From the NCBI RefSeq assembly GCF_009467795.1, contig NZ_WIAX01000001.1, positions 153,770 through 217,769 on the forward strand: a stretch of 64,000 nucleotides of DNA, in the 5' to 3' direction. This document shows, piece after piece, positions 1-64,000 of this stretch. How positions within the stretch are numbered: the stretch's first letter is position 1; each line of letters opens with the position of its first letter. A program made the translations under genes and the position numbers. A model generated the notes under the pieces. It was not told where the DNA came from. It searched no databases and was given only the letters and a program-made list of their open reading frames with translations. This stretch comes from Nesterenkonia halophila (GTDB lineage: Bacteria; Actinomycetota; Actinomycetes; Actinomycetales; Micrococcaceae).

Positions 1-101
1 CCGAGCTGGCGGTGCCGGAGAACCTGCTGCGTCTCTCAGTGGGCATCGAGGACGTCGCCGACCTCATCGAGGACCTCGACGCGGCGCTCGCCGGCCTCTG
101 A
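1..101 (+). CDS. PLP-dependent trans-sulfuration enzyme, C-terminal fragment
   Basis: Only the last 32 codons are in the window; the reading frame starts at base 3 and stops with TGA at 99-101. The end reads ENLLRLSVGIEDVADLIEDL, which is the typical C-terminal signature of the Cys/Met-metabolism PLP family (cystathionine gamma-synthase or lyase, O-acetylhomoserine sulfhydrylase, methionine gamma-lyase). The tail cannot separate these enzymes. The catalytic lysine lies outside the window. A 60-bp palindrome begins 15 bp after the stop. Confidence 0.75.
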   Translation, partial: ELAVPENLLRLSVGIEDVADLIEDLDAALAGL

Positions 102-116
102 GCGCCGTCGGCCGGG

Positions 117-176
117 GATGACTCCGTGGCTCGTGTGGGAATGAGCGACCATTCCCACAGTTTCCACGGCGTCATC
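117..176. repeat. 60-bp intergenic palindrome, copy 1
   Basis: Imperfect 60-bp inverted repeat with the outer arms GATGACTCCGTGG and CCACGGCGTCATC and an inner stem around GTGGGAATG / CATTCCCAC. The same architecture recurs at 31850-31909 and 32678-32737. This copy has 7 mismatches in 30 arm positions. It begins 15 bp after a stop codon and has no T run, so it is not a classical terminator. Confidence 0.85.
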
Positions 177-193
177 GCCTCCGAGGGGGCGCC

Positions 194-199
194 TAGACT
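194..199 (+). promoter_or_regulatory. -10 element TAGACT, leaderless start
   Basis: TAGACT ends 6 nt before the ATG at 206, so transcription should start at or next to the start codon. No good -35 hexamer is seen; the -35 window falls on the right end of the 60-bp palindrome. Confidence 0.55.
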
Positions 200-205
200 G
201 GCGCC

Positions 206-832
206 ATGAGTGACGCCTCGCCCATCTGTCTGCTCGCCGCCGCCGACCGGCTCGGCCTGACCGGCACAGTGGAGGCCGTCTGCGTGGTCGACCAGCTCGT
301 CCGCGACGCCGCCGGGACGGTCGGGGTCACCGCCATCGACAAGCGGCCCACCGAGGAACCGGTCATGGTCCGGACCTTCGGGCTGCACGGCGACGTCCAG
401 GCCGACCGCAGGAACCACGGGGGCGAGGAGAAGGCGGTCTACGCCTATGCCGACGACGCCGCCGCCTGGTGGGCCGATCAGCTCGGCCGGGACCTCCCGG
501 CCGGGGCCTTCGGCGAGAACCTGCGGCTCGCCGGCCTCGACGTCGACGGCGCCTACCCGGGGGAGCGATGGCGGATCGGCGAGCAGCTCGTCCTCGAGGC
601 CACCCGCCCGCGGATCCCCTGCGCGACCTTCGGCCGCTGGATGGACGAGCCCGGCTGGGTGAAGCGGTTCCTGCAGGCCGGCCGCCCCGGCACCTACTTC
701 CGCGTGGTCACCCCCGGCGAGATCCGCGCCGGCGACCCGGTGGAGGTCATCTCCGTCGCCGAGGCCCCGGAGGCCACCATCCGCGAGATCGCGACGGCGA
801 AGGGCCCGGCGACCGCGCGGCCGGGGGACTGA
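206..832 (+). CDS. MOSC domain protein (YiiM-like)
   Basis: 208 residues. This is a MOSC beta-strand domain of the type found in molybdenum-cofactor sulfurases and in YiiM, which protects cells from N-hydroxylated base analogues. Visible family marks are GGEEKAVYAY (residues 72-81), AGAFGENL (99-106), GERWRIGE (119-126) and the conserved cysteine in RIPCATFGRWM (Cys139), the residue expected to handle sulfur or Moco. No signal peptide or membrane segment is present, so it is cytosolic. The ATG lies 6 nt downstream of TAGACT with no Shine-Dalgarno sequence, which points to a leaderless mRNA. It is a single-gene unit whose end is 6 bp from the convergent response regulator. The exact substrate is unknown. 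Confidence 0.85.
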   Translation: MSDASPICLLAAADRLGLTGTVEAVCVVDQLVRDAAGTVGVTAIDKRPTEEPVMVRTFGLHGDVQADRRNHGGEEKAVYAYADDAAAWWADQLGRDLPAGAFGENLRLAGLDVDGAYPGERWRIGEQLVLEATRPRIPCATFGRWMDEPGWVKRFLQAGRPGTYFRVVTPGEIRAGDPVEVISVAEAPEATIREIATAKGPATARPGD

Positions 833-838
833 GCCGCC

Positions 839-1495
839 TCAGCTCAGCTCCGCTCGATGGATCGCCAGGGCGATCTTCACCCGATTGTCGGCCTCCAGCT
901 TCTGCATGATCCGCCCGATGTGCGTCGTGACCGTCGGCAGGCTGACGACCTGCGCCTCGGCGATCTGCTGATTCGTCATCCCCTCGGCGACGGCTCGGGC
1001 GATCTCCAGCTCCCGCTCGGTCAGTGCGGCGAGGCGGCCGCGAGCTTCCTCGCTCCGGGAGCCCTCGCGCGGGGCGGTGGCCCGCGAGATCACCTGCCGG
1101 GCGACTGACGGAGAGAGCACCGGGGCGCCCTCGGCGGCCTGCCGCACGGAGCGGACGAGCTCGGCCGGCGGAGTGTCCTTCAGCAGGAATCCGGCGACGC
1201 CGCGCTCCAGGGCCCGCAGCACGGTCTCGTCGGCGTCGAAGGTGGTCAGCACCAGCACAGTACGGTCGGGGTCGTCGGCCAGCAGCTGCTCGGCGCAGGC
1301 GAAGCCGTCCATGCCCGGCATGCGCAGGTCGAGCAGCACGACATCGGGGTCGAGCGCGGCGGCGAGCTCGACGGCCCGGTGCCCGTCGGCGGCCTCGCCG
1401 GCGATGTGCAGCCCCTCGGCGCCGTCGAGCAGCAGGTGCAGACCGGCACGGATGAGCTCCTCGTCGTCGACGACCAGCACACTCAGCTCGGCCAT
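839..1495 (-). CDS. NarL/LuxR-family response regulator
   Basis: 218 residues from ATG (reads MAELSVLVVDDEEL); a second possible start lies three codons upstream at 1504. The N-terminal receiver has the acidic pair VVDDEE, the phospho-acceptor in VVLLDLRMPGMDG and the conserved lysine in FLLKDTPP. The C-terminal GerE-type helix-turn-helix runs from LTERELEIARAVAEGMTNQQ to the end. The unusual point is VSLPTVTTHIGRIMQKLEA, where most relatives have an ATVKTHV-like recognition helix. It overlaps the 3' end of the upstream kinase gene on the same strand, so the two form a two-component operon. Because the kinase is frameshifted, this regulator may be an orphan or be controlled by another kinase. 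Targets are unknown; the nearby CPBP gene would be an obvious candidate if it were intact. Confidence 0.88.
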   Translation of the reverse strand: MAELSVLVVDDEELIRAGLHLLLDGAEGLHIAGEAADGHRAVELAAALDPDVVLLDLRMPGMDGFACAEQLLADDPDRTVLVLTTFDADETVLRALERGVAGFLLKDTPPAELVRSVRQAAEGAPVLSPSVARQVISRATAPREGSRSEEARGRLAALTERELEIARAVAEGMTNQQIAEAQVVSLPTVTTHIGRIMQKLEADNRVKIALAIHRAELS

Positions 1496-2489
1496 GGCAC
1501 CCACGCCCTCACGAGGAACTCGTCCTCTCCGGCCTCGGTGACGAGCTGCCCGCCCGCCAGCTCGGAGCGCTCGCGGGCGCCGACATGCCTGAGTCCTCCG
1601 CCGGCGCCGACCGGAGCTTCCTCCGGCGCTCTGCGGATCCGCGGGTTGGCGACGGTCAGCGCCAGCCGGTCGCCGGGGCCGCCGTCAAGGGTGACCTCCA
1701 CGGCGGCTCCCGGGGCATGGCGCAGCGCATTGGTCAGCGCCTCCTGCACGATGCGGTGGACGTGGCGGCTCGACGCGGGCGGCAGCTCGGCCAGCGGCGC
1801 CGGGGTCCGCACAGTGGTGGGGGAGCCGGCGTCGTCGGCGTCCTGGGCGAGGCGCCGGATGCGCGCCTCCAGATCGAGCCCCGGGTCGTGATCCTCCGGG
1901 AGATGTCCGGACGCGTCGTCGCGCAGCACCTGCAGCGTGCGGCGGACCTCGCCCATCGCCTGGTGGGCGCTGGAGCGGATCACTCCGGCCTCATGCCGTA
2001 CCTGCTCGGCGGCGAGCCCCTCGCGGTACTCCAGCGCCCCGGCATGGAGGGCGATGAGCGAGAGCCGGTGGCCGACTTCGTCGTGGATCTCCCGCGAGAT
2101 CCGGATGCGTTCCTCCGTGCGGGCCTGCTCGGCGGCGAGGCGACAGTGGCGGCGAGCAGGAGCGCCACCAGCCGCAGGCTGCGGCGCGTGCTCAGCGAAG
2201 CGACGGCGAGCAGCCACGGGGCCACGTCGAAGACGGAGAAGCCCGCCGTCGCACAGAGGAGCAGGGCGATGGTCACCGGGGCCCGGTCCCGCAGGCCGAC
2301 CAGGACCATCGAGGTGAGGCCGAGGAGGACGTCGAGCAGGAGCAGCAGCGGCGAGATGCCGGGGTCGATCGTGATGACGTCCACCCAGACGACGACGCCG
2401 GAGGCCAGGCCGATCAGCGCCGTCAGGGGCAGCTGCCAGAGGTGGCGTCGGCGTCGTCCACGAGCTGTCACGGCGTCCGGCCTATCCAC
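1483..2489 (-). pseudogene. Sensor histidine kinase (HisKA_3), frameshifted
   Basis: The protein is split over two frames. From a GTG at 2489 one frame encodes four hydrophobic segments (around LWQLPLTALIGLASGVVVW, ISPLLLLLDVLLGL, APVTIALLLCATAGFSVF and LVALLLAATVA). The second frame then continues with AAEQARTEERIRISREIHDE, where the histidine of EIHDEVGHRLS is the phospho-acceptor, followed by the N-box RIVQEALTNALRHA and a glycine-rich G-box GAGGGLRHVGARER. The change of frame falls at about 2130-2150 and is a net loss of one base (or gain of two). Each half is otherwise intact, so this is either a recent mutation or a sequencing error. The intact form would be a membrane kinase of NarX/DesK type paired with the regulator at 839-1495. 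Confidence 0.75.
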
Positions 2490-2647
2490 CGGCCCGGCGC
2501 CCCGCGTCGACCGGAAGGATGACGCTGATCTGGTCCTCTCGACGGCGGGCCGGCTGCTCAGCGGCCGATGTGGGCGCCGGCGGGCCGGCGAAGGATGGAA
2601 CCAGGCCTTCTTCGACGACCACTGATGTCACGACCCCGCCGCACTCC

Positions 2648-3449
2648 ATGCCGTGCCCCGACGAGGCGTCGGCGCCGCCGGCCCACCACCGACTGGCCCG
2701 CAGCTGGCCGCAGTACCGCTGGTGGAAGCCGCTGCTGGGCCTGGTGCTCAGTGCGGTGATCTATGCCGTCGGCGGCTTAGTCCTCATGATCGCCGTACTG
2801 CTGTCGCCGCTGATCCGGGACTCCGACGCGGAGTTTCCTGCGACGCTGGACGTCTACGATCCCTGGGGATTCACGCTGATCTTCGGAACCATCGCGCTGA
2901 TGCTCCCGGCGCTGCTGCTGGGCTTCCGGCTGGCGGGATGTCGGCCGGTCGGGCTGCTGTCCTCAGTGGCCGGGCGGCTGCGCTGGACGATGATGGCGCG
3001 CTGCCTGGTGCCGGCCGTCGTCGTCACCGCCGGGATGGCGGCCGTCTCCGCCTGGGCGCAGCTCGGCGAGGGGGCGGCAGATGGGGCTGCAGGTCCCGTG
3101 GCCGATGCTGCTGCTGGCCTTCGTGCTCGGCCATGACTACGACCTGCCCGGGCAGCTGGCGATCGCCGTGTTCGCGCTCGGGACAGCCTGGATCACCTGG
3201 CGCACCGGAGGGCTCGAGGCGGCGATCGCGCTGCATGTGGTCAACAACCTCGCCGCGTCTCTCGTCGGGTTCGGCGGGATCGGCGACCTGGCGGCGACGG
3301 AGGTCGGCTGGCCGGTGGCACTGGCCGATGCCGCGGCGGTCGCGGCCTTCGTGCTCTGGGTCGAGCATCGGATCGTGCGGGCGAGGCCCGTCTCTCCCGC
3401 ATCACGGGCCGGGTCTCTTGACTCTCCCGGTCGGCCGGGCGGACGCTGA
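2648..3449 (+). pseudogene. CPBP intramembrane metalloprotease remnant
   Basis: Two frames together resemble a CPBP (CAAX protease/bacteriocin-processing) membrane protein. The first frame (from ATG 2648) has membrane segments such as WWKPLLGLVLSAVIYAVGG and FTLIFGTIALMLPALLLGF. The second (from about 3081) has WPMLLLAFVLGHDYDLPG and GLEAAIALHVVNNL, the second and third conserved CPBP motifs with their His and Asn. The first motif, EExxxR, which carries the catalytic glutamates, should lie between them and is missing: at about 3065-3090 the sequence jumps frame and too few residues remain. A small internal deletion has therefore removed the active site. An earlier in-frame ATG exists at 2519 but lacks support. 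The product is very unlikely to be a working protease. Confidence 0.65.
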
Positions 3450-3477
3450 CGGTGGACCGGGCAGCGGGGTGAGGCAT

Positions 3478-4545
3478 ATGTGGACGGTGGACGACCCGAC
3501 GGCCGAGGCGGCGGAGGAGCGTCTCGTCGGGATCCTCAACGACGGGTGCCTGGGGCTGATGCTGGCCCTCGGCCACCGCACCGGGCTCCTCTCCGTCCTG
3601 GCGCAGGCGTCGACGCCGCCGACGGCTGTCGAGCTCGCCGCCTCCGCCGGTCTCCAGGAGCGCTATGTGCGCGAGTGGCTCGGGGCGATGACCGTCGGGC
3701 GTCTCGTCGCCCACGACCCGCAGACCGGACGCTATCGGCTGCCGGCGGCGCATGCGGACCTGCTCACCGACGCCGGCGAGGCGAACGTAGCGGCCTTCGC
3801 CCAGTACCTGGCTGTCCTCGCCGGCGTCGAGGACGAGCTCGTCGGCTGCTTCCGCACGGGCGGTGGGGTCCCGTACTCCTCTTATCCGCGGTTCCAGGAG
3901 GTCATGGAGGCCGACTCCGCACAGACGGTGGTCGCCGCCCTGCTCGACGACGTCCTGCCCATGGTCCCAGGCCTCGCCGGCCGGCTGACCGCCGGCATCG
4001 ACGTGCTCGACGTCGGGTGCGGCCGGGGGAGGGCGCTGGCAGTGCTGGCCCGGGAGTTCCCGCGCTCGCGGTTCCACGGGCTCGACCTCTCCCAGGAGGC
4101 GATCGACCACCTGCGCGCCGAGCATGCCGACCTGCCGTCGCTGGAGGGGCGCGTCGGCGACGCCGCCGTCCTCCCGGCGCCGTGGGGCGCCCAGTCCTTC
4201 GACCTGGTGACGACCTTCGACGCGATCCACGACCAGGTCGATCCCCTCGCCGTGGTGCGCGGCATCCGGGAGGTGCTGCGGCCCGACGGCGTCTACCTGG
4301 CCCAGGACATCAATACTTCGGGCACTCATGCCGGCGACCTCGACCACCCGCTGGGACCGTTCATCTATACGATCTCCACGATGCACTGCCTGACGGTCTC
4401 GCTGGCCCGGGGCGGGACCGGCCTCGGAGCCGCGTGGGGGCGGCCGGCCGCGGAGGCGCTGCTCGCCGAGAGCGGCTTCAGCTCGGTGTCCACGCACCTG
4501 CTGCCGCATGACGCGCAGAACGCCTGGTACGTGGCCTGGCCGTGA
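3478..4545 (+). CDS. Class I SAM-dependent methyltransferase
   Basis: 355 residues from ATG 3478, preceded by a purine-rich GGTGAGG. The N-terminal third (to about 110) is a winged-helix-like region (LLSVLAQASTPPTAVELAAS, then LQERYVREWLGAM), as in small-molecule O-methyltransferases and their relatives. The SAM-binding Rossmann core begins with VLDVGCGRGRALAVLA and the acidic residue in FHGLDLSQEA, followed by FDLVTTFDAIHDQVDP and VLRPDGVYLAQDI. The substrate cannot be read from the sequence. It stands alone between a pseudogene and the helicase leader. Confidence 0.8.
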   Translation: MWTVDDPTAEAAEERLVGILNDGCLGLMLALGHRTGLLSVLAQASTPPTAVELAASAGLQERYVREWLGAMTVGRLVAHDPQTGRYRLPAAHADLLTDAGEANVAAFAQYLAVLAGVEDELVGCFRTGGGVPYSSYPRFQEVMEADSAQTVVAALLDDVLPMVPGLAGRLTAGIDVLDVGCGRGRALAVLAREFPRSRFHGLDLSQEAIDHLRAEHADLPSLEGRVGDAAVLPAPWGAQSFDLVTTFDAIHDQVDPLAVVRGIREVLRPDGVYLAQDINTSGTHAGDLDHPLGPFIYTISTMHCLTVSLARGGTGLGAAWGRPAAEALLAESGFSSVSTHLLPHDAQNAWYVAWP

Positions 4546-4584
4546 CCTTCGTCTCTCGACTCGGCATTCGGCGTCGCGATGCCG

Positions 4585-4590
4585 TAGACT
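4585..4590 (+). promoter_or_regulatory. -10 element TAGACT for the RNA helicase
   Basis: A good TANNNT hexamer 280 nt upstream of the helicase ATG. No convincing -35 hexamer is visible. If used, it gives an untranslated leader of about 270 nt. Confidence 0.45.
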
Positions 4591-4596
4591 CATAGG

Positions 4597-4869
4597 GCAT
4601 TCTCCGGAAGGCCCCGTCTTCTCCTGCTTGCTCCAGGCGAGCGTCGAAGCATTCGACGCCTGTGATGCCTGTCGAGGTTCATGTGTGTTTCACGGGTCGA
4701 CTCCGGAGCCGACCAGCGGTCGCAGAGTCCCCGTCATCCCAGCTCTCATCAGAGCATGTGCACCCTGCCCTGCCCTTGACGCATGTCGAGCAGAGGTGGT
4801 CGACGCATGTGTGCAGAAGAGCTGTGCTGTCGAGGACCGGCCGTGCCGATCCGAGAAGGAGCACCGCCC
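4597..4869 (+). other. Long 5' leader of the DEAD-box helicase gene
   Basis: About 270 nt without a gene. It holds a perfect 8-bp hairpin (GCGTCGAA, loop GCA, TTCGACGC, 4641-4659) and two direct copies of GACGCATGT (4778-4786 and 4802-4810). Long structured leaders are usual for cold-induced DEAD-box helicase genes, where they control stability and translation. Such a role here is inferred from family knowledge. Confidence 0.45.
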
Positions 4870-6846
4870 ATGAGCACCCCCACCATCACCCCGGACGCCG
4901 ACGAGCGTCAGGAGACCGTCGAGCAGCCCGCCACGGCTGCGACGGAGGAGCAGACCCCGCAGGCTGAGCCGACTGCTGAGCAGACGACTGAGCAGGCGAC
5001 CGACCAGACTGCTGAGCAGACGGAGGAGCCCGTGCAGTCCGAGACCGCTGAGACGTCCGCGGCGCCCGAGGCCGCCGAGCCCGCCTTCCGCACCCTCGGC
5101 CTGGACCATCGTGTGATGGCCGTCGTCGACCGGATGGGTTTCACGACCCCCACGGCGATCCAGGCCCGGACCGTCCCGCTGATGAACCAGGGCCGCGACG
5201 TCATCGGTCTGGCCCAGACCGGCACCGGCAAGACGGCGGCCTTCGCGCTGCCGACGCTGAGCAGCCTGGCCGCCGAGCACGACGCCGGCCAGCTGACCCG
5301 GACCCCCAAGGCGCTGGTGCTCGCCCCGACGCGTGAGCTGGCGCTGCAGGTGGCCGACGCGTTCTCCACCTACGCGGCCGACGTCGACGGCGTCACCGTG
5401 CTGCCGATCTACGGCGGCGCCCCCTACGGCCCGCAGCTGGACGGTCTGCGCCGTGGTGCGCAGGTCGTCGTCGGCACCCCGGGGCGCGTCATCGACCACA
5501 TGCAGCGCGGCTCGCTGGATCTCTCGGGCATCGAGCACCTCGTCCTCGACGAGGCCGACGAGATGCTGCGCATGGGCTTCGCCGAGGAGGTCGACCAGAT
5601 CCTGGCGAAGACTCCGTCCGCGAAGCAGGTCGCGCTGTTCTCGGCCACCATGCCGAAGGCCATCCGCCGGATCTCCGCCGACTACCTGAACGACCCGGTG
5701 GAGGTCTCGGTCAAGGAGGCGACGTCGACGTCGTCGACGATCAGCCAGCGCTACGTCCAGGTCAAGCATCACGCCAAGGGTGACGCCCTGGTGCGGATCA
5801 TGGAGACCGAGACGCAGGACGGAGCGATCGTGTTCGTCCGCACTCGTGCGGCCACCGAGGAGGTCGCCGAGAAGCTGACCGCCCGCGGCTTCCGCGCCGC
5901 CGCCATCAACGGCGACGTCCCGCAGAAGCTGCGCGAGAAGACGGTGGAGAATCTGCGCGCCGGCCGGGTCGACGTGCTGGTGGCCACCGACGTCGCCGCC
6001 CGCGGGCTCGACGTCGAGCGGATCAGCCACGTCTACAACTACGACATCCCCATGGACACCGAGTCCTATGTGCACCGGATCGGCCGCACCGGCCGCGCCG
6101 GGCGCTCCGGGGAGGCTGTGCTGTTCGTGACCCCGCGCGAGCGGCGGATGCTGCGCTCGATCGAGAAGGCCACGCGCCAGAAGGTCGAGCAGATGGCGAT
6201 GCCGACCATCGCCGACGTCAACGCCGCCCGGTCGCGGCGCTTCGCCGAGCGGATCACCGCCGCCCGGCAGGACGGCCAGATCGACCAGTACCGCGAGGTC
6301 GTCAGCTCCTACATCGCCGATAACGATGTTTCCGGGGAGGATGTCGCCGCCGCGCTGGTGGCGATGCTCCACGAGGGGCGTCCGCTGTTCGACCGGGACT
6401 CCGGCCACGACGACCTGGTCCGCGAAGCGTCCCGCGAGGCCTCGGAGAAGCCCGAGCGCGGCGGTCGTGACCGTGGCCCGAAGGGGCCGGCCCGCGAGGC
6501 CGGCCCCGGCAAGGCGATGTACCGCATCGCTGTGGGCCGCCGGAACGGGGTGAACCCCGGTCACATCGTCGGGGCCATCGCCAACGAGGCCGACCTGCCG
6601 GCCAAGGACATCGGCGGCATCGACATCCGCAACACCCACGCGCTGGTCGAGCTGCCCGAGCAGCTGTCCTCCGCGCAGTGGGATGCGCTGGCGAAGACGC
6701 GGATCGGCGGCGAGCTGATCGAGCTGAAGAAGGACGCCGGCGGCGCGTCCGGCGGCCGCGGGGGCGGCGCACCGCGCGGCGGCGGGCGTCGTGACGCCAA
6801 GTCCGGCGGCTTCGGCTCCACGAAGCGCAAGCCGCGCTCGAGCTGA
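4870..6846 (+). CDS. deaD: DEAD-box ATP-dependent RNA helicase (DeaD/CsdA type)
   Basis: 658 residues; ATG 4870 has the ribosome site AAGGAG 8 nt upstream. Residues 1-72 are a low-complexity Glu/Thr/Ala/Gln extension. The core follows in order: Q-motif region TTPTAIQ, Walker A AQTGTGKT (115-122), PTRELALQV, GTPGR, DEAD box (227-230), SAT (258-260), then the second RecA domain with TDVAARGLD and HRIGRTGR (402-409). A DbpA-type RNA-binding domain (about 525-605, MYRIAVGRRNGVNPGHIVGA) and an RGG-rich basic tail (GGRGGGAPRGGGRR) complete it. It unwinds structured RNA in ribosome assembly and mRNA turnover, most often needed in the cold. A hairpin terminator follows directly. Confidence 0.93.
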   Translation: MSTPTITPDADERQETVEQPATAATEEQTPQAEPTAEQTTEQATDQTAEQTEEPVQSETAETSAAPEAAEPAFRTLGLDHRVMAVVDRMGFTTPTAIQARTVPLMNQGRDVIGLAQTGTGKTAAFALPTLSSLAAEHDAGQLTRTPKALVLAPTRELALQVADAFSTYAADVDGVTVLPIYGGAPYGPQLDGLRRGAQVVVGTPGRVIDHMQRGSLDLSGIEHLVLDEADEMLRMGFAEEVDQILAKTPSAKQVALFSATMPKAIRRISADYLNDPVEVSVKEATSTSSTISQRYVQVKHHAKGDALVRIMETETQDGAIVFVRTRAATEEVAEKLTARGFRAAAINGDVPQKLREKTVENLRAGRVDVLVATDVAARGLDVERISHVYNYDIPMDTESYVHRIGRTGRAGRSGEAVLFVTPRERRMLRSIEKATRQKVEQMAMPTIADVNAARSRRFAERITAARQDGQIDQYREVVSSYIADNDVSGEDVAAALVAMLHEGRPLFDRDSGHDDLVREASREASEKPERGGRDRGPKGPAREAGPGKAMYRIAVGRRNGVNPGHIVGAIANEADLPAKDIGGIDIRNTHALVELPEQLSSAQWDALAKTRIGGELIELKKDAGGASGGRGGGAPRGGGRRDAKSGGFGSTKRKPRSS

Positions 6847-6851
6847 GCCTG

Positions 6852-6903
6852 CACGACGACGGCGCGGTCCCGGCCACACGGTCGGGGCCGCGCCGTCGTC
6901 GTG
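6852..6903 (+). terminator. Hairpin terminator after deaD
   Basis: Near-perfect stem of about 17 bp (CACGACGACGGCGCGG with its complement, 6852-6869 and 6886-6903), starting 5 bp after the stop. No T run follows, as is common in high-GC genomes. Confidence 0.65.
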
Positions 6904-7008
6904 TCGGCAGTCTCAGGCCGCCGGTCGCCTGACCGGCCGCGCGGCTGGTCATCGAGCCCCGGACGCGAGGGTGGATCGAAGAGGTGAGTCAGGTCACATC
7001 CTCTCGAT

Positions 7009-7037
7009 TTCACTCGCCATGAGGGTGCTGGTAGACT
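7009..7037 (+). promoter_or_regulatory. Promoter of tRNA-Thr
   Basis: -35 TTCACT (7009-7014), 17-bp spacer, -10 TAGACT (7032-7037), 11 nt before the mature tRNA. The same hexamers form the tuf promoter at 57112-57141. Confidence 0.65.
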
Positions 7038-7048
7038 TTCATGCCGTT

Positions 7049-7120
7049 GCCCCAATAGCTCAGCGGTAGAGCGCCATCTTGGTAAGGTGGAGGTCGCGGG
7101 ATCGATTCCCGCTTGGGGCT
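7049..7120 (+). tRNA. tRNA-Thr (GGT)
   Basis: 72 nt, full cloverleaf: acceptor GCCCCAA with TTGGGGC, D stem GCTC/GAGC, anticodon stem CCATC/GGTGG with loop TTGGTAA (anticodon GGT, reads ACC and ACU), T arm GCGGG/CCCGC, discriminator T. The CCA end is not encoded. The second tRNA lies 85 bp downstream and may share the transcript. Confidence 0.95.
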
Positions 7121-7205
7121 CGGAGTGAGAGCCCGCGCAGCGCAGAGCGTCTCATCCTCCCGAGGATGGGGCGCCACTGCACGGCGCGGGCGCTTCTCAT
7201 TCTGT

Positions 7206-7279
7206 GGCGGTGTAGCTCAGTTGGTTAGAGCGCACGACTCATAATCGTGAGGTCGCGGGATCGAGCCCCGCCACCGCTA
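7206..7279 (+). tRNA. tRNA-Met (CAT), elongator type
   Basis: 74 nt: acceptor GGCGGTG with CACCGCT (first pair G-T), anticodon stem CACGA/TCGTG with loop CTCATAA (anticodon CAT), T arm ending in GCCCCGC, discriminator A. The paired first acceptor position and the lack of three G-C pairs below the anticodon loop argue for elongator rather than initiator Met. Confidence 0.93.
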
Positions 7280-7290
7280 CGGGCCCGGAG

Positions 7291-7321
7291 CCCCGGAACC
7301 ACTCGGTGGTTCCGGGGTTTT
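7291..7321 (+). terminator. Intrinsic terminator after the tRNA pair
   Basis: Perfect 12-bp stem CCCCGGAACCAC / GTGGTTCCGGGG with a 3-nt loop, directly followed by TTTT (7318-7321). This is one of the clearest rho-independent terminators in the window. It ends the tRNA transcript 36 bp before the next gene. Confidence 0.9.
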
Positions 7322-7357
7322 CTCATGTCCGGAGCCCGGAGCGAAGGGGGAGTCGCC

Positions 7358-7936
7358 GTGAGCGCCACGATCCGTCGTCTGTCCGTCGACGACGTCGAGG
7401 AGGTCACGGCGCTGCTCCGGGAGAACCGCGAGTTCCTGGCCCCGTGGGAGCCTGCCCGGGAGGACGAGTACTTCCAGCCCGCGACGCAGCTCGAGATCGC
7501 GAGGCAGAGCCTCGACGACCACGCACAGGGCAGGACGTTCCCGGCGGTGATCCTCGACGACGACGCGATCGTCGGGCGGCTGACGCTCAGCGGAATCACC
7601 CGAGGGGCCTTCCAATCGGCCGCCATGGGGTATTGGGTGAGCGAACGGGCGAACGGGCGCGGGATCGCGACCCGGGCGGTGTCCGCGGCGATCGCCGTCG
7701 CCTTCGGCGAGCTGGGGCTGCATCGCCTCCAGGCGGAGACCGTGTTCGCGAACGCCGCCTCACAGCGCGTGCTCGCGAAGAACGGATTCCGGCCGTACGG
7801 AGTGGCGCCGGACTATCTCCGGATCGACGGGCGCTGGCAGGATCACATCCTCTTCCAGCTGCTGGCGGACGACGACGGTGCCGCACGCGCCGATCCGTCT
7901 GCGAGCAGAAGAGGACCCCCGGGCCGGGCGGCGTGA
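7358..7936 (+). CDS. GNAT N-acetyltransferase, RimJ/RimL-like
   Basis: 192 residues from GTG 7358, chosen because AAGGGGG lies 7 nt upstream; an ATG at 7325 falls right after the terminator T run. The fold is that of the acetyltransferase_3 (RimJ/RimL) group: LRENREFLAPWEP at the N-terminus, GYWVSERANGRGIATRAVSA as the acetyl-CoA loop (R/Q-x-x-G-x-G/A), then LHRLQAETVFANAASQRVLA and KNGFRPYGVAPDYLRIDG. This group acetylates the N-termini of ribosomal proteins or small amines; the substrate here is not known. The C-terminal 20 residues are an unconserved Ala/Arg-rich tail. Confidence 0.85.
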   Translation: MSATIRRLSVDDVEEVTALLRENREFLAPWEPAREDEYFQPATQLEIARQSLDDHAQGRTFPAVILDDDAIVGRLTLSGITRGAFQSAAMGYWVSERANGRGIATRAVSAAIAVAFGELGLHRLQAETVFANAASQRVLAKNGFRPYGVAPDYLRIDGRWQDHILFQLLADDDGAARADPSASRRGPPGRAA

Positions 7937-8091
7937 GGGGGACGCATCAGAAAGCCCGACCCGAGGGTCCTCGGATCACTCGCACCTCGATGAGGTGTCT
8001 CCGACACTACGGACCACCTCTGGTGTTGGGCCTGACGTCGGCTGGACATCTGCTGTGGATCTCGGTTCCTCTGGTCGGAACGGGCTCGGAC

Positions 8092-8112
8092 GGGGTCCCT
8101 GAGAGGGACTCC
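8092..8112. promoter_or_regulatory. Candidate operator, AGGGACTCC palindrome
   Basis: Inverted repeat GGGGTCCCTG and GAGGGACTCC separated by one base. Its right half ends 19 nt before the -10 TATCGT of the XRE gene, so it overlaps the -35 region. The half-site matches the perfect palindrome at 10495-10530. Autoregulation by the XRE protein is inferred. Confidence 0.55.
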
Positions 8113-8131
8113 CCGTCACATGCAGCTCGCC

Positions 8132-8137
8132 TATCGT
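8132..8137 (+). promoter_or_regulatory. -10 element TATCGT, leaderless start
   Basis: TATCGT ends 7 nt before the ATG at 8145. The -35 region is occupied by the palindrome at 8092-8112. Confidence 0.55.
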
Positions 8138-8144
8138 GGGCGGC

Positions 8145-9110
8145 ATGGACGATCGAGCGCAGGTGCGCGAATTCCTCATGTCGCGGCGAGCCCGGGTCAC
8201 TCCGGACCAGGTGGGGCTGCCGCCGGGCACGAATCGTCGCGTCGACGGACTGCGGCGCAGCGAGGTCGCGACGCTGGCCGGAGTCAGCGTGGAGTACTAC
8301 ACGCGGCTGGAGCGCGGCGCGATCGACGGAGCCTCTCCGGAGGTGCTGGACAGCATCGCTCGAGCCCTGCTGCTCGGAGACGCGGAACGCGCCCACCTGT
8401 TCGACCTCGCCCAGGCCGCCAGTCCCGTCGCCCGTCCGCCGCGTCGGCGCAGCGCCCGCCGCTGGACTCCGCACCGGGGCCTGCAATGGGCCCTGGACGC
8501 GGTCACGGCGGGACCGGCCTTCGTCCGCAACGGACGGATGGACCTGTTGGCGGCGAATCCGCTCGCCCAGGCCTTCTACCAACAGGTCTACGACATGCCG
8601 GGACGCCCGCCGAACATCGCGCGCTACATCTTCCTGGACCAGCGGGCCCTCGACTTCCATCCCGAGTGGGACGCCGTCGCCGACGTCACCGTGGCCATCC
8701 TGCGCACCGAGGCCGGACGGGACCCGCGCAACAAGGAGCTGCATGATCTGATCGGGGAGCTGTCCACGCGCAGCGAGGAGTTCCGCCGGCGCTGGGGCGC
8801 GCATGACGTCCGCCATCACGGCAGCGGGGCCAAACGATTCCGCCACCCGGTCGTCGGCGAGATGACGCTGGCCTACGAAGGACTCGAGATGGCCGCGGAG
8901 CCGGGGCTGACCCTGACCATCTACGCGGCCGAGCCCGCCACGCCCTCCGCGGAGCGCATGCAGCTGCTCGCCTCCTGGGCGGCCAGCGAGCAGGGTGACG
9001 ACGAACAGGCCGGGCAGTCCGCCGCTCCGGAATCGGGCGGGACGCCGCGGCGGGACCAGCGAGGCGGCGACCGCGGCGACGACGCCCCGACGCCGCGGTC
9101 ACGTCCCTGA
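8145..9110 (+). CDS. MmyB-like XRE-family transcriptional regulator
   Basis: 321 residues from ATG 8145, chosen for its leaderless promoter. The N-terminal helix-turn-helix (about 30-65, GLRRSEVATLAGVSVEYYTR, then LERG) is the XRE domain typical of the MmyB group. The C-terminal part (about 105-270, NGRMDLLAANPLAQAFY, then FLDQRALDFHPEWDAVADV) is the MmyB-like ligand-binding PAS-type domain, thought to sense fatty acids or other hydrophobic ligands. Such regulators usually sit next to the oxidoreductase genes they control. Here the neighbours are a convergent MFS gene (12-bp tail overlap) and, beyond it, an SDR/alcohol dehydrogenase cluster whose promoter region carries the same AGGGACTCC palindrome as this gene. 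The last 50 residues are low-complexity. Confidence 0.88.
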   Translation: MDDRAQVREFLMSRRARVTPDQVGLPPGTNRRVDGLRRSEVATLAGVSVEYYTRLERGAIDGASPEVLDSIARALLLGDAERAHLFDLAQAASPVARPPRRRSARRWTPHRGLQWALDAVTAGPAFVRNGRMDLLAANPLAQAFYQQVYDMPGRPPNIARYIFLDQRALDFHPEWDAVADVTVAILRTEAGRDPRNKELHDLIGELSTRSEEFRRRWGAHDVRHHGSGAKRFRHPVVGEMTLAYEGLEMAAEPGLTLTIYAAEPATPSAERMQLLASWAASEQGDDEQAGQSAAPESGGTPRRDQRGGDRGDDAPTPRSRP

Positions 9111-10370
9111 GGCGGCGCTCCGGCGGTCGGCTCCGCGGTCGGCTCGGTCGCGGACCAGCAGCAGCCCCAGCGGCAGGAAGTACAGGGCGGCGATGCCGGC
9201 GCCGACGACCACCGGGCCGACCGATCCGAGAGAAGACTCCAGGGAGAAGCCGGCGATCCACGAGCCGAGAGCAGTGCCCACGTTGAACGCCGAAGTCGCC
9301 ATCGCCGAGGCCAGCGTCGGGGCCCGGTCGGCGTAGTGGACCGCCTTGCTGATCAGGATCGGGTTCGTCGACATCCCGAACAGCCCCAGCAGCGCGACCA
9401 GCAGCACGGTGACCGCCGGCAGGCTGGCGAAGGCCGCGAGCGCGAGGAGCACCAGCAGCGTCATCGTCGCGGCGGTGAACAGCACCGGCCAGGGGCGCCG
9501 GGCTCCGAGGCGGCCGCCCGCCCAGGAGCCGACCAGCGCGCCGGCCCCATAGGCCACCAGGACCAGGGGCACGACCGAGGACGGCAGCCCTGCCGCGTCG
9601 GTGAGCAGCGGAGCGATGAAGCTGTAGGCCGCCAGCGAGGAGCCGCAGACGACTGCCGCACCGGCGAGCACCAGCCAGACGCGCACGTCGCGCAGGCTCA
9701 CCAGCTCGGCCCGCACCGAGGGTCTCGTCGACGAGGCCTCGGCGGCGACGTGGCGTCGGATGAGCACTGCGGCCAGCACTGCGACGACGGCGAGTCCCCA
9801 GAAGGGCCCGCGCCACCCGATCACCTGACCGGCGAAGGCCCCGAGCGGGACGCCGAGGACGTTGGCGAGCATGCCGCCGCCCAGGATGATCCCCAGTGCG
9901 CGGGAGGACCGCGCCGGCCCGGCGGCGCGGGCGCCGACGACGGCGGCCACCGCCCAGAAGGCTCCGGTGGCCAGGGCGGTGACGAACCGGGCGCCGAGCA
10001 GCAGCGGGAGGCTCGGGCCGACGGCGACGACGAGATGCCCGAGGGCGAAGACCAGCAGCGCCAAGGTGAGCGTGTGCCGCCGCTGCAGCCGGAGGGTCAG
10101 GACCGCCATCAGCGGGGTGCCGACGATCATCCCGAGGGCGAAGACGGTGATCATCAGACCCGCGTCGGCCACCGGGACGCCGAGGTCCCGGGCGATCTCC
10201 GGCAGCAGCCCGGCGACGAGGAACTCGGTGGTGCCCATCAGGAAGACTCCGGCGGCGAGCAGGTACGTCACCCGCGGCAGCCGCGACGGCGCGGCCTCGG
10301 TCTCCTCGGCGCCGGTCTCGGCAGTCTCCGGTGCGGTCTCGCGGAGGTTCTCGCGTGCGGTCCTCGACAT
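9099..10370 (-). CDS. MFS drug/solute exporter (DHA1 type, 12 TM)
   Basis: 423 residues. After a 30-residue acidic N-terminal stretch come 12 hydrophobic helices in two groups of six, starting at VTYLLAAGVFLMGTTEFLVA. The GTTEF and LLPEIARDLGVP patterns and RLQRRHTLTLAL after helix 3 are typical of the DHA1 family of drug, chloramphenicol and arabinose-type proton-coupled exporters. Substrate unknown. It is transcribed divergently from the SDR gene. The 262-bp shared region holds the AGGGACTCC palindrome; on this strand only a poor -10 (TCGCAT, 10474-10469) is correctly spaced from it, so activation may be needed. Its 3' end overlaps that of the XRE gene by 12 bp. Confidence 0.88.
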   Translation of the reverse strand: MSRTARENLRETAPETAETGAEETEAAPSRLPRVTYLLAAGVFLMGTTEFLVAGLLPEIARDLGVPVADAGLMITVFALGMIVGTPLMAVLTLRLQRRHTLTLALLVFALGHLVVAVGPSLPLLLGARFVTALATGAFWAVAAVVGARAAGPARSSRALGIILGGGMLANVLGVPLGAFAGQVIGWRGPFWGLAVVAVLAAVLIRRHVAAEASSTRPSVRAELVSLRDVRVWLVLAGAAVVCGSSLAAYSFIAPLLTDAAGLPSSVVPLVLVAYGAGALVGSWAGGRLGARRPWPVLFTAATMTLLVLLALAAFASLPAVTVLLVALLGLFGMSTNPILISKAVHYADRAPTLASAMATSAFNVGTALGSWIAGFSLESSLGSVGPVVVGAGIAALYFLPLGLLLVRDRADRGADRRSAASGT

Positions 10371-10494
10371 GGACGACGATTCTCCTCGCTGGGGTCGGGA
10401 GGGGACAGGGCGGCGCGACGGGGCCGGAGCCGGCGAGATCTGCCGGCACGGCCGCCGCCGCAGGATTCATGCGACCACGGCGTCGGGCCGACGG

Positions 10495-10530
10495 GGAGTC
10501 CCTGCCCGTGGGGGTACCGACAGGGACTCC
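10495..10530. promoter_or_regulatory. Perfect operator palindrome between exporter and SDR genes
   Basis: GGAGTCCCTG (10495-10504), 16-bp spacer, CAGGGACTCC (10521-10530): a perfect 10-bp inverted repeat in the divergent promoter region. The right half ends 20 nt before the SDR -10 TACGGT, the same geometry as at the XRE promoter. Probably bound by the XRE/MmyB protein. Confidence 0.6.
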
Positions 10531-10550
10531 TCCGGCGGGAGCGGTCGCTC

Positions 10551-10556
10551 TACGGT
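10551..10556 (+). promoter_or_regulatory. -10 element TACGGT of the SDR operon
   Basis: TANNNT hexamer with the -35 region next to the right half of the palindrome. Transcript start near 10563, followed by a leader of about 70 nt that carries the ribosome site. Confidence 0.45.
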
Positions 10557-10632
10557 GGATCATGCCGGCGGGGCGGACGTCCTCGGACGCGCTCGCCGCA
10601 GCACCTGCCGATCACTGGTGGAAGGAGCCAGG

Positions 10633-11292
10633 ATGACCACGATCGCCATCGTCGGAGCCGGACCGGGCCTGGGCGCCGCCGTCGCCCGCCGCTTCGGCGC
10701 AGAGGGCTTCGCCGTCGCCCTCGTCTCCCGCACGCAGGAGAACGTCGACCGGCTCGCCCGCGACCTCCAGGACGCGGGGATCCGGGCTCGCGGCTACACG
10801 GCCGACGTCCGCGACCGCGACGCCCTCGCGGGGGCGCTCGAGGCGGCTGAGGCCGACCTCGGACCGGTGGAGGTCTTGCAGTACAGCCCGATCCCGCGCC
10901 GCGAGTTCCTCAAGCCCGTCCTCGAGACGTCTCCCGGAGATCTGGCCGAGGCCGCCGAGTTCTCCATCCTCGGCCTCGTCGTCGTCGTGCAGCAGGTCCT
11001 GCCTTCGATGACCGGGCGGGGCCGGGGCACCATCCTGCTGGTCAACGGCGGCAGCGCCGCGACGCCCAACCCTGCGGTGGCCGGCACCTCCGTCGCCTTC
11101 GCCGGTGAGAGCGCCTACGGCGAGATGCTGCACACCACCCTCGCGGTCGACGGCGTCCACGTCGCCCAGCTCGTGGTCCCCGGTGCCATCGGCGGCGGCG
11201 ACCCGCAGTTCGCGCCCGAGGCGCTCGCCGCCCGGATCTGGCGCATGCATGTCGAGCCCGGCGGATTCCGCCGCGTGGTCGGAGATGACTGA
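10633..11292 (+). CDS. Atypical short-chain dehydrogenase/reductase
   Basis: 219 residues; ATG 10633 is preceded by GAAGGAG. The N-terminal Rossmann fold has the nucleotide loop GAGPGLG (residues 8-14) and a basic patch VSRTQENVDRLA that suggests NADP(H). The strand ending LLVNGGSAATPNP carries the region of the catalytic serine, but the expected YxxxK motif reads SAYGEML, so the catalytic lysine is absent. The helix that would carry NNAG-like residues reads LQYSPIPRR. It is shorter than standard SDRs (about 250). It may be a divergent enzyme or a non-catalytic paralogue. First gene of the operon with the broken SDR-cupin and the zinc dehydrogenase. Confidence 0.8.
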   Translation: MTTIAIVGAGPGLGAAVARRFGAEGFAVALVSRTQENVDRLARDLQDAGIRARGYTADVRDRDALAGALEAAEADLGPVEVLQYSPIPRREFLKPVLETSPGDLAEAAEFSILGLVVVVQQVLPSMTGRGRGTILLVNGGSAATPNPAVAGTSVAFAGESAYGEMLHTTLAVDGVHVAQLVVPGAIGGGDPQFAPEALAARIWRMHVEPGGFRRVVGDD

Positions 11293-11364
11293 CCCGGTCA
11301 GACAGGCCGGGGCGGGCCGCCATGAGCGGAACGCCGGACGCAAGACCACAGCATGAGGAGAGAG

Positions 11365-11831
11365 ATGACCCATCCCCTCTACGACTTCACCGGCAGGACC
11401 GCCCTCGTCACCGGCGGCGGTGCCGGCATGGGCGAGGCCGCCGTCCGCACCTTCGCCGAGGCAGGCGCGAACGTCGCGATCCTCGACCGCGACGCCGTCG
11501 CCGCCGCGCCGGCCCCTTCGCGCGTACAGGCCAGTCTCGTCCACTTCATGCCCGGCTCGCGCACCCATTGGCACAGCCACCCGCTGAGCCAGACGGTCTT
11601 CGTCACCGAGGGCGTCGGCCTCTGCCAGCGCCGCGGCGGACCCGTCGAGGTCATCCGCCCCGGGGCCGCGTCCTCTTCGAAGCCTATGAGGAGCACTGGC
11701 ACGGCGCGGCCCCCGACCGGCTGATGGTCCATCTGGCCATCAACGAGGGCGACGCGGACCACGCCGTCGTCCACTGGGGCGAGGCGGTCACCGACGAGGA
11801 GCACCGGGCCGCCCCGCGCGACGCCGGCTGA
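11365..11831 (+). pseudogene. SDR-cupin chimera with frameshift
   Basis: Starts at ATG 11365 behind GAGGAGAG. The first 45 codons are the start of a second SDR (GRTALVTGGGAGMGEAAVRT up to ILDRDAVAAA). Without a stop the sequence then continues as a cupin (RVQASLVHFMPGSRTHWHSH, then TVFVTEGVGLCQRRGG), whose metal-site histidines are visible in THWHSH. At about 11665-11675, in a CCCCGGGG run, one base is lost and the rest of the cupin (VLFEAYEEHWHGAAPDRLMV, then HLAINEG) is in another frame, ending at 11831. Two events are needed: a deletion that removed most of the SDR and the start of the cupin, and a single-base deletion. The parental operon probably had SDR, cupin and alcohol dehydrogenase genes. 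Confidence 0.75.
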
Positions 11832-11928
11832 GCCTCGCCGCGCGAGAGGGCCCCGCCCTCGACAGTACTGCCATCACCGTCATCACCGGCCGCCCCCGGC
11901 CGGGAACCCACTGAGAGGAGCTGCGCCC

Positions 11929-12951
11929 ATGCGCGGAGTCATCATGCACAGCCCCGGGGACGTGCGCGTCGAGGAGCGCGAGGACCCCCGGATCATCGAG
12001 CCCACCGACGCGATCGTCACCCTGCGCGCGACCTGCATCTGCGGCTCCGACCTCTGGCCCTATCGCGGCGTCGAAGAGGCCGACCACCTGCCGATGGGCC
12101 ACGAGTACGTCGGCGTCGTCGAGGAGGTCGGCTCCGCGGTGACCACTGTGGCGCCGGGAGACTTCGTCGTCGGATCCTTCATCATCTCCGACAACACCTG
12201 CGAGATCTGCCGCGACGGCTTCCCCTCGAAGTGCGTCCACGCCCAGATGGTCGCCGGAACCATCGGCACGCAGGCGGAGAAGGCCCGGATCCCGCATGCC
12301 GACGGCACGCTGGTCGCCACGCCGGGCGAGCCGGATCCCGAGCTGATCCCGGCGCTGCTCGCCGCCTCCGACGTGCTGGGCACCGGCTGGTTCGCCGCGG
12401 AGGCGGCCCAGGCCGGGCCGGGGCGGACCGTCGCGGTCGTCGGCGACGGCGCCGTGGGCCTCATGGCGATCCTCGCGGCGCGCGAGCTCGGCGCCGAGCG
12501 CATCATCGCGATGTCGCGGCATCCCGAGCGGCAGAAGCTCGCCCGCCACTACGGCGCCACCGACATCGTCGAGGAGCGCGGCGACGCCGGCGTGGAACGG
12601 ATCCGCGAGCTCACCGACGGACTCGGAGCCCACGGCGTCGTCGAGGCGGTCGGCACCCAGGAGTCGTTCATGCAGGCCGTCGGCGTCACGCGCGGCGGCG
12701 GGCACCTCGGGTATGTGGGGGTGAACTTCGACGTCCACATCCCGGGCATCCAGCTGTTCTTCGCCGGGATCCATACGCTCGGCGGCCCGGCCCCGGTGCG
12801 CCGATTCCTGCCGGACCTCATCGATCGGATCTGGCGCGGCGAGATCGACCCGGGGAAGGTCTTCGACCTGACCCTGCCCCTGGAGGAGGCCCCCGACGGC
12901 TACCGGGCCATGGACGAGCGGCGGGCCACCAAGGTGCTGCTGACGCTGTGA
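11929..12951 (+). CDS. Zinc-dependent alcohol dehydrogenase (MDR family)
   Basis: 340 residues; ATG 11929 with GAGAGGAG upstream. The N-terminal GroES-like domain has the catalytic zinc ligands Cys38 (CICGSD) and His58-Glu59 (MGHEYVG). The structural zinc lobe has Cys91, Cys94 and Cys102, but the first of the usual four cysteines is replaced (Asp88), so this site may be weakened. The Rossmann part has VVGDGAVGLMAI and then AMSRHPERQKLARHYGA, where Ser-Arg after the second strand favours NADP(H). It oxidises alcohols or reduces aldehydes; the substrate is not known. It is the last gene of the accessory oxidoreductase operon and is followed by a strong hairpin. Confidence 0.88.
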   Translation: MRGVIMHSPGDVRVEEREDPRIIEPTDAIVTLRATCICGSDLWPYRGVEEADHLPMGHEYVGVVEEVGSAVTTVAPGDFVVGSFIISDNTCEICRDGFPSKCVHAQMVAGTIGTQAEKARIPHADGTLVATPGEPDPELIPALLAASDVLGTGWFAAEAAQAGPGRTVAVVGDGAVGLMAILAARELGAERIIAMSRHPERQKLARHYGATDIVEERGDAGVERIRELTDGLGAHGVVEAVGTQESFMQAVGVTRGGGHLGYVGVNFDVHIPGIQLFFAGIHTLGGPAPVRRFLPDLIDRIWRGEIDPGKVFDLTLPLEEAPDGYRAMDERRATKVLLTL

Positions 12952-12965
12952 AGCCGCCGGGGACG

Positions 12966-13010
12966 GAGCCGGTCGTCCGTCCGCCGACATGCGCCGCGGA
13001 CGACCGGCTC
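12966..13010 (+). terminator. Hairpin terminator after the alcohol dehydrogenase
   Basis: Perfect 14-bp stem GAGCCGGTCGTCCG / CGGACGACCGGCTC (12966-12979 and 12997-13010), 17-nt loop. It ends the accessory operon before the rraA promoter. Confidence 0.7.
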
Positions 13011-13017
13011 GGCGGGA

Positions 13018-13023
13018 TAGTCT
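13018..13023 (+). promoter_or_regulatory. -10 element TAGTCT for rraA
   Basis: TANNNT hexamer 8 bp after the terminator stem and 69 nt before the rraA start. Confidence 0.4.
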
Positions 13024-13092
13024 GCCGATCAGGAGTCCGCCCTGCGTCGAGATGGCGGGCCCTCGTCCGCTGACCGACCCTGAGGAGGGACG

Positions 13093-13557
13093 ATGACGTC
13101 CACTGCTGATCTCTACGACGAGCACGGAGAGGACCTGCAGTCGCTGGCGCTGCCGCTGCGCGACTACGGCGGCGCGGCGGCCTTCGCCGGGCCGATCCGC
13201 ACGGTGAAGTGCTACGAGGACAACGCCCTGCTCAAACAGATCCTCTCCGAACCGGGCGAGGGCGCGGTCCTCGTCGTCGACGCCGCCGGCTCTCTCGACC
13301 GCGCGGTGCTGGGCGACATGATCGCGGGGATGGCCGCCGAGAACGGCTGGTCCGGCGTGGTCGTCCACGGCGCGGTCCGCGACGTCGCCGTGCTGCGGAC
13401 TGTGGATCTCGGGATCAAGGCCCTGGGGTCGAATCCGCGCAAGTCCACCAAGACCGCCCAGGGCGTCGTCGACGACGTCGTCGACTTCGGGGGCGTGACC
13501 TTCCGACCCGGACGACGGCTCGTCGCCGACGAGGACGGCGTCCTCGTCGAACGCTGA
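13093..13557 (+). CDS. rraA: RraA family protein
   Basis: 154 residues, ATG 13093 with GAGGAGG upstream. The sequence follows the RraA/HMG-aldolase fold: ADLYDEHGEDLQSLALPLRD, then GPIRTVKCYEDNALLKQIL, GAVLVVDAAGSLDRAVLGDM, then GWSGVVVHGAVRDVAVLR. The GDM loop and the Arg-Asp of GAVRDV are the divalent-metal and oxaloacetate-site residues in aldolase members. In E. coli RraA inhibits RNase E; in actinobacteria the related proteins more often have 4-hydroxy-4-methyl-2-oxoglutarate aldolase or oxaloacetate decarboxylase activity. Both roles are possible. Single-gene unit with its own promoter. Confidence 0.88.
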   Translation: MTSTADLYDEHGEDLQSLALPLRDYGGAAAFAGPIRTVKCYEDNALLKQILSEPGEGAVLVVDAAGSLDRAVLGDMIAGMAAENGWSGVVVHGAVRDVAVLRTVDLGIKALGSNPRKSTKTAQGVVDDVVDFGGVTFRPGRRLVADEDGVLVER

Positions 13558-13649
13558 GCCGGCCGCCGGCGTTCACACCGCCGTGACCTCTCAGGTCTAG
13601 GCTGGAGGGCAGCACCGTCCCCGGCATCCGGCGAGAGAGGACCCACCCG

Positions 13650-14414
13650 ATGAGCCGAGCAGCGCTGGCCGCGATCTCCCACGGCACCTCGGACCCGGCC
13701 GGCCAGGCCGTCGTCGCCCGCCTGGCCGCCGACGTCGCCGCCGAGGCCGCCCGCCGCGGCCACTCCGAGTTGGTCCGCCTCGGCCACGTCGACGTGCAGG
13801 ATCCCGACGTCGCCGCCACGCTCGCCGCGCTGCCCGAGGGGACCCCCGCCGTCGTCGTGCCGGTGCTGCTCTCCGCCGGCTACCACGTCAACGTCGACCT
13901 CGCCCGGGAGACCGCCGACGTCGGCCGCGAGGTCACGATCAGCGGCGCCCTGGGGCCCGACGACCGGCTCGTCGAGCTGCTGGTCGAGCGGCTGGAGGCC
14001 GTCGGCGCCGATCCGCGGGCCGACACGATCCTCCTCGGCGCCGCCGGCTCCTCCGACCCCGCCGCCGTCGACGACTGCCGCGACATGGGCCGCCGGCTCG
14101 CCGCGCGGCTGGACGCCGACGTCGAGGTCGCCTTCCTCTCGGCCGCCGAGCCGCGGGTGCGCGACGCCGTCGCCGCCGCCCGCCGGGAGCGGCCGCAGCG
14201 CCGCGTCGTCGTCGCCAGCTACCTGCTCGCGCCGGGCTACTTCCAGGACCTGCTCGTCTCCGCCGGCGCCGATGTCACCGCCGCGCCGCTGCTTCCCGCG
14301 CCCGAAGGCCGGGGCGGAGCTCCGGACTCGCCGCGGCAGCTGATCGAGGTCATGCTCGACCGGTTCGCCGCGGGCGAGCGGGCGCTCACCGCCCGCGCCG
14401 CCGACGGCGTCTGA
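13650..14414 (+). CDS. Sirohydrochlorin chelatase (CbiX/SirB family)
   Basis: 254 residues. Two CbiX-type half domains: SHGTSDPAG with His11 and a second metal-site histidine in VPVLLSAGYHVNVDLA in the first half, and LGAAGSSDPAAVDDC with VASYLLAPGYFQDL in the second. In the second half the histidines are replaced, as in long-form SirB where only one half is active. It inserts Fe2+ (siroheme) or Co2+ into sirohydrochlorin. No other siroheme or sulfite-reduction gene is nearby. A TAGGCT hexamer at 13598-13603 may be its promoter. Confidence 0.85.
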   Translation: MSRAALAAISHGTSDPAGQAVVARLAADVAAEAARRGHSELVRLGHVDVQDPDVAATLAALPEGTPAVVVPVLLSAGYHVNVDLARETADVGREVTISGALGPDDRLVELLVERLEAVGADPRADTILLGAAGSSDPAAVDDCRDMGRRLAARLDADVEVAFLSAAEPRVRDAVAAARRERPQRRVVVASYLLAPGYFQDLLVSAGADVTAAPLLPAPEGRGGAPDSPRQLIEVMLDRFAAGERALTARAADGV

Positions 14415-14518
14415 GCGGCGTCCGAGCGGCACGCGCGCGGCGGCCTGCGGTACCGTGGACTCCGGTCGCGCCGCCGCCGGCGCCCGGCCGTCCGCACCGA
14501 CGACATCCAGGAGCGTCC

Positions 14519-14812
14519 ATGAGCAGCCCCTCGCGCCCGCCGGGCTCCGCCCCGGACCCCTGGGCCGGCGGGTCCACCGCCTACCGGGCGACGCTGGTGG
14601 CCGGGATGCTGCTGCTCGCCGCCGGCGTGGTCGCCGCGATCCTGACGGCCTCCGGCGCGGCGGACGCCGTCGCCCCGGCAGCGGTGCTGCTGGGGCTGGG
14701 CATCCTGCTGCACCTGATCAGCATCGGCGTGCGGATGCGCGACGTCCGCGTCGCGCTCGCCGCCGAGCGCACCTCATCGTCGACGCAGAACGCGAAGGAC
14801 ACCGACACGTGA
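14519..14812 (+). CDS. Small two-helix membrane protein
   Basis: 97 residues. Two hydrophobic segments, ATLVAGMLLLAAGVVAAIL and AAVLLGLGILLHLISIGVRM, with a short Pro/Ser-rich N-terminus and a polar C-terminus. It resembles small uncharacterised membrane proteins found before the dehydratase pair in related genomes. Its stop overlaps the GTG start of the next gene in a GTGA, so the two are translationally coupled. A TACCGT hexamer at 14451-14456 is a possible -10. Function not known. Confidence 0.75.
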   Translation: MSSPSRPPGSAPDPWAGGSTAYRATLVAGMLLLAAGVVAAILTASGAADAVAPAAVLLGLGILLHLISIGVRMRDVRVALAAERTSSSTQNAKDTDT

Positions 14813-15270
14813 GCATCAATCCCGCCCTCGAGGGTCGCGAGTATCCGCCCGCCGAGCCCTTCCAGGTCAGCCGCGAGGCGGTCCGCGAGTTCGCGACCGC
14901 CGTGCAGGCCTCCCACCCCGCCCACCACGACGTCGACGCCGCCCGCGCGCTGGGCCGCGGCGACCTCGTCGCCCCGCCGACCTTCGCGGTGATCGTCGCC
15001 CAGCGCGCCGAGGCCGCCGTCGTCGCCGACGACGAGGTCGGCATCGATTTCTCCCGAGTCGTGCACGCCGACGAGCGCTTCACCCACCACAGCCCCATCC
15101 TGGCCGGCGACACGCTGCACGCGACCGTCCGGCTGGAGCGCATCCGCGTGATGGGCGCCGGTGCGATGGTCACCACTGTCGTCGAGGTCGCCGCCGAGGA
15201 CGGGACCGCGCGCAGCACGGTGACCTCCTCGCTGCTGGTCCGCGCCGACGACGCTGAGGAGGACGCATGA
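14809..15270 (+). CDS. MaoC-like dehydratase, FAS1-type N-terminal domain (HadA-like)
   Basis: 153 residues from GTG 14809, overlapping the previous gene by 4 bp. A hot-dog fold of the FAS1-like dehydratase type: EGREYPPAEPFQVSREAVRE, then FAQRAEAAV-like helix (VIVAQRAEAAVVADDEVG) and RVVHADERFTHHSPILAGDT. This is the UPF0336/HadA partner, which lacks the full catalytic hydratase motif and works with the following gene as an (R)-3-hydroxyacyl dehydratase heterodimer in mycobacterial relatives. Start and stop overlap both neighbours, so the three genes are one operon. Confidence 0.85.
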   Translation: MSINPALEGREYPPAEPFQVSREAVREFATAVQASHPAHHDVDAARALGRGDLVAPPTFAVIVAQRAEAAVVADDEVGIDFSRVVHADERFTHHSPILAGDTLHATVRLERIRVMGAGAMVTTVVEVAAEDGTARSTVTSSLLVRADDAEEDA

Positions 15271-15731
15271 GCACCCCGCAGACCCCCGCACAGACCCCCG
15301 ACATCGCCGCCGTGGAGAAGGGCCAGGAGATCGGCCGCCGCACGGTCGCGCTCTCCCGGACGGATCTGATCCGCTACGCCGCAGCCTCCGGCGACCATAA
15401 TCCGATCCACTGGAACGAGCGCTTCGCCCGCGAGGTCGGCCTCGACGGCGTCATCGCCCACGGCATGCTCACCATGGGTGCGGCGGTGGACCTGGTCACC
15501 GAGTGGGTCGGCGACCCCGGCCGGGTCGTCGACTATCAGGCCCGCTTCACCAAGCCGGTGCCGGTGCCCGACGTCGCCTCCGGCGCCCCGGACGCGCCGA
15601 CGGCGGAACTGCGCATCGTCGGCACCGTCGGGACGGTCGACGCCGAGGCGGCCACCGTCCGCGTGGACCTGGCCGTCACCCTCGACGAGGCCAAGGTCCT
15701 GGCGAAGTCCCAGGTCATCGTCCAGCTCTGA
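15267..15731 (+). CDS. MaoC-type (R)-specific dehydratase (HadB-like)
   Basis: 154 residues; ATG overlaps the previous stop (ATGA). It carries the complete hydratase-2 motif in RYAAASGDHNPIHWNERFA (catalytic Asp and His) and HGMLTMGAAVDLV. In actinobacteria without mycolic acids this pair, usually just upstream of murB, is assigned to fatty acyl dehydration. Here murB is indeed on the same strand, but three amino-acid transporter genes lie between them. Confidence 0.88.
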   Translation: MSTPQTPAQTPDIAAVEKGQEIGRRTVALSRTDLIRYAAASGDHNPIHWNERFAREVGLDGVIAHGMLTMGAAVDLVTEWVGDPGRVVDYQARFTKPVPVPDVASGAPDAPTAELRIVGTVGTVDAEAATVRVDLAVTLDEAKVLAKSQVIVQL

Positions 15732-15853
15732 GCCGTCGTCGGCCTCCGACGGTCGACCTGCAGACTGTCCGCGGGTGCGTTCCCGGGGCCGGATCCACGG
15801 TCGACGCCGCCGCGACACCCCGCTCGCCGGGCAGGGTGTGGCGGCCGCCGCCG

Positions 15854-15859
15854 TATAAT
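15854..15859 (+). promoter_or_regulatory. Consensus -10 TATAAT for the amino-acid ABC operon
   Basis: A perfect TATAAT 42 nt before the lipoprotein gene, rare in such GC-rich DNA. No clear -35 hexamer. Transcript start near 15866. Confidence 0.6.
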
Positions 15860-15900
15860 CGCCTGCACACGGATCACCGTCCATCGTCAGAGGAAGCATC

Positions 15901-16866
15901 ATGCCCAGCACCACGATCGAGACCTTCCGGGAGCCCCGCTTCCGCATCCCGCGCCGTGCCGCCGCCCTCGGCACGCTGACCGTCGCCGCGCTGGCGCTCT
16001 CGGCCTGCGGCGACGACGGCTCCTCGGAGTCCGGCGGCTCCGGCGGGGACACCGCGGCGAGCACCGACATCCAGACCGAGCTGGACATCAGCATCGACGA
16101 CGTCGAGCTCGCCTCCGAGGGGACGCTCTCGGTCTGCTCCGACGTGCCGTACCCGCCCTTCGAGTACCACGACGACGCGGGGAACGTGGTCGGCTTCGAC
16201 ATGGATATCGCCCAGGGCCTCGCCGACGCCTTCGGCGCGGAGCTGGAGGTCGTGCAGACCGGCTTCGAGGGCATCCAGTCCGGCGTCGCGCTCAACGCCG
16301 ACAGCTGCGACCTGGCGATCTCAGGGATGAGCATCACCGAGGAGCGGGCCGGCAACATGCTCTTCTCCGAGCCCTACCTGAACGACAACCTGGGCCTGCT
16401 GGCCGCCGAGGAGAGCGGCGTCGAATCCGCCGACGACCTCGACGACTCGATCACCGTGGGCGTCCAGGCCGACACCACCGGCGCGACCTACGCGACCGAC
16501 CAGGGGTACTCCACTCGCGAGTACCCGGACTCCGGGCTGCTGATCCAGGGGCTGGAGTCCGGCCAGGTCGAGGCGGCGATGGGCAATATCTCCATCCTCG
16601 GCTACCAGGCCGGTGAGGACGCCAGCGTGACCTTCGTCGAGGAGATCGACACCGGCGAGCAGCTGGGCATCGCCGCCCAGGAGGGCAACCAGCAGCTCAT
16701 CGACGCCGTGGACGAGGTGCTGGCCGAGATGGAGTCCTCCGGCTACATGGACGAGGTGAAGACCAAGTGGTTCGAGAGCGGCGAGACGCCCGAGGAGGGC
16801 TCCGAGGAGTCCGCCGGGGAGTCGGAGGAGTCGACGGAGGACTCCTCGACCGAGGATGACGGCTGA
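15901..16866 (+). CDS. Polar amino-acid ABC transporter, substrate-binding lipoprotein
   Basis: 321 residues. Signal peptide with basic N-region (RFRIPRR), hydrophobic core LGTLTVAALALSA and lipobox LSAC (lipidated Cys36). The mature part is a family 3 solute-binding protein: LSVCSDVPYPPFEYHD, VVGFDMDIAQGLADAFGAEL, ISGMSITEERAGNMLFSEPY, VGVQADTTGATYA and FVEEIDTGEQLGIA. It binds a polar amino acid such as glutamine or glutamate outside the membrane. The last 30 residues are an unusual Glu/Ser/Thr-rich acidic tail after the folded domain, not typical of the family. First gene of a three-gene operon. Confidence 0.92.
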   Translation: MPSTTIETFREPRFRIPRRAAALGTLTVAALALSACGDDGSSESGGSGGDTAASTDIQTELDISIDDVELASEGTLSVCSDVPYPPFEYHDDAGNVVGFDMDIAQGLADAFGAELEVVQTGFEGIQSGVALNADSCDLAISGMSITEERAGNMLFSEPYLNDNLGLLAAEESGVESADDLDDSITVGVQADTTGATYATDQGYSTREYPDSGLLIQGLESGQVEAAMGNISILGYQAGEDASVTFVEEIDTGEQLGIAAQEGNQQLIDAVDEVLAEMESSGYMDEVKTKWFESGETPEEGSEESAGESEESTEDSSTEDDG

Positions 16867-16871
16867 ACCGC

Positions 16872-17660
16872 ATGGCGATGACCACCCGTGAGCGCGCCCG
16901 GCTGAGCCTGGGGATCCAGGCCGGCCTGTTCGTCGTCGCCGTCGCCGTGCTCGCCGTCGTCATGGACTGGCAGGCGATCGCCACCAGCTTCTTCGACGTC
17001 GAGCGGATCGGCCCGATGTTCCCGGACATCCTCCTCGTCGGGCTGAAGAACACCCTGGCCTACACCGCAGTGGGCTTCCTGCTCGGCCTGCTCGGCGGGC
17101 TGGTGCTGGCGCTGATGAAGCTCTCCAGCTTCCCCGTCTACCGGTGGCTGGCCACCGGCTACATCGAGTTCTTCCGTGGCATCCCGGCGATCCTGGTCTT
17201 CCTGGCGCTGGGCTTCGGCGTCTCCATCGCCTTCGGCTGGAACCTCGACTCGCTGCAGATCGCCGGCGTCTCGCTGGGGCTGGTCGGCGCGGCCTACATC
17301 GCGGAGACGCTGCGCGCCGGACTGCAGGCGGTGCCCAAGGGCCAGATCGAGGCCGCCCGCGCGCTGGGCATGCCGGCCTGGCGGGCGATGGTCTCGATCC
17401 AGATCCCGCAGGCGGTGCGGATCGTGATGCCCCCGCTGACCAACGAGGCGATCCTGCTGACCAAGGACTCCTCGCTGATCTTCGTGGTCGGACTGACCGC
17501 CGGCGCGGCGGAGCTGACCAAGTTCGGCCGCGACGGCATCAACATCTACCAGGCGGGACTGACCCCGCTGGTCGCCGCCGGCGTCTGCTATCTGCTGATC
17601 ACCGTGCCGCTGTCCATCCTCGCCCGCCGCATGGAGCGGCGGACGTCGACGAAGAAGTAG
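16872..17660 (+). CDS. Polar amino-acid ABC transporter, permease
   Basis: 262 residues, 5 bp after the binding-protein gene. About five to six membrane helices, starting [20 protein letters not shown]. The ATPase-docking EAA loop is [20 protein letters not shown], and [20 protein letters not shown] matches the HisM/GlnP group. One permease subunit, presumably working as a homodimer because no second permease gene is present. Confidence 0.92.
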
Positions 17661-17670
17661 GAGGCCCGGC

Positions 17671-18489
17671 ATGGCCGAGTCCACCCCCGCACCCGATGCC
17701 GCACCTGGCGCCGCCGTCGTCGGCGAGCAGGCGCCGGCCGGCGTCGCGATCTCCGCGCTGCACAAGGCCTACGGCAGCAACGAGGTGCTCAAGGGCATCT
17801 CGATGACCGTCGAGCCCGGCGAGGTGGTCTGCCTGGTCGGCGCCTCCGGCTCCGGCAAGTCGACGCTGCTGCGCTGCGTGAACCGCCTGGAGGAGCCCAA
17901 CGCCGGCACGATCACCGTCGCCGACCACGTCGCCTCGGATCCCGATGTCGACCTCGACGCGATGCGTCGCGAGATCGGCATGGTCTTCCAGCAGTTCAAC
18001 CTCTTCCCCCATCTGAGCGTGCTGGAGAACTGCACGATCACCCCGCGCCGGGTGCTCAAGCAGTCCCAGGCCGACGCCGACGGCGAGGCGATGGCCCAGC
18101 TGCGGCGCGTCGGCCTCGAGGAGCTCGCGGACCGTCGCCCCGACCAGCTCTCCGGCGGCCAGCAGCAGCGCGTGGCGATCGCCCGGGCGCTGACCATGCG
18201 CCCGCGGCTGATGCTCTTCGACGAGCCGACCTCGGCGCTGGATCCGGAGACCGTCGGCGATGTGCTGGCGATCATGCGCCAGCTGGCCGAGGCCGGGATG
18301 ACGATGATCGTGGTCACCCATGAGATGACCTTCGCCCGCGAGGTCGCCGACCGGGTGGTCTTCATGGACCAGGGCCATGTGGTCGAGGCCGGTCCGGCCG
18401 CGCAGGTCATCGGGAATCCGCAGCAGCCGCGCACCCAGGACTTCCTGCGCCGGGTGCTCGACCCGACCCATGTCGACCTCGACGACTGA
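17671..18489 (+). CDS. Polar amino-acid ABC transporter, ATP-binding protein
   Basis: 272 residues with an Ala/Pro-rich N-terminal 25. Walker [11 protein letters not shown]-loop [11 protein letters not shown], signature [15 protein letters not shown], Walker [14 protein letters not shown]-loop VVTHEM. The sequence matches GlnQ/HisP-type ATPases, ending in [13 protein letters not shown] as they do. It powers the permease encoded 10 bp upstream. Confidence 0.94.
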
Positions 18490-18500
18490 GCCGCGCCGGG

Positions 18501-18506
18501 TAGGGT
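18501..18506 (+). promoter_or_regulatory. -10 element TAGGGT, leaderless murB
   Basis: TAGGGT ends 7 nt before GTG 18514. This gives murB its own promoter directly after the transporter operon. Confidence 0.5.
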
Positions 18507-18513
18507 GAGCCGC

Positions 18514-19692
18514 GTGAACTCTCTGCAGACCTCCTCCGCACCGTCCGTCGCCGTCTCCGACGGGCCCCGTCATCTGGCCGAGCACACCACCGCCCGGGTC
18601 GGCGGCCCGGCCGGGGACTGGATCGTCGCCGAGACCGAGGACCAGGCGCTGGAGGTGCTCGCCGCGCATCCGCTGCCCGACGACGAGACCCGCGCCGCCG
18701 GCGAGGACAGCCTGCTGGTGCTCGGCGGGGGATCGAACCTGCTGGTCGCCGACGGCGGCTTCGGCGGCACGGTGCTGCAGCTCGCCTTCGAGGGCATCGC
18801 CGAGGAGACCGAGGAGGCGAGCAGCGACGACGCCGGCTCGCGCCTCGTCCGGATCGCCGCCGGCCACCGCTGGGACGACGTCGTCGCCTGGACCGTCCGG
18901 CACCGGCTGGCCGGTCTGGAGGCGCTCTCCGGGATCCCCGGCGCGGCCGGGGCGACGCCGGTGCAGAACGTCGGGGCCTACGGCGCGGAGATCGCCCAGA
19001 CGCTGGTGGACCTGCGCGCCTGGGACCGGGCGGCCGGCGAGCTCGTCACCCTCGACGCGGAGGCGTTGGCATTCGGCTACCGGGAGTCGGTGCTCAAGCG
19101 CACCACGCTGCACGGATCGCCGCGCTACGTGGTGCTCTCGCTGCGTCTGCGGCTCGCCCATGACGGCGAGGACACTCTCTCGGCGCCGATCCGCTATGCC
19201 GAGCTGGCTCGCACGCTGGGGCTGGACCCCGTGCTGGAGGAGGAGCGGCGGCGCGCGCCGCTGGACCAGGTGCGCGAGCAGGTGCTGGCGCTGCGTGCGG
19301 GCAAGGGCATGGTGCTCGACGCCGACGACCACGACACCTGGTCCACCGGGTCCTTCTTCACCAACCCGATCGTGCCGGCGGACATGGCCGCCGGCCTGCC
19401 GGAGGAGGCTCCGCGCTTCCCCCTGGACGACTGGCGGGTCAAGCTCTCGGCCGCCTGGCTGATCGACCACTCCGGCTGCGGCCGCGGCTTCGGGGCCGAG
19501 CTGACCGACGGTCGAGCCTCGCTGTCGACGAAGCACACGCTGGCGATCACCAACCGCGGGCCGGCCGGCACCGGCGACCTGCTCGCCGTCGCCGGCGCCG
19601 TCCGCGAGAAGGTCCACGCGCGCTTCGGCCTCGACCTGCATCCTGAACCGGTGATCATCGGTGCCGAGGTGGCCGCTCCCGGCTCGCGCTGA
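18514..19692 (+). CDS. murB: UDP-N-acetylenolpyruvoylglucosamine reductase
   Basis: 392 residues from GTG 18514 (leaderless position); an in-frame GTG three codons earlier lies inside the -10. FAD-binding region VLGGGSNLLVADGGFGGTVL; central motif SGIPGAAGATPVQNVGAYGA; proton-donor serine in STGSFFTNPIV; C-terminal glutamate in LHPEPVIIGAE. It reduces enolpyruvyl-UDP-GlcNAc to UDP-MurNAc in the cytosol, committing it to peptidoglycan. Somewhat long (most are 300-370) because of a loop around EEASSDDAGSRL. A bidirectional terminator follows. Confidence 0.94.
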   Translation: MNSLQTSSAPSVAVSDGPRHLAEHTTARVGGPAGDWIVAETEDQALEVLAAHPLPDDETRAAGEDSLLVLGGGSNLLVADGGFGGTVLQLAFEGIAEETEEASSDDAGSRLVRIAAGHRWDDVVAWTVRHRLAGLEALSGIPGAAGATPVQNVGAYGAEIAQTLVDLRAWDRAAGELVTLDAEALAFGYRESVLKRTTLHGSPRYVVLSLRLRLAHDGEDTLSAPIRYAELARTLGLDPVLEEERRRAPLDQVREQVLALRAGKGMVLDADDHDTWSTGSFFTNPIVPADMAAGLPEEAPRFPLDDWRVKLSAAWLIDHSGCGRGFGAELTDGRASLSTKHTLAITNRGPAGTGDLLAVAGAVREKVHARFGLDLHPEPVIIGAEVAAPGSR

Positions 19693-19726
19693 GCGACTCG
19701 GGCCGGCGACGCCGCCTGCGGCAGAG

Positions 19727-19772
19727 GACGAGCCCTGCAGATCCGTCGGGTGATGGATCAGCAGGGCTCGTC
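19727..19772. terminator. Bidirectional terminator between murB and the symporter unit
   Basis: Perfect 12-bp outer stem GACGAGCCCTGC / GCAGGGCTCGTC (19727-19738 and 19761-19772) with an inner GATCC/GGATC stem. It lies between convergent genes and can serve both. Confidence 0.75.
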
Positions 19773-19793
19773 TGTCGTCGCACGGGCCGGGCG

Positions 19794-19922
19794 TCAGATC
19801 ATCGGACGACCCTCGTCGCGGGCGCGGCGCGCGTCGCGGGCGAAGCCGCCGGCGATGACCACCAGCACGCCCAGCACGAGGGCGGGCCACATCAGGACGT
19901 AGACGCTGAGCAGCAGGTCCAT
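19794..19922 (-). CDS. 42-residue single-helix protein, putative transporter small subunit
   Basis: ATG at 19922, stop TGA at 19796-19794. The sequence is one membrane helix (VLMWPALVLGVLVVIAGGFA) followed by a basic cytosolic tail (RDARRARDEGRP). The start is 2 nt after the stop of the sodium:solute symporter gene, so translation is surely coupled. Very small proteins like this accompany some sodium:solute symporters in actinobacteria and are annotated as putative transporter small subunits; a stabilising or gating role is inferred only. Confidence 0.7.
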   Translation of the reverse strand: MDLLLSVYVLMWPALVLGVLVVIAGGFARDARRARDEGRPMI

Positions 19923-19924
19923 GA

Positions 19925-21634
19925 TCACTCCTTCGGTCCGGTGGGGGCGGTCTCGGCGGGGCGCGAGCCGGCGTCGTCAGTCGTCTCGGCGCTGTCGAAG
20001 TTGCCGACGCGGGCATGGATGGTGCTGAAATCGAACTCCTGTCCGCTGCGCATCGACATCAGCACGCAGACCAGCGTGCTGACCGAGTAGGCGACCAGGG
20101 ACCCCGAGAGCACCGTGTAGTCGTGGAGCGTGCCCAGAGCCCAGGGGGAGGCGCCGACGACGGCCAGCACGGCGGCGACGCAGCCGACGCGGAGGCCGAA
20201 GAATCCGAAGGCCATCAGCCCGATGATCACACCGATCCCCAGCACGCCGAGCACGTCGACGGCCACGCCCAGCAGGGCCCCGAGGGCCCCGTCGACGGGC
20301 AGCCACTCGAAGCGCACCGGAAGGAAGACCGCCAGGGCGGCGAGCACGGCGGTGACGAAGGCCCGATTGGTGACCCGGTCCCAGTAGAAGCTGGAGATCA
20401 CCGGGAAGACGAGGGCGCCCCAGAGCGCGCCGACGAAGACGAGCATGTCCAGGATGTCCAGCCGGAAGCTCGCGATGAGCACGCCGGCGGTCGTCGCCAG
20501 GATCATCGTCACCCGGCCGACCAGGAGCATGCGCTTCGGGTCGACCGTGCCGCGGCGAGCGACGTTCTGGCCGTAGACGTCGGCCATCATGATCGAGGAC
20601 AGTGCCGAGAGGTCGGAGTCGGCGGTCGAGGAGAGCGCGCCGACGATGACCACCAGGAAGAGCCCCAGCGCCACGGTCGGCAGATGCTCGGCGGCCATCT
20701 GCGGGACGATGTTGTTGGCGTCGCCCTCATAGGGCGTGAGGCCGAGGTACAGCGCCAGCACGCCGAGCATGCCGATGCCGATGACCATGGCCCCGTAGCC
20801 GATCGTGGCGGTCACGAAGGTGCGCTTGATGAGGTCCTCGCGCACGGCGAAGAGGCGCTGGGCGATGGTCTGGTTGCCGATGGCGTAGGCGAGCACCGCC
20901 GCGATGTAGGGTGCGCCCTGGCTGAGGAAGGCCTCCGAGGAGAAGAAGTTCGACTGCTCGGCGGACAGGTTCTCCGCGCCCGTCTGGAAGCTGGAGGGGA
21001 AGTCGGCGGCGAAGAAGATGATCGGGATGATCACGCCGATCAGGGCGAACATCGCCACCAGCTGCATGAAGTCGGTCAGTGACGAGGCGCGGAATCCCGA
21101 CCACAGGGTGTAGATCAGCACGCCCCCTGCGACGAAGAGCACGCCCTGGGCGAAGGTGAAGGGGGAGAACAGCGAGATGATCGCCCCGCCGGCGACGAAG
21201 TTCGTCGTCAGGCTGATGATGCTGCCGATCACATTGGAGCTCGCCAGCAGCAGCTGGCTGGAGCTGCCGTGGCGTGCCCGCATGATCTCGGCCAGCGTGT
21301 GGGCATTCGGGGCGATGCTGCGGATGCGCCGTCCGAACGGGTAGATGAACAGGATCATCAGGGCGCCCCAGAGTCCGTAATGGATCGGCCCGGAGATCCC
21401 GTAGGTGTATCCGGACGTGGCGGAGGCGTAGAGCGAGGAGGCCCAGATCCAGGTGGAGGTCATGCTGGCCGCCGCGATGCCGAAGCCGACGTTGTTGCCG
21501 GCCGTCATGTACGCGTCGGCGTTCTCCTTCTTCCGGCGGATCTTCAGGGCCATGTAGAGCGTGGCCCCATAGAACGCGGCGAGGATCACCAGCACGGTGG
21601 TCGAGCTGAGGAATGACGTTCCCGGTTCCCCCAT
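19925..21634 (-). CDS. Sodium:solute symporter (SSS family)
   Basis: 569 residues, ATG 21634 preceded by AGGAAGGA. About 13 to 15 membrane helices. Family marks are NNVGFGIAAASMTSTWIWAS near the N-terminus and VGALSSTADSDLSALSSIMM, the SSS sodium-site region, followed by ADVYGQNVARRGTVDPKRML. The unusual polar and TWIWASS features recall the urea/DUR3-like branch, but the substrate cannot be fixed. The last 40 residues are hydrophilic. It forms a two-gene operon with the 42-residue protein. A TAGCCT hexamer (complement of 21733-21738) is a possible -10. Confidence 0.88.
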   Translation of the reverse strand: MGEPGTSFLSSTTVLVILAAFYGATLYMALKIRRKKENADAYMTAGNNVGFGIAAASMTSTWIWASSLYASATSGYTYGISGPIHYGLWGALMILFIYPFGRRIRSIAPNAHTLAEIMRARHGSSSQLLLASSNVIGSIISLTTNFVAGGAIISLFSPFTFAQGVLFVAGGVLIYTLWSGFRASSLTDFMQLVAMFALIGVIIPIIFFAADFPSSFQTGAENLSAEQSNFFSSEAFLSQGAPYIAAVLAYAIGNQTIAQRLFAVREDLIKRTFVTATIGYGAMVIGIGMLGVLALYLGLTPYEGDANNIVPQMAAEHLPTVALGLFLVVIVGALSSTADSDLSALSSIMMADVYGQNVARRGTVDPKRMLLVGRVTMILATTAGVLIASFRLDILDMLVFVGALWGALVFPVISSFYWDRVTNRAFVTAVLAALAVFLPVRFEWLPVDGALGALLGVAVDVLGVLGIGVIIGLMAFGFFGLRVGCVAAVLAVVGASPWALGTLHDYTVLSGSLVAYSVSTLVCVLMSMRSGQEFDFSTIHARVGNFDSAETTDDAGSRPAETAPTGPKE

Positions 21635-21649
21635 AGGGTCCTTCCTGTC

Positions 21650-22028
21650 GGCGGCAGAGGGTCGGCGGACAGCGCGCGGACCTCCCTCGCGGACGAAGGA
21701 CGGCGTGCGGCGCGGCTGCGCGCATACCGGATCAGGCTACAGAGGTGCCGGAGGGGCGATTCTGCGGGGCCCCGCCGTCGCGGGCTCCGGGTCGATGCCT
21801 CGCAGGGCGCGGCGGCGGCGGTCGGCGACCGGACGCGCACGGGACGCTGCTTCGGCCTGACGAGCGCGGTCGGGCGTGCGGCGCGCGACGTCGACGAGGG
21901 CTTCCGAGCCGGTGTGGAGAGGGCGTCCAGCCGGTCGTCAGTCGGCACCGGGAAACTCCGGAGTAAGTGATGATGATCACCTCGCCCTGTGAGGAGGATC
22001 ACTGTCTCACCGTCGCGCCCGCCGCGCA
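21650..22028. other. Intergenic region without a recognisable gene
   Basis: About 380 bp between the asd terminator and the symporter. It holds the probable symporter promoter and a weak inverted repeat around 21976-22000 (GATCACCTC with GAGGAGGATC). Open frames here show no family resemblance and are taken as non-coding. Confidence 0.5.
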
Positions 22029-22072
22029 CGACGAGGCCCCGACGTCGATTCTGCGACGTCGGGGCCTCGTCG
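22029..22072 (-). terminator. Terminator of asd
   Basis: Perfect 19-bp stem (CGACGAGGCCCCGACGTCG and its complement, 22029-22047 and 22054-22072), 6-nt loop. It starts 37 bp after the asd stop. Confidence 0.85.
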
Positions 22073-22108
22073 GAGGGCCGGCGGACCGGCCTGGATGCGG
22101 CGGTCGGC

Positions 22109-23308
22109 TCAGAGCTTGCCGACGGCGATGAGCAGCATGCGGCGCAGCGGCTCGGCCGCGCCCCAGAGCAGCTGGTCGCCGACGGTGAAGGCGGAGATGT
22201 ACTCGCCTCCCATGGCCATCGGGCGGATGCGGCCCACCGGGATCGTGAGGTCGCCGGTGGCGGCCACCGGGGTCAGCTCCCGCATGGTGGCGTCCTTCTC
22301 GTTCGGGACGACCTTCGCCCAGTCGGTGCCGGAGGCGATGATCGCCTCGATCTCGGAGACCGGCAGCTCCTCGCGGAGCTTCAGCGTCAGCGCCTGCGAG
22401 TGCGAGCGCAGCGCGCCGACGCGCACGCACAGCGAGTCGAAGGGGATCGCCTCGCCGCGCCGCTCGACGCCGGGGGCCAGGTCGTCGCCGCGGCCGAGGA
22501 CCTTGTTGGTCTCGACGCCGGCCTTCCACTCCTCCTTGGAGACGCCGTTCCCAAGGTCGCCGTCGATCCAGGGGATCAGCGAGCCGGCCAGCGGGACGCC
22601 GAACTGGGAGGCGTCGAGACCCTCGCGCTGGGTCTCGAGGACCTTGCGGTCGATGTCCAGGATGGCCGAGGCCGGGTCGGCCAGCTCCGTGGAGACGGCG
22701 CCGTGGATGTCGCCGAACTGGGACACCAGCTCGCGCATATGCTTCGCGCCGCCGCCGGAGGCCGCCTGGTAGGTCATCGCAGTGCCCCACTCGACCAGAC
22801 CCTCGGTGAAGAGGCCGCCGAGGCCCATCAGCATGCAGGAGACGGTGCAGTTGCCGCCGATGAACTCCTTCACCCCGGCTTCGAGGCCGGCGTCGATGAC
22901 GTCGCGGTTGATCGGGTCCAGCGCGATGATCGAGCTGTCGGCCATGCGCAGCGTCGACGCCGCGTCGATCCAGATGCCGTCCCAGCCGGCTTCGCGGAGC
23001 TTCGGGTAGACCGCCTTGGTGTAGTCGCCGCCCTGGGCGGTGACGATGATCGGCAGCTTCTTCAGCGTCTCGATGTCATGGGCGTCCTGCAGCGTGGGCT
23101 CGGACGGGGAGACGCCGTCGAAGGAGGGGGCCTCGCCGCCGGCGTTGGAGGTGGAGAAGAACACCGGATCGAGGTGCTCGAAGTCCCCCTCGTCGAGCAT
23201 GCGACGGACCAGCACGGAGCCGACCATGCCGCGCCAGCCGACGAGACCGATCGACGGGGTCTCGGCGGTGGAGAGGGCGGAGACTGCGGGCGATGTCATA
23301 GAAGCCAT
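22109..23308 (-). CDS. asd: Aspartate-semialdehyde dehydrogenase, E. coli-type
   Basis: 399 residues from ATG 23308 (leaderless position); MTSPAV three codons later is the alternative. NADP-binding [19 protein letters not shown] at 20-38, catalytic Cys154 in [17 protein letters not shown], and [14 protein letters not shown] near the C-terminal active-site histidine. It reduces aspartyl phosphate to the semialdehyde on the way to lysine, threonine and methionine. The [17 protein letters not shown] pattern is that of the long E. coli type rather than the shorter form linked to lysC in many actinobacteria, and no lysC is nearby. Confidence 0.93.
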
Positions 23309-23315
23309 ATGTCCC

Positions 23316-23321
23316 AGGATA
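23316..23321 (-). promoter_or_regulatory. -10 element TATCCT, leaderless asd
   Basis: TATCCT on the minus strand, ending 7 nt before the ATG at 23308. Confidence 0.5.
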
Positions 23322-23425
23322 ACGAACTGCCGTGCGCCGGGGCATGCCGCACGTCACGGAGGCCGCCGTCGCCCCCGGGCGCCGGGCGGCGTCCAGCGGG
23401 GATCAGCCGCCGTCAGAGCAGGGAA

Positions 23426-24067
23426 TCAGCGGCGGCGCACATGCGTCTCGAAGCGGTGCCGCAGACCGTTCTCCGCGACGTGCCAGCCGTCGTCGGCCGG
23501 ATCCGAGGACTCCAGCCGCCAGTCCTCCTCCGGCAGCCGCGGCGCCCGGGTGTCGCCGTCGACGTCGAGGTCGATGACGGTGACCACGGCCGCGTCGGCC
23601 AGGCCGCGCTCGACCGCCTCGGCGTAGATCGCCCCGCCGCCGAGGATCCAGATCCGCTCCGGGGCGCCGGAGGAGTCGCGGACGGCGGAAGCCGCCGAGC
23701 GGGCGTCCGACGCCGACGACGGGGCCGCGGCGACCTGCAGTCCGGTCGCCAGCGAGTCGGCCGTCTCGGCGCCGGCTCCCTCGATCTCCGCCGCGCGGGA
23801 GGCGTCGCCGGTGACGACGATGTTCCGCCGGCCGGGCAGCGGGCGGGCGGCCTCGGGCAGCGACTCCCAGGTGCGCCGGCCCATCACCACCGGGCAGCCG
23901 CGGGTCATCGCCCGGAAATGGGCGAAGTCCTCGGGCAGATGCCAGGGCATGTCGCCGTCGTCGCCGATGACTCGGTCCCGGGCCTGGGCCCAGATCATCC
24001 CGACCCACGGGTGCTCGCGCTCAGTGTGCGTCGGCACGGCCTCCGGCTGTTCGCTCCTCGGGCTCAT
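23426..24067 (-). CDS. folA: Dihydrofolate reductase
   Basis: 213 residues. After about 20 extra residues the DHFR core starts: [20 protein letters not shown], then [14 protein letters not shown] (the acidic residue that protonates folate), [12 protein letters not shown] (NADPH site) and [13 protein letters not shown]. An Ala/Ser-rich loop (about 115-135) is inserted before the last strands. It regenerates tetrahydrofolate from the dihydrofolate made by ThyA. Its ATG overlaps the thyA stop (ATGA), so the two are coupled. Confidence 0.94.
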
Positions 24068-24873
24068 ACCGCCACCAGGGCCTTGATGGCCGGATGGTGC
24101 TGGTAGTCGACCACCTCGAAGTCCTCGTAGGCGTAGTCGAAGATCGACTCCGGGGTGCGGGCGAACTCCAGCCGCGGGGAGGGCAGCGGGTCGCGGCTGA
24201 GCTGCTCGGTCACCTGCTCGAGGTGGTTGTCGTAGATGTGGCAGTCGCCGCCGGTCCAGATGAACTCACCGGGCTCCAGGCCGACCTGCTGGGCGACCAT
24301 CCGGGTGAGCAGCGCGTAGGAGGCGATGTTGAACGGGACTCCGAGGAACAGATCGGCGCTGCGCTGGTAGAGCTGGCAGGAGAGCCGCCCGTCGGCGACG
24401 TGGAACTGGAACATCACGTGGCAGGGCGGCAGCGCCATGTCCTCGACGTCGGCCGGGTTCCAGGCGGTGACCAGGTGGCGGCGCGAGTCGGGGTTCGTGC
24501 GCAGCGACTCGACGACCTGGGCGATTTGGTCGATCTGGCCGCCGTCGGGCGTGGGCCAGCTGCGCCACTGCACGCCGTAGACCGGGCCGAGCTCGCCGTC
24601 GGCGTCGGCCCACTCGTTCCAGATGCGCACGCCGTGCTCCTGGAGCCAGCGCACGTTGGAGTCGCCGCGGAGGAACCACAGCAGCTCGTGCGCGACGGAC
24701 TTGAAGTGCACCCGCTTGGTGGTGATCAGCGGGAACGACTCGCTCAGGTCGAAGCGCAGCTGGCGGCCGAAGACGCTGCGCGTGCCGGTGCCGGTGCGGT
24801 CGGACTTGGCGGTGCCGTGTTCCAGCACCTCGGCCAGCAGGTCCTCGTACGGGGTGGGGATCGTCTCGCTCAC
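24064..24873 (-). CDS. thyA: Thymidylate synthase
   Basis: 269 residues from GTG 24873. Classical ThyA signature: [41 protein letters not shown], catalytic Cys151 in [31 protein letters not shown] and [12 protein letters not shown]. It methylates dUMP using methylene-tetrahydrofolate, producing dihydrofolate that the coupled folA product recycles. Presence of ThyA with FolA argues against dependence on ThyX. Confidence 0.97.
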
Positions 24874-24879
24874 GACACC

Positions 24880-24885
24880 AGCGTA
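24880..24885 (-). promoter_or_regulatory. -10 element TACGCT, leaderless thyA-folA
   Basis: TACGCT on the minus strand ends 6 nt before the GTG start at 24873; no ribosome site lies between. Confidence 0.5.
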
Positions 24886-24973
24886 CCGGTCCGGAAGCCG
24901 CAGGCGACGCGGGCGCCGGCGGGGACGACGGCGACGCCGGCCGCAACGAGTCTGCGCGCTCGCGCCCCGCGGC

Positions 24974-25309
24974 TCAGCTCACCGGCGCCTGGAAGCGTCG
25001 GTACTCGGGATGCCGATGCAGGTAGTCGTCGATGTAGCTGCACTCGGAGAGGAAGCGGGCGTCCTGCGCGGCCAGGTGGTCCAGCAGCAGCGTGACCAGG
25101 CTGCGGGCGTAGCCCTTCCGGCCGTGGGCAGGGCTGATGATCGTGTGCTGCAGCCGGGTGACCTGCTGGCCGCCGATCGTCTCTTCGGCGAAGCCGACGA
25201 ATCCGATGAAGGTGTCGACGCCGTCGAGCGTGTCCCAGAGCTCGGCCCGGCCGCGGTCGGCGTCGAGATGCATCCGCGCCGTCGGGTGGACGTTCTTCTT
25301 CTGCTCCAT
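24974..25309 (-). CDS. Small GNAT-fold N-acetyltransferase
   Basis: 111 residues. Visible are an acetyl-CoA region ([20 protein letters not shown], with G-x-x-x-x-G/A character) and a C-terminal [19 protein letters not shown] that matches the small YidJ/Gcn5-like acetyltransferases which end in S-Y-hydrophobic-HPEY. Substrate unknown. The ATG is 7 nt after TAGTCT on the minus strand, so it is probably a leaderless single gene. Confidence 0.75.
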
Positions 25310-25316
25310 GACCAGG

Positions 25317-25322
25317 AGACTA
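25317..25322 (-). promoter_or_regulatory. -10 element TAGTCT, leaderless GNAT gene
   Basis: Minus-strand TAGTCT, 7 nt before the ATG at 25309. Confidence 0.45.
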
Positions 25323-25385
25323 CCGTCACAGTCGGCGGCTGTCAGCGGTCGACGTCGCAGGTCCGCGCGTCGCGGAGGCCGCGGC

Positions 25386-26552
25386 TCAGTCGTCGAACGG
25401 GTCGTGGACCTCGACCGCGACGATCGTGCCCGAACGGTCCACCGCCTGCTGGGCGACGAGCACCGCGCCCGGGCGCAGATACGGGTCCTCGGCGGGCAGC
25501 GCCTCGAGCAGCTCGGGGTCGCGGATCCAGTCCCGCAGCTCCTCGAGCACCGTCGGCAGCACGGGCCGGTGGGTGCACATCAGCAGCGGCTGCAGCGCCT
25601 CCAGCGACTTGCGGGTGCGGTTCCGCGGCTTCTGCGGCTTCTCCAGCGCCCGCTTCTCGGTGAGCGAGTCGCGGTACTTCAGCCGGTGGCGGTGGCGCTT
25701 CACGTAGGGGGCGACGGTCTCCACACAGCGCTTCCACGGGCTGGACTCCAGCATCCGGGGCCGCCAGGCGGTCAGCAGCCGCTCGACGGCCTTGGCCTGG
25801 CGCTTGCCGGTGGCCGCCAGCGGACGCTTGCCCTCGGCTTTGGACCAGGAGGCGCGCGGCTTGGCCTTGGCGTGGCGCAGCACGATGAACGGGGAAGTGC
25901 GCAGCCGCATCTCCTCGTGGAGCCGCTCCAGCTCGTCCAGCGGCTGGCGGTCGGTGTCGTTGCTCAGCATCTCGCGGGCCTGCGGGACGGCGACCCAGCG
26001 GACCTCGTCGGTCTCCTCGGCGTCGGGCTTGGGCTTGCCCTCGGTGACCTGGGCCGCCCAGTACCAGACCTCCTTGGACTTCATCCTGCCGCTCTTGCCG
26101 ACCATGTAGCGGGTGATCGGCAGCGGCATGCCCAGGCGCACCTTCAGCCCGATCTCCTCATGGACCTCGCGCACTGCGCACTCCGGCAGCGTCTCGCCGG
26201 GGTCGAGCTTGCCCTTGGGGAAGGACCAGTCGTCGTAGCGCGGCCGGTGGATCAGCAGCACTTCCAGCGCGCCGCGGTTCAGCCGCCAGCACAGGGCGCC
26301 GGCGGCGAGCACCGCGGCGTCGTGGCCGTCGTCGGCGCAGGTCGTGGTGCGCCGGCGCGGCACGCGGGTCATCAGCTCTGCCGGCTCTGCTGACTCTGTC
26401 GCCGCTGTCGGCTCGGCCGGCGTCGCCCCGGTGCCGTTCGTCGAGGGGGCGGCGACGGCGGCGTCCGGCACGGAGCGCGCCGAGGCGCCCGCGCGCGCGT
26501 CGTCGGCGATGTCGGGAACGGCGTCGTCGAGGCTGCGGTCTGTGGTGTTCAC
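25386..26552 (-). CDS. Nudix hydrolase fused to a histidine phosphatase (MutT1-like)
   Basis: 388 residues from GTG 26552; the first 70 are Ala/Thr-rich and unconserved, so MTRVPRR at residue 61 is an alternative start. The Nudix box GKLDPGETLPECAVREVHEE (114-133, continuing IGL) has every metal-binding glutamate. The second half begins VLRHAKA (RHAK 226-229), the phosphohistidine motif of the histidine phosphatase superfamily. The same two-domain plan is found in mycobacterial MutT1, which cleans 8-oxo-dGTP and diadenosine polyphosphates from the nucleotide pool. Assignment to that activity is by analogy. Confidence 0.85.
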   Translation of the reverse strand: MNTTDRSLDDAVPDIADDARAGASARSVPDAAVAAPSTNGTGATPAEPTAATESAEPAELMTRVPRRRTTTCADDGHDAAVLAAGALCWRLNRGALEVLLIHRPRYDDWSFPKGKLDPGETLPECAVREVHEEIGLKVRLGMPLPITRYMVGKSGRMKSKEVWYWAAQVTEGKPKPDAEETDEVRWVAVPQAREMLSNDTDRQPLDELERLHEEMRLRTSPFIVLRHAKAKPRASWSKAEGKRPLAATGKRQAKAVERLLTAWRPRMLESSPWKRCVETVAPYVKRHRHRLKYRDSLTEKRALEKPQKPRNRTRKSLEALQPLLMCTHRPVLPTVLEELRDWIRDPELLEALPAEDPYLRPGAVLVAQQAVDRSGTIVAVEVHDPFDD

Positions 26553-26633
26553 GTCGGTGATGATCCTCGGGAGCTGCTCGGCGGTGCGGCGTTCAGGCGG
26601 GGTCTGCGGGGTCCCTGGGAGACCCGGCGAGGG

Positions 26634-27761
26634 TCAGGAGGAGACGTCGCCGTCGGCGTCGCCGGCGGGGGCGTACATGGTGTCGACGTCCCAGCGGGCG
26701 AAGCCCAGCGCGGTGTAGAGCTGCACCGCCGGGGTGTTGTCGGCGTCGGTGTAGAGCATGATCGCCCCCAGCCCGCGCGAGCGCAGATGCTCGATGCCGG
26801 CCAGCGTCAGCACGCGGCCCAGCCCGCGGCCGCGGGCCTCGGGGGCCACGCCGACGACGTAGACCTCGCCGACGGGCTCGTGGCGGCCCTCGGAGGGATC
26901 GGCGGGGTGGACTTTGGTCCAGTGGAAGCCCAGCAGCCGCCCGTCCTCCTCGGCGAGCAGGAAGCCGGCGGGATCGAACCAGTCCTCGGCCATCCGGGCC
27001 TCGAGGTCCTCGCGGGTCAGCCGCCCCTGCTCGGGGTGGTCGGCGAAGGCCGCCGCATTGACGCGGAGCCAGACCTCCTCATCGCGGCCGGGCTCGAAGG
27101 CGCGGATCTGCACGCCCGCCGGAGCGTCCGGCACGGTGATCTCCTGCGGGGCGGTCAGCCGCATCCGCCACAGTTCGCGCACCGGGCGCCAGGCGAAGCG
27201 GGAGGCCAGCCGCACGGCGGCCTCGTGCTCGCCGTGCGCCCAGGCTCGGCGCGTCCGTCCGGCGGCCGGGGCGAGGGCGTCGGCGGCTAGGGTGTCGGCC
27301 AGCCGGCCGCCGACGCCGTGCTGGCGGCAATTCGGCCGGACCACCATCTCCAGCACATCGGGGGTCTCCGCGTCGCCGCGGACGACGACGCCGGCGCCGG
27401 CGAGCAGCGGCCCCGCGCTCGCGTCCTCGGCCCCTTCATCTGCCGCCTCGTCAGCGGGCTCCCCGGTGGTCTCGGGTCCGCCCTCGCCGGCCGGCCAGGC
27501 CCAGGCGACGGCGAGGCGCAGCGGGGATCCGTCCGCGCCGGCCGCGCCGGCCTTCTCCAGCTCGATCAGCGTCTGCTCCGAGAAGGGCGGATTGCCGTCG
27601 GCCTCCTCGGCGGTGCGCGCCAGCTCCTCCAGCGCGCGGACCAGGTCGGGACCCGGGGCGGCGGAGCGGGGCTCCACTGTGATCTCGGCCGGGGCCCCCG
27701 GGGCGCTCCCTGCGGGGGATCCCGTCGGGGCGGGGGTGCTCGTCGTGTCCTCGGAGCTCAT
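26634..27761 (-). CDS. mshD: Mycothiol synthase
   Basis: 375 residues from ATG 27761. Two tandem GNAT domains: the first (about 25-190) is degenerate with VLEMVVRPNCRQHGVGGRLA, the second (about 205-370) has the full acetyl-CoA loop VYVVGVAPEARGRGLGRVLT and the MSHD ending MLYTDADNTPAVQLYTALGF. It acetylates Cys-GlcN-Ins to mycothiol, the actinobacterial low-molecular-weight thiol. An acidic linker (ETTGEPADEAADEGAEDAS) is inserted in domain one. Synteny with the GlnR gene immediately upstream is the same as in mycobacteria. The start is leaderless (TACAGT 6 nt upstream). Confidence 0.93.
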   Translation of the reverse strand: MSSEDTTSTPAPTGSPAGSAPGAPAEITVEPRSAAPGPDLVRALEELARTAEEADGNPPFSEQTLIELEKAGAAGADGSPLRLAVAWAWPAGEGGPETTGEPADEAADEGAEDASAGPLLAGAGVVVRGDAETPDVLEMVVRPNCRQHGVGGRLADTLAADALAPAAGRTRRAWAHGEHEAAVRLASRFAWRPVRELWRMRLTAPQEITVPDAPAGVQIRAFEPGRDEEVWLRVNAAAFADHPEQGRLTREDLEARMAEDWFDPAGFLLAEEDGRLLGFHWTKVHPADPSEGRHEPVGEVYVVGVAPEARGRGLGRVLTLAGIEHLRSRGLGAIMLYTDADNTPAVQLYTALGFARWDVDTMYAPAGDADGDVSS

Positions 27762-27767
27762 GGCTCT

Positions 27768-27773
27768 ACTGTA
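27768..27773 (-). promoter_or_regulatory. -10 element TACAGT, leaderless mshD
   Basis: Minus-strand TACAGT, 6 nt before ATG 27761; gives mshD a promoter separate from glnR. Confidence 0.5.
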
Positions 27774-27899
27774 TCGGAGCGGAACCACCCGCGGGGCCCG
27801 CCTCCGGCGTGGTCGAGCTCGGGGCATCCCCGGGGCGGGGCGGCGTCGGAGCAGAGGCGGGAGCAGGAGGTGGGGGCAGGCGCCGGACCAGGCGTCAGG

Positions 27900-28610
27900 T
27901 CAGGCGCGCGGCTCGTCCTCGCTCGCGGCGTCCTCGCCGTCCTCCGGCTCCTGGTCGGCGCGGGAGACCACCAGGCGGTAGCCGACGTTGCGGACGGTGC
28001 CGATCAGCGACTCGTGGTCGGGTCCCAGCTTCGCGCGCAGCCGACGGATGTGGACGTCGACGGTGCGGGTGCCGCCGAAGTAGTCGTAGCCCCAGACCTC
28101 GTGCAGCAGGCGGTCCCGGGTGAAGACGTGGCCGGGATGCAGCGCCAGATGCTTGAGCAGCTCGAACTCCTTGTAGGTGAGATTGAGCAGCCGGCCGTCG
28201 ATGGTGGCCATATAGGTGGTCTCGTCGATGGTGATCCCGCCGGCGCGGATCTCGTCGGCGTGGCCCTCCTCGGCGGCCTCGACGGCGCCCATCCGGATGC
28301 GCGCGTCGATCTCCCCGGGGCCGGCCTCGGCGAGCACGAAGTCGTCGACCTGCCAGCTCTCGTTCAGCGCGGGGAGCCCCGATTCGGCGACGACGGCGAC
28401 CACCGGGGCGGCCGTCGACTGCCGCACCAGCTGGCAGAGCGAGCGGGCGTGGGCGAGCTCGGTGCGTGCGTCGACCAGAGTGATGTCCGCGCGGGGAGCG
28501 CGCACGATGCTCGAGGCCTCGGCGGGGAATACCCGGACCCGGTGGGTGAGCAGCTCCAGCGACGGCAGGGCGTCCTCGGGGGTGTCGGTGAGCAGCAGCA
28601 CCTGGGCCAT
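27900..28610 (-). CDS. glnR: GlnR-like OmpR-family orphan regulator
   Basis: 236 residues. The receiver is atypical: MAQVLLLTDTPED has Asp9 but not the usual acidic pair, while Asp47 (ITLVDARTEL) occupies the phosphorylation site. The C-terminal winged helix is canonical (YKEFELLKHLALHPGHVFTR, then RTVDVHIRRLRAKLG). This, and the position next to mshD as in mycobacteria, fits GlnR, the global nitrogen regulator that acts without a cognate kinase. Expected targets are glutamine synthetase and ammonium transport genes outside the window. A TATACT hexamer (28709-28704) gives a leader of about 85 nt. Confidence 0.8.
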   Translation of the reverse strand: MAQVLLLTDTPEDALPSLELLTHRVRVFPAEASSIVRAPRADITLVDARTELAHARSLCQLVRQSTAAPVVAVVAESGLPALNESWQVDDFVLAEAGPGEIDARIRMGAVEAAEEGHADEIRAGGITIDETTYMATIDGRLLNLTYKEFELLKHLALHPGHVFTRDRLLHEVWGYDYFGGTRTVDVHIRRLRAKLGPDHESLIGTVRNVGYRLVVSRADQEPEDGEDAASEDEPRA

Positions 28611-28703
28611 CCGTGGTCTCCCCTGTCCTCGCGTCGTCTCCTCGGCCGGAGGGCGGCGACATCACGGGCCGGCGGGCCTGGCGCCGTCGTGCCGCACGGA
28701 TCG

Positions 28704-28709
28704 AGTATA
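28704..28709 (-). promoter_or_regulatory. -10 element TATACT for glnR
   Basis: Near-consensus -10 on the minus strand, about 94 nt before the glnR ATG. Confidence 0.5.
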
Positions 28710-28765
28710 GCCGCGCCGCCGCCGGACCGAGCCGCGTCGCGTCGGCTCTGGCAGGATGGTCTGCT

Positions 28766-29605
28766 GTGAAACACCTCCCCGTGGCCCTCTCCGGCCTGCT
28801 CTCCGCGGCGGCGCTGCTGGCCTCCTCCTTCGCCGGCGCGTCGGTGCTCGCGGCGGTGGTCTGCCTGATGTGCCTCGTCGTCTCGCTGGGCTGGCCGCAG
28901 CTGATGGGCGTGGCCGCGCGCCGCTCGCTCGTGGCGGTCATCCTGGGCGCCGGCGTCGTCGCCGCGCTCGGCGCGGCCGTCGTCTCGGCGGTCGAGTCGC
29001 TGTTCTTCTGGTCCTCGGTGGCGCTGGCCTTCGGAGTGATGGCCATCTTCGTCATCCAGGTCGTCCGCGGCACCGGACGTCCCCACCGGATCGAGTCGAC
29101 GATCGGCGCTTCCTCCGGCGTGGTGGTGACGACGACGGCGGCCGGCTGGGTGGCCGGGCTGCGGTATCCCGCCGAGCTGGTCGGCGTCGGCGGCGACCGC
29201 GCCGGACTGGTGCTCATCCGCAGCCCGCTGCCCTACGAGGACTGGGGCGTGCTCGGCGTCACCGGCGCCTCCGGCGAGCTGACCGTCGTCGGCCTGGCCG
29301 CGCTGGCGCTCTGCGTCGCGGTGCTGCTGGCCTGCCTGCCGCTGCGCGATCTCCTCGCAGTGCCGCTGATCATCCTGGGCACGGCGGCCGCCGCTCTCGG
29401 AGTCGGCCTGGCCTGGGGCGAACTGACCGCGCTCTTCTCCGTGGTGCTCGGACTGGCGGCCGGACTGCTGGTCTCGGCGATGCGGCGGCTGCTGCTGCAC
29501 CGCGGCGCGCCCGCCGGGCGGATGGCCGCGTTCGCCGTCGGCACCGCCCCGGTGGCGGTGATGGGCGCGCTGGTCTTCTTCGCCGAGCGCCTGCTGCTGG
29601 TCTGA
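28766..29605 (+). CDS. Multi-pass membrane protein, unknown
   Basis: 279 residues from GTG 28766. About seven to eight hydrophobic helices (LPVALSGLLSAAALLASSFA, VLAAVVCLMCLVVSLGW, SLVAVILGAGVVAALGAAVV, and so on to VGTAPVAVMGALVFFAERLL). Charged residues are few apart from HRIESTIGASSGVVVT and LRYPAELVGVG. It matches no family I can name. It starts a plus-strand run with the micro-ORF, nitrobindin and ygfZ, and is divergent from glnR. A CAGGAT hexamer 8 nt upstream may be the -10. Confidence 0.7.
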   Translation: MKHLPVALSGLLSAAALLASSFAGASVLAAVVCLMCLVVSLGWPQLMGVAARRSLVAVILGAGVVAALGAAVVSAVESLFFWSSVALAFGVMAIFVIQVVRGTGRPHRIESTIGASSGVVVTTTAAGWVAGLRYPAELVGVGGDRAGLVLIRSPLPYEDWGVLGVTGASGELTVVGLAALALCVAVLLACLPLRDLLAVPLIILGTAAAALGVGLAWGELTALFSVVLGLAAGLLVSAMRRLLLHRGAPAGRMAAFAVGTAPVAVMGALVFFAERLLLV

Positions 29606-29636
29606 CGCACGTCTGACGACGGCGCAGCCGACCCGG

Positions 29637-29642
29637 TAGACT
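29637..29642 (+). promoter_or_regulatory. -10 element TAGACT, leaderless micro-ORF
   Basis: TAGACT, 7 nt before the ATG at 29650. It probably drives the micro-ORF and the coupled nitrobindin gene. Confidence 0.55.
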
Positions 29643-29649
29643 CGCGGAC

Positions 29650-29784
29650 ATGGACATCGCACTGCAGAACGTCTCGCTGCTGGGACTGGAGATCTTCTTC
29701 ATCGGCCTGCTCGTGCTGGTGGCTCTGGTCATCGCCGGCATCTCGCTGACCGTGATCACCCGCCTGTACAAGGGACAGCGCTGA
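29650..29784 (+). CDS. 44-residue single-helix membrane micro-protein
   Basis: ATG 29650 to TGA 29784. The product begins MDIALQNVSLLGLEIFFIGL, continues as one long hydrophobic helix (LVLVALVIAGISLTVIT) and ends RLYKGQR, so the C-terminus should be cytosolic by the positive-inside rule. Support for a real gene is the leaderless -10 directly upstream, the clean start and stop, and only 3 bp to the next gene. Function unknown. Confidence 0.65.
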   Translation: MDIALQNVSLLGLEIFFIGLLVLVALVIAGISLTVITRLYKGQR

Positions 29785-29787
29785 CCC

Positions 29788-30414
29788 GTGGCACCGATGG
29801 AGCTCCCCACCGACATCACCCCTGAGCTGGCGCCGCTGTACTGGCTGCTCGGCCGCTGGGAGGGGCAGGGGCGCCTCGGCGCCGGCGAGGAGTCGGACCC
29901 GATCTTCACCCAGCGGGTCACCTTCCGCGACTCCGGGCTGGAGTTCGTCGAGTACCGCGCGCAGAGCTGGCTCTCCGACGCGGACGGCACGCGACTGCGC
30001 CCGCTGAGCGTGGAGACCGGCTTCTGGTCGCTGCATCGCCCGCGCGCCGACGCCGACGTCGGCCCCGGACTGGACCCCGCCGACGTGGTCCCGGCCTATA
30101 AGACCGCCTCCGACGTCGAGGAGCTGGCCGTCGACGACGGCACCTATCCGATCACGGCGACGATCGCGCATCCGGGAAGCCTCACCGAGCTGTACACCGG
30201 GCGCATCAAGGGCCCGCAGCTGCAGCTGGCCACCGACGGCGTGATGCGCGGCGAGCATGCGGCGGAATACAGCGGGGCCACCCGCATGTTCGGGCTGGTG
30301 AACGGCCAGCTCTTCTGGCGCTGGGATCTGCAGACCGTCGACGGCGAGACCGTCCCGCACGCCTCGGCGGTGCTGGACCGCATCGCCTCCGCCTCGGAGG
30401 TCGACGGCGTCTGA
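29788..30414 (+). CDS. Nitrobindin-like heme-binding beta-barrel protein
   Basis: 208 residues from GTG 29788. Fatty-acid-binding-protein-like barrel of the THAP4/DUF1794 family: LYWLLGRWEGQGRLG near the N-terminus carries the GxWxGxG motif (22-28), RVTFRDSGLEFVEYRAQSW and ETGFWSLHRP follow, and PHASAVLDR near the end contains the histidine that ligates heme. Nitrobindins bind ferric heme and isomerise peroxynitrite to nitrate or bind NO. Translation is probably coupled to the micro-ORF 3 bp upstream. Confidence 0.88.
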   Translation: MAPMELPTDITPELAPLYWLLGRWEGQGRLGAGEESDPIFTQRVTFRDSGLEFVEYRAQSWLSDADGTRLRPLSVETGFWSLHRPRADADVGPGLDPADVVPAYKTASDVEELAVDDGTYPITATIAHPGSLTELYTGRIKGPQLQLATDGVMRGEHAAEYSGATRMFGLVNGQLFWRWDLQTVDGETVPHASAVLDRIASASEVDGV

Positions 30415-30496
30415 TCCCGACGCCGCGCGTCGGCGTCCCGTCAGGATGCCCGGCGCCGGATCCGCTGGCGACGAGCCCACGACGTCAGGAGCGCTG

Positions 30497-31801
30497 GTGA
30501 CCGACACCGAGACCCCGCCGACCGACCCCGCCGGGGAGCATGCCGAGGAGCACGTCGGCGACCGGCCCGGCCAGGAGCGCTCGCCGCTGCTGGACCGCCG
30601 CGGCGCCGTCGCCGCCGAGGCCGAGGACGCCGCCGTCGCGGCCCACTACGGCGACCCGGTGCGCGAGCAGCGTCGGCTGGAGGCCGGTCAGGCCGTCGTC
30701 GACCTCTCCCACCGCTCGGTGGTGACCGTCTCCGGCCCGGACCGGCTGTCCTGGCTGACCACGCTCTCCTCGCAGCAGGTCTCCTCGCTGGCCCCCGGCG
30801 AGTCCACCGAGCTGCTGCTGCTCGACCTCTCCGGACGCATCGAGCACGACGCCGCCGTCGTCGACGACGGCGCCACGACCTGGCTGATCACCGAGAACAC
30901 CCACGGCGGCGTGCTCGCCGCGTGGCTGGAGTCGATGAAGTTCATGCTCCAGGTCGAGATCGTCGACCGCACCGGCGACTGTGCGGTGCTCGGCTCCGTG
31001 GCCGCGCCGCCCGAGGAGCTGCCCGGCGAGGTCGTCCGCTGGCAGGACCCGTGGCCGCGGCTGGGGCCCGGAGCGGCCAGCTACGCCGCTGTCGAGGAGG
31101 CCGAGCACCCCGGGGCGGGCTGGTCCTGGCATCTGACGGTCGTCGCCCTCGAGCAGCTCGCCGCCGGCGTCGAGGCCCTGGAGACCGGAGCCGCCTGGAG
31201 CCTGGCCGGCGTCCACGCCGCCGAGGCGCTGCGCGTGGCCGCCTGGCGTCCGCGGCTGGCCCGCGAGGTCGATGAGAAGGCCATCCCGCACGAGCTGGAC
31301 CTCATCCGCACGGCGGTGCATCTGGCCAAGGGCTGCTACCGCGGCCAGGAGACCGTCGCCCGCGTGCACAACCTGGGCCATCCGCCGCGCCGGCTGGTCT
31401 TCCTGCAGCTCGACGGCAGCGAGCACACGCTGCCGGCGGTCGGCTCGGACGTGCTCGCCCCGCGCGGGGCGACGGATCCGGAGACGCTCGCCGGAGAACG
31501 GTCGGTGGGCCGGGTGACCTCCACGGCGCGGCACCACGAGATGGGGCCGATCGCGCTGGCGCTGGTCAAGCGCCGGGTCGACCCCGAGGCGCAGCTGGTC
31601 GTCCGCGATCCGAACCGCTCGTCCGCGGCGGAGCAGGGCGACGAGGCGTCGGATCGCGTCGAGACGGCCGAGGGCGCGGAGGCCGGGGAGGATCCTGCGC
31701 CGAGCTTCTACGCTGCCGCCCAGGAGATGATCGTGAAGCCCGACGCCGGCCAGGTGGTGGGCCGCCCGACGGGCGACTTCGTGCGCCCGCCGCGCCGCTG
31801 A
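30497..31801 (+). CDS. ygfZ: Folate-binding YgfZ-type iron-sulfur assembly protein
   Basis: 434 residues from GTG 30497, chosen for AGGAG 5 nt upstream; an in-frame ATG at 30446 would add 17 residues. GcvT-like folate-binding fold (VVDLSHRSVVTVSGPDRLSW, FMLQVEIVDRTGD) with the diagnostic KGCYRGQETVARVHNLGHPP, whose cysteine is essential in E. coli YgfZ. It helps repair or build Fe-S clusters with tetrahydrofolate. The C-terminal 90 residues are acidic and unconserved. A perfect 60-bp palindrome lies 49 bp downstream. Confidence 0.9.
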   Translation: MTDTETPPTDPAGEHAEEHVGDRPGQERSPLLDRRGAVAAEAEDAAVAAHYGDPVREQRRLEAGQAVVDLSHRSVVTVSGPDRLSWLTTLSSQQVSSLAPGESTELLLLDLSGRIEHDAAVVDDGATTWLITENTHGGVLAAWLESMKFMLQVEIVDRTGDCAVLGSVAAPPEELPGEVVRWQDPWPRLGPGAASYAAVEEAEHPGAGWSWHLTVVALEQLAAGVEALETGAAWSLAGVHAAEALRVAAWRPRLAREVDEKAIPHELDLIRTAVHLAKGCYRGQETVARVHNLGHPPRRLVFLQLDGSEHTLPAVGSDVLAPRGATDPETLAGERSVGRVTSTARHHEMGPIALALVKRRVDPEAQLVVRDPNRSSAAEQGDEASDRVETAEGAEAGEDPAPSFYAAAQEMIVKPDAGQVVGRPTGDFVRPPRR

Positions 31802-31849
31802 GCAGGCCCCGCCCCCAGCCCCCGCCGCCGGCGACTATGTCCCGGCTGC

Positions 31850-31909
31850 GATGACTCCGTGGGATGGGTGGGAATGCGCGCGCATTCCCACCCATCCCAC
31901 GGAGTCATC
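31850..31909. repeat. 60-bp intergenic palindrome, copy 2 (perfect)
   Basis: A perfect 30 + 30 bp palindrome with no spacer: outer arm GATGACTCCGTGG, then GATG, then GGTGGGAATGCGC and the complement. It lies between the convergent ends of ygfZ and an acetyltransferase gene. It could form a cruciform or a 60-nt RNA hairpin. Copies 1 and 3 share the outer 13 bp and the GTGGGAA core. Confidence 0.92.
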
Positions 31910-31928
31910 CTGTCGGTGGGCGCGGCTG

Positions 31929-32648
31929 TCAGGTCAGCGTGACCGTGGTGCGGGCGCCGATGTCGACGAAGCCCAGCGCGTGGGCCAGCCGACGGGAGGC
32001 CGGGGCCTCCACTGCGGCCCGCCATTGCGGGACCAGTCCGTCGACGAAGGCCTCCTCCACGGCGACGGCGCCGACGTGGGCGGCCAGCCCCCGGCCGCGA
32101 TGCGCCGGGGCGGTGAGCACCCCCAGCTCGCCGAGCAGCATCTGCTGCACGCGGCGTCCGGCAGCGGTCAGCGGGGTCCCGTCGGACTCGTCGACCAGCG
32201 TCGCGGCCCACTCGGCCGCGGGCAGCCCGGAGGCGGCGACGTCGTCGGCCGGGGAGTCCTCCAGGAGCGCGTGCACCGGCTCCGGCTCGAAGGAGATCGC
32301 GCCGGAGGCCACCGGCGAGGGCGGCACCTCGGGCGGCTCCTCGCTGCACAGCAGGAAGGTCTCGCCGGCGATGCGCGCGCCGGGGTGCTCGGCGGCGGCC
32401 AGCGCCAGCAGGCGGGTCTCGTCGGCCAGCTGCTCGTCGGGCACGGAGCGGGCGCGGTCGAGCAGCGGTTCCGGTCCGGAGAGCACGGCCCGGTCGAAGA
32501 GCCGCGTGAAGGAGAGGGACGCGGCGTCGTCGTCGACGACCTCGAGGCGCAGCCCCGGGTCGCCGCGCTCGAGGTCGAAGTCGTCGAGCTGCAGGGTGCG
32601 CGCCCAGGCCAGGCGGATGATCTGGCGGGTGTGCTCGGTCAGCGGCAT
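31929..32648 (-). CDS. GNAT N-acetyltransferase
   Basis: 239 residues from ATG 32648, which has GGAGG 2-3 nt upstream and TAGGGT 7 nt upstream. The C-terminal half is a GNAT domain: LGELGVLTAPAHRGRGLAAH gives the acetyl-CoA loop and ASRRLAHALGFVDIG the last helix and strand. The N-terminal half (LTEHTRQIIRLAWARTLQLD) is of the kind seen in two-domain actinobacterial acetyltransferases. Substrate unknown. The gene is bracketed by palindrome copies 2 and 3. Confidence 0.8.
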   Translation of the reverse strand: MPLTEHTRQIIRLAWARTLQLDDFDLERGDPGLRLEVVDDDAASLSFTRLFDRAVLSGPEPLLDRARSVPDEQLADETRLLALAAAEHPGARIAGETFLLCSEEPPEVPPSPVASGAISFEPEPVHALLEDSPADDVAASGLPAAEWAATLVDESDGTPLTAAGRRVQQMLLGELGVLTAPAHRGRGLAAHVGAVAVEEAFVDGLVPQWRAAVEAPASRRLAHALGFVDIGARTTVTLT

Positions 32649-32655
32649 GACCTCC

Positions 32656-32661
32656 ACCCTA
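32656..32661 (-). promoter_or_regulatory. -10 element TAGGGT for the bracketed acetyltransferase
   Basis: Minus-strand TAGGGT, 7 nt before ATG 32648. It lies 16 bp from palindrome copy 3, which therefore covers the -35 region. Confidence 0.45.
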
Positions 32662-32677
32662 CGCGTCCGACGCACAG

Positions 32678-32737
32678 GATGACTCCGTGGAAAGTGTGGG
32701 AACGCGCGCGCATTCCCGCACGACCCACGGAGTCATC
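32678..32737. repeat. 60-bp intergenic palindrome, copy 3
   Basis: Outer arms GATGACTCCGTGG and CCACGGAGTCATC are perfect complements; the core GTGGGAACGCGC / GCGCATTCCCGC has two mismatches and the 4-nt hinge blocks (AAAG, CGAC) do not pair fully. 5 mismatches of 30. It lies 19 bp after the pfkA stop and 30 bp before the acetyltransferase start. Confidence 0.88.
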
Positions 32738-32755
32738 GCAGCGGGGGATCGGGCC

Positions 32756-33787
32756 TCAGCGGCCGAAGAGGATCTGAGCCTCCTCGTAGCGCTCGGCCGG
32801 GACCTCCTTGAGCCCGTCCAGGGCCTCGGCGAGGTCGACCTTGACGATCTCGGTGCCGCGCAGCGATGCCATGTGACCCCAGGCCTCCTCGTGCACCAGA
32901 TCCAGCGCGCGCATGCCGAAGCGCGTCGCCAGCACCCGGTCGTAGCCGGTGGGGTTGCCGCCGCGCTGGATGTGGCCCAGCGTCGTGCTGCGGGTCTCGA
33001 TGCCGGTGCGCTCCTCGATGCCTCCGGCCAGCCACTGGCCGATGCCGCCCAGCCGGGGCCGGCCGTCGGCCTCGCGGCCCTTGTCGGCGACCGCCTCCTC
33101 GGTGCCCTCCGGGATGAAGCCCTCGGCCACGACGACGAGCGGCGAGCGGCCGCGGGAGTGGACCTGCTCGACCCACTCGGTGACCTGCTCCATGCCGACG
33201 CTCTGCTCCGGGATGAGGATGGCGTGGGCGCCGGCGGCCATCCCCGAGTGCAGGGCGATCCAGCCGACGTGGCGGCCCATGACCTCGGCGACCATGCAGC
33301 GGTGGTGGGACTCGCCGGTGGTGCGCAGCCGGTCCATCGCATCGGTGGCGATGGAGATCGCGGTGTCGAAGCCGAAGGTGTAGTCGGTGGCCTTGAGATC
33401 GTTGTCGATGGTCTTCGGCACCCCGACCACCGGCAGGCCGTCGGCGGCGAGCCGGCGGGCCCCGGCGAGCGTGCCCTCGCCGCCGATGGCGATGACCGCG
33501 TCGATGGCGTGCTCGCGCATGGTCGCGGCGATGTTCTCCGCGCCGCCCTGCGGGTGCCTGTACGGGTGCGTGCGCGAGGTGCCGAGGATCGTGCCGCCGT
33601 CGCGGGAGAGGCCGCGGACGTCCTGGCGCTCCAGCGCCATGTAGTCGCCCTCGATGAGTCCGCGCCAGCCGCCGCGGAACCCGACGAACTCGTCGCCGAA
33701 GCTCTTGATGCCGTGCAGCACGGCGGACCGGATGACGGCATTGAGTCCGGGGCAGTCGCCCCCGGAGGTGAGCAGGCCGATGCGCAT
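32756..33787 (-). CDS. pfkA: 6-phosphofructokinase
   Basis: 343 residues from ATG 33787 (MRIGLLTSGGDCPGLNAVIR); a start four codons earlier is possible. Group-A PfkA: the phosphate-donor loop AIGGEGTLAGARRLA has Gly rather than Asp after GGE, which favours ATP over pyrophosphate; VPKTIDNDL carries the catalytic Asp; EVMGRHVGWIAL and GHIQRGGNPTGYDR form the sugar site. It phosphorylates fructose 6-phosphate in glycolysis. A minus-strand TAGACT (33859-33854) suggests a leader of about 60 nt. Confidence 0.95.
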   Translation of the reverse strand: MRIGLLTSGGDCPGLNAVIRSAVLHGIKSFGDEFVGFRGGWRGLIEGDYMALERQDVRGLSRDGGTILGTSRTHPYRHPQGGAENIAATMREHAIDAVIAIGGEGTLAGARRLAADGLPVVGVPKTIDNDLKATDYTFGFDTAISIATDAMDRLRTTGESHHRCMVAEVMGRHVGWIALHSGMAAGAHAILIPEQSVGMEQVTEWVEQVHSRGRSPLVVVAEGFIPEGTEEAVADKGREADGRPRLGGIGQWLAGGIEERTGIETRSTTLGHIQRGGNPTGYDRVLATRFGMRALDLVHEEAWGHMASLRGTEIVKVDLAEALDGLKEVPAERYEEAQILFGR

Positions 33788-33853
33788 GATGCAGCTCATC
33801 CTTCCTGTGTGTCGCGGGATGGGGAGCCTGACGCCGTCGGCAGGTGCGGATCC

Positions 33854-33859
33854 AGTCTA
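33854..33859 (-). promoter_or_regulatory. -10 element TAGACT for pfkA
   Basis: Minus-strand TAGACT about 67 nt upstream of the pfkA start. Confidence 0.45.
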
Positions 33860-33945
33860 GGCGGTGCTGCTCACAGTTCTCACCGTTCTCGCCGTCGGAC
33901 GCGCATCCGGCGAGGTCTCCGGGCGCCCGGCGGGCCGACGGCGGC

Positions 33946-35151
33946 TCAGGCCGCGCCGAGCAGCTCGCGGATGCGCTCCAGCCCGCGGGCGAGGTCCTCG
34001 TCGCCGAGCGCGTAGGACAGTCGCAGGAAGCCTCCGGGCCCGAAGGCCTCGCCCGGGACGACGGCGACCTTGGCCTGCTCGAGGATGACCTCGGCCAGCT
34101 CCGCGGAGGTCTGCGGCGTGCTGCCGCCGATCTCGCGGCCCAGCGCCCCGCGGACGTCCACGTAGGCGTAGAAGGCGCCCTGCGGAGTGGGACAGGAGAA
34201 TCCGGCGATCGCGTTCAGCCCGTCGACCATCGTCCGACGTCGCCGGTCGAAGGCGGCCTTCATCTCCTCCACGGAGTCCAGCGGGCCGGTGACCGCGGCC
34301 AGCGCGGCCATCTGCGAGACGTTGGCGACGTTCGACGTCGCGTGCGACTGCAGGTTGGAGGCGGCCTTGATGACGTCGGCGGGGCCGACCATCCAGCCGA
34401 CGCGCCAGCCGGTCATCGCGTAGGTCTTGGCCACGCCGTTGAGGATCACCACCTGGTCGGCGAGCTCCTCCACCGAGGCGATCGAGGCGAAGTCGACGTC
34501 GTCGTAGGTCAGGTGCTCGTAGATCTCGTCGGTGACCACCCACAGGCCCTTCTCCGCGGCCCAGCGTCCGATCTCCGCGGTGGCCCGAGGCGACTGCACC
34601 GCGCCGGTGGGGTTCGACGGCGAGACGAAGACCAGCACCTTGGTGCGTGCGGTGACGGCGGCCTCGAGCTGCTCGACGGTGACCTGGTAGCCCTGCTCCG
34701 GGCCGGCGAAGACCTCCACCGGCACGCCGTCGGCGAGCTTGATCGCCTCCGGGTAGGTCGTCCAGTAGGGAGCAGGCACCAGGACCTCGTCGCCGGGGTC
34801 GAGCAGCGTCGCGAAGGTGTTGTACACCGCCTGCTTGCCGCCGTTGGTGATCAGCACGTTCTGCGCCTCGACGGACAGGCCGGAGTCGCGGGTGGTCTTC
34901 TCGGCCACCGCCTCGCGCAGCTCGGGGAGGCCGGCGGCCGGCGAGTAGCGGTGGAAGCGCGGGGTCCGGGCGGCGTCGACGGCGGCCTCGACGATGTAGT
35001 CCGGCGTCGGGAAGTCGGGCTCTCCGGCGCCGAACCCGACCACATCCTCTCCGGCGGCCTTCATGGCCTTGGCCTTGGCGTCGACGGCGAGCGTCGCGGA
35101 CTCGGCGATGGAGCCGATCCGGCGGGAGACGCGGGAGGTCGGTGCGGTCAT
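33946..35151 (-). CDS. aspC: Pyridoxal phosphate-dependent aminotransferase (aspartate type)
   Basis: 401 residues, class I/II fold. [18 protein letters not shown] and [17 protein letters not shown] at the N-terminus, [24 protein letters not shown], and the Schiff-base Lys242 in [16 protein letters not shown]. The C-terminal [13 protein letters not shown] has the arginine that binds the substrate carboxylate. This subgroup of bacterial aspartate aminotransferases lies upstream of secE-nusG in many Micrococcales. Minus-strand TAGGCT at 35271-35266 may be its -10. Confidence 0.9.
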
Positions 35152-35311
35152 GGAGAGGTTCCTTCCGTGGCCTTCGTGCGGCCTGCTGTCCGGGCCTTCT
35201 TCGGGGTCATGCGGCGGCGTCGTGCAGCGGGGACGTGCGTCGCGGCGCGGCCGCCGACGATGGTCAGCCTAGCGTCGGAGCGCGGCGGACTCGACCGTCG
35301 GCGGGGCTGGT

Positions 35312-35341
35312 TTGCCGAGTTTCGTCGCCGGAGCGTAGACT
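35312..35341 (+). promoter_or_regulatory. Promoter upstream of tRNA-Trp-secE-nusG
   Basis: -35 TTGCCG (35312-35317), 18-bp spacer, -10 TAGACT (35336-35341). Transcript would start near 35348, about 110 nt before tRNA-Trp. The rest of the 35152-35459 gap holds a GGCACGGCCGTGCC palindrome and the divergent aspC promoter. Confidence 0.5.
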
Positions 35342-35459
35342 TGCCCATCGGTATCACGTGGGCTGGCACGGCCGTGCCGTGTTCGAGACCTGATTTGCGC
35401 CGTCTTTGCGCCGGTGAGGTTCGATGCGAGAATGGTCGGTGCGGGTCCGTGGGATCCCT

Positions 35460-35532
35460 AGGGCAGTGGCGCAATTGGTAGCGCAACGGTCTCCAAAACC
35501 GTAGGTTGCAGGTTCGAGTCCTGTCTGCCCTG
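35460..35532 (+). tRNA. tRNA-Trp (CCA)
   Basis: 73 nt: acceptor AGGGCAG with CTGCCCT, D stem GCGC pairing, anticodon stem ACGGT/ACCGT with loop CTCCAAA (anticodon CCA), T loop TTCGAGT, discriminator G. It sits directly before secE, the conserved bacterial arrangement, and is probably co-transcribed with it. Confidence 0.96.
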
Positions 35533-35603
35533 CGCTGAGCGTCGTCGTGACCCGGTCACGGCGATCAGCATCGCACCGAGTTCTTCGACCAGATGGAGCC
35601 CCC

Positions 35604-35900
35604 GTGTCCCAGACGCCGTCCACCGAAGTCCAGGGGTCCTCCCCGGACGGAGGAGGCCCCCGGGGTCCGTTCGGCAGGATGTGGCTGTTCCTCCGCCAGG
35701 TCGTCGACGAGCTCAAGAAGGTGGTCGTCCCCACCCGGCGCGAGCTGACCAACTACACGCTGGTCGTGCTGGTGTTCGTGATCGTGGTGATCCTCATCGT
35801 CACGGGGCTGGACTGGCTGTTCGGCACCGGCGCCGACTGGCTGTTCGGCGGCGGCGACGCCTCCGCCGCGGCGGCCGGGGAGGGCGCAGTCGGCGAGTGA
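35604..35900 (+). CDS. secE: Preprotein translocase subunit SecE
   Basis: 98 residues from GTG 35604, which has GGAG 5 nt upstream. A polar N-terminus precedes the amphipathic helix WLFLRQVVDELKKVVVPTRR and the single membrane helix YTLVVLVFVIVVILIVTGLD, the typical short actinobacterial SecE. It clamps SecY in the inner membrane. The C-terminal 25 residues (Gly/Ala-rich after WLFGTGADWLF) are longer than usual. Confidence 0.93.
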   Translation: MSQTPSTEVQGSSPDGGGPRGPFGRMWLFLRQVVDELKKVVVPTRRELTNYTLVVLVFVIVVILIVTGLDWLFGTGADWLFGGGDASAAAAGEGAVGE

Positions 35901-36019
35901 TCCGCACGGGTCGCCCGTCGGCCGGACGACGGATGACCGCAGTGACATGACGAAGCGGCCGACGGATCCCCTGCAGCGCAGCGGGCCTGAGGCACGCACC
36001 ACGCAGAGCAGGAGACGCA

Positions 36020-36901
36020 GTGTCTGATCAGGAACGTTCGCAGCAGGCCGAGGCTGAGGCCCCGGAGGCCGGCGTCGAGGGGACGACCGAGTTCGCCCCG
36101 GAGGACGCGGCCGACTCCGCCGAGGTCGAGGCCCCTGCCGCGGAGGACGCCGGCGACGAGGCCGACGCCGATCAGCAGGCCGCCGCCTCCGCGCAGGACG
36201 GCGCGCAGGCGGGCGACCAGGCCGACGACTCGGCGGAGGAGCCGGCCGAGGAGGAGAAGACCTGGGAGCAGCGCGCCGAGGAGCTGCGCGGCAAGCTGCG
36301 TCGCCAGCTCGGCGACTGGTACGTCGTGCACACCTACTCCGGCTATGAGAAGCGCGTGAAGTCCAATCTGGAGACGCGCATCCAGACTCAGGACATGGAG
36401 GAGCTGATCTTCGAGATCGACGTCCCCATGGAAGAGGCCGTGGAGATCAAGGGCACCCAGCGCAAGGTCGTCAATCGCGTGCGGATCCCCGGCTACGTGG
36501 TCGTGCGCATGGAGCTCACCGACGCCTCCTGGGGCGTGGTGCGCCACACCCCCGGAGTCACCGGATTCGTCGGCAACGCCTACGATCCGCATCCGCTGAC
36601 CCTCGACGAGGTCTTCGACATGCTCGCCGAGCACCGGCTGGGCCGTCCGGATGCCCCGAAGGCGGCGGAGTCCGGCGCGGGCGAGTCCGGCGGCGGCGCC
36701 GCCCCGGCCGCCCCCGAGGGCGTCACCGTGGACTTCGAGATCGGCGAGTCCGTCACCGTCAACGACGGCCCGTTCGCCACGCTGCCGGCCACGGTCTCCG
36801 AGATCCACCCGGACAGCCGCCAGCTGGTCGTGCTGGTCTCGATCTTCGAGCGCGAGACTCCGGTGACGCTGAACTTCAGCCAGGTGGACAAGGTCTACTG
36901 A
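36020..36901 (+). CDS. nusG: Transcription termination/antitermination protein NusG
   Basis: 293 residues from GTG 36020. Residues 1-85 are an acidic Ala/Glu/Asp extension typical of actinobacterial NusG. The NGN domain follows ([20 protein letters not shown], then [30 protein letters not shown]), and the KOW domain closes it ([20 protein letters not shown]). Here NGN and KOW are joined by a Gly/Ala/Ser linker. NusG binds the RNA polymerase clamp and links it with Rho or ribosomal S10. A 119-bp gap separates it from secE. Confidence 0.96.
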
Positions 36902-36956
36902 TCCGCCGCCGCGTCGCCGACGCCGGGGACGGACGGACACATCCGAATACAAGCTT

Positions 36957-36989
36957 CGACGACGCCGATGGCTTTGGTCGGCGTCGTCG
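36957..36989 (+). terminator. Hairpin between nusG and rplK
   Basis: Perfect 12-bp stem CGACGACGCCGA / TCGGCGTCGTCG with a 9-nt loop, 56 bp after the nusG stop. No T run. It may end part of the secE-nusG transcript. Confidence 0.6.
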
Positions 36990-37074
36990 TGCGGTCATCA
37001 CGCCAGGGTGGCCACCCCCTCTGCTCACGCTCCTGTGGCAGCAGGGACACCGAACGAACGAAGGACGCTGAGAC

Positions 37075-37506
37075 ATGGCCCCGAAGAAGAAAGTCGCCGG
37101 CCTGATCAAGCTGCAGATCGAGGCGGGTGCCGCCAACCCGGCACCGCCCATCGGTCCCGCGCTGGGTCAGCACGGTGTCAACATCATGGAGTTCTGCAAG
37201 GCTTACAACGCCGCGACTGAGTCGCAGCGCGGCAATGTGATCCCTGTGGAGATCACGGTCTACGAGGACCGCTCCTTCACCTTCATCACCAAGACTCCGC
37301 CGGCCGCTGAGCTGATCAAGAAGGCCGCGGGCGTGAAGAAGGGATCCGGCGAGCCGCACATGCAGAAGGTCGGCTCCGTCAACCTCTCCCAGGTCGAGGA
37401 GATCGCTCAGACCAAGATGGAGGATCTGAACGCGAACGACCTCGAGTCCGCCACGAAGATCGTGGCCGGCACCGCCCGGTCCATGGGCATCACGGTCGAG
37501 AGCTGA
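37075..37506 (+). CDS. rplK: 50S ribosomal protein L11
   Basis: 143 residues. [40 protein letters not shown], and the C-terminal rRNA-binding domain with [20 protein letters not shown] and [10 protein letters not shown]. It binds the 23S GTPase-associated centre with L10 and is needed for the RelA response. Full family length. Followed 81 bp later by rplA. Confidence 0.98.
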
Positions 37507-37587
37507 TCCAGCCTCCGACCGGCGAACAACTGTGGGAAGGATCGCGCGCGGTCCGTCACACCACACCTGCTAAGGAGAACACCGCAG

Positions 37588-38295
37588 ATGGCAAAGCGCA
37601 GCAAAGCATACCGGGCAGCCGCTGAGAAGGTCAGCGAGGACGCCCTCTACACCCCGGTCGAGGCCGTGAAGCTGGCCAAGGAGACCAACCCGTCCAGCAA
37701 GGATGCCACCGTCGAGGTCGCGTTCCGGCTGAGCGTCGACCCGCGGAAGGCCGACCAGATGGTCCGCGGCACGGTGAACCTGCCGCACGGCACCGGCAAG
37801 ACCGCCCGCGTGGTGGTCTTCACCCAGGGTGACAACGCGGCCAAGGCCGAGGAGGCCGGCGCCGACTTCGTGGGCGGCGACGAGCTCATCGCCCAGGTCG
37901 CCGACGGCTGGACCGACTTCGACGCCGCCGTGGCCTCGCCCGACATGATGGGCAAGGTCGGCCGGCTCGGCAAGGTCCTCGGTCCCCGCAACCTGATGCC
38001 GAATCCGAAGACCGGCACGGTGACCCCCGACGTCGCCAAGGCCGTGGGCGACATCAAGGGCGGCAAGATCGACTTCCGCGTCGACAAGCAGGCGAACCTG
38101 CACTTCATCATCGGGCGCACCAGCTTCGACGACCAGCAGCTGGCGGAGAACTACGCCGCCGCGCTGGACGAGGTGCTGCGGCTGAAGCCGTCGTCGTCGA
38201 AGGGCCGCTACATCCAGCGCGCCGCGATGACCACGACCTTCGGCCCGGGCATCCAGGTCGACCCGAATGTCACCAAGGTCGTCGCCGAGGCCTGA
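37588..38295 (+). CDS. rplA: 50S ribosomal protein L1
   Basis: 235 residues, with GGAGAAC upstream. Two-domain L1: [20 protein letters not shown] at the start, [40 protein letters not shown] (L1 signature) and [20 protein letters not shown]. It forms the mobile L1 stalk at the E site and in many bacteria represses its own operon mRNA. A strong hairpin follows. Confidence 0.98.
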
Positions 38296-38331
38296 TCCTC
38301 GCCCGACCCGCCGGCTCCGCCGACGTCCGCA

Positions 38332-38369
38332 CTGAGGCCCGGCTCCCCGACGGGGGAGCCGGGCCTCAG
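38332..38369 (+). terminator. Terminator after rplA
   Basis: 17-bp perfect stem CTGAGGCCCGGCTCCCC and complement (38332-38348 and 38353-38369), 4-nt loop. It separates rplKA from rplJL. Confidence 0.85.
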
Positions 38370-38444
38370 CCGTGTGTGGGGCCGGCGTCGCTCCCGCTCA
38401 GCAGGCTCGCCGACGGCCCGCTCCCGGGGCGATCCGAGGGTGAT

Positions 38445-38473
38445 TTGAGGGTCCGGGGCCGGTCCTGTAGAGT
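38445..38473 (+). promoter_or_regulatory. Promoter of rplJ-rplL
   Basis: -35 TTGAGG (38445-38450), 17-bp spacer, -10 TAGAGT (38468-38473). Good match and ideal spacing. Start near 38480, 280 nt before rplJ. Confidence 0.75.
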
Positions 38474-38479
38474 ATCCAC

Positions 38480-38704
38480 TGACCAAAGACCGCCGGTCGT
38501 TGTCGCCAGGGGAGCCAGTGGCACTGGATCCCCGAGGTCGCTGGGAGTGATCCCGGAGCATGGCGCAACTGTAAAGACCCGTTCGGGCGACCTGCGCAGG
38601 TGCATTCCAGCCATTCCTGACCCGTGGGGGTCGCGCGTCTCCAGGATGTGCCGCGCCCCGGGCGGAGGAGTGAGCCCCGTGCGCCTGCGCGCCGGGGCTT
38701 TTTT
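38480..38704 (+). promoter_or_regulatory. L10 leader with transcription attenuator upstream of rplJ
   Basis: About 225 nt of structured untranslated RNA between the rplJ promoter and an intrinsic terminator. It contains several G/C helices (for example around 38500-38550 and 38585-38640). The place and the downstream terminator match the ribosomal L10 leader family, in which the L10-(L12) complex binds the leader and lowers read-through. The terminator stem AGCCCCG...CGGGGCT (38673-38699) is followed by six Ts (38699-38704). Confidence 0.7.
38673..38704 (+). terminator. Attenuator terminator in the rplJ leader
   Basis: Stem AGCCCCG-GCGC with GCGC-CGGGGCT and a run of six T directly after it. 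It ends 57 nt before rplJ, so it must be passed for rplJL expression. Confidence 0.85.
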
Positions 38705-38761
38705 CGTGCCCTCAGGTTCCTCGGACGACCTTGGCCGGCTCCAGTGATCGGAAGGAGTGCC

Positions 38762-39280
38762 ATGGCGACCCCTGAGAAGGCTGCCGCCGTCGAGGAGCTG
38801 AAGGATCTCTTCTCCTCCTCGAACGCCGCAGTGCTCACGGAATACCGCGGCCTCTCCGTGGACCAGCTGCAGACGCTGCGCCGGTCCGTGCGGGAGAACG
38901 CGCACTACGCCGTGGTGAAGAACACGCTGACCGAGATCGCGGCCGAAGAGACCGGCATCGACTCCTTCAAGGGGCAGATGGCCGGTCCGTCCGCGATCGC
39001 CTTCGTCCACGGCGACCCCGTGGACGTCGCGAAGTCGCTGCGTGACTTTGCCAAGAAGAACCCTCAGCTGATCGTCAAGGGCGGCTACATGGATGGCGCC
39101 ACCCTCGACGCTGAGGACGTCCAGAAGCTCGCGGATCTTGAATCCCGTGAGGTTCTGCTCAGCAAGCTGGCAGGCGCCCTCGTGGGCGTCCAGTCCAAGG
39201 CCGCCTCGCTGTTCGAGGCCCCGCTGTCGAAGGCCGCGCGCACGGTCGAGGCGCTGCGGGCCGACCAGGCCGGCGAGTGA
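38762..39280 (+). CDS. rplJ: 50S ribosomal protein L10
   Basis: 172 residues from ATG 38762 with GGAAGGAG upstream. ATPEKAAAVEELKDLFSSSN, AVLTEYRGLSVDQLQTLRRS, KNTLTEIAAEETGID and GPSAIAFVHGDPV mark the L10 fold. It anchors L12 dimers to the L11 region. Expression is probably feedback-controlled through the leader at 38480-38704. Confidence 0.97.
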   Translation: MATPEKAAAVEELKDLFSSSNAAVLTEYRGLSVDQLQTLRRSVRENAHYAVVKNTLTEIAAEETGIDSFKGQMAGPSAIAFVHGDPVDVAKSLRDFAKKNPQLIVKGGYMDGATLDAEDVQKLADLESREVLLSKLAGALVGVQSKAASLFEAPLSKAARTVEALRADQAGE

Positions 39281-39421
39281 GCTGAGTACGACTGGTCGCA
39301 GGACCCCCGGCGGCGTACCGGGAAGCGACCGCGGCCGTGACCCACGGCTGAGACCACCGAGATCCGCAGGCGTCGGAGCCGTCGAGGCTCGACGCGAATG
39401 AAGACGAGAAGGAGCGCCACC

Positions 39422-39808
39422 ATGGCGAAGCTGAGCAACGAAGAGCTGATCGCGCAGTTCAAGGAGATGACCCTGATCGAGCTCTCCGAGTTCGTGAAGG
39501 AGTTCGAGGAGACCTTCGACGTGTCGGCCGCCGCCCCGGTCGCCGCCGTCGGTGCTGCCCCGGCCGGCGGCGAGGCCGCCGAGGAGGTCGAGGAGCAGAC
39601 CGCGTTCGACGTCATCCTGGACGACGCCGGCGACAAGAAGATCGGCGTCATCAAGGAGGTCCGCGGCCTGACCTCGCTCGGCCTGAAGGAGGCCAAGGAG
39701 CTGGTCGACGGCGCGCCGAAGCCGGTGCTCGAGGGCGTCGACAAGGAGGCCGCCGAGAAGGCGAAGGAGACCCTGGAGGGCGCAGGCGCCTCGATCTCCC
39801 TCAAGTGA
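39422..39808 (+). CDS. rplL: 50S ribosomal protein L7/L12
   Basis: 128 residues, ATG 39422 with GAAGGAG upstream. N-terminal dimerisation helices ([31 protein letters not shown]), an Ala/Gly hinge ([20 protein letters not shown]) and the factor-binding C-terminal domain ([33 protein letters not shown]). Stalk protein that recruits elongation factors. 141 bp separate it from rplJ with no terminator in between. Confidence 0.98.
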
Positions 39809-39871
39809 TCACCGCCGTGTGATCCCGGGACGGCGTCCGCGTCGTTCCGCGTAGGCCGGTGACGGCTGATG

Positions 39872-39912
39872 GACGGGCCCCCGCCGGAGCATCTGCTCCG
39901 GCGGGGCCCGTC
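39872..39912. terminator. Bidirectional terminator after rplL
   Basis: 18-bp stem GACGGGCCCC-GCCGGAGC / GCTCCGGCGGGGCCCGTC with one bulged C and a 4-nt loop. It lies between convergent rplL and the SRPBCC gene. Confidence 0.85.
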
Positions 39913-39927
39913 TGCGTCTCGGGGCGT

Positions 39928-40443
39928 TCAGCGGCCGCGCTCGGCCACCCGCGACGCCAGGGCGGCCAACGAGTCGTCGAGGAACTCGGGGCCGAAGGGC
40001 GGCAGCCCGAGCGTCTCGCGCAGCGGCTCCGGGACCGCCGACCAGTCGTAGGTCAGCGTCACCGCGGTGCCGGCCTCGGCGCCGTCGACGGGGGTCAGAT
40101 CATAGCGCCAGGTCCAGCCGCCGGTGTCCAGCCGCCCGGCGTCGTTGTACTGACCGGGCTCCCAGGCGAGGACCCGGTCCTGGAAGAAGGCGATCACCCG
40201 ATTGTCCATCCGGTAGTCGCCGCCGGCGTTCACATGGAACATATGCATGCCGAAGATCTGGCCGACGCCGGTGAGCGGCGCGGCGTCATGCGGCTCGCGC
40301 ACCCAGTCGGTCGGTTCGGTGTGCTGGTGCTCGGCCGGATCGGCCAGCACGGCGAAGACCGCCGCGGGCGGCGCCTCGAGGGTCCTGCTGCGACGCATCC
40401 GAGCGGCCTCGGCGGCCGAAGCGTGCGGGGATCCGGTGGTCAT
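39928..40443 (-). CDS. SRPBCC (START-like) domain protein
   Basis: 171 residues from ATG 40443, which overlaps the previous stop. SRPBCC/polyketide-cyclase fold: RMRRSRTLEAPPAAVFAVLA at the first strand and helix, GGDYRMDNRVIAFFQDRVLA, WTWRYDLTPVDGAEAGTAVT and TYDWSAVPEPLRE, with a C-terminal helix SLAALASRVAE. Such domains bind hydrophobic ligands; no catalytic residue can be named. Translationally coupled to the DUF899 gene upstream, so they probably work together. Confidence 0.8.
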   Translation of the reverse strand: MTTGSPHASAAEAARMRRSRTLEAPPAAVFAVLADPAEHQHTEPTDWVREPHDAAPLTGVGQIFGMHMFHVNAGGDYRMDNRVIAFFQDRVLAWEPGQYNDAGRLDTGGWTWRYDLTPVDGAEAGTAVTLTYDWSAVPEPLRETLGLPPFGPEFLDDSLAALASRVAERGR

Positions 40444-41126
40444 CGGGACTGTCCTCCGTAGGTCGCGGCGAGGGTCTGCGCATCGGGCCATCGGCTGTAG
40501 GTGGGCGACTGCGGCCAGCCCGCGGGGGAGTCCTGCCACTCCTCCTGGCGGCCGTAGGGCAGAGTGTCGATCAGCCCGAAGGTGTGCGACAGCTGCTCCA
40601 GGCCGCGGTCGGTGGTGTGCCAGGTGCGGTAGACGGTGTCGCCGTCGCGCAGGAACACGTTGATCGCGAACTGGCCGCCGGGCGGGGCGCCGACGTCGGC
40701 GCCGAAGCTGCTGCCGGCGGTGGAGTACCAGGGCATCCTGTTGCCGACCTTCTCCCGGTAGGCCAGCGCGGCGTCGATCTCTCCCTGGGTCACCACCACG
40801 AAGCGCGCGTCGTAGGCGGCGAGGAACTCCAGCCGGGTGAACTGGGAGCTGAACCAGGTGCACCCGGGACACTGCCATTCCTCGTCGGGGAACCACATGT
40901 GGTGGTAGGTGATCAGCTGCGCGGCGCCGTCGAAGACCTCGGCCAGCGGAACCGGACCGTCGGGCCCGGTCAACGTGTACGGCGGCATCTCCACCATGGG
41001 CAGCCGGCGGCGCTGCGCGGCGATCGCATCGAGTTCGCGGGTGGCCGCCTTCTCCCGGGCGCGGAGCGTCTCGAGCTCCCGGCGCCAGGTCTTCTCGTCC
41101 ACCGCATGAGGCACGGACGGACTCAT
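40440..41126 (-). CDS. DUF899 thioredoxin-like protein
   Basis: 228 residues from ATG 41126 with GAGGGAG 8 nt upstream; a GTG three codons earlier is possible. DUF899 marks: LITYHHMWFPDEEWQCPGCT, in which WQCPGC provides the CxxC-like cysteines, FSSQFTRLEFLAAYDARFVV and NVFLRDGDTVYRTWHTTDRG. The family has a thioredoxin/peroxiredoxin-like fold of uncertain function. ATGA overlap with the SRPBCC gene indicates a two-gene operon. Confidence 0.85.
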   Translation of the reverse strand: MSPSVPHAVDEKTWRRELETLRAREKAATRELDAIAAQRRRLPMVEMPPYTLTGPDGPVPLAEVFDGAAQLITYHHMWFPDEEWQCPGCTWFSSQFTRLEFLAAYDARFVVVTQGEIDAALAYREKVGNRMPWYSTAGSSFGADVGAPPGGQFAINVFLRDGDTVYRTWHTTDRGLEQLSHTFGLIDTLPYGRQEEWQDSPAGWPQSPTYSRWPDAQTLAATYGGQSR

Positions 41127-41297
41127 CGGTCTCACTCCCTCGGGTCGCCCGGCACGGGTGCGCCGGCGGATCTGCAGAGTAGGCCTCGGCGGCGCGCCGG
41201 AGTCAAGGTTCCGCGGCGAGCACCGGACACGAGGTGCGGCGGAGGAGCGGGACGGTGCGGAGCGGGGTCCTCAGGAGCGCGGCTGTGCGGCGCGCGG

Positions 41298-41804
41298 TCA
41301 GAGCCGCCGACGTCGGCGCGGTCGCAGCCCGGTGACCACGAGCGCCAGCCCGCCGAGCGTGCACAGCCCGAGCGCCATCAGCAGCGGGTCGAACACGACG
41401 CCGAACACCAGGGCGGCGAGGCACCACAGCGCCAGTATCAGGCAGACCGCGCCCAGGAGGAGCTGGCCGATGCGCGGCCCGCCGCCCGAAGACGCGGTAG
41501 ACGAGCCGATCGGAGCCGGCGCCGCGGAGCTCGTCGGCGAGACGGTCCGGCTCGCCGACGCCGCCGCGGGGCTCTGCTGCTCCACGCGCTCGAACCACCG
41601 CGGCTTCCGCTCCGGCTCCTTCCAGGTGAAGTGCTCCTCGCTCTCGGCGCGCAGCGTCTCGGCGAGCAGCGAGTCGACGTCCTCGGGCTCGCGGGGCGGC
41701 GGCGTCGTGGTCCGCGGGTCGCCGGAGCCGCCAGCGCCGCTGGAGCCACTCGAGCTGTCGGAGCCGCCGGAGCCTGTCGTCTCGTGCTGCGGATTCGTCG
41801 TCAT
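41298..41804 (-). CDS. Two-helix membrane protein of the PspC locus
   Basis: 168 residues; start overlaps the stop of the PspC gene (TGATG). The N-terminal 100 residues are Ser/Gly/Pro-rich and disordered. Two hydrophobic helices follow (LLLGAVCLILALWCLAALVF and PLLMALGLCTLGGLALVVTG) and a basic end GLRPRRRRRL. No family recognised. The coupling suggests a part in the envelope-stress module. Confidence 0.7.
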   Translation of the reverse strand: MTTNPQHETTGSGGSDSSSGSSGAGGSGDPRTTTPPPREPEDVDSLLAETLRAESEEHFTWKEPERKPRWFERVEQQSPAAASASRTVSPTSSAAPAPIGSSTASSGGGPRIGQLLLGAVCLILALWCLAALVFGVVFDPLLMALGLCTLGGLALVVTGLRPRRRRRL

Positions 41805-43243
41805 CAGAGGGTCACCTCTCCGTCGGGGCGGGGCGCCGCGGCCGCCTCGGGGTCCGCTGCGGCATAGCTGGAGGCGTCATAGAGCGTGGTCGAGCCGAAG
41901 GCCGACTGCACTGTCAGCCGGATCTCCAGGGACGCGTCGGCCGGGCCGAAGCGATGCTCGCCGGCGTCGAGCCCCGCGATGCGGCGCTCGTCGTCCTGCA
42001 TCTCCACGGCCAGCGAGCCCAGAGCCTGCCGGGACTCCAGGACGACGGCGGCTCCGTCCGGGACGACGACGTCGTTGCTGGCGAAGGCCGTGTTCAGCGA
42101 GGCCTCCACAGTGCCCTCCTCGCCCTGCAGATGCCGCAGGTCCATCGTGGAGTTCGAGAAGGCCGCGTTGAGCGCGTCCTCCTCGGTGGTGCTGTTGCTG
42201 AAGGCCCGGTAGGCGCCGTCGGAGCGCGGGGCGTCCGCCGCGCCCTGGTGGACGGCGAACACCAGCAACATCGCCGCCGTCGCGAGGACCAGCAGGCCCC
42301 CGCGGGCGCGGCGGCCGCGCAGCGCGGCGACCAGGTGGCCGACGGCCAGCAGCGCCACGATGCCGATCAGGCCGGCGAGCACCAGGGCGGATCCGGGGAA
42401 GCCCAGGGCGTCCCCGGCCAGGCCCAGCAGGATCAGCCCGGGCACCACCAGCAGCACCAGGCCGAGGGTGACCCGGCGACGTCGCCGCCCGGCCTCGCGC
42501 TCACGCAGGCTGCGCGCCGAGGGCGCCGCCTCGTGACAGCCTCCGGGCCGGCGCGCGTCGGCAGTCGCCGGGGCGGGCGCAGCCGCTCCGGTCGACGCCG
42601 TCGCGGCCGCGTCGGCCGAGGGGGCGGAGTCCTTCGGGAACCACGCCGGGCGGCCGTCCTCACGGGCGGGGGACGAGCGCCCGGCCCGGGCTTTTCCCGC
42701 GGCGTCGCCGCCCTGGGGATCCGCCGCGTCCCCGGCGTCGTCGCTCGGGCGGCTCCGGCGTCCACGGTGTCCGCGACGTCCGCGCGTCGTCGCGACCACG
42801 AGAGCGACGACCACGGCGATGATCACCACGTTGGCCAGGACGGCGAAGGGCCCGGCCAGATTCAGCGGGGTGATGACGTTCAGCGCGCCGAGCACCGCCA
42901 GCAGCGCGCCGACGACGAATCCGCCGGTGACGTCGCCGCGGATCGCCCGCTGGGCCGGGATCCTCTCCCGGTGGTCCGGCAGCAGGATCCAGGCGAGGCC
43001 GTAGAGCAGGAGCATCGGCGAGAAGAAGAGCAGCGCGGCGAGGACGCCGAGGCCGCGCACCAGCGTCGGATCCCAGCGCAGCCGGCGGGCGATCAAGGCC
43101 ATCACGCCGCCGATCCAGCCCTCCTCGGGGCGCTGCAGGCCGGTGGCGCGGAGCCGGTCGAACAGCCGCCGGCCTGCTTCGGGCTCGGACGTCCGGCCGG
43201 GCTCCCGCCGGGCGTCGTCATCGGGTCGAGTGGTCGAATCCAT
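41804..43243 (-). CDS. PspC-domain membrane protein with Toast-rack-like C-terminus
   Basis: 479 residues from ATG 43243. A PspC helix pair near the N-terminus (WIGGVMALIARRLRWDPTLV, then LFFSPMLLLYGLAWILLPD), more helices around 110-165, a long Ala/Gly/Pro-rich linker, further helices (VTLGLVLLVVPGLILLGLAG, ALVLAGLIGIVALLAVGHLV, LLVLATAAMLLVFAVHQG), and an extracytoplasmic beta-rich C-terminus with repeated AFSNST (twice) and LNTAFASNDVVVPDGAA. That end resembles Toast-rack domains of LiaF-type sensors. Divergent from the PspC-histidine kinase gene; together they form a LiaFSR/PspC-like envelope-stress system. Confidence 0.82.
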   Translation of the reverse strand: MDSTTRPDDDARREPGRTSEPEAGRRLFDRLRATGLQRPEEGWIGGVMALIARRLRWDPTLVRGLGVLAALLFFSPMLLLYGLAWILLPDHRERIPAQRAIRGDVTGGFVVGALLAVLGALNVITPLNLAGPFAVLANVVIIAVVVALVVATTRGRRGHRGRRSRPSDDAGDAADPQGGDAAGKARAGRSSPAREDGRPAWFPKDSAPSADAAATASTGAAAPAPATADARRPGGCHEAAPSARSLREREAGRRRRRVTLGLVLLVVPGLILLGLAGDALGFPGSALVLAGLIGIVALLAVGHLVAALRGRRARGGLLVLATAAMLLVFAVHQGAADAPRSDGAYRAFSNSTTEEDALNAAFSNSTMDLRHLQGEEGTVEASLNTAFASNDVVVPDGAAVVLESRQALGSLAVEMQDDERRIAGLDAGEHRFGPADASLEIRLTVQSAFGSTTLYDASSYAAADPEAAAAPRPDGEVTL

Positions 43244-43377
43244 GGCTCCAGCATCCTCCGGCGCCGCGCCGCGCGCTATCGGGGATCGCCCTGAACCGAC
43301 CCTGAGTCGCCCTCGGGACTCCCGGAATTCCGGGGATCGGCGGACTCGGGGACGGGCCTGCGTGACAGGATGGAGCC

Positions 43378-44793
43378 ATGACCGACCCTGCACCCCGCCC
43401 GCCGCTGCGCCGGGCGGCCGGCACTCCCGTGGCCGGGGTCTGCCTCGGCGTCGCGCGGCACCTGCAGGTCTCGGCTCCGGTGGTCCGCGCGGTGATGATC
43501 GGACTGGCCATCGCCGGCGGACTGGGCGTGCTTCTCTACTGCTGGCTGTGGATCTTCGTCCCGGCCGAGGACGAGCCGGCCGGCACGGCCGGCGTGCGCG
43601 GCCTCAGCGGTCCGGCCGTCGACGCCGCCGCACCGGACGGCGCTGCACGGGACGGCGCCGCGGCGGAGACGGCCGACTCGGACGAGCCCGGCGAGGATCG
43701 CGGACGCTCGGCCTCCCGCGGCCCGGAGACCCCCGCCGATCGGGTGCGCGCCGTGCTGGACAGCCTGACCAGCTCTCCGGAGGTGCTGGCCGGCGGACTG
43801 CTGCTCGGCGCCGCCGGTCTGCTGGCGCTGACGCTGGTCGGCGTGCCGCTGAACTGGCGGCTCGTCGGCCCTCCGGCAGTCATCGTCGTCGGCGTGCTGC
43901 TGGCCTGGTCGCAGGTGGACCGCACCGGACGCGACGGCGGACGGCGCGGCGCGCTCTGGCAGGTCGCCGCCGGCGCCGGCCTGGTCGTCGTCGCGCTGCT
44001 GGTCCTCGCCGGCGGCTTCGTGCCCGCCGGCGATCTGCTGGTGGGCCTGGTGGTGGCCCTGATGCTGCTGGCCGGCGTCGTGCTGGTCGCCGCGCCCTGG
44101 CTGCTGCGGATGTACCGGACGATGACCGCCGAGCGCGCCCGGGCCGCCGCCGAGGCCGAGCGTGCCGACATCGCCGCCCATCTGCACGATTCGGTGCTGC
44201 AGACGCTGGCGGTGATCCAGAAGCAGCGCGGCGACCCGGCGGCGGTCGAACATCTCGCGCGGCGCCAGGAGCGGCAGCTGCGCGGGTGGCTCTATCGGCG
44301 CGACGCCGCCGATCCCGGCACGCTGAAAGATCAGCTCCTCGCCGTCGGCGCGGAGCTGGAGGAGCTGCACGGAGCGGCCGTCGACGTCGTCGCCGTGGGG
44401 GAGTCGCAGGCCCGCGACCACCGGGTGCTGGTCGCCGCGGCGCGCGAGGCGATGGCCAACGCGCTCACGCACGCCGGGCCGGCGTCGGTCTATGTCGAGT
44501 CCGATCCCGCGGCCGACGCGGTGTTCATCCGCGACCGAGGGCCGGGCTTCGACGTCGACGCCGTCGGCGCCGACCGGATGGGTCTGCGGGAATCGATCAT
44601 CGGCCGGATGCGCCGCGGCGGCGGCGAGGCGAGGATCCGCTCGGGGGAGCGGGGCACGGAGGTCGAACTGATCATGCCCGTCGAGCGCGGCGCCGAGGAG
44701 CGGGAGGAGGGCCCCGCCGAGCAGGATGCCGGCGGCGGCGAGGAGCATCCCGGGGACTCCCGGGAACACCTGCGGGGAGGAGATCCGTCATGA
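43378..44793 (+). CDS. PspC-domain sensor histidine kinase (LiaS-like)
   Basis: 471 residues. N-terminal PspC domain (GTPVAGVCLGVARHLQVSAP, VLLYCWLWIFVPAEDEP), a linker, membrane helices from about 145 to 240, then the HisKA_3-type helix with phospho-acceptor His270 in AAHLHDSVLQTLAVIQ. The ATPase has the N-box AAREAMANALTHAG and D/G-boxes RDRGPGFDVDAVGADRMGLR. PspC-fused kinases pair with LuxR regulators in actinobacterial envelope-stress control. Its stop overlaps the regulator start (ATGA). CAGGAT 6 nt before the ATG may be the -10. The last 30 residues are acidic. Confidence 0.9.
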   Translation: MTDPAPRPPLRRAAGTPVAGVCLGVARHLQVSAPVVRAVMIGLAIAGGLGVLLYCWLWIFVPAEDEPAGTAGVRGLSGPAVDAAAPDGAARDGAAAETADSDEPGEDRGRSASRGPETPADRVRAVLDSLTSSPEVLAGGLLLGAAGLLALTLVGVPLNWRLVGPPAVIVVGVLLAWSQVDRTGRDGGRRGALWQVAAGAGLVVVALLVLAGGFVPAGDLLVGLVVALMLLAGVVLVAAPWLLRMYRTMTAERARAAAEAERADIAAHLHDSVLQTLAVIQKQRGDPAAVEHLARRQERQLRGWLYRRDAADPGTLKDQLLAVGAELEELHGAAVDVVAVGESQARDHRVLVAAAREAMANALTHAGPASVYVESDPAADAVFIRDRGPGFDVDAVGADRMGLRESIIGRMRRGGGEARIRSGERGTEVELIMPVERGAEEREEGPAEQDAGGGEEHPGDSREHLRGGDPS

Positions 44794-45482
44794 GCGAGGA
44801 GACGACGAGGGCGGCCCAGGCCGCGTCCGCGGACCGGCCGCGGCGCGTGGTGATCGTCGACGACCATGCCATCTTCAGGGCAGGTCTGCGCGCCGAGCTG
44901 GAGGGACGAGTGGAGGTGCTCGGCGAGGCCCACGACGTCGAGTCGGCGATCGCCGTCGTGCGCGAGCAGCGGCCCGAGGTGGTGCTGCTCGACGTCCACC
45001 TGCCCGGCGGCTCCGGAGGCGGCGGGGCCGAGGTCGCCCTCGCCTGCCGGGACCTGCTCGAGGAGGTGCGCGTCCTGGCGATCAGCGTCTCCGACCAGGC
45101 CGAGGACGTCGTCTCGGTCATCCGCGCCGGCGCCCGGGGATACGTGACCAAGACGATCAGCGCCGACGACCTGATCGCGGCGGTGGCCACAGTCTCCGCC
45201 GGAGACGCGGTGTTCTCCCCGCGGCTGGCCGGATTCGTGCTGGACGCATTCGGCACCTCGGCGGCCGCCGGCGTCCGGGACGAGGAGCTGGATCTGCTGT
45301 CCGCCCGCGAAGTCGAAGTCATGCGGCTGATCGCCCGCGGACACACCTACCGGGAGATCGCCTCGGATCTGTTCCTGTCGATCAAGACGGTGGAGACCCA
45401 CGTGTCCAACGTGCTGCGCAAGCTCCAGCTCTCCTCCCGCCATGAGCTGACCCGCTGGGCCGAGCAGCGCCGGATCGTCTGA
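44790..45482 (+). CDS. LuxR/NarL-type response regulator (LiaR-like)
   Basis: 230 residues from ATG 44790. Receiver: VVIVDDHAIFRAGLRAELEG, phospho-acceptor Asp68 in VVLLDVHLPGG, conserved Lys in GYVTKTISADDL. A Gly-rich loop GGSGGGG follows Asp68. GerE helix-turn-helix LLSAREVEVMRLIARGHTYR, then SIKTVETHVSNVLRKLQLSS. It is the partner of the kinase encoded immediately upstream, and most likely controls the divergent PspC genes. Confidence 0.92.
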   Translation: MSEETTRAAQAASADRPRRVVIVDDHAIFRAGLRAELEGRVEVLGEAHDVESAIAVVREQRPEVVLLDVHLPGGSGGGGAEVALACRDLLEEVRVLAISVSDQAEDVVSVIRAGARGYVTKTISADDLIAAVATVSAGDAVFSPRLAGFVLDAFGTSAAAGVRDEELDLLSAREVEVMRLIARGHTYREIASDLFLSIKTVETHVSNVLRKLQLSSRHELTRWAEQRRIV

Positions 45483-45582
45483 GCGGTCCGGCGGGACGGG
45501 CCGACGGGACGGGCCGACGACGCCGGACGTCGCCGACCTCGGCGCGCCGTCGCCGGCGGTGCGTGACCCCGATCTCCGGTGC

Positions 45583-45588
45583 TACACT
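45583..45588 (+). promoter_or_regulatory. rpoB upstream promoter, -10 TACACT
   Basis: Good -10 about 385 nt before rpoB; no clear -35 (a GTGACC at 45563 is too close). Confidence 0.45.
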
Positions 45589-45594
45589 CTTGCG

Positions 45595-45972
45595 CGGGTT
45601 CCGCCGCGGACACCCCGGCCGAGGGCCGGCGGCGGCGTCGGGGCCCCGGCGTCCGCCGGATCGCTCCGGGCCGGACGACGACGCCCGGTCGAGGCCGGGC
45701 GGACGCACAACCTCCATGACCGGCGACCCGCGGGATCTCCGCGGGCGGCTGTTGCGCCCATGCGTCGCCGTCGTTTATGCTGTACTTTTGCGCCTCCCCT
45801 CTATGCGCGTGCCTTCAAATAGCGGTGGGCACCGTCTCTTGCTCCTCATCCATGACCGGGTCGTCGCGGCCTGACGACGTCGGCACAGCCGCCGGCGCCG
45901 ACCGCGGGCGCCCCCGGCGGGAGCGGGGGAAGCGTGCCAAGGAAGCTACGAAGGTCTGTGGAAGGATCCCTC
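45595..45972 (+). other. Long 5' leader region of rpoBC
   Basis: About 380 nt from the first possible start to the rpoB TTG. It contains the second promoter (45752-45781), an AT-richer patch at 45775-45822 and GC-rich hairpin-forming stretches. No gene or clear terminator is seen. Confidence 0.5.
45752..45781 (+). promoter_or_regulatory. rpoB proximal promoter
   Basis: -35 TTGCGC (45752-45757), 18-bp spacer, -10 TATGCT (45776-45781). Start near 45788, about 185 nt before rpoB. Confidence 0.6.
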
Positions 45973-49479
<3,507 letters not shown>

Positions 49480-49490
49480 GTCCCTCGCCG

Positions 49491-49521
49491 CCCCGCGTCG
49501 GCTCGGCGAGCCGACGCGGGG
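49491..49521. terminator. Intercistronic hairpin between rpoB and rpoC
   Basis: 15-bp perfect complementary arms CCCCGCGTCGGCTCG / CGAGCCGACGCGGGG almost without loop, 12 bp after the rpoB stop. No T run. It may act as a weak terminator, pause or RNA-processing site; full termination is unlikely because rpoC follows 70 bp later. Confidence 0.55.
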
Positions 49522-49590
49522 AGGTCGACGGACTACGCATGCATCGCCAGACGTCACGAATCTTGAGAGAGAAAAGAGAGACACCGGACT

Positions 49591-53478
<3,888 letters not shown>

Positions 53479-53512
53479 CCGGTCGTCGCACCGCGGGGGC
53501 GACCCCGTGACC

Positions 53513-53559
53513 CGGCCGGGGCCCGGGGCGAGCGTCCTGCTCGCCCCGGGCCCCGGCCG
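53513..53559 (+). terminator. Terminator after rpoC
   Basis: Perfect 21-bp stem, all but one pair in GGCCGGGGCCCGGGGCGAGC and complement (53513-53533 and 53539-53559), 5-nt loop. Confidence 0.88.
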
Positions 53560-53634
53560 TGTCCGCGGACCCGCCGACGGGGCGCAGGCGACGTGTCGGA
53601 TGCCGGGGATTGGGCGGAACGCTGCGGCTCCTGC

Positions 53635-53640
53635 TATCGT
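53635..53640 (+). promoter_or_regulatory. str operon promoter, -10 TATCGT
   Basis: TATCGT with a possible -35 TTGGGC (53610-53615, 19-bp spacer). Start near 53647, leaving a leader of about 200 nt before rpsL; nothing else is recognised in this leader. Confidence 0.5.
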
Positions 53641-53849
53641 TGACTCGATTGTTTCTGTGTGGCAGAGGGACTCGGTCCGGGTCGCGGGGTCGTTGCGCGA
53701 CGAATGCCACATTTTTGCACGCCCAGGGGCTCCTCCCGCGGACTGTGCGAAGAACTGATCGCCCGCGGGATGGTGAGCATCCCTCAGCCTGACCGGACGG
53801 CGGCCCGCCGTGGTCCGTCACGCCCGAAACCACGTATGGAGAGCGCATA

Positions 53850-54223
<374 letters not shown>

Positions 54224-54224
<1 letters not shown>

Positions 54225-54694
54225 TGCCGCGCAAGGGACCGGCGCCGAAGCGCCCCATCACTCAGGACCCCGTCCACGGCTCCCCGCTGGTCACGCAGCT
54301 GATCAACAAGGTGCTGACCGACGGCAAGAAGTCCACCGCCGAGCGGATCGTCTACGGCGCCCTCTCCGGCGTCGCGACCAAGACCGGCGAGGACGCCGTC
54401 ACCGTGCTGAAGAAGGCCATGGACAACATTCGTCCGGCCCTCGAGGTCCGCTCCCGCCGCGTCGGCGGCGCCACCTACCAGGTGCCCGTCGAGGTCAAGG
54501 CCGGCCGTGCGACCGCCCTGGCGCTGCGCTGGCTGGTCGGCTACTCCAAGGACCGTCGTGAGAAGACGATGACCGACCGGCTGATGAACGAGATCCTGGA
54601 CGCCTCCAACGGCCTGGGTGCCGCGGTCAAGCGCCGTGAGGACACCCACAAGATGGCCGAGTCCAACAAGGCCTTCGCCCACTACCGCTGGTGA
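54224..54694 (+). CDS. rpsG: 30S ribosomal protein S7
   Basis: 156 residues. [60 protein letters not shown] and the C-terminal [15 protein letters not shown] are conserved. It nucleates assembly of the 30S head. One-base overlap with rpsL ensures coupled translation. Confidence 0.98.
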
Positions 54695-54834
54695 TCGACG
54701 GCCCGCGCGGCGCCGCGGCGACCTCCGACGGGAGGCTTCTCGCCCGCATCCGCGCCGCGTAGGCTTGTCGGCGGCGGGTCACCGCTTCACCGGCAGCATC
54801 CATCGAGAGACCTGAGAGGACAAGGGGATCAACC

Positions 54835-56949
54835 GTGGCACAAGACGTGCTCAGTGACCTGAAGAAGGTCCGCAACATCGGCATCATGGCGCACATCGAT
54901 GCCGGTAAGACCACCACGACCGAACGTGTGCTGTTCTACACGGGCCTCAACCACAAGCTGGGGGAGACCCACGACGGTGCGTCCACGACGGACTGGATGT
55001 CTCAGGAGAAGGAGCGCGGCATCACGATCACGTCCGCCGCGGTGACCTGCTTCTGGGAGAACAACCAGATCAACATCATCGACACCCCGGGCCACGTCGA
55101 CTTCACCGTCGAGGTGGAGCGTGCGCTGCGCGTGCTCGACGGCGCGGTGGCGGTGTTCGACGCCAAGGAGGGTGTGGAGCCGCAGTCGGAGACGGTGTGG
55201 CGCCAGGCCGACAAGTACAACGTGCCGCGCATCTGCTTCGTCAACAAGATGGACAAGCTCGGTGCCGACTTCTACTTCACCGTCGACACCATCAAGTCCC
55301 GCCTGGGCGCCAAGCCGCTGGTGATGCAGCTGCCGATCGGCTCCGAGTCCGACTTCGTCGGCGTGGTGGACCTGGTCCACATGAAGGCGCTGGTGTGGCC
55401 CGGCGACGCCAAGGGTGACGTGACCCTGGGCGCCGAGTACGAGACCCGGGAGATCCCGGAGGAGCTCAAGGAGCGGGCCCAGCAGTACCGCGACGAGCTC
55501 GTCGAGTCGGTCGCCGAGGCCGACGAGGACCTCATGGAGAAGTACTTCGCCGGTGAGGAGCTCACCCTCGAGGAGCTCACCAAGGGCATCCGCAAGCTCA
55601 CCGTCGGCGGCGAAGCCTACCCGGTCTTCTGCGGCTCGGCCTTCAAGAACCGCGGCGTGCAGCCGATGCTGGACGCCGTCGTCGACTACCTGCCGAGCCC
55701 GCTGGACATCTCGGCGATGGAGGGCCACGCGCCGAACGACGAGGACAAGGTCCTGACCCGCAAGCCCAGCAAGGACGAGCCGTTCTCCGCGCTGGCCTTC
55801 AAGGTCGCCGCGCACCCGTTCTTCGGCCAGCTGACCTACATCCGCGTGTACTCCGGCCGGCTGACCAACGGCGCGCAGGTGGTCAACACCACCCGCGGCA
55901 AGAAGGAGCGCATCGGCAAGCTGTTCCAGATGCACTCCAACAAGGAGAACCCGGTCGAGGAGGTCACCGCGGGCAACATCTACGCCGTGGTGGGCCTGAA
56001 GGACACCACCACCGGCGACACGCTGGCGGACCCGGGCGAGCCGATCGTGCTCGAGTCGATGTCCTTCCCGGAGCCGGTCATCACGCTGGCCATCGAGCCG
56101 AAGTCGAAGAATGACCAGGAGAAGCTCTCCACGGCCATCCAGAAGCTGGCGGCCGAGGACCCGACCTTCACGGTGAACCGCAACGAGGACACCGGCCAGA
56201 CCGAGATCGGCGGCATGGGCGAGCTCCAGCTCGACGTGCTGGTCGACCGCATGAAGCGCGAGTTCAAGGTCGAGGCCAACGTCGGCAAGCCGCAGGTGGC
56301 CTACCGCGAGACCATCCGCAAGAAGGCCGAGGGTGTGGAGTACACCCACAAGAAGCAGACCGGCGGCTCCGGCCAGTTCGCCAAGGTCATCCTCGACTTC
56401 GAGCCGCTGGACACCTCCGACGGCGAGATGTACGAGTTCGTCAACGCCGTGACCGGTGGTCGCATCCCGCGCGAGTACATCCCGTCGGTCGACGCCGGCA
56501 TCCAGGACGCGATGGGCCTGGGCGTGCTCGCGGGCTACCCGATGGTCGGTGTGAAGGCCACGCTGAACGACGGCCAGTACCACGACGTCGACTCTTCGGA
56601 GATGGCGTTCAAGATTGCCGGCTCCCAGGCCTTCAAGGAGGGCGTCACCCGCGCGAAGCCGGTGCTGCTCGAGCCGACGATGGCCGTCGAGGTCCGCACT
56701 CCCGAGGAGTACATGGGCGACGTCATCGGCGACCTGAACTCTCGGCGCGGCCAGATCGGCCAGATGGACGACGCCGCGGGCGTGAAGGTCATCCAGGCCA
56801 CGGTCCCGCTGTCGGAGATGTTCGGCTACATCGGCGAGCTCCGCTCGCGCACTCAGGGCCGGGCCGTCTTCACCATGACCTTCGAGGCCTACGCCGAGGT
56901 CCCGAAGGCCGTGGCCGAGGAGATCATCGAGAAGAACCGCGGCGAGTGA
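54835..56949 (+). CDS. fusA: Elongation factor G
   Basis: 704 residues from GTG 54835, GAGAGGACAAGGGG upstream. G domain: [20 protein letters not shown], switch [29 protein letters not shown]. Domains II to V follow, with [20 protein letters not shown] and the domain IV tip [20 protein letters not shown]. It drives tRNA-mRNA translocation. Same operon as rpsL-rpsG, 140 bp after rpsG. Confidence 0.98.
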
Positions 56950-56986
56950 CGGTCTGACCGATCGTCCTCGGCGCAGCACGAGGCCC

Positions 56987-57022
56987 CGTTCCCCCGTCGG
57001 CCGTCCGGCGGGCGGGGGAGCG
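56987..57022 (+). terminator. Hairpin terminator after fusA
   Basis: 10-bp stem CGTTCCCCCG / CGGGGGAGCG (one G-T pair) around a GC-rich loop, 38 bp after the fusA stop. No T run. Confidence 0.5.
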
Positions 57023-57111
57023 GGCTCCCGGCGGGGCCGGATCCGGAGCGGTCCCCGCCGATCAGCCGCCTGACGGGGCAGGCGCGACCGGCCCGTGAGG
57101 TCTCCGGAAAT

Positions 57112-57141
57112 TTCACTGAATACCATGCGCCCCAGTAGACT
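57112..57141 (+). promoter_or_regulatory. tuf promoter
   Basis: -35 TTCACT (57112-57117), 18-bp spacer, -10 TAGACT (57136-57141). The same hexamers, including the preceding T and an internal CCATG, occur in the tRNA-Thr promoter. Start near 57148; leader about 67 nt. Confidence 0.7.
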
Positions 57142-57215
57142 TGCGAGAGTTTCAGCCTTGCACCAGTGCGGCTGATAGCACGTCTTCTGACTGAACACGT
57201 TCTTAGGAGGAACCT

Positions 57216-58406
<1,191 letters not shown>

Positions 58407-58483
58407 GCCTTCGGATCTGCTGATCTCGGGGAAGGCCCCGGCCCGCCTCTGATGGGCGAGGTCGGATAACTCCCCGGAGTCGA

Positions 58484-58522
58484 CGAGAGCCCCCGACGTC
58501 CCTGCGACGCCGGGGGCTCTCG
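58484..58522 (+). terminator. Terminator after tuf
   Basis: Perfect 12-bp stem CGAGAGCCCCCG / CGGGGGCTCTCG extended by GACGTC/GACGC (58484-58500 and 58506-58522). Confidence 0.85.
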
Positions 58523-58558
58523 TGCTGTCCGGCCGGGGCCGGCCGCCCGTCGAGCAGT

Positions 58559-58587
58559 TTGCAATCCGTGGGGGCATCTGTCAGGAT
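58559..58587 (+). promoter_or_regulatory. Promoter of the S10 ribosomal-protein operon
   Basis: -35 TTGCAA (58559-58564), 17-bp spacer, -10 CAGGAT (58582-58587). Start near 58594, almost 400 nt before rpsJ. Confidence 0.55.
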
Positions 58588-58593
58588 GGACAA

Positions 58594-58991
58594 GTTGCTC
58601 ACGGACGATCACGTCCCGGCGTGCCCATTCTCGGGCGCGCTGCAGTGGGCGAAAGGCCATTCGAGATCGAGACCGACTCTCGTGGTGTGTCTCGCTGTGC
58701 GCAGATGTTCTGCTCATCAAAGCGACACGCCCGACCGCGGGGGTCGGATATCCGACAGGGCGAGCAGCCGTGGCGGAGCGCGGAGAGCGCGACGGATGCG
58801 GTTCGGCCTGATCGGGATGTGCGTCACCTCCTCGAGGGGAGGCGGCGCGCAGTCCGCAACTGCAGAAGGGGAGTGCCGCGGGACGTCCCTGTCCGGCGCA
58901 TGGCCAGGCCTTCTCGCCGACGCGCGCGTCGGGCCGCTGCGGGCTGTGAGAGACCACATGACGAAGCAGTGACCAGAAAGAGGCAGATGCC
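58594..58991 (+). other. Long leader of the S10 operon
   Basis: About 400 nt without a convincing gene. It contains a hairpin around CCGACCGCGGGGGTCGG (58731-58747) and other G/C helices. Ribosomal-protein operons often have leaders through which L4 or another product feeds back; no known class is recognised here. Confidence 0.45.
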
Positions 58992-59300
58992 ATGGCGGGA
59001 CAGAAAATCCGCATCCGGCTGAAGTCGTACGACCACGAGGTCATCGACAGCTCGGCTCGGAAGATCGTCGACACCGTGACGCGCGCCGGCGCGACGGTCG
59101 TCGGCCCGGTGCCGCTGCCGACCGAGAAGAACGTGTACGCCGTCATCCGGTCGCCGCACAAGTACAAGGACAGCCGCGAGCACTTCGAGATGCGCACTCA
59201 TAAGCGCCTCATCGACATCGTCGACCCGACCCCCAAGGCGGTCGACTCGTTGATGCGTCTCGACCTGCCTGCAGACGTCAATATCGAGATCAAGCTCTGA
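58992..59300 (+). CDS. rpsJ: 30S ribosomal protein S10
   Basis: 102 residues. [40 protein letters not shown] and [16 protein letters not shown] are the S10/NusE signature. It is part of the 30S head and also contacts NusG in antitermination. First gene of the S10 operon. Confidence 0.98.
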
Positions 59301-59323
59301 AGCAGGGAGGTGCTGAGAGAACT

Positions 59324-59986
59324 ATGACCAACATTTCCCGCGTCGAACTGAACGTCAAGGGACTGCTGGGCACGAAGCTCGGCATGACCCAGGTCTGGGA
59401 CGAGGACAACAACCTCGTGCCGGTCACTGTCGTCCAGGCCGAATCCAATGTCATCACCCAGATCCGCACTGCGGAGAACGACGGCTACTCGGCCGTCCAG
59501 ATCGGCTACGGCCAGATCGATCCGCGCAAGGTGACCAAGCCGCTGGCCGGTCACTTCGAGAAGGCCGGCGTGACGCCGCGCCGTCACCTCGTCGAGATCC
59601 GCACCGGCGACGCCTCCGAGTACGAGGCCGGCCAGGATCTCTCCGTCGGATCCTTCGAGACCGGCCAGAAGGTCGACGTCGTCGGCCGCACCAAGGGCAA
59701 GGGCTTCGCAGGCGTCATGAAGCGTCACGGCTTCGGCGGCGTCGGCGCCTCCCACGGTCAGCACAAGAACCACCGGAAGCCCGGCGCCATCGGCGGCGCC
59801 GCGACTCCGGGCCGCGTGTTCAAGGGCGTGCGCATGGCCGGCCGGATGGGCAACAACCGCCACACCACGCACAACCTCACCGTCCACGCCGTGGACGCCG
59901 AGAAGAACCTGCTGCTCATCAAGGGCGCCGTCCCCGGTGCTCGCGGCCAGGTCGTCCTGGTCCGCACTGCAGTGAAGGGAGCATGA
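59324..59986 (+). CDS. rplC: 50S ribosomal protein L3
   Basis: 220 residues with GGGAGGTG upstream. [37 protein letters not shown] and [20 protein letters not shown] mark the L3 fold; its extended loop reaches towards the peptidyl-transferase centre. The TGA overlaps an ATG nine bases before the rplD start. Confidence 0.98.
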
Positions 59987-59991
59987 TCCTC

Positions 59992-60609
59992 ATGGCCAAC
60001 AAGGTTTCCGTCGATCTCCCCGCCGAGGTCTTCGACGCCAAGACCAACGTCGCACTGATCCATCAGGTCGTCGTCGCGCAGCAGGCCGCAGCTCGCCAGG
60101 GCACCCACAAGGTGAAGACCCGCTCCGAGGTCTCCGGCACCGGCACCAAGCCGTTCCGGCAGAAGGGCACCGGTCGGGCGCGCCAGGGTTCGATGATCGC
60201 CCCGCACATGATCGGCGGCGGCGTCGTGCACGGCCCGACCCCGCGGGACTACAGCAAGAAGGTCCCGAAGAAGATGAAGGCCGCCGCGCTGCGCGGGGTC
60301 CTCTCCGACCGTGCTCGCGCCGGCCGCGTCCACGTGGTCGACGCCCTGGTGGGGTCCACCTCCACCAAGGCTGCGAAGCAGGCCCTGGAGGGTCTGGGCG
60401 GCCGCAACCGCAACTGGCTGGTCGTGATCGACCGCAGCGACGACGCCGCCGCGCTGTCGACCCGCAACCTGCCGTCCGTCCACACGCTGTACGCCGACCA
60501 GCTGAACACCTACGACGTCGTCGTCTCCGACGACCTGGTGTTCACCCAGGCCGGCTACGACGCGTTCCTGGCCCACGCCCAGGGTGCGAACAAGGAGGAG
60601 GCCAAGTGA
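59992..60609 (+). CDS. rplD: 50S ribosomal protein L4
   Basis: 205 residues from ATG 59992 ([20 protein letters not shown]), the usual family start; an ATG at 59983 overlaps the rplC stop but leaves only one base to AAGGGAG. The tunnel loop [20 protein letters not shown], then [20 protein letters not shown] is intact. In E. coli L4 represses the S10 operon; whether it does so here is unknown. Confidence 0.96.
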
Positions 60610-60911
60610 GCGTCCCGACCGTCAAGGATCCGCGCGACGTCATCATCGCGCCGGTCGTCTCGGAGAAGTCCTACGGCCTGATCGACGAGGGCAAGTACAC
60701 CTTCCTCGTCGAGGTGAAGGCCACCAAGTCGGAGATCAAGTACGCCGTGGAGAAGATCTTCGGCGTCACCGTCGACAAGGTGAACACCAACAACCGCCCG
60801 GGCAAGCGGAAGCGCACTCGCTTCGGCTGGGGCTCGCGCAACGACACCAAGCGTGCCGTGGTGAGCCTCCGCGAGGGCAACATTGACATCTTCGGAGGTC
60901 CGCTGTCCTGA
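60606..60911 (+). CDS. rplW: 50S ribosomal protein L23
   Basis: 101 residues from GTG 60606, overlapping the rplD stop (GTGA). [40 protein letters not shown] and [17 protein letters not shown] are conserved. It lines the exit-tunnel mouth and docks trigger factor and SRP. Confidence 0.97.
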
Positions 60912-60950
60912 CCAGGGCAGGCGGAGACCACTTAATCGAGGAAGAAGAAC

Positions 60951-61790
60951 ATGGCTATCCGTAACCTCAAGCCGTCCACCCCGGGCCAGCGTGGCTCGTC
61001 GGTGGCCGACTTCGCAGAGATCACCCGGGACACCCCGGAGAAGTCCCTGCTGCGCCCGCTGAGCAAGACCGGCGGACGCAACAGCTCGGGCAAGATCACC
61101 ACTCGCCACAAGGGCGGCGGACACAAGCGCCAGTACCGGCTGATCGACTTCCGTCGGTCGGACAAGGACGGCGTGCCGGCGAAGGTCGCTCACATCGAGT
61201 ACGACCCGAACCGCACCGCCCGCATCGCGCTGCTGCACTTCGCCGACGGCGAGAAGCGCTACATCCTGGCTCCGGGCCGGCTGGCCCAGGGCGCGGCCGT
61301 CGAGTCGGGCCCGAACGCCGACATCAAGCCGGGCAACAACCTGCCGCTGCGCAACATCCCGCTGGGCACCGTCGTGCACGGCGTGGAGCTGCGTCCGGGC
61401 GGCGGGGCCAAGCTCGGCCGCTCGGCCGGCGCCTCCATCCAGCTGGTGGCCCGCGAGGGCAAGCACGCCCAGCTGAAGCTGCCCTCCGGCGAGGTCCGCA
61501 ACGTCGACGTGCGCTGCCGCGCCACCGTCGGCCAGGTGGGCAACGCCGAGCAGTCCAACATCAACTGGGGCAAGGCCGGCCGCAGTCGCTGGAAGGGCGT
61601 CCGTCCGACCGTCCGCGGCGTCGTGATGAACCCGATCGACCACCCGCACGGCGGTGGCGAGGGCAAGTCCTCCGGCGGCCGCCACCCGGTCAACCCGAAC
61701 GGCATGCCCGAGGGTCGCACGCGGCGCCCGAAGAAGGAGAGCGACAAGCTCATCGTGCGTCGCCGTCGTACCAAGAAGAACAAGCGATAG
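60951..61790 (+). CDS. rplB: 50S ribosomal protein L2
   Basis: 279 residues. [55 protein letters not shown], and [20 protein letters not shown], whose histidine is near the peptidyl-transferase centre. Full length. Confidence 0.99.
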
Positions 61791-61802
61791 GAGCCTGGAG
61801 CC

Positions 61803-62084
61803 ATGCCACGCAGCTTGAAGAAGGGCCCCTTCGTTGATCAGCACCTGTACCTGAAGGTGCAGGCTGAGAACGAAAAGGGCACCAAGAATGTCATCAAGAC
61901 CTGGTCCCGCCGTTCGATGATCGTCCCGGACATGCTCGGCCACACCATCGCCGTGCACGACGGCCGGAAGCACATCCCGGTGTTCATCACCGAGTCGATG
62001 GTCGGGCACAAGCTCGGCGAGTTCGCTACGACGCGCACGTTCCGCGGCCATGTGAAGGACGACAAGAAGGGCAAGCGCCGCTGA
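61803..62084 (+). CDS. rpsS: 30S ribosomal protein S19
   Basis: 93 residues. [40 protein letters not shown] and [20 protein letters not shown] are conserved. Part of the 30S head, near the A-site finger of the 50S subunit. 12 bp after rplB. Confidence 0.98.
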
Positions 62085-62140
62085 TCCCCGAGGGGATGAG
62101 CACGCTGCCTCTTCGATCCAGAGACGAGAGAAGGAAAGCA

Positions 62141-62506
62141 ATGGAAGCCAAGGCAATTGCGCGCTATCTGCGTGTGTCGCCTATGAAGGCCCGGCGCGTC
62201 GTCGACCTTGTCCGCGGCAAGCAGGCCAACGAGGCGCTGGCGATCCTGCAGTTCGCCCCGCAGGGAGCCTCCGAGCCGGTCTACAAGGTTCTGGCCTCGG
62301 CGATGGCGAACGCTCGCCAGCACGCCGACCAGGCCGGCGTCGCGTTCAACGAGGACGACTACGTCGTGACCGAGGCCCGGGTCGACGAGGGTCCGACCAT
62401 GAAGCGGTTCCGCCCGCGCGCCCAGGGTCGGGCCTACCGCATCAACAAGCGCACCAGCCACGTGACCGTCGTGGTCGGTGCGGACGAGAAAGGTGGGGAT
62501 CAGTAG
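62141..62506 (+). CDS. rplV: 50S ribosomal protein L22
   Basis: 121 residues from ATG 62141, which has AGAGAAGGAAA upstream. [33 protein letters not shown] helix and the tunnel hairpin [20 protein letters not shown] are present. It spans all six 23S domains and narrows the exit tunnel (macrolide-resistance site). Its stop shares a base with the rpsC start. Confidence 0.97.
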
Positions 62507-63327
62507 TGGGTAACAAGATCAACCCCAATGGTTTCCGTCTGGGCGTCACGACGGACCACGTCTCCCACTGGTACGCCGACTCCAACGCCGCGGGTCAGCG
62601 CTACAAGGACTTCGTGAAGGAAGACGTCCAGATCCGCGAGCTGCTGGCGAAGAGCGTGGAGCGCGCCGGCATCTCCAAGGTCGAGATCGAGCGCACCCGC
62701 GACCGCGTCCGGGTCGACATCCACACCGCCCGTCCGGGCATCGTCATCGGCCGCCGCGGCGCCGAGGCGGACCGGATCCGCGGTCAGCTGGAGAAGCTGA
62801 CCGCCAAGCAGATCCAGCTGAACATCCTCGAGGTCAAGAACCCCGAGACCGATGCGCAGCTGATCGCCCAGGGCGTCGCCGAGCAGCTGGCCGCCCGGGT
62901 GGCCTTCCGCCGCGCGATGAAGAAGTCCATCTCCTCGGCCATGCGGTCGGGCGCGAAGGGCATCCGGATCCAGTGCTCCGGCCGTCTGGGCGGTGCGGAG
63001 ATGTCGCGCAACGAGTTCTACCGCGAGGGCCGCGTGCCGCTGCACACCCTCCGGGCCAATATCGACTTCGGCAAGCACGAGGCCAAGACCACCTTCGGCC
63101 GCATCGGCGTGAAGGTCTGGGTCTACAAGGGCGACCTGACCGACAAGGAGCTGGCCGCCCAGCAGGCCGCGCAGCCTTCGGGCCGCGGCGGCGGGCGCGG
63201 CGGCGGCGGTGGCCGCGGCGGCGAGCGTCGTCGGCGCGGCGGCCGCAGTCGTGACCAGCAGGCCCCCGCTGAGACCGCAGCCCAGCCGGCTGCTTCCGAG
63301 TCTGCAGCAGAAGGAGGTCAGAGCTGA
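62506..63327 (+). CDS. rpsC: 30S ribosomal protein S3
   Basis: 273 residues from GTG 62506. [22 protein letters not shown] domain with [36 protein letters not shown] and [15 protein letters not shown]. After about residue 222 it has a low-complexity tail: an RGG-type block ([20 protein letters not shown]) and an Ala/Glu-rich end. Actinobacterial S3 often has a basic extension. It guards mRNA entry as part of the ribosomal helicase. Confidence 0.97.
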
Positions 63328-63749
63328 TGCTGATGCCCCGTCGAGTCAAGTACCGCAAGCCGCACAAGCCGAAGCGCCGCGGCCACGCCAAGGGCGGCAC
63401 TGAGCTCGCCTTCGGCGAGTACGGCATCCAGGCCCTCGGCCACGGCTGGGTCACGAACCGCCAGATCGAGTCTGCGCGTATCGCCATGACCCGCCACATC
63501 AAGCGCGGCGGAAAGGTCTGGATCAACATCTACCCGGACCACCCGCTGACCAAGAAGCCGGCCGAGGTCCGCATGGGCTCCGGCAAGGGCTCGCCCGAGT
63601 GGTGGGTGGCCAACGTGAAGCCCGGACGCGTGATGTTCGAGCTGACCGTGACCGGTGCCAGCGACGAGGTGGCCAAGGAGGCCCTTCGTCTGGCAATCCA
63701 CAAGCTGCCGATGAAGGCACGCGTGATCAGCCGAGAGAGTGGTGAGTGA
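63327..63749 (+). CDS. rplP: 50S ribosomal protein L16
   Basis: 140 residues; ATG shares its A with the rpsC stop (TGATG). [40 protein letters not shown] and [20 protein letters not shown] are conserved. It contacts A-site tRNA near the central protuberance. Confidence 0.98.
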
Positions 63750-63751
63750 CC

Positions 63752-64000
63752 ATGGCAGTTGGGTCGAAGGATCTGACGGTTGAGACGCTCTCCGCGATGG
63801 ACGACTCGTCCCTCGCCGAGCAGCTGCGCAGCGCCAAGGAGGAGCTGTTCAACCTTCGCTTCCAGTCCGCCACCGGTCAGCTGGAGAACTCCAGCCGTCT
63901 GAAGGCCGTCAAGCGCGACATCGCCCGGATCTACACGGTCCTGCGCGAGCGGGAGCTGGGCATTCGCGAGTCGGTCGGTGCTGAGGCAGAGTCCACTGAA
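63752..64000 (+). CDS. rpmC: 50S ribosomal protein L29, 3'-truncated by window end
   Basis: ATG 63752, 2 bp after rplP; 83 codons are visible and no stop is reached. Two-helix L29 fold: [51 protein letters not shown]. It binds next to L23 at the exit tunnel. The visible C-terminal [11 protein letters not shown] is an acidic extension beyond the usual 65-75 residues. Confidence 0.95.

Follow-up and report, generated by a model that had tools for sequence, protein, structure and literature searches.

Sixty-base-pair palindromic repeats that may mark gene ends as hairpins in Nesterenkonia halophila and a sister species

We describe a family of 60-bp palindromes that may well be lineage-specific repeats kept as hairpins at the ends of genes. 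Judging from their sequences, they would probably act in RNA as end marks that work from either side and halt the trimming of mRNA. The family bears on how high-GC actinobacterial mRNAs get defined 3' ends, and its roughly 95 varied, covarying gene-end hairpins, in place of which sister species have another core, another hairpin or nothing, offer a natural experiment. Furthermore, being REP-like although no REP machinery was detected, it tests whether a RAYT is needed for the spread of such repeats.

Three copies of the palindrome in the window

The window, by which we mean the whole 64,000-nucleotide stretch of N. halophila DNA that was analyzed, holds three copies of the element. A preliminary description had given all three as exactly 60 bp long with common outer arms, and as intergenic and near stop codons, and re-reading of the sequence bore this out. 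Copy 1 (positions 117 to 176) lies between a forward-strand gene ending at position 101, whose stop codon is 15 bp before it, and another forward-strand gene (206 to 832). Copy 2 (31850 to 31909) sits between the converging genes 30497 to 31801 (forward) and 31929 to 32657 (reverse), with stop codons 48 and 19 bp away. Copy 3 (32678 to 32737) begins 18 bp after the stop codon of the reverse-strand gene 32756 to 33799, its other neighbor being the reverse-strand gene 31929 to 32657. A pattern made of the two arms gave five matches in the window, which reduce to these three places because two were hit on both strands, and had no match in any of 100 shuffled sequences.

All three copies were recognized by R1, a covariance model built from 14 copies, with E values of 1.0e-14 for copy 1 (equivalent to G000:C10:153886-153945), 4.8e-20 on both strands for copy 2 and 1.6e-16 for copy 3. 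Their predicted RNA folds had energies of -37.1 kcal/mol (z, -6.8), -60.2 kcal/mol (z, -13.1) and -43.2 kcal/mol (z, -8.6), respectively, and the RNA folding of six 60-mers ranged from -30.7 to -60.2 kcal/mol (z, -4.95 to -13.6). No known Rfam family was found at the copies at gathering score, the window giving only three tRNAs.

Copy 2 is, as had been described, a perfect 30+30 palindrome. Its left outer arm, GATGACTCCGTGG (31850 to 31862), forms pairs 1 to 13 with the right arm (31897 to 31909). The left hinge together with the first core base (31863 to 31867) faces positions 31892 to 31896, and here the letters vary within the family and the pairs are mostly kept. The left core GTGGGAA (31868 to 31874) and the right core TTCCCAC (31885 to 31891) are nearly invariant in the 93 copies aligned below, except at pair 20/41, and the hairpin centre (31875 to 31884) is variable across the family and often unpaired. 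On the forward strand, a C-rich stretch (31802 to 31849) leads from the stop codon to the hairpin, and a G-rich stretch (31910 to 31928) follows it where a T run would be.

Copy number and distribution

The preliminary description had held that a family would be in doubt if a search of the genome and its relatives returned only these three copies and none in sister genomes. We searched the window's own genome (G000, a draft of 2.19 Mb, 65.5% complete) and that of the sister species Nesterenkonia sp. F (G024, a draft, 93% complete), and R1 found at least 32 places in G000 (best-strand E values up to 2.5e-6; one further match with an E value of 0.17 was dropped) and at least 63 places in G024 (E values up to 2.8e-4). 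Copy numbers are lower bounds, as first-pass scans scored at most 150 candidates per genome and 18 in the scan of 295 family genomes. The length was fixed at 60 bp in 30 of the 32 G000 copies, the other two being 62 bp long. With up to one mismatch, the 13-bp arm had 35 matches in G000, compared to none for its reversed control. A DNA uptake sequence was considered and rejected on the grounds that 32 of these 35 matches fall in full elements and that the copies are few.

When the GTDB species set, from which records near the window's genome were possibly excluded, was scanned for exact matches to both arms, Nesterenkonia sp. F alone was returned, with 16 stretches. Among the best candidates scored in the other 28 Nesterenkonia genomes, only those of G008 (two places; E values of 7e-4 and 7e-3) and G023 (one place; E value of 4e-5) matched R1, and these matches were about 70 bp long. 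At an E value of 0.01, 7 of 58 genomes had a match among the candidates scored, G050 and G054 being weak. A single 60-bp copy was present in G032, which belongs to another genus (E value of 4e-11). Scoring the best 18 candidates in each of 295 genomes of the bacterial family gave four genomes with a match, namely, G000 and, with one place each, G122, G172 and G188. By eye, the copies of G032 and G188 are alike in plan. In the openly accessible literature that was covered, we found no account of this repeat family in Nesterenkonia or Micrococcaceae.

Pairing in the hairpin

We aligned 93 copies, 30 from G000 (the two 62-bp copies were omitted) and 63 from G024, leaving out one G024 match that scored 29 of 40 (L096:1024). 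The letters of the arm and core were nearly fixed and those of the hinge and centre were variable. Of all stem cells, 88.5% were paired, a value that dropped to 35 to 46% in slid controls. Both sides had changed in 171 cells compared to 86.4 in shuffled alignments, and none of 500 shuffles reached the covariation score of the alignment, a kind of score that shared descent can inflate. Less telling was how many pairs showed a both-side change at all (14, equaled by 36 of 500 shuffles). In hinge pairs 14 to 18, both sides had changed in 24, 6, 37, 7 and 15 of the 93 copies, and the pairs were open in 13, 5, 32, 10 and 21 copies, respectively. Similarly, swaps within the arm kept pairing, C6-G55 being replaced by G-C in 10 copies, C9-G52 by G-C in 11 and U11-A50 by C-G in 26. 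Centre pairs 26/35 and 28/33 were unpaired in 53 and 55 of the 93 copies. The element pairs to its last base, with the ends GATG...CATC.

The earlier statement that the hinge blocks pair only in copy 2 is right for the three copies of the window and fails for the family, in which each hinge pair is formed in 61 to 88 of the 93 copies. Nor is a hairpin with an internal loop, which had also been proposed, supported as the general plan, since hinge pairs 14 to 18 covary both in the 93 copies and between orthologous copies.

For the latter comparison, 22 one-to-one pairs of G000 and G024 copies were hand-picked by their flanking DNA from 34 BLAST links; four two-to-one cases among the 26 ortholog relations were excluded. 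Over stem pairs 1 to 25 (550 cells), 83 cells showed a one-sided and 52 a two-sided change, and 44 of these 52 were paired in both species compared to 14.3 expected, which none of 2,000 permutations reached. In the same 22 pairs, compensated cells were not in excess in the core alone (1 cell; P = 0.78) or in the centre (7 cells; P = 0.37). One-sided changes that broke or made a pair were frequent (58 of the 550 cells), indicating that selection on single pairs is weak and that the constraint is on the whole hairpin. The hinges of the 22 pairs were no more similar than those of random copies (memory of 0.04; 95% interval, -0.11 to 0.19); memory was 0.67 at fourfold sites and 0.25 (0.16 to 0.35) in the 20 nt beside the element. 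We considered a faster-than-neutral turnover of the element, but because the 20 nt alongside also keep little, we do not claim that it outruns its surroundings.

Position at gene ends

Gene positions were taken from a home-made gene caller, and the names of neighboring genes were assigned by eye. As in REPs, there are many dispersed, extragenic palindromic copies per genome, 91 of the 93 being intergenic: 45 were located between converging genes, 33 between same-strand genes and 13 between diverging genes, and the remaining 2 were inside called genes. In 504 kb of the genus, converging gaps account for 14% of the junctions of at least 60 bp and for 22% of their intergenic bases, and relative to these proportions the 45 copies represent an enrichment with P values of 5e-15 and 2e-8, respectively. 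Of 123 gene ends facing an element, 114 were within 60 bp of it (median, 25 bp), and between same-strand genes the element was closer to the upstream stop codon in 27 of 33 cases.

As had been noted for the window, no T run follows the hairpin. TTT occurred within 12 nt in 1 of 123 cases, so that the U run of an intrinsic terminator is missing, and the 15 nt past the element were 50% G and 10% T over the family. The spacers before the element were 50% C and contained CCCC in 63 of 103 cases; the corresponding mean was 19 and the maximum 31 of 103 in 1,000 length-matched draws from 115 element-free gene ends. An outer stem formed by the C and G flanks was rejected, as no copy-by-copy pairing was detected (P = 0.79). 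The R1 matches, the covariation and the downstream composition together uphold the view of a conserved, repeated and structured element without a T run.

Hairpins of sister species

G003 has no element at the junctions of copies 2 and 3, which indicates that the genes there do not need it. In G002, a 57-bp palindrome of unrelated sequence lies between the outer genes of this region. The junction of copy 1 harbors in G003 a 70-bp palindrome on the same plan. Indeed, the gene preceding copy 1 is followed by an element in G000 and G024 (60 bp) and in G003 and G008 (70 bp); the G008 element is separated from the next gene by some 0.7 kb of other DNA. With the 70-bp pattern, arm matches numbered 22 in G003 and 19 in G008, compared to 1 and 0 for the reversed control, and G000 and G024 had none. 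Six other genomes had between 1 and 3 each, numbers similar to those of their controls.

The 70-bp family of G003 and G008 is made of the arm GWTGNCTCYGCGG, a 4-bp, mostly paired hinge, the core GGCCCTTAT and an 18-nt centre. It has the arm, the 4-bp hinge and the position at gene ends in common with the 60-bp family, whereas the core of the latter is NGTGGGAAT and its centre measures 10 nt. Thirteen copies from the two genomes had both halves recognizable. Their covariation score was reached by none of 500 shuffles; their both-side-changed pairs and pair types were not above those of shuffles (221 and 257 of 500). Twelve of the 13 were within 42 bp of a stop codon, and 7 were between converging genes.

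At three further junctions where G000 has the element, G002, G003 or G008 has an unrelated long hairpin, among them a palindrome of 60 to 62 bp common to G003 and G008 (L075:6594) and one of 54 bp in G003 (L075:2094). We also considered, and rejected, the idea that GWTG ends characterize every long palindrome of the genus: they occurred in 16 of 68 palindromes found de novo in nine genomes, and five control motifs occurred in 1 to 10. Given these control counts, we relied only upon the 70-bp family, which was found by its own pattern.

Several smaller sets of palindromes were observed in addition. G002 has a small 71-bp family of its own (GTTGNTTGGGCG...), with three copies in 200 kb (L171:4791, L175:15057 and L176:716). 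Pairs of nearly identical palindromes were seen in G003 (80 bp, 1.1 kb apart; L165:10858 and L165:12010) and G022 (60 to 62 bp, 0.4 kb apart; L206:7440 and L206:7866), a similar palindrome pair lies 1.4 kb apart in G032 (L185), and two related 72-bp palindromes lie about 40 kb apart in G027 (L211 and L213).

Proposed role and alternative explanations

The kept pairing, the position at gene ends toward either neighbor and the missing U run fit a hairpin at RNA 3' ends, at which release of the transcript would depend on an additional factor. We propose that transcription from either side would cross the C-rich stretch, enter the hairpin and stop at or past it, perhaps via Rho, as the stem might not suffice in the absence of a U run. 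Exonucleases would then trim back to the long stem, giving a stable 3' end, and between converging genes the stem could limit antisense RNA. That the letters of the arm and core are fixed suggests recognition by a protein or a common origin by copying; their conservation exceeds the needs of a hairpin, which speaks against a pure hairpin role. The 13 copies between diverging genes and the 2 in called genes are likewise odd for a 3'-end element. By analogy, the Rho step, itself a proposal, is perhaps opposed by a finding in Mycobacterium tuberculosis, where Rho depletion caused no global transcript lengthening (PMC10937400). That bacterium has few canonical terminators (PMC10937400).

Terminator-like hairpins that lack a U trail have been reported in M. 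tuberculosis (PMC8355165), and the Nesterenkonia elements resemble high-GC intrinsic terminators in their stable stem past a stop codon. Nevertheless, we regard it as improbable that they are ordinary U-less terminators sharing their sequence by chance. The long stems that follow stop codons, with their enrichment in converging gaps, would fit, as would the six other palindromes of the window, which also have no T run, but independent terminators are not expected to share 13-bp arms and cores in at least 95 places, and the repeated conserved letters, the fixed length and the G-rich tail set the family apart. No more probable is a duplex-DNA site for a symmetric chromosome-organizing or regulatory protein. 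It would account for the strong dyad symmetry and the letter conservation in the arm and core, but the replacement of C6-G55 by G6-C55 and the covarying hinge keep pairing and not the letters of a half-site, and the placement tracks gene ends. Somewhat unlikely, finally, is a non-autonomous MITE- or REP-like element moved in trans by a putative transposase, in which case the place and pairing of the copies would reflect target choice and purging. The many dispersed copies, the narrow distribution, the two window junctions empty in G003 and the outer arm shared with the sister family are in its favor. So are 3 of the 28 G024 copies with both flanks found in G000 stretches: G000 lacks a full element at these three places and has a remnant at one; absence is underestimated here, the G000 stretches compared having been chosen for carrying elements. 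However, the other 25 are matched by a G000 element at the corresponding position, and most must therefore be old. The preliminary description had suggested a search for a REP-type Y1 transposase, and PF01797 had no match in G000 or G024 (drafts, 65.5% and 93% complete); its single match among 30 Nesterenkonia genomes was in G006 (L129), which has no element match at an E value of 1e-4. The MITE-like character suggested there fared no better, as direct flank repeats of 1 to 9 bp were not above those of shuffled partners in the 93 copies (2-bp repeats, 23 compared to 18 expected; P = 0.07). No longer element with these ends was seen in G000, a draft of the kind that loses IS copies, since 11 of 11 perfect arm matches and all but 3 of 24 one-mismatch matches are in full elements.

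MITEs, as well as ERIC, NEMIS and other long palindromic repeats, are palindromic, occur in tens of copies and lie near genes. The 60-bp family differs from them in the absence of target duplication, in that no related IS ends were found and in having hardly any non-palindromic middle. Arthrobacter livingstonensis belongs to the same bacterial family as Nesterenkonia. REP candidates listed by RepRanger, palindromes without a T tail, include some from Actinomycetota, among them this species, and no family of the 60-bp sequence was found in the portion of the main text considered (PMC12306157). REPs with GTAG or CGTC tags are dispersed extragenic palindromes near gene 3' ends, mostly in convergent and same-strand gaps; they are 20 to 40 bp long with an unpaired tag at one end, CGTC-type REPs have no dedicated transposase, and untagged REP-like families exist, M. 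tuberculosis being among their hosts (PMC3733652). The string "actinobacteri" is absent from that paper's text as far as it was available (PMC3733652). Our elements are likewise dispersed near 3' ends, in converging and same-strand gaps, but they are 60 or 70 bp long, symmetric to their ends and lacking the GTAG at an unpaired end that marks GTAG/RAYT REPs. Because of the shared position, the family is best called REP-like, although it is untagged and longer and no RAYT was found. We consider it rather unlikely that these hairpins at gene ends form a transposase-free, genus-wide system on one plan (a shared 13-bp arm and a 4-bp paired hinge), in which each lineage would swap the core in place, the position being inherited and the sequence turning over by copying between sites.

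Rearrangements between copies

Pairs of elements bound rearrangements. At L180 (G000:C11:51200-60814), two copies identical at 58 of 60 positions flank 9.6 kb that are absent from G024, where one element is present. This segment contains TRAP transporter and sugar-acid genes, as named by eye, and an attachment site was rejected, as no integrase was seen in it by eye. The 1.6-kb segment between two G000 copies at L013:2959-4547 corresponds to a single copy in G024 (L122:2048). At L075:2154-4409, a 2.2-kb segment between two copies runs in the opposite orientation in G003 and G008 as compared with G000, and the breakpoints of this inversion are at the positions of the elements.
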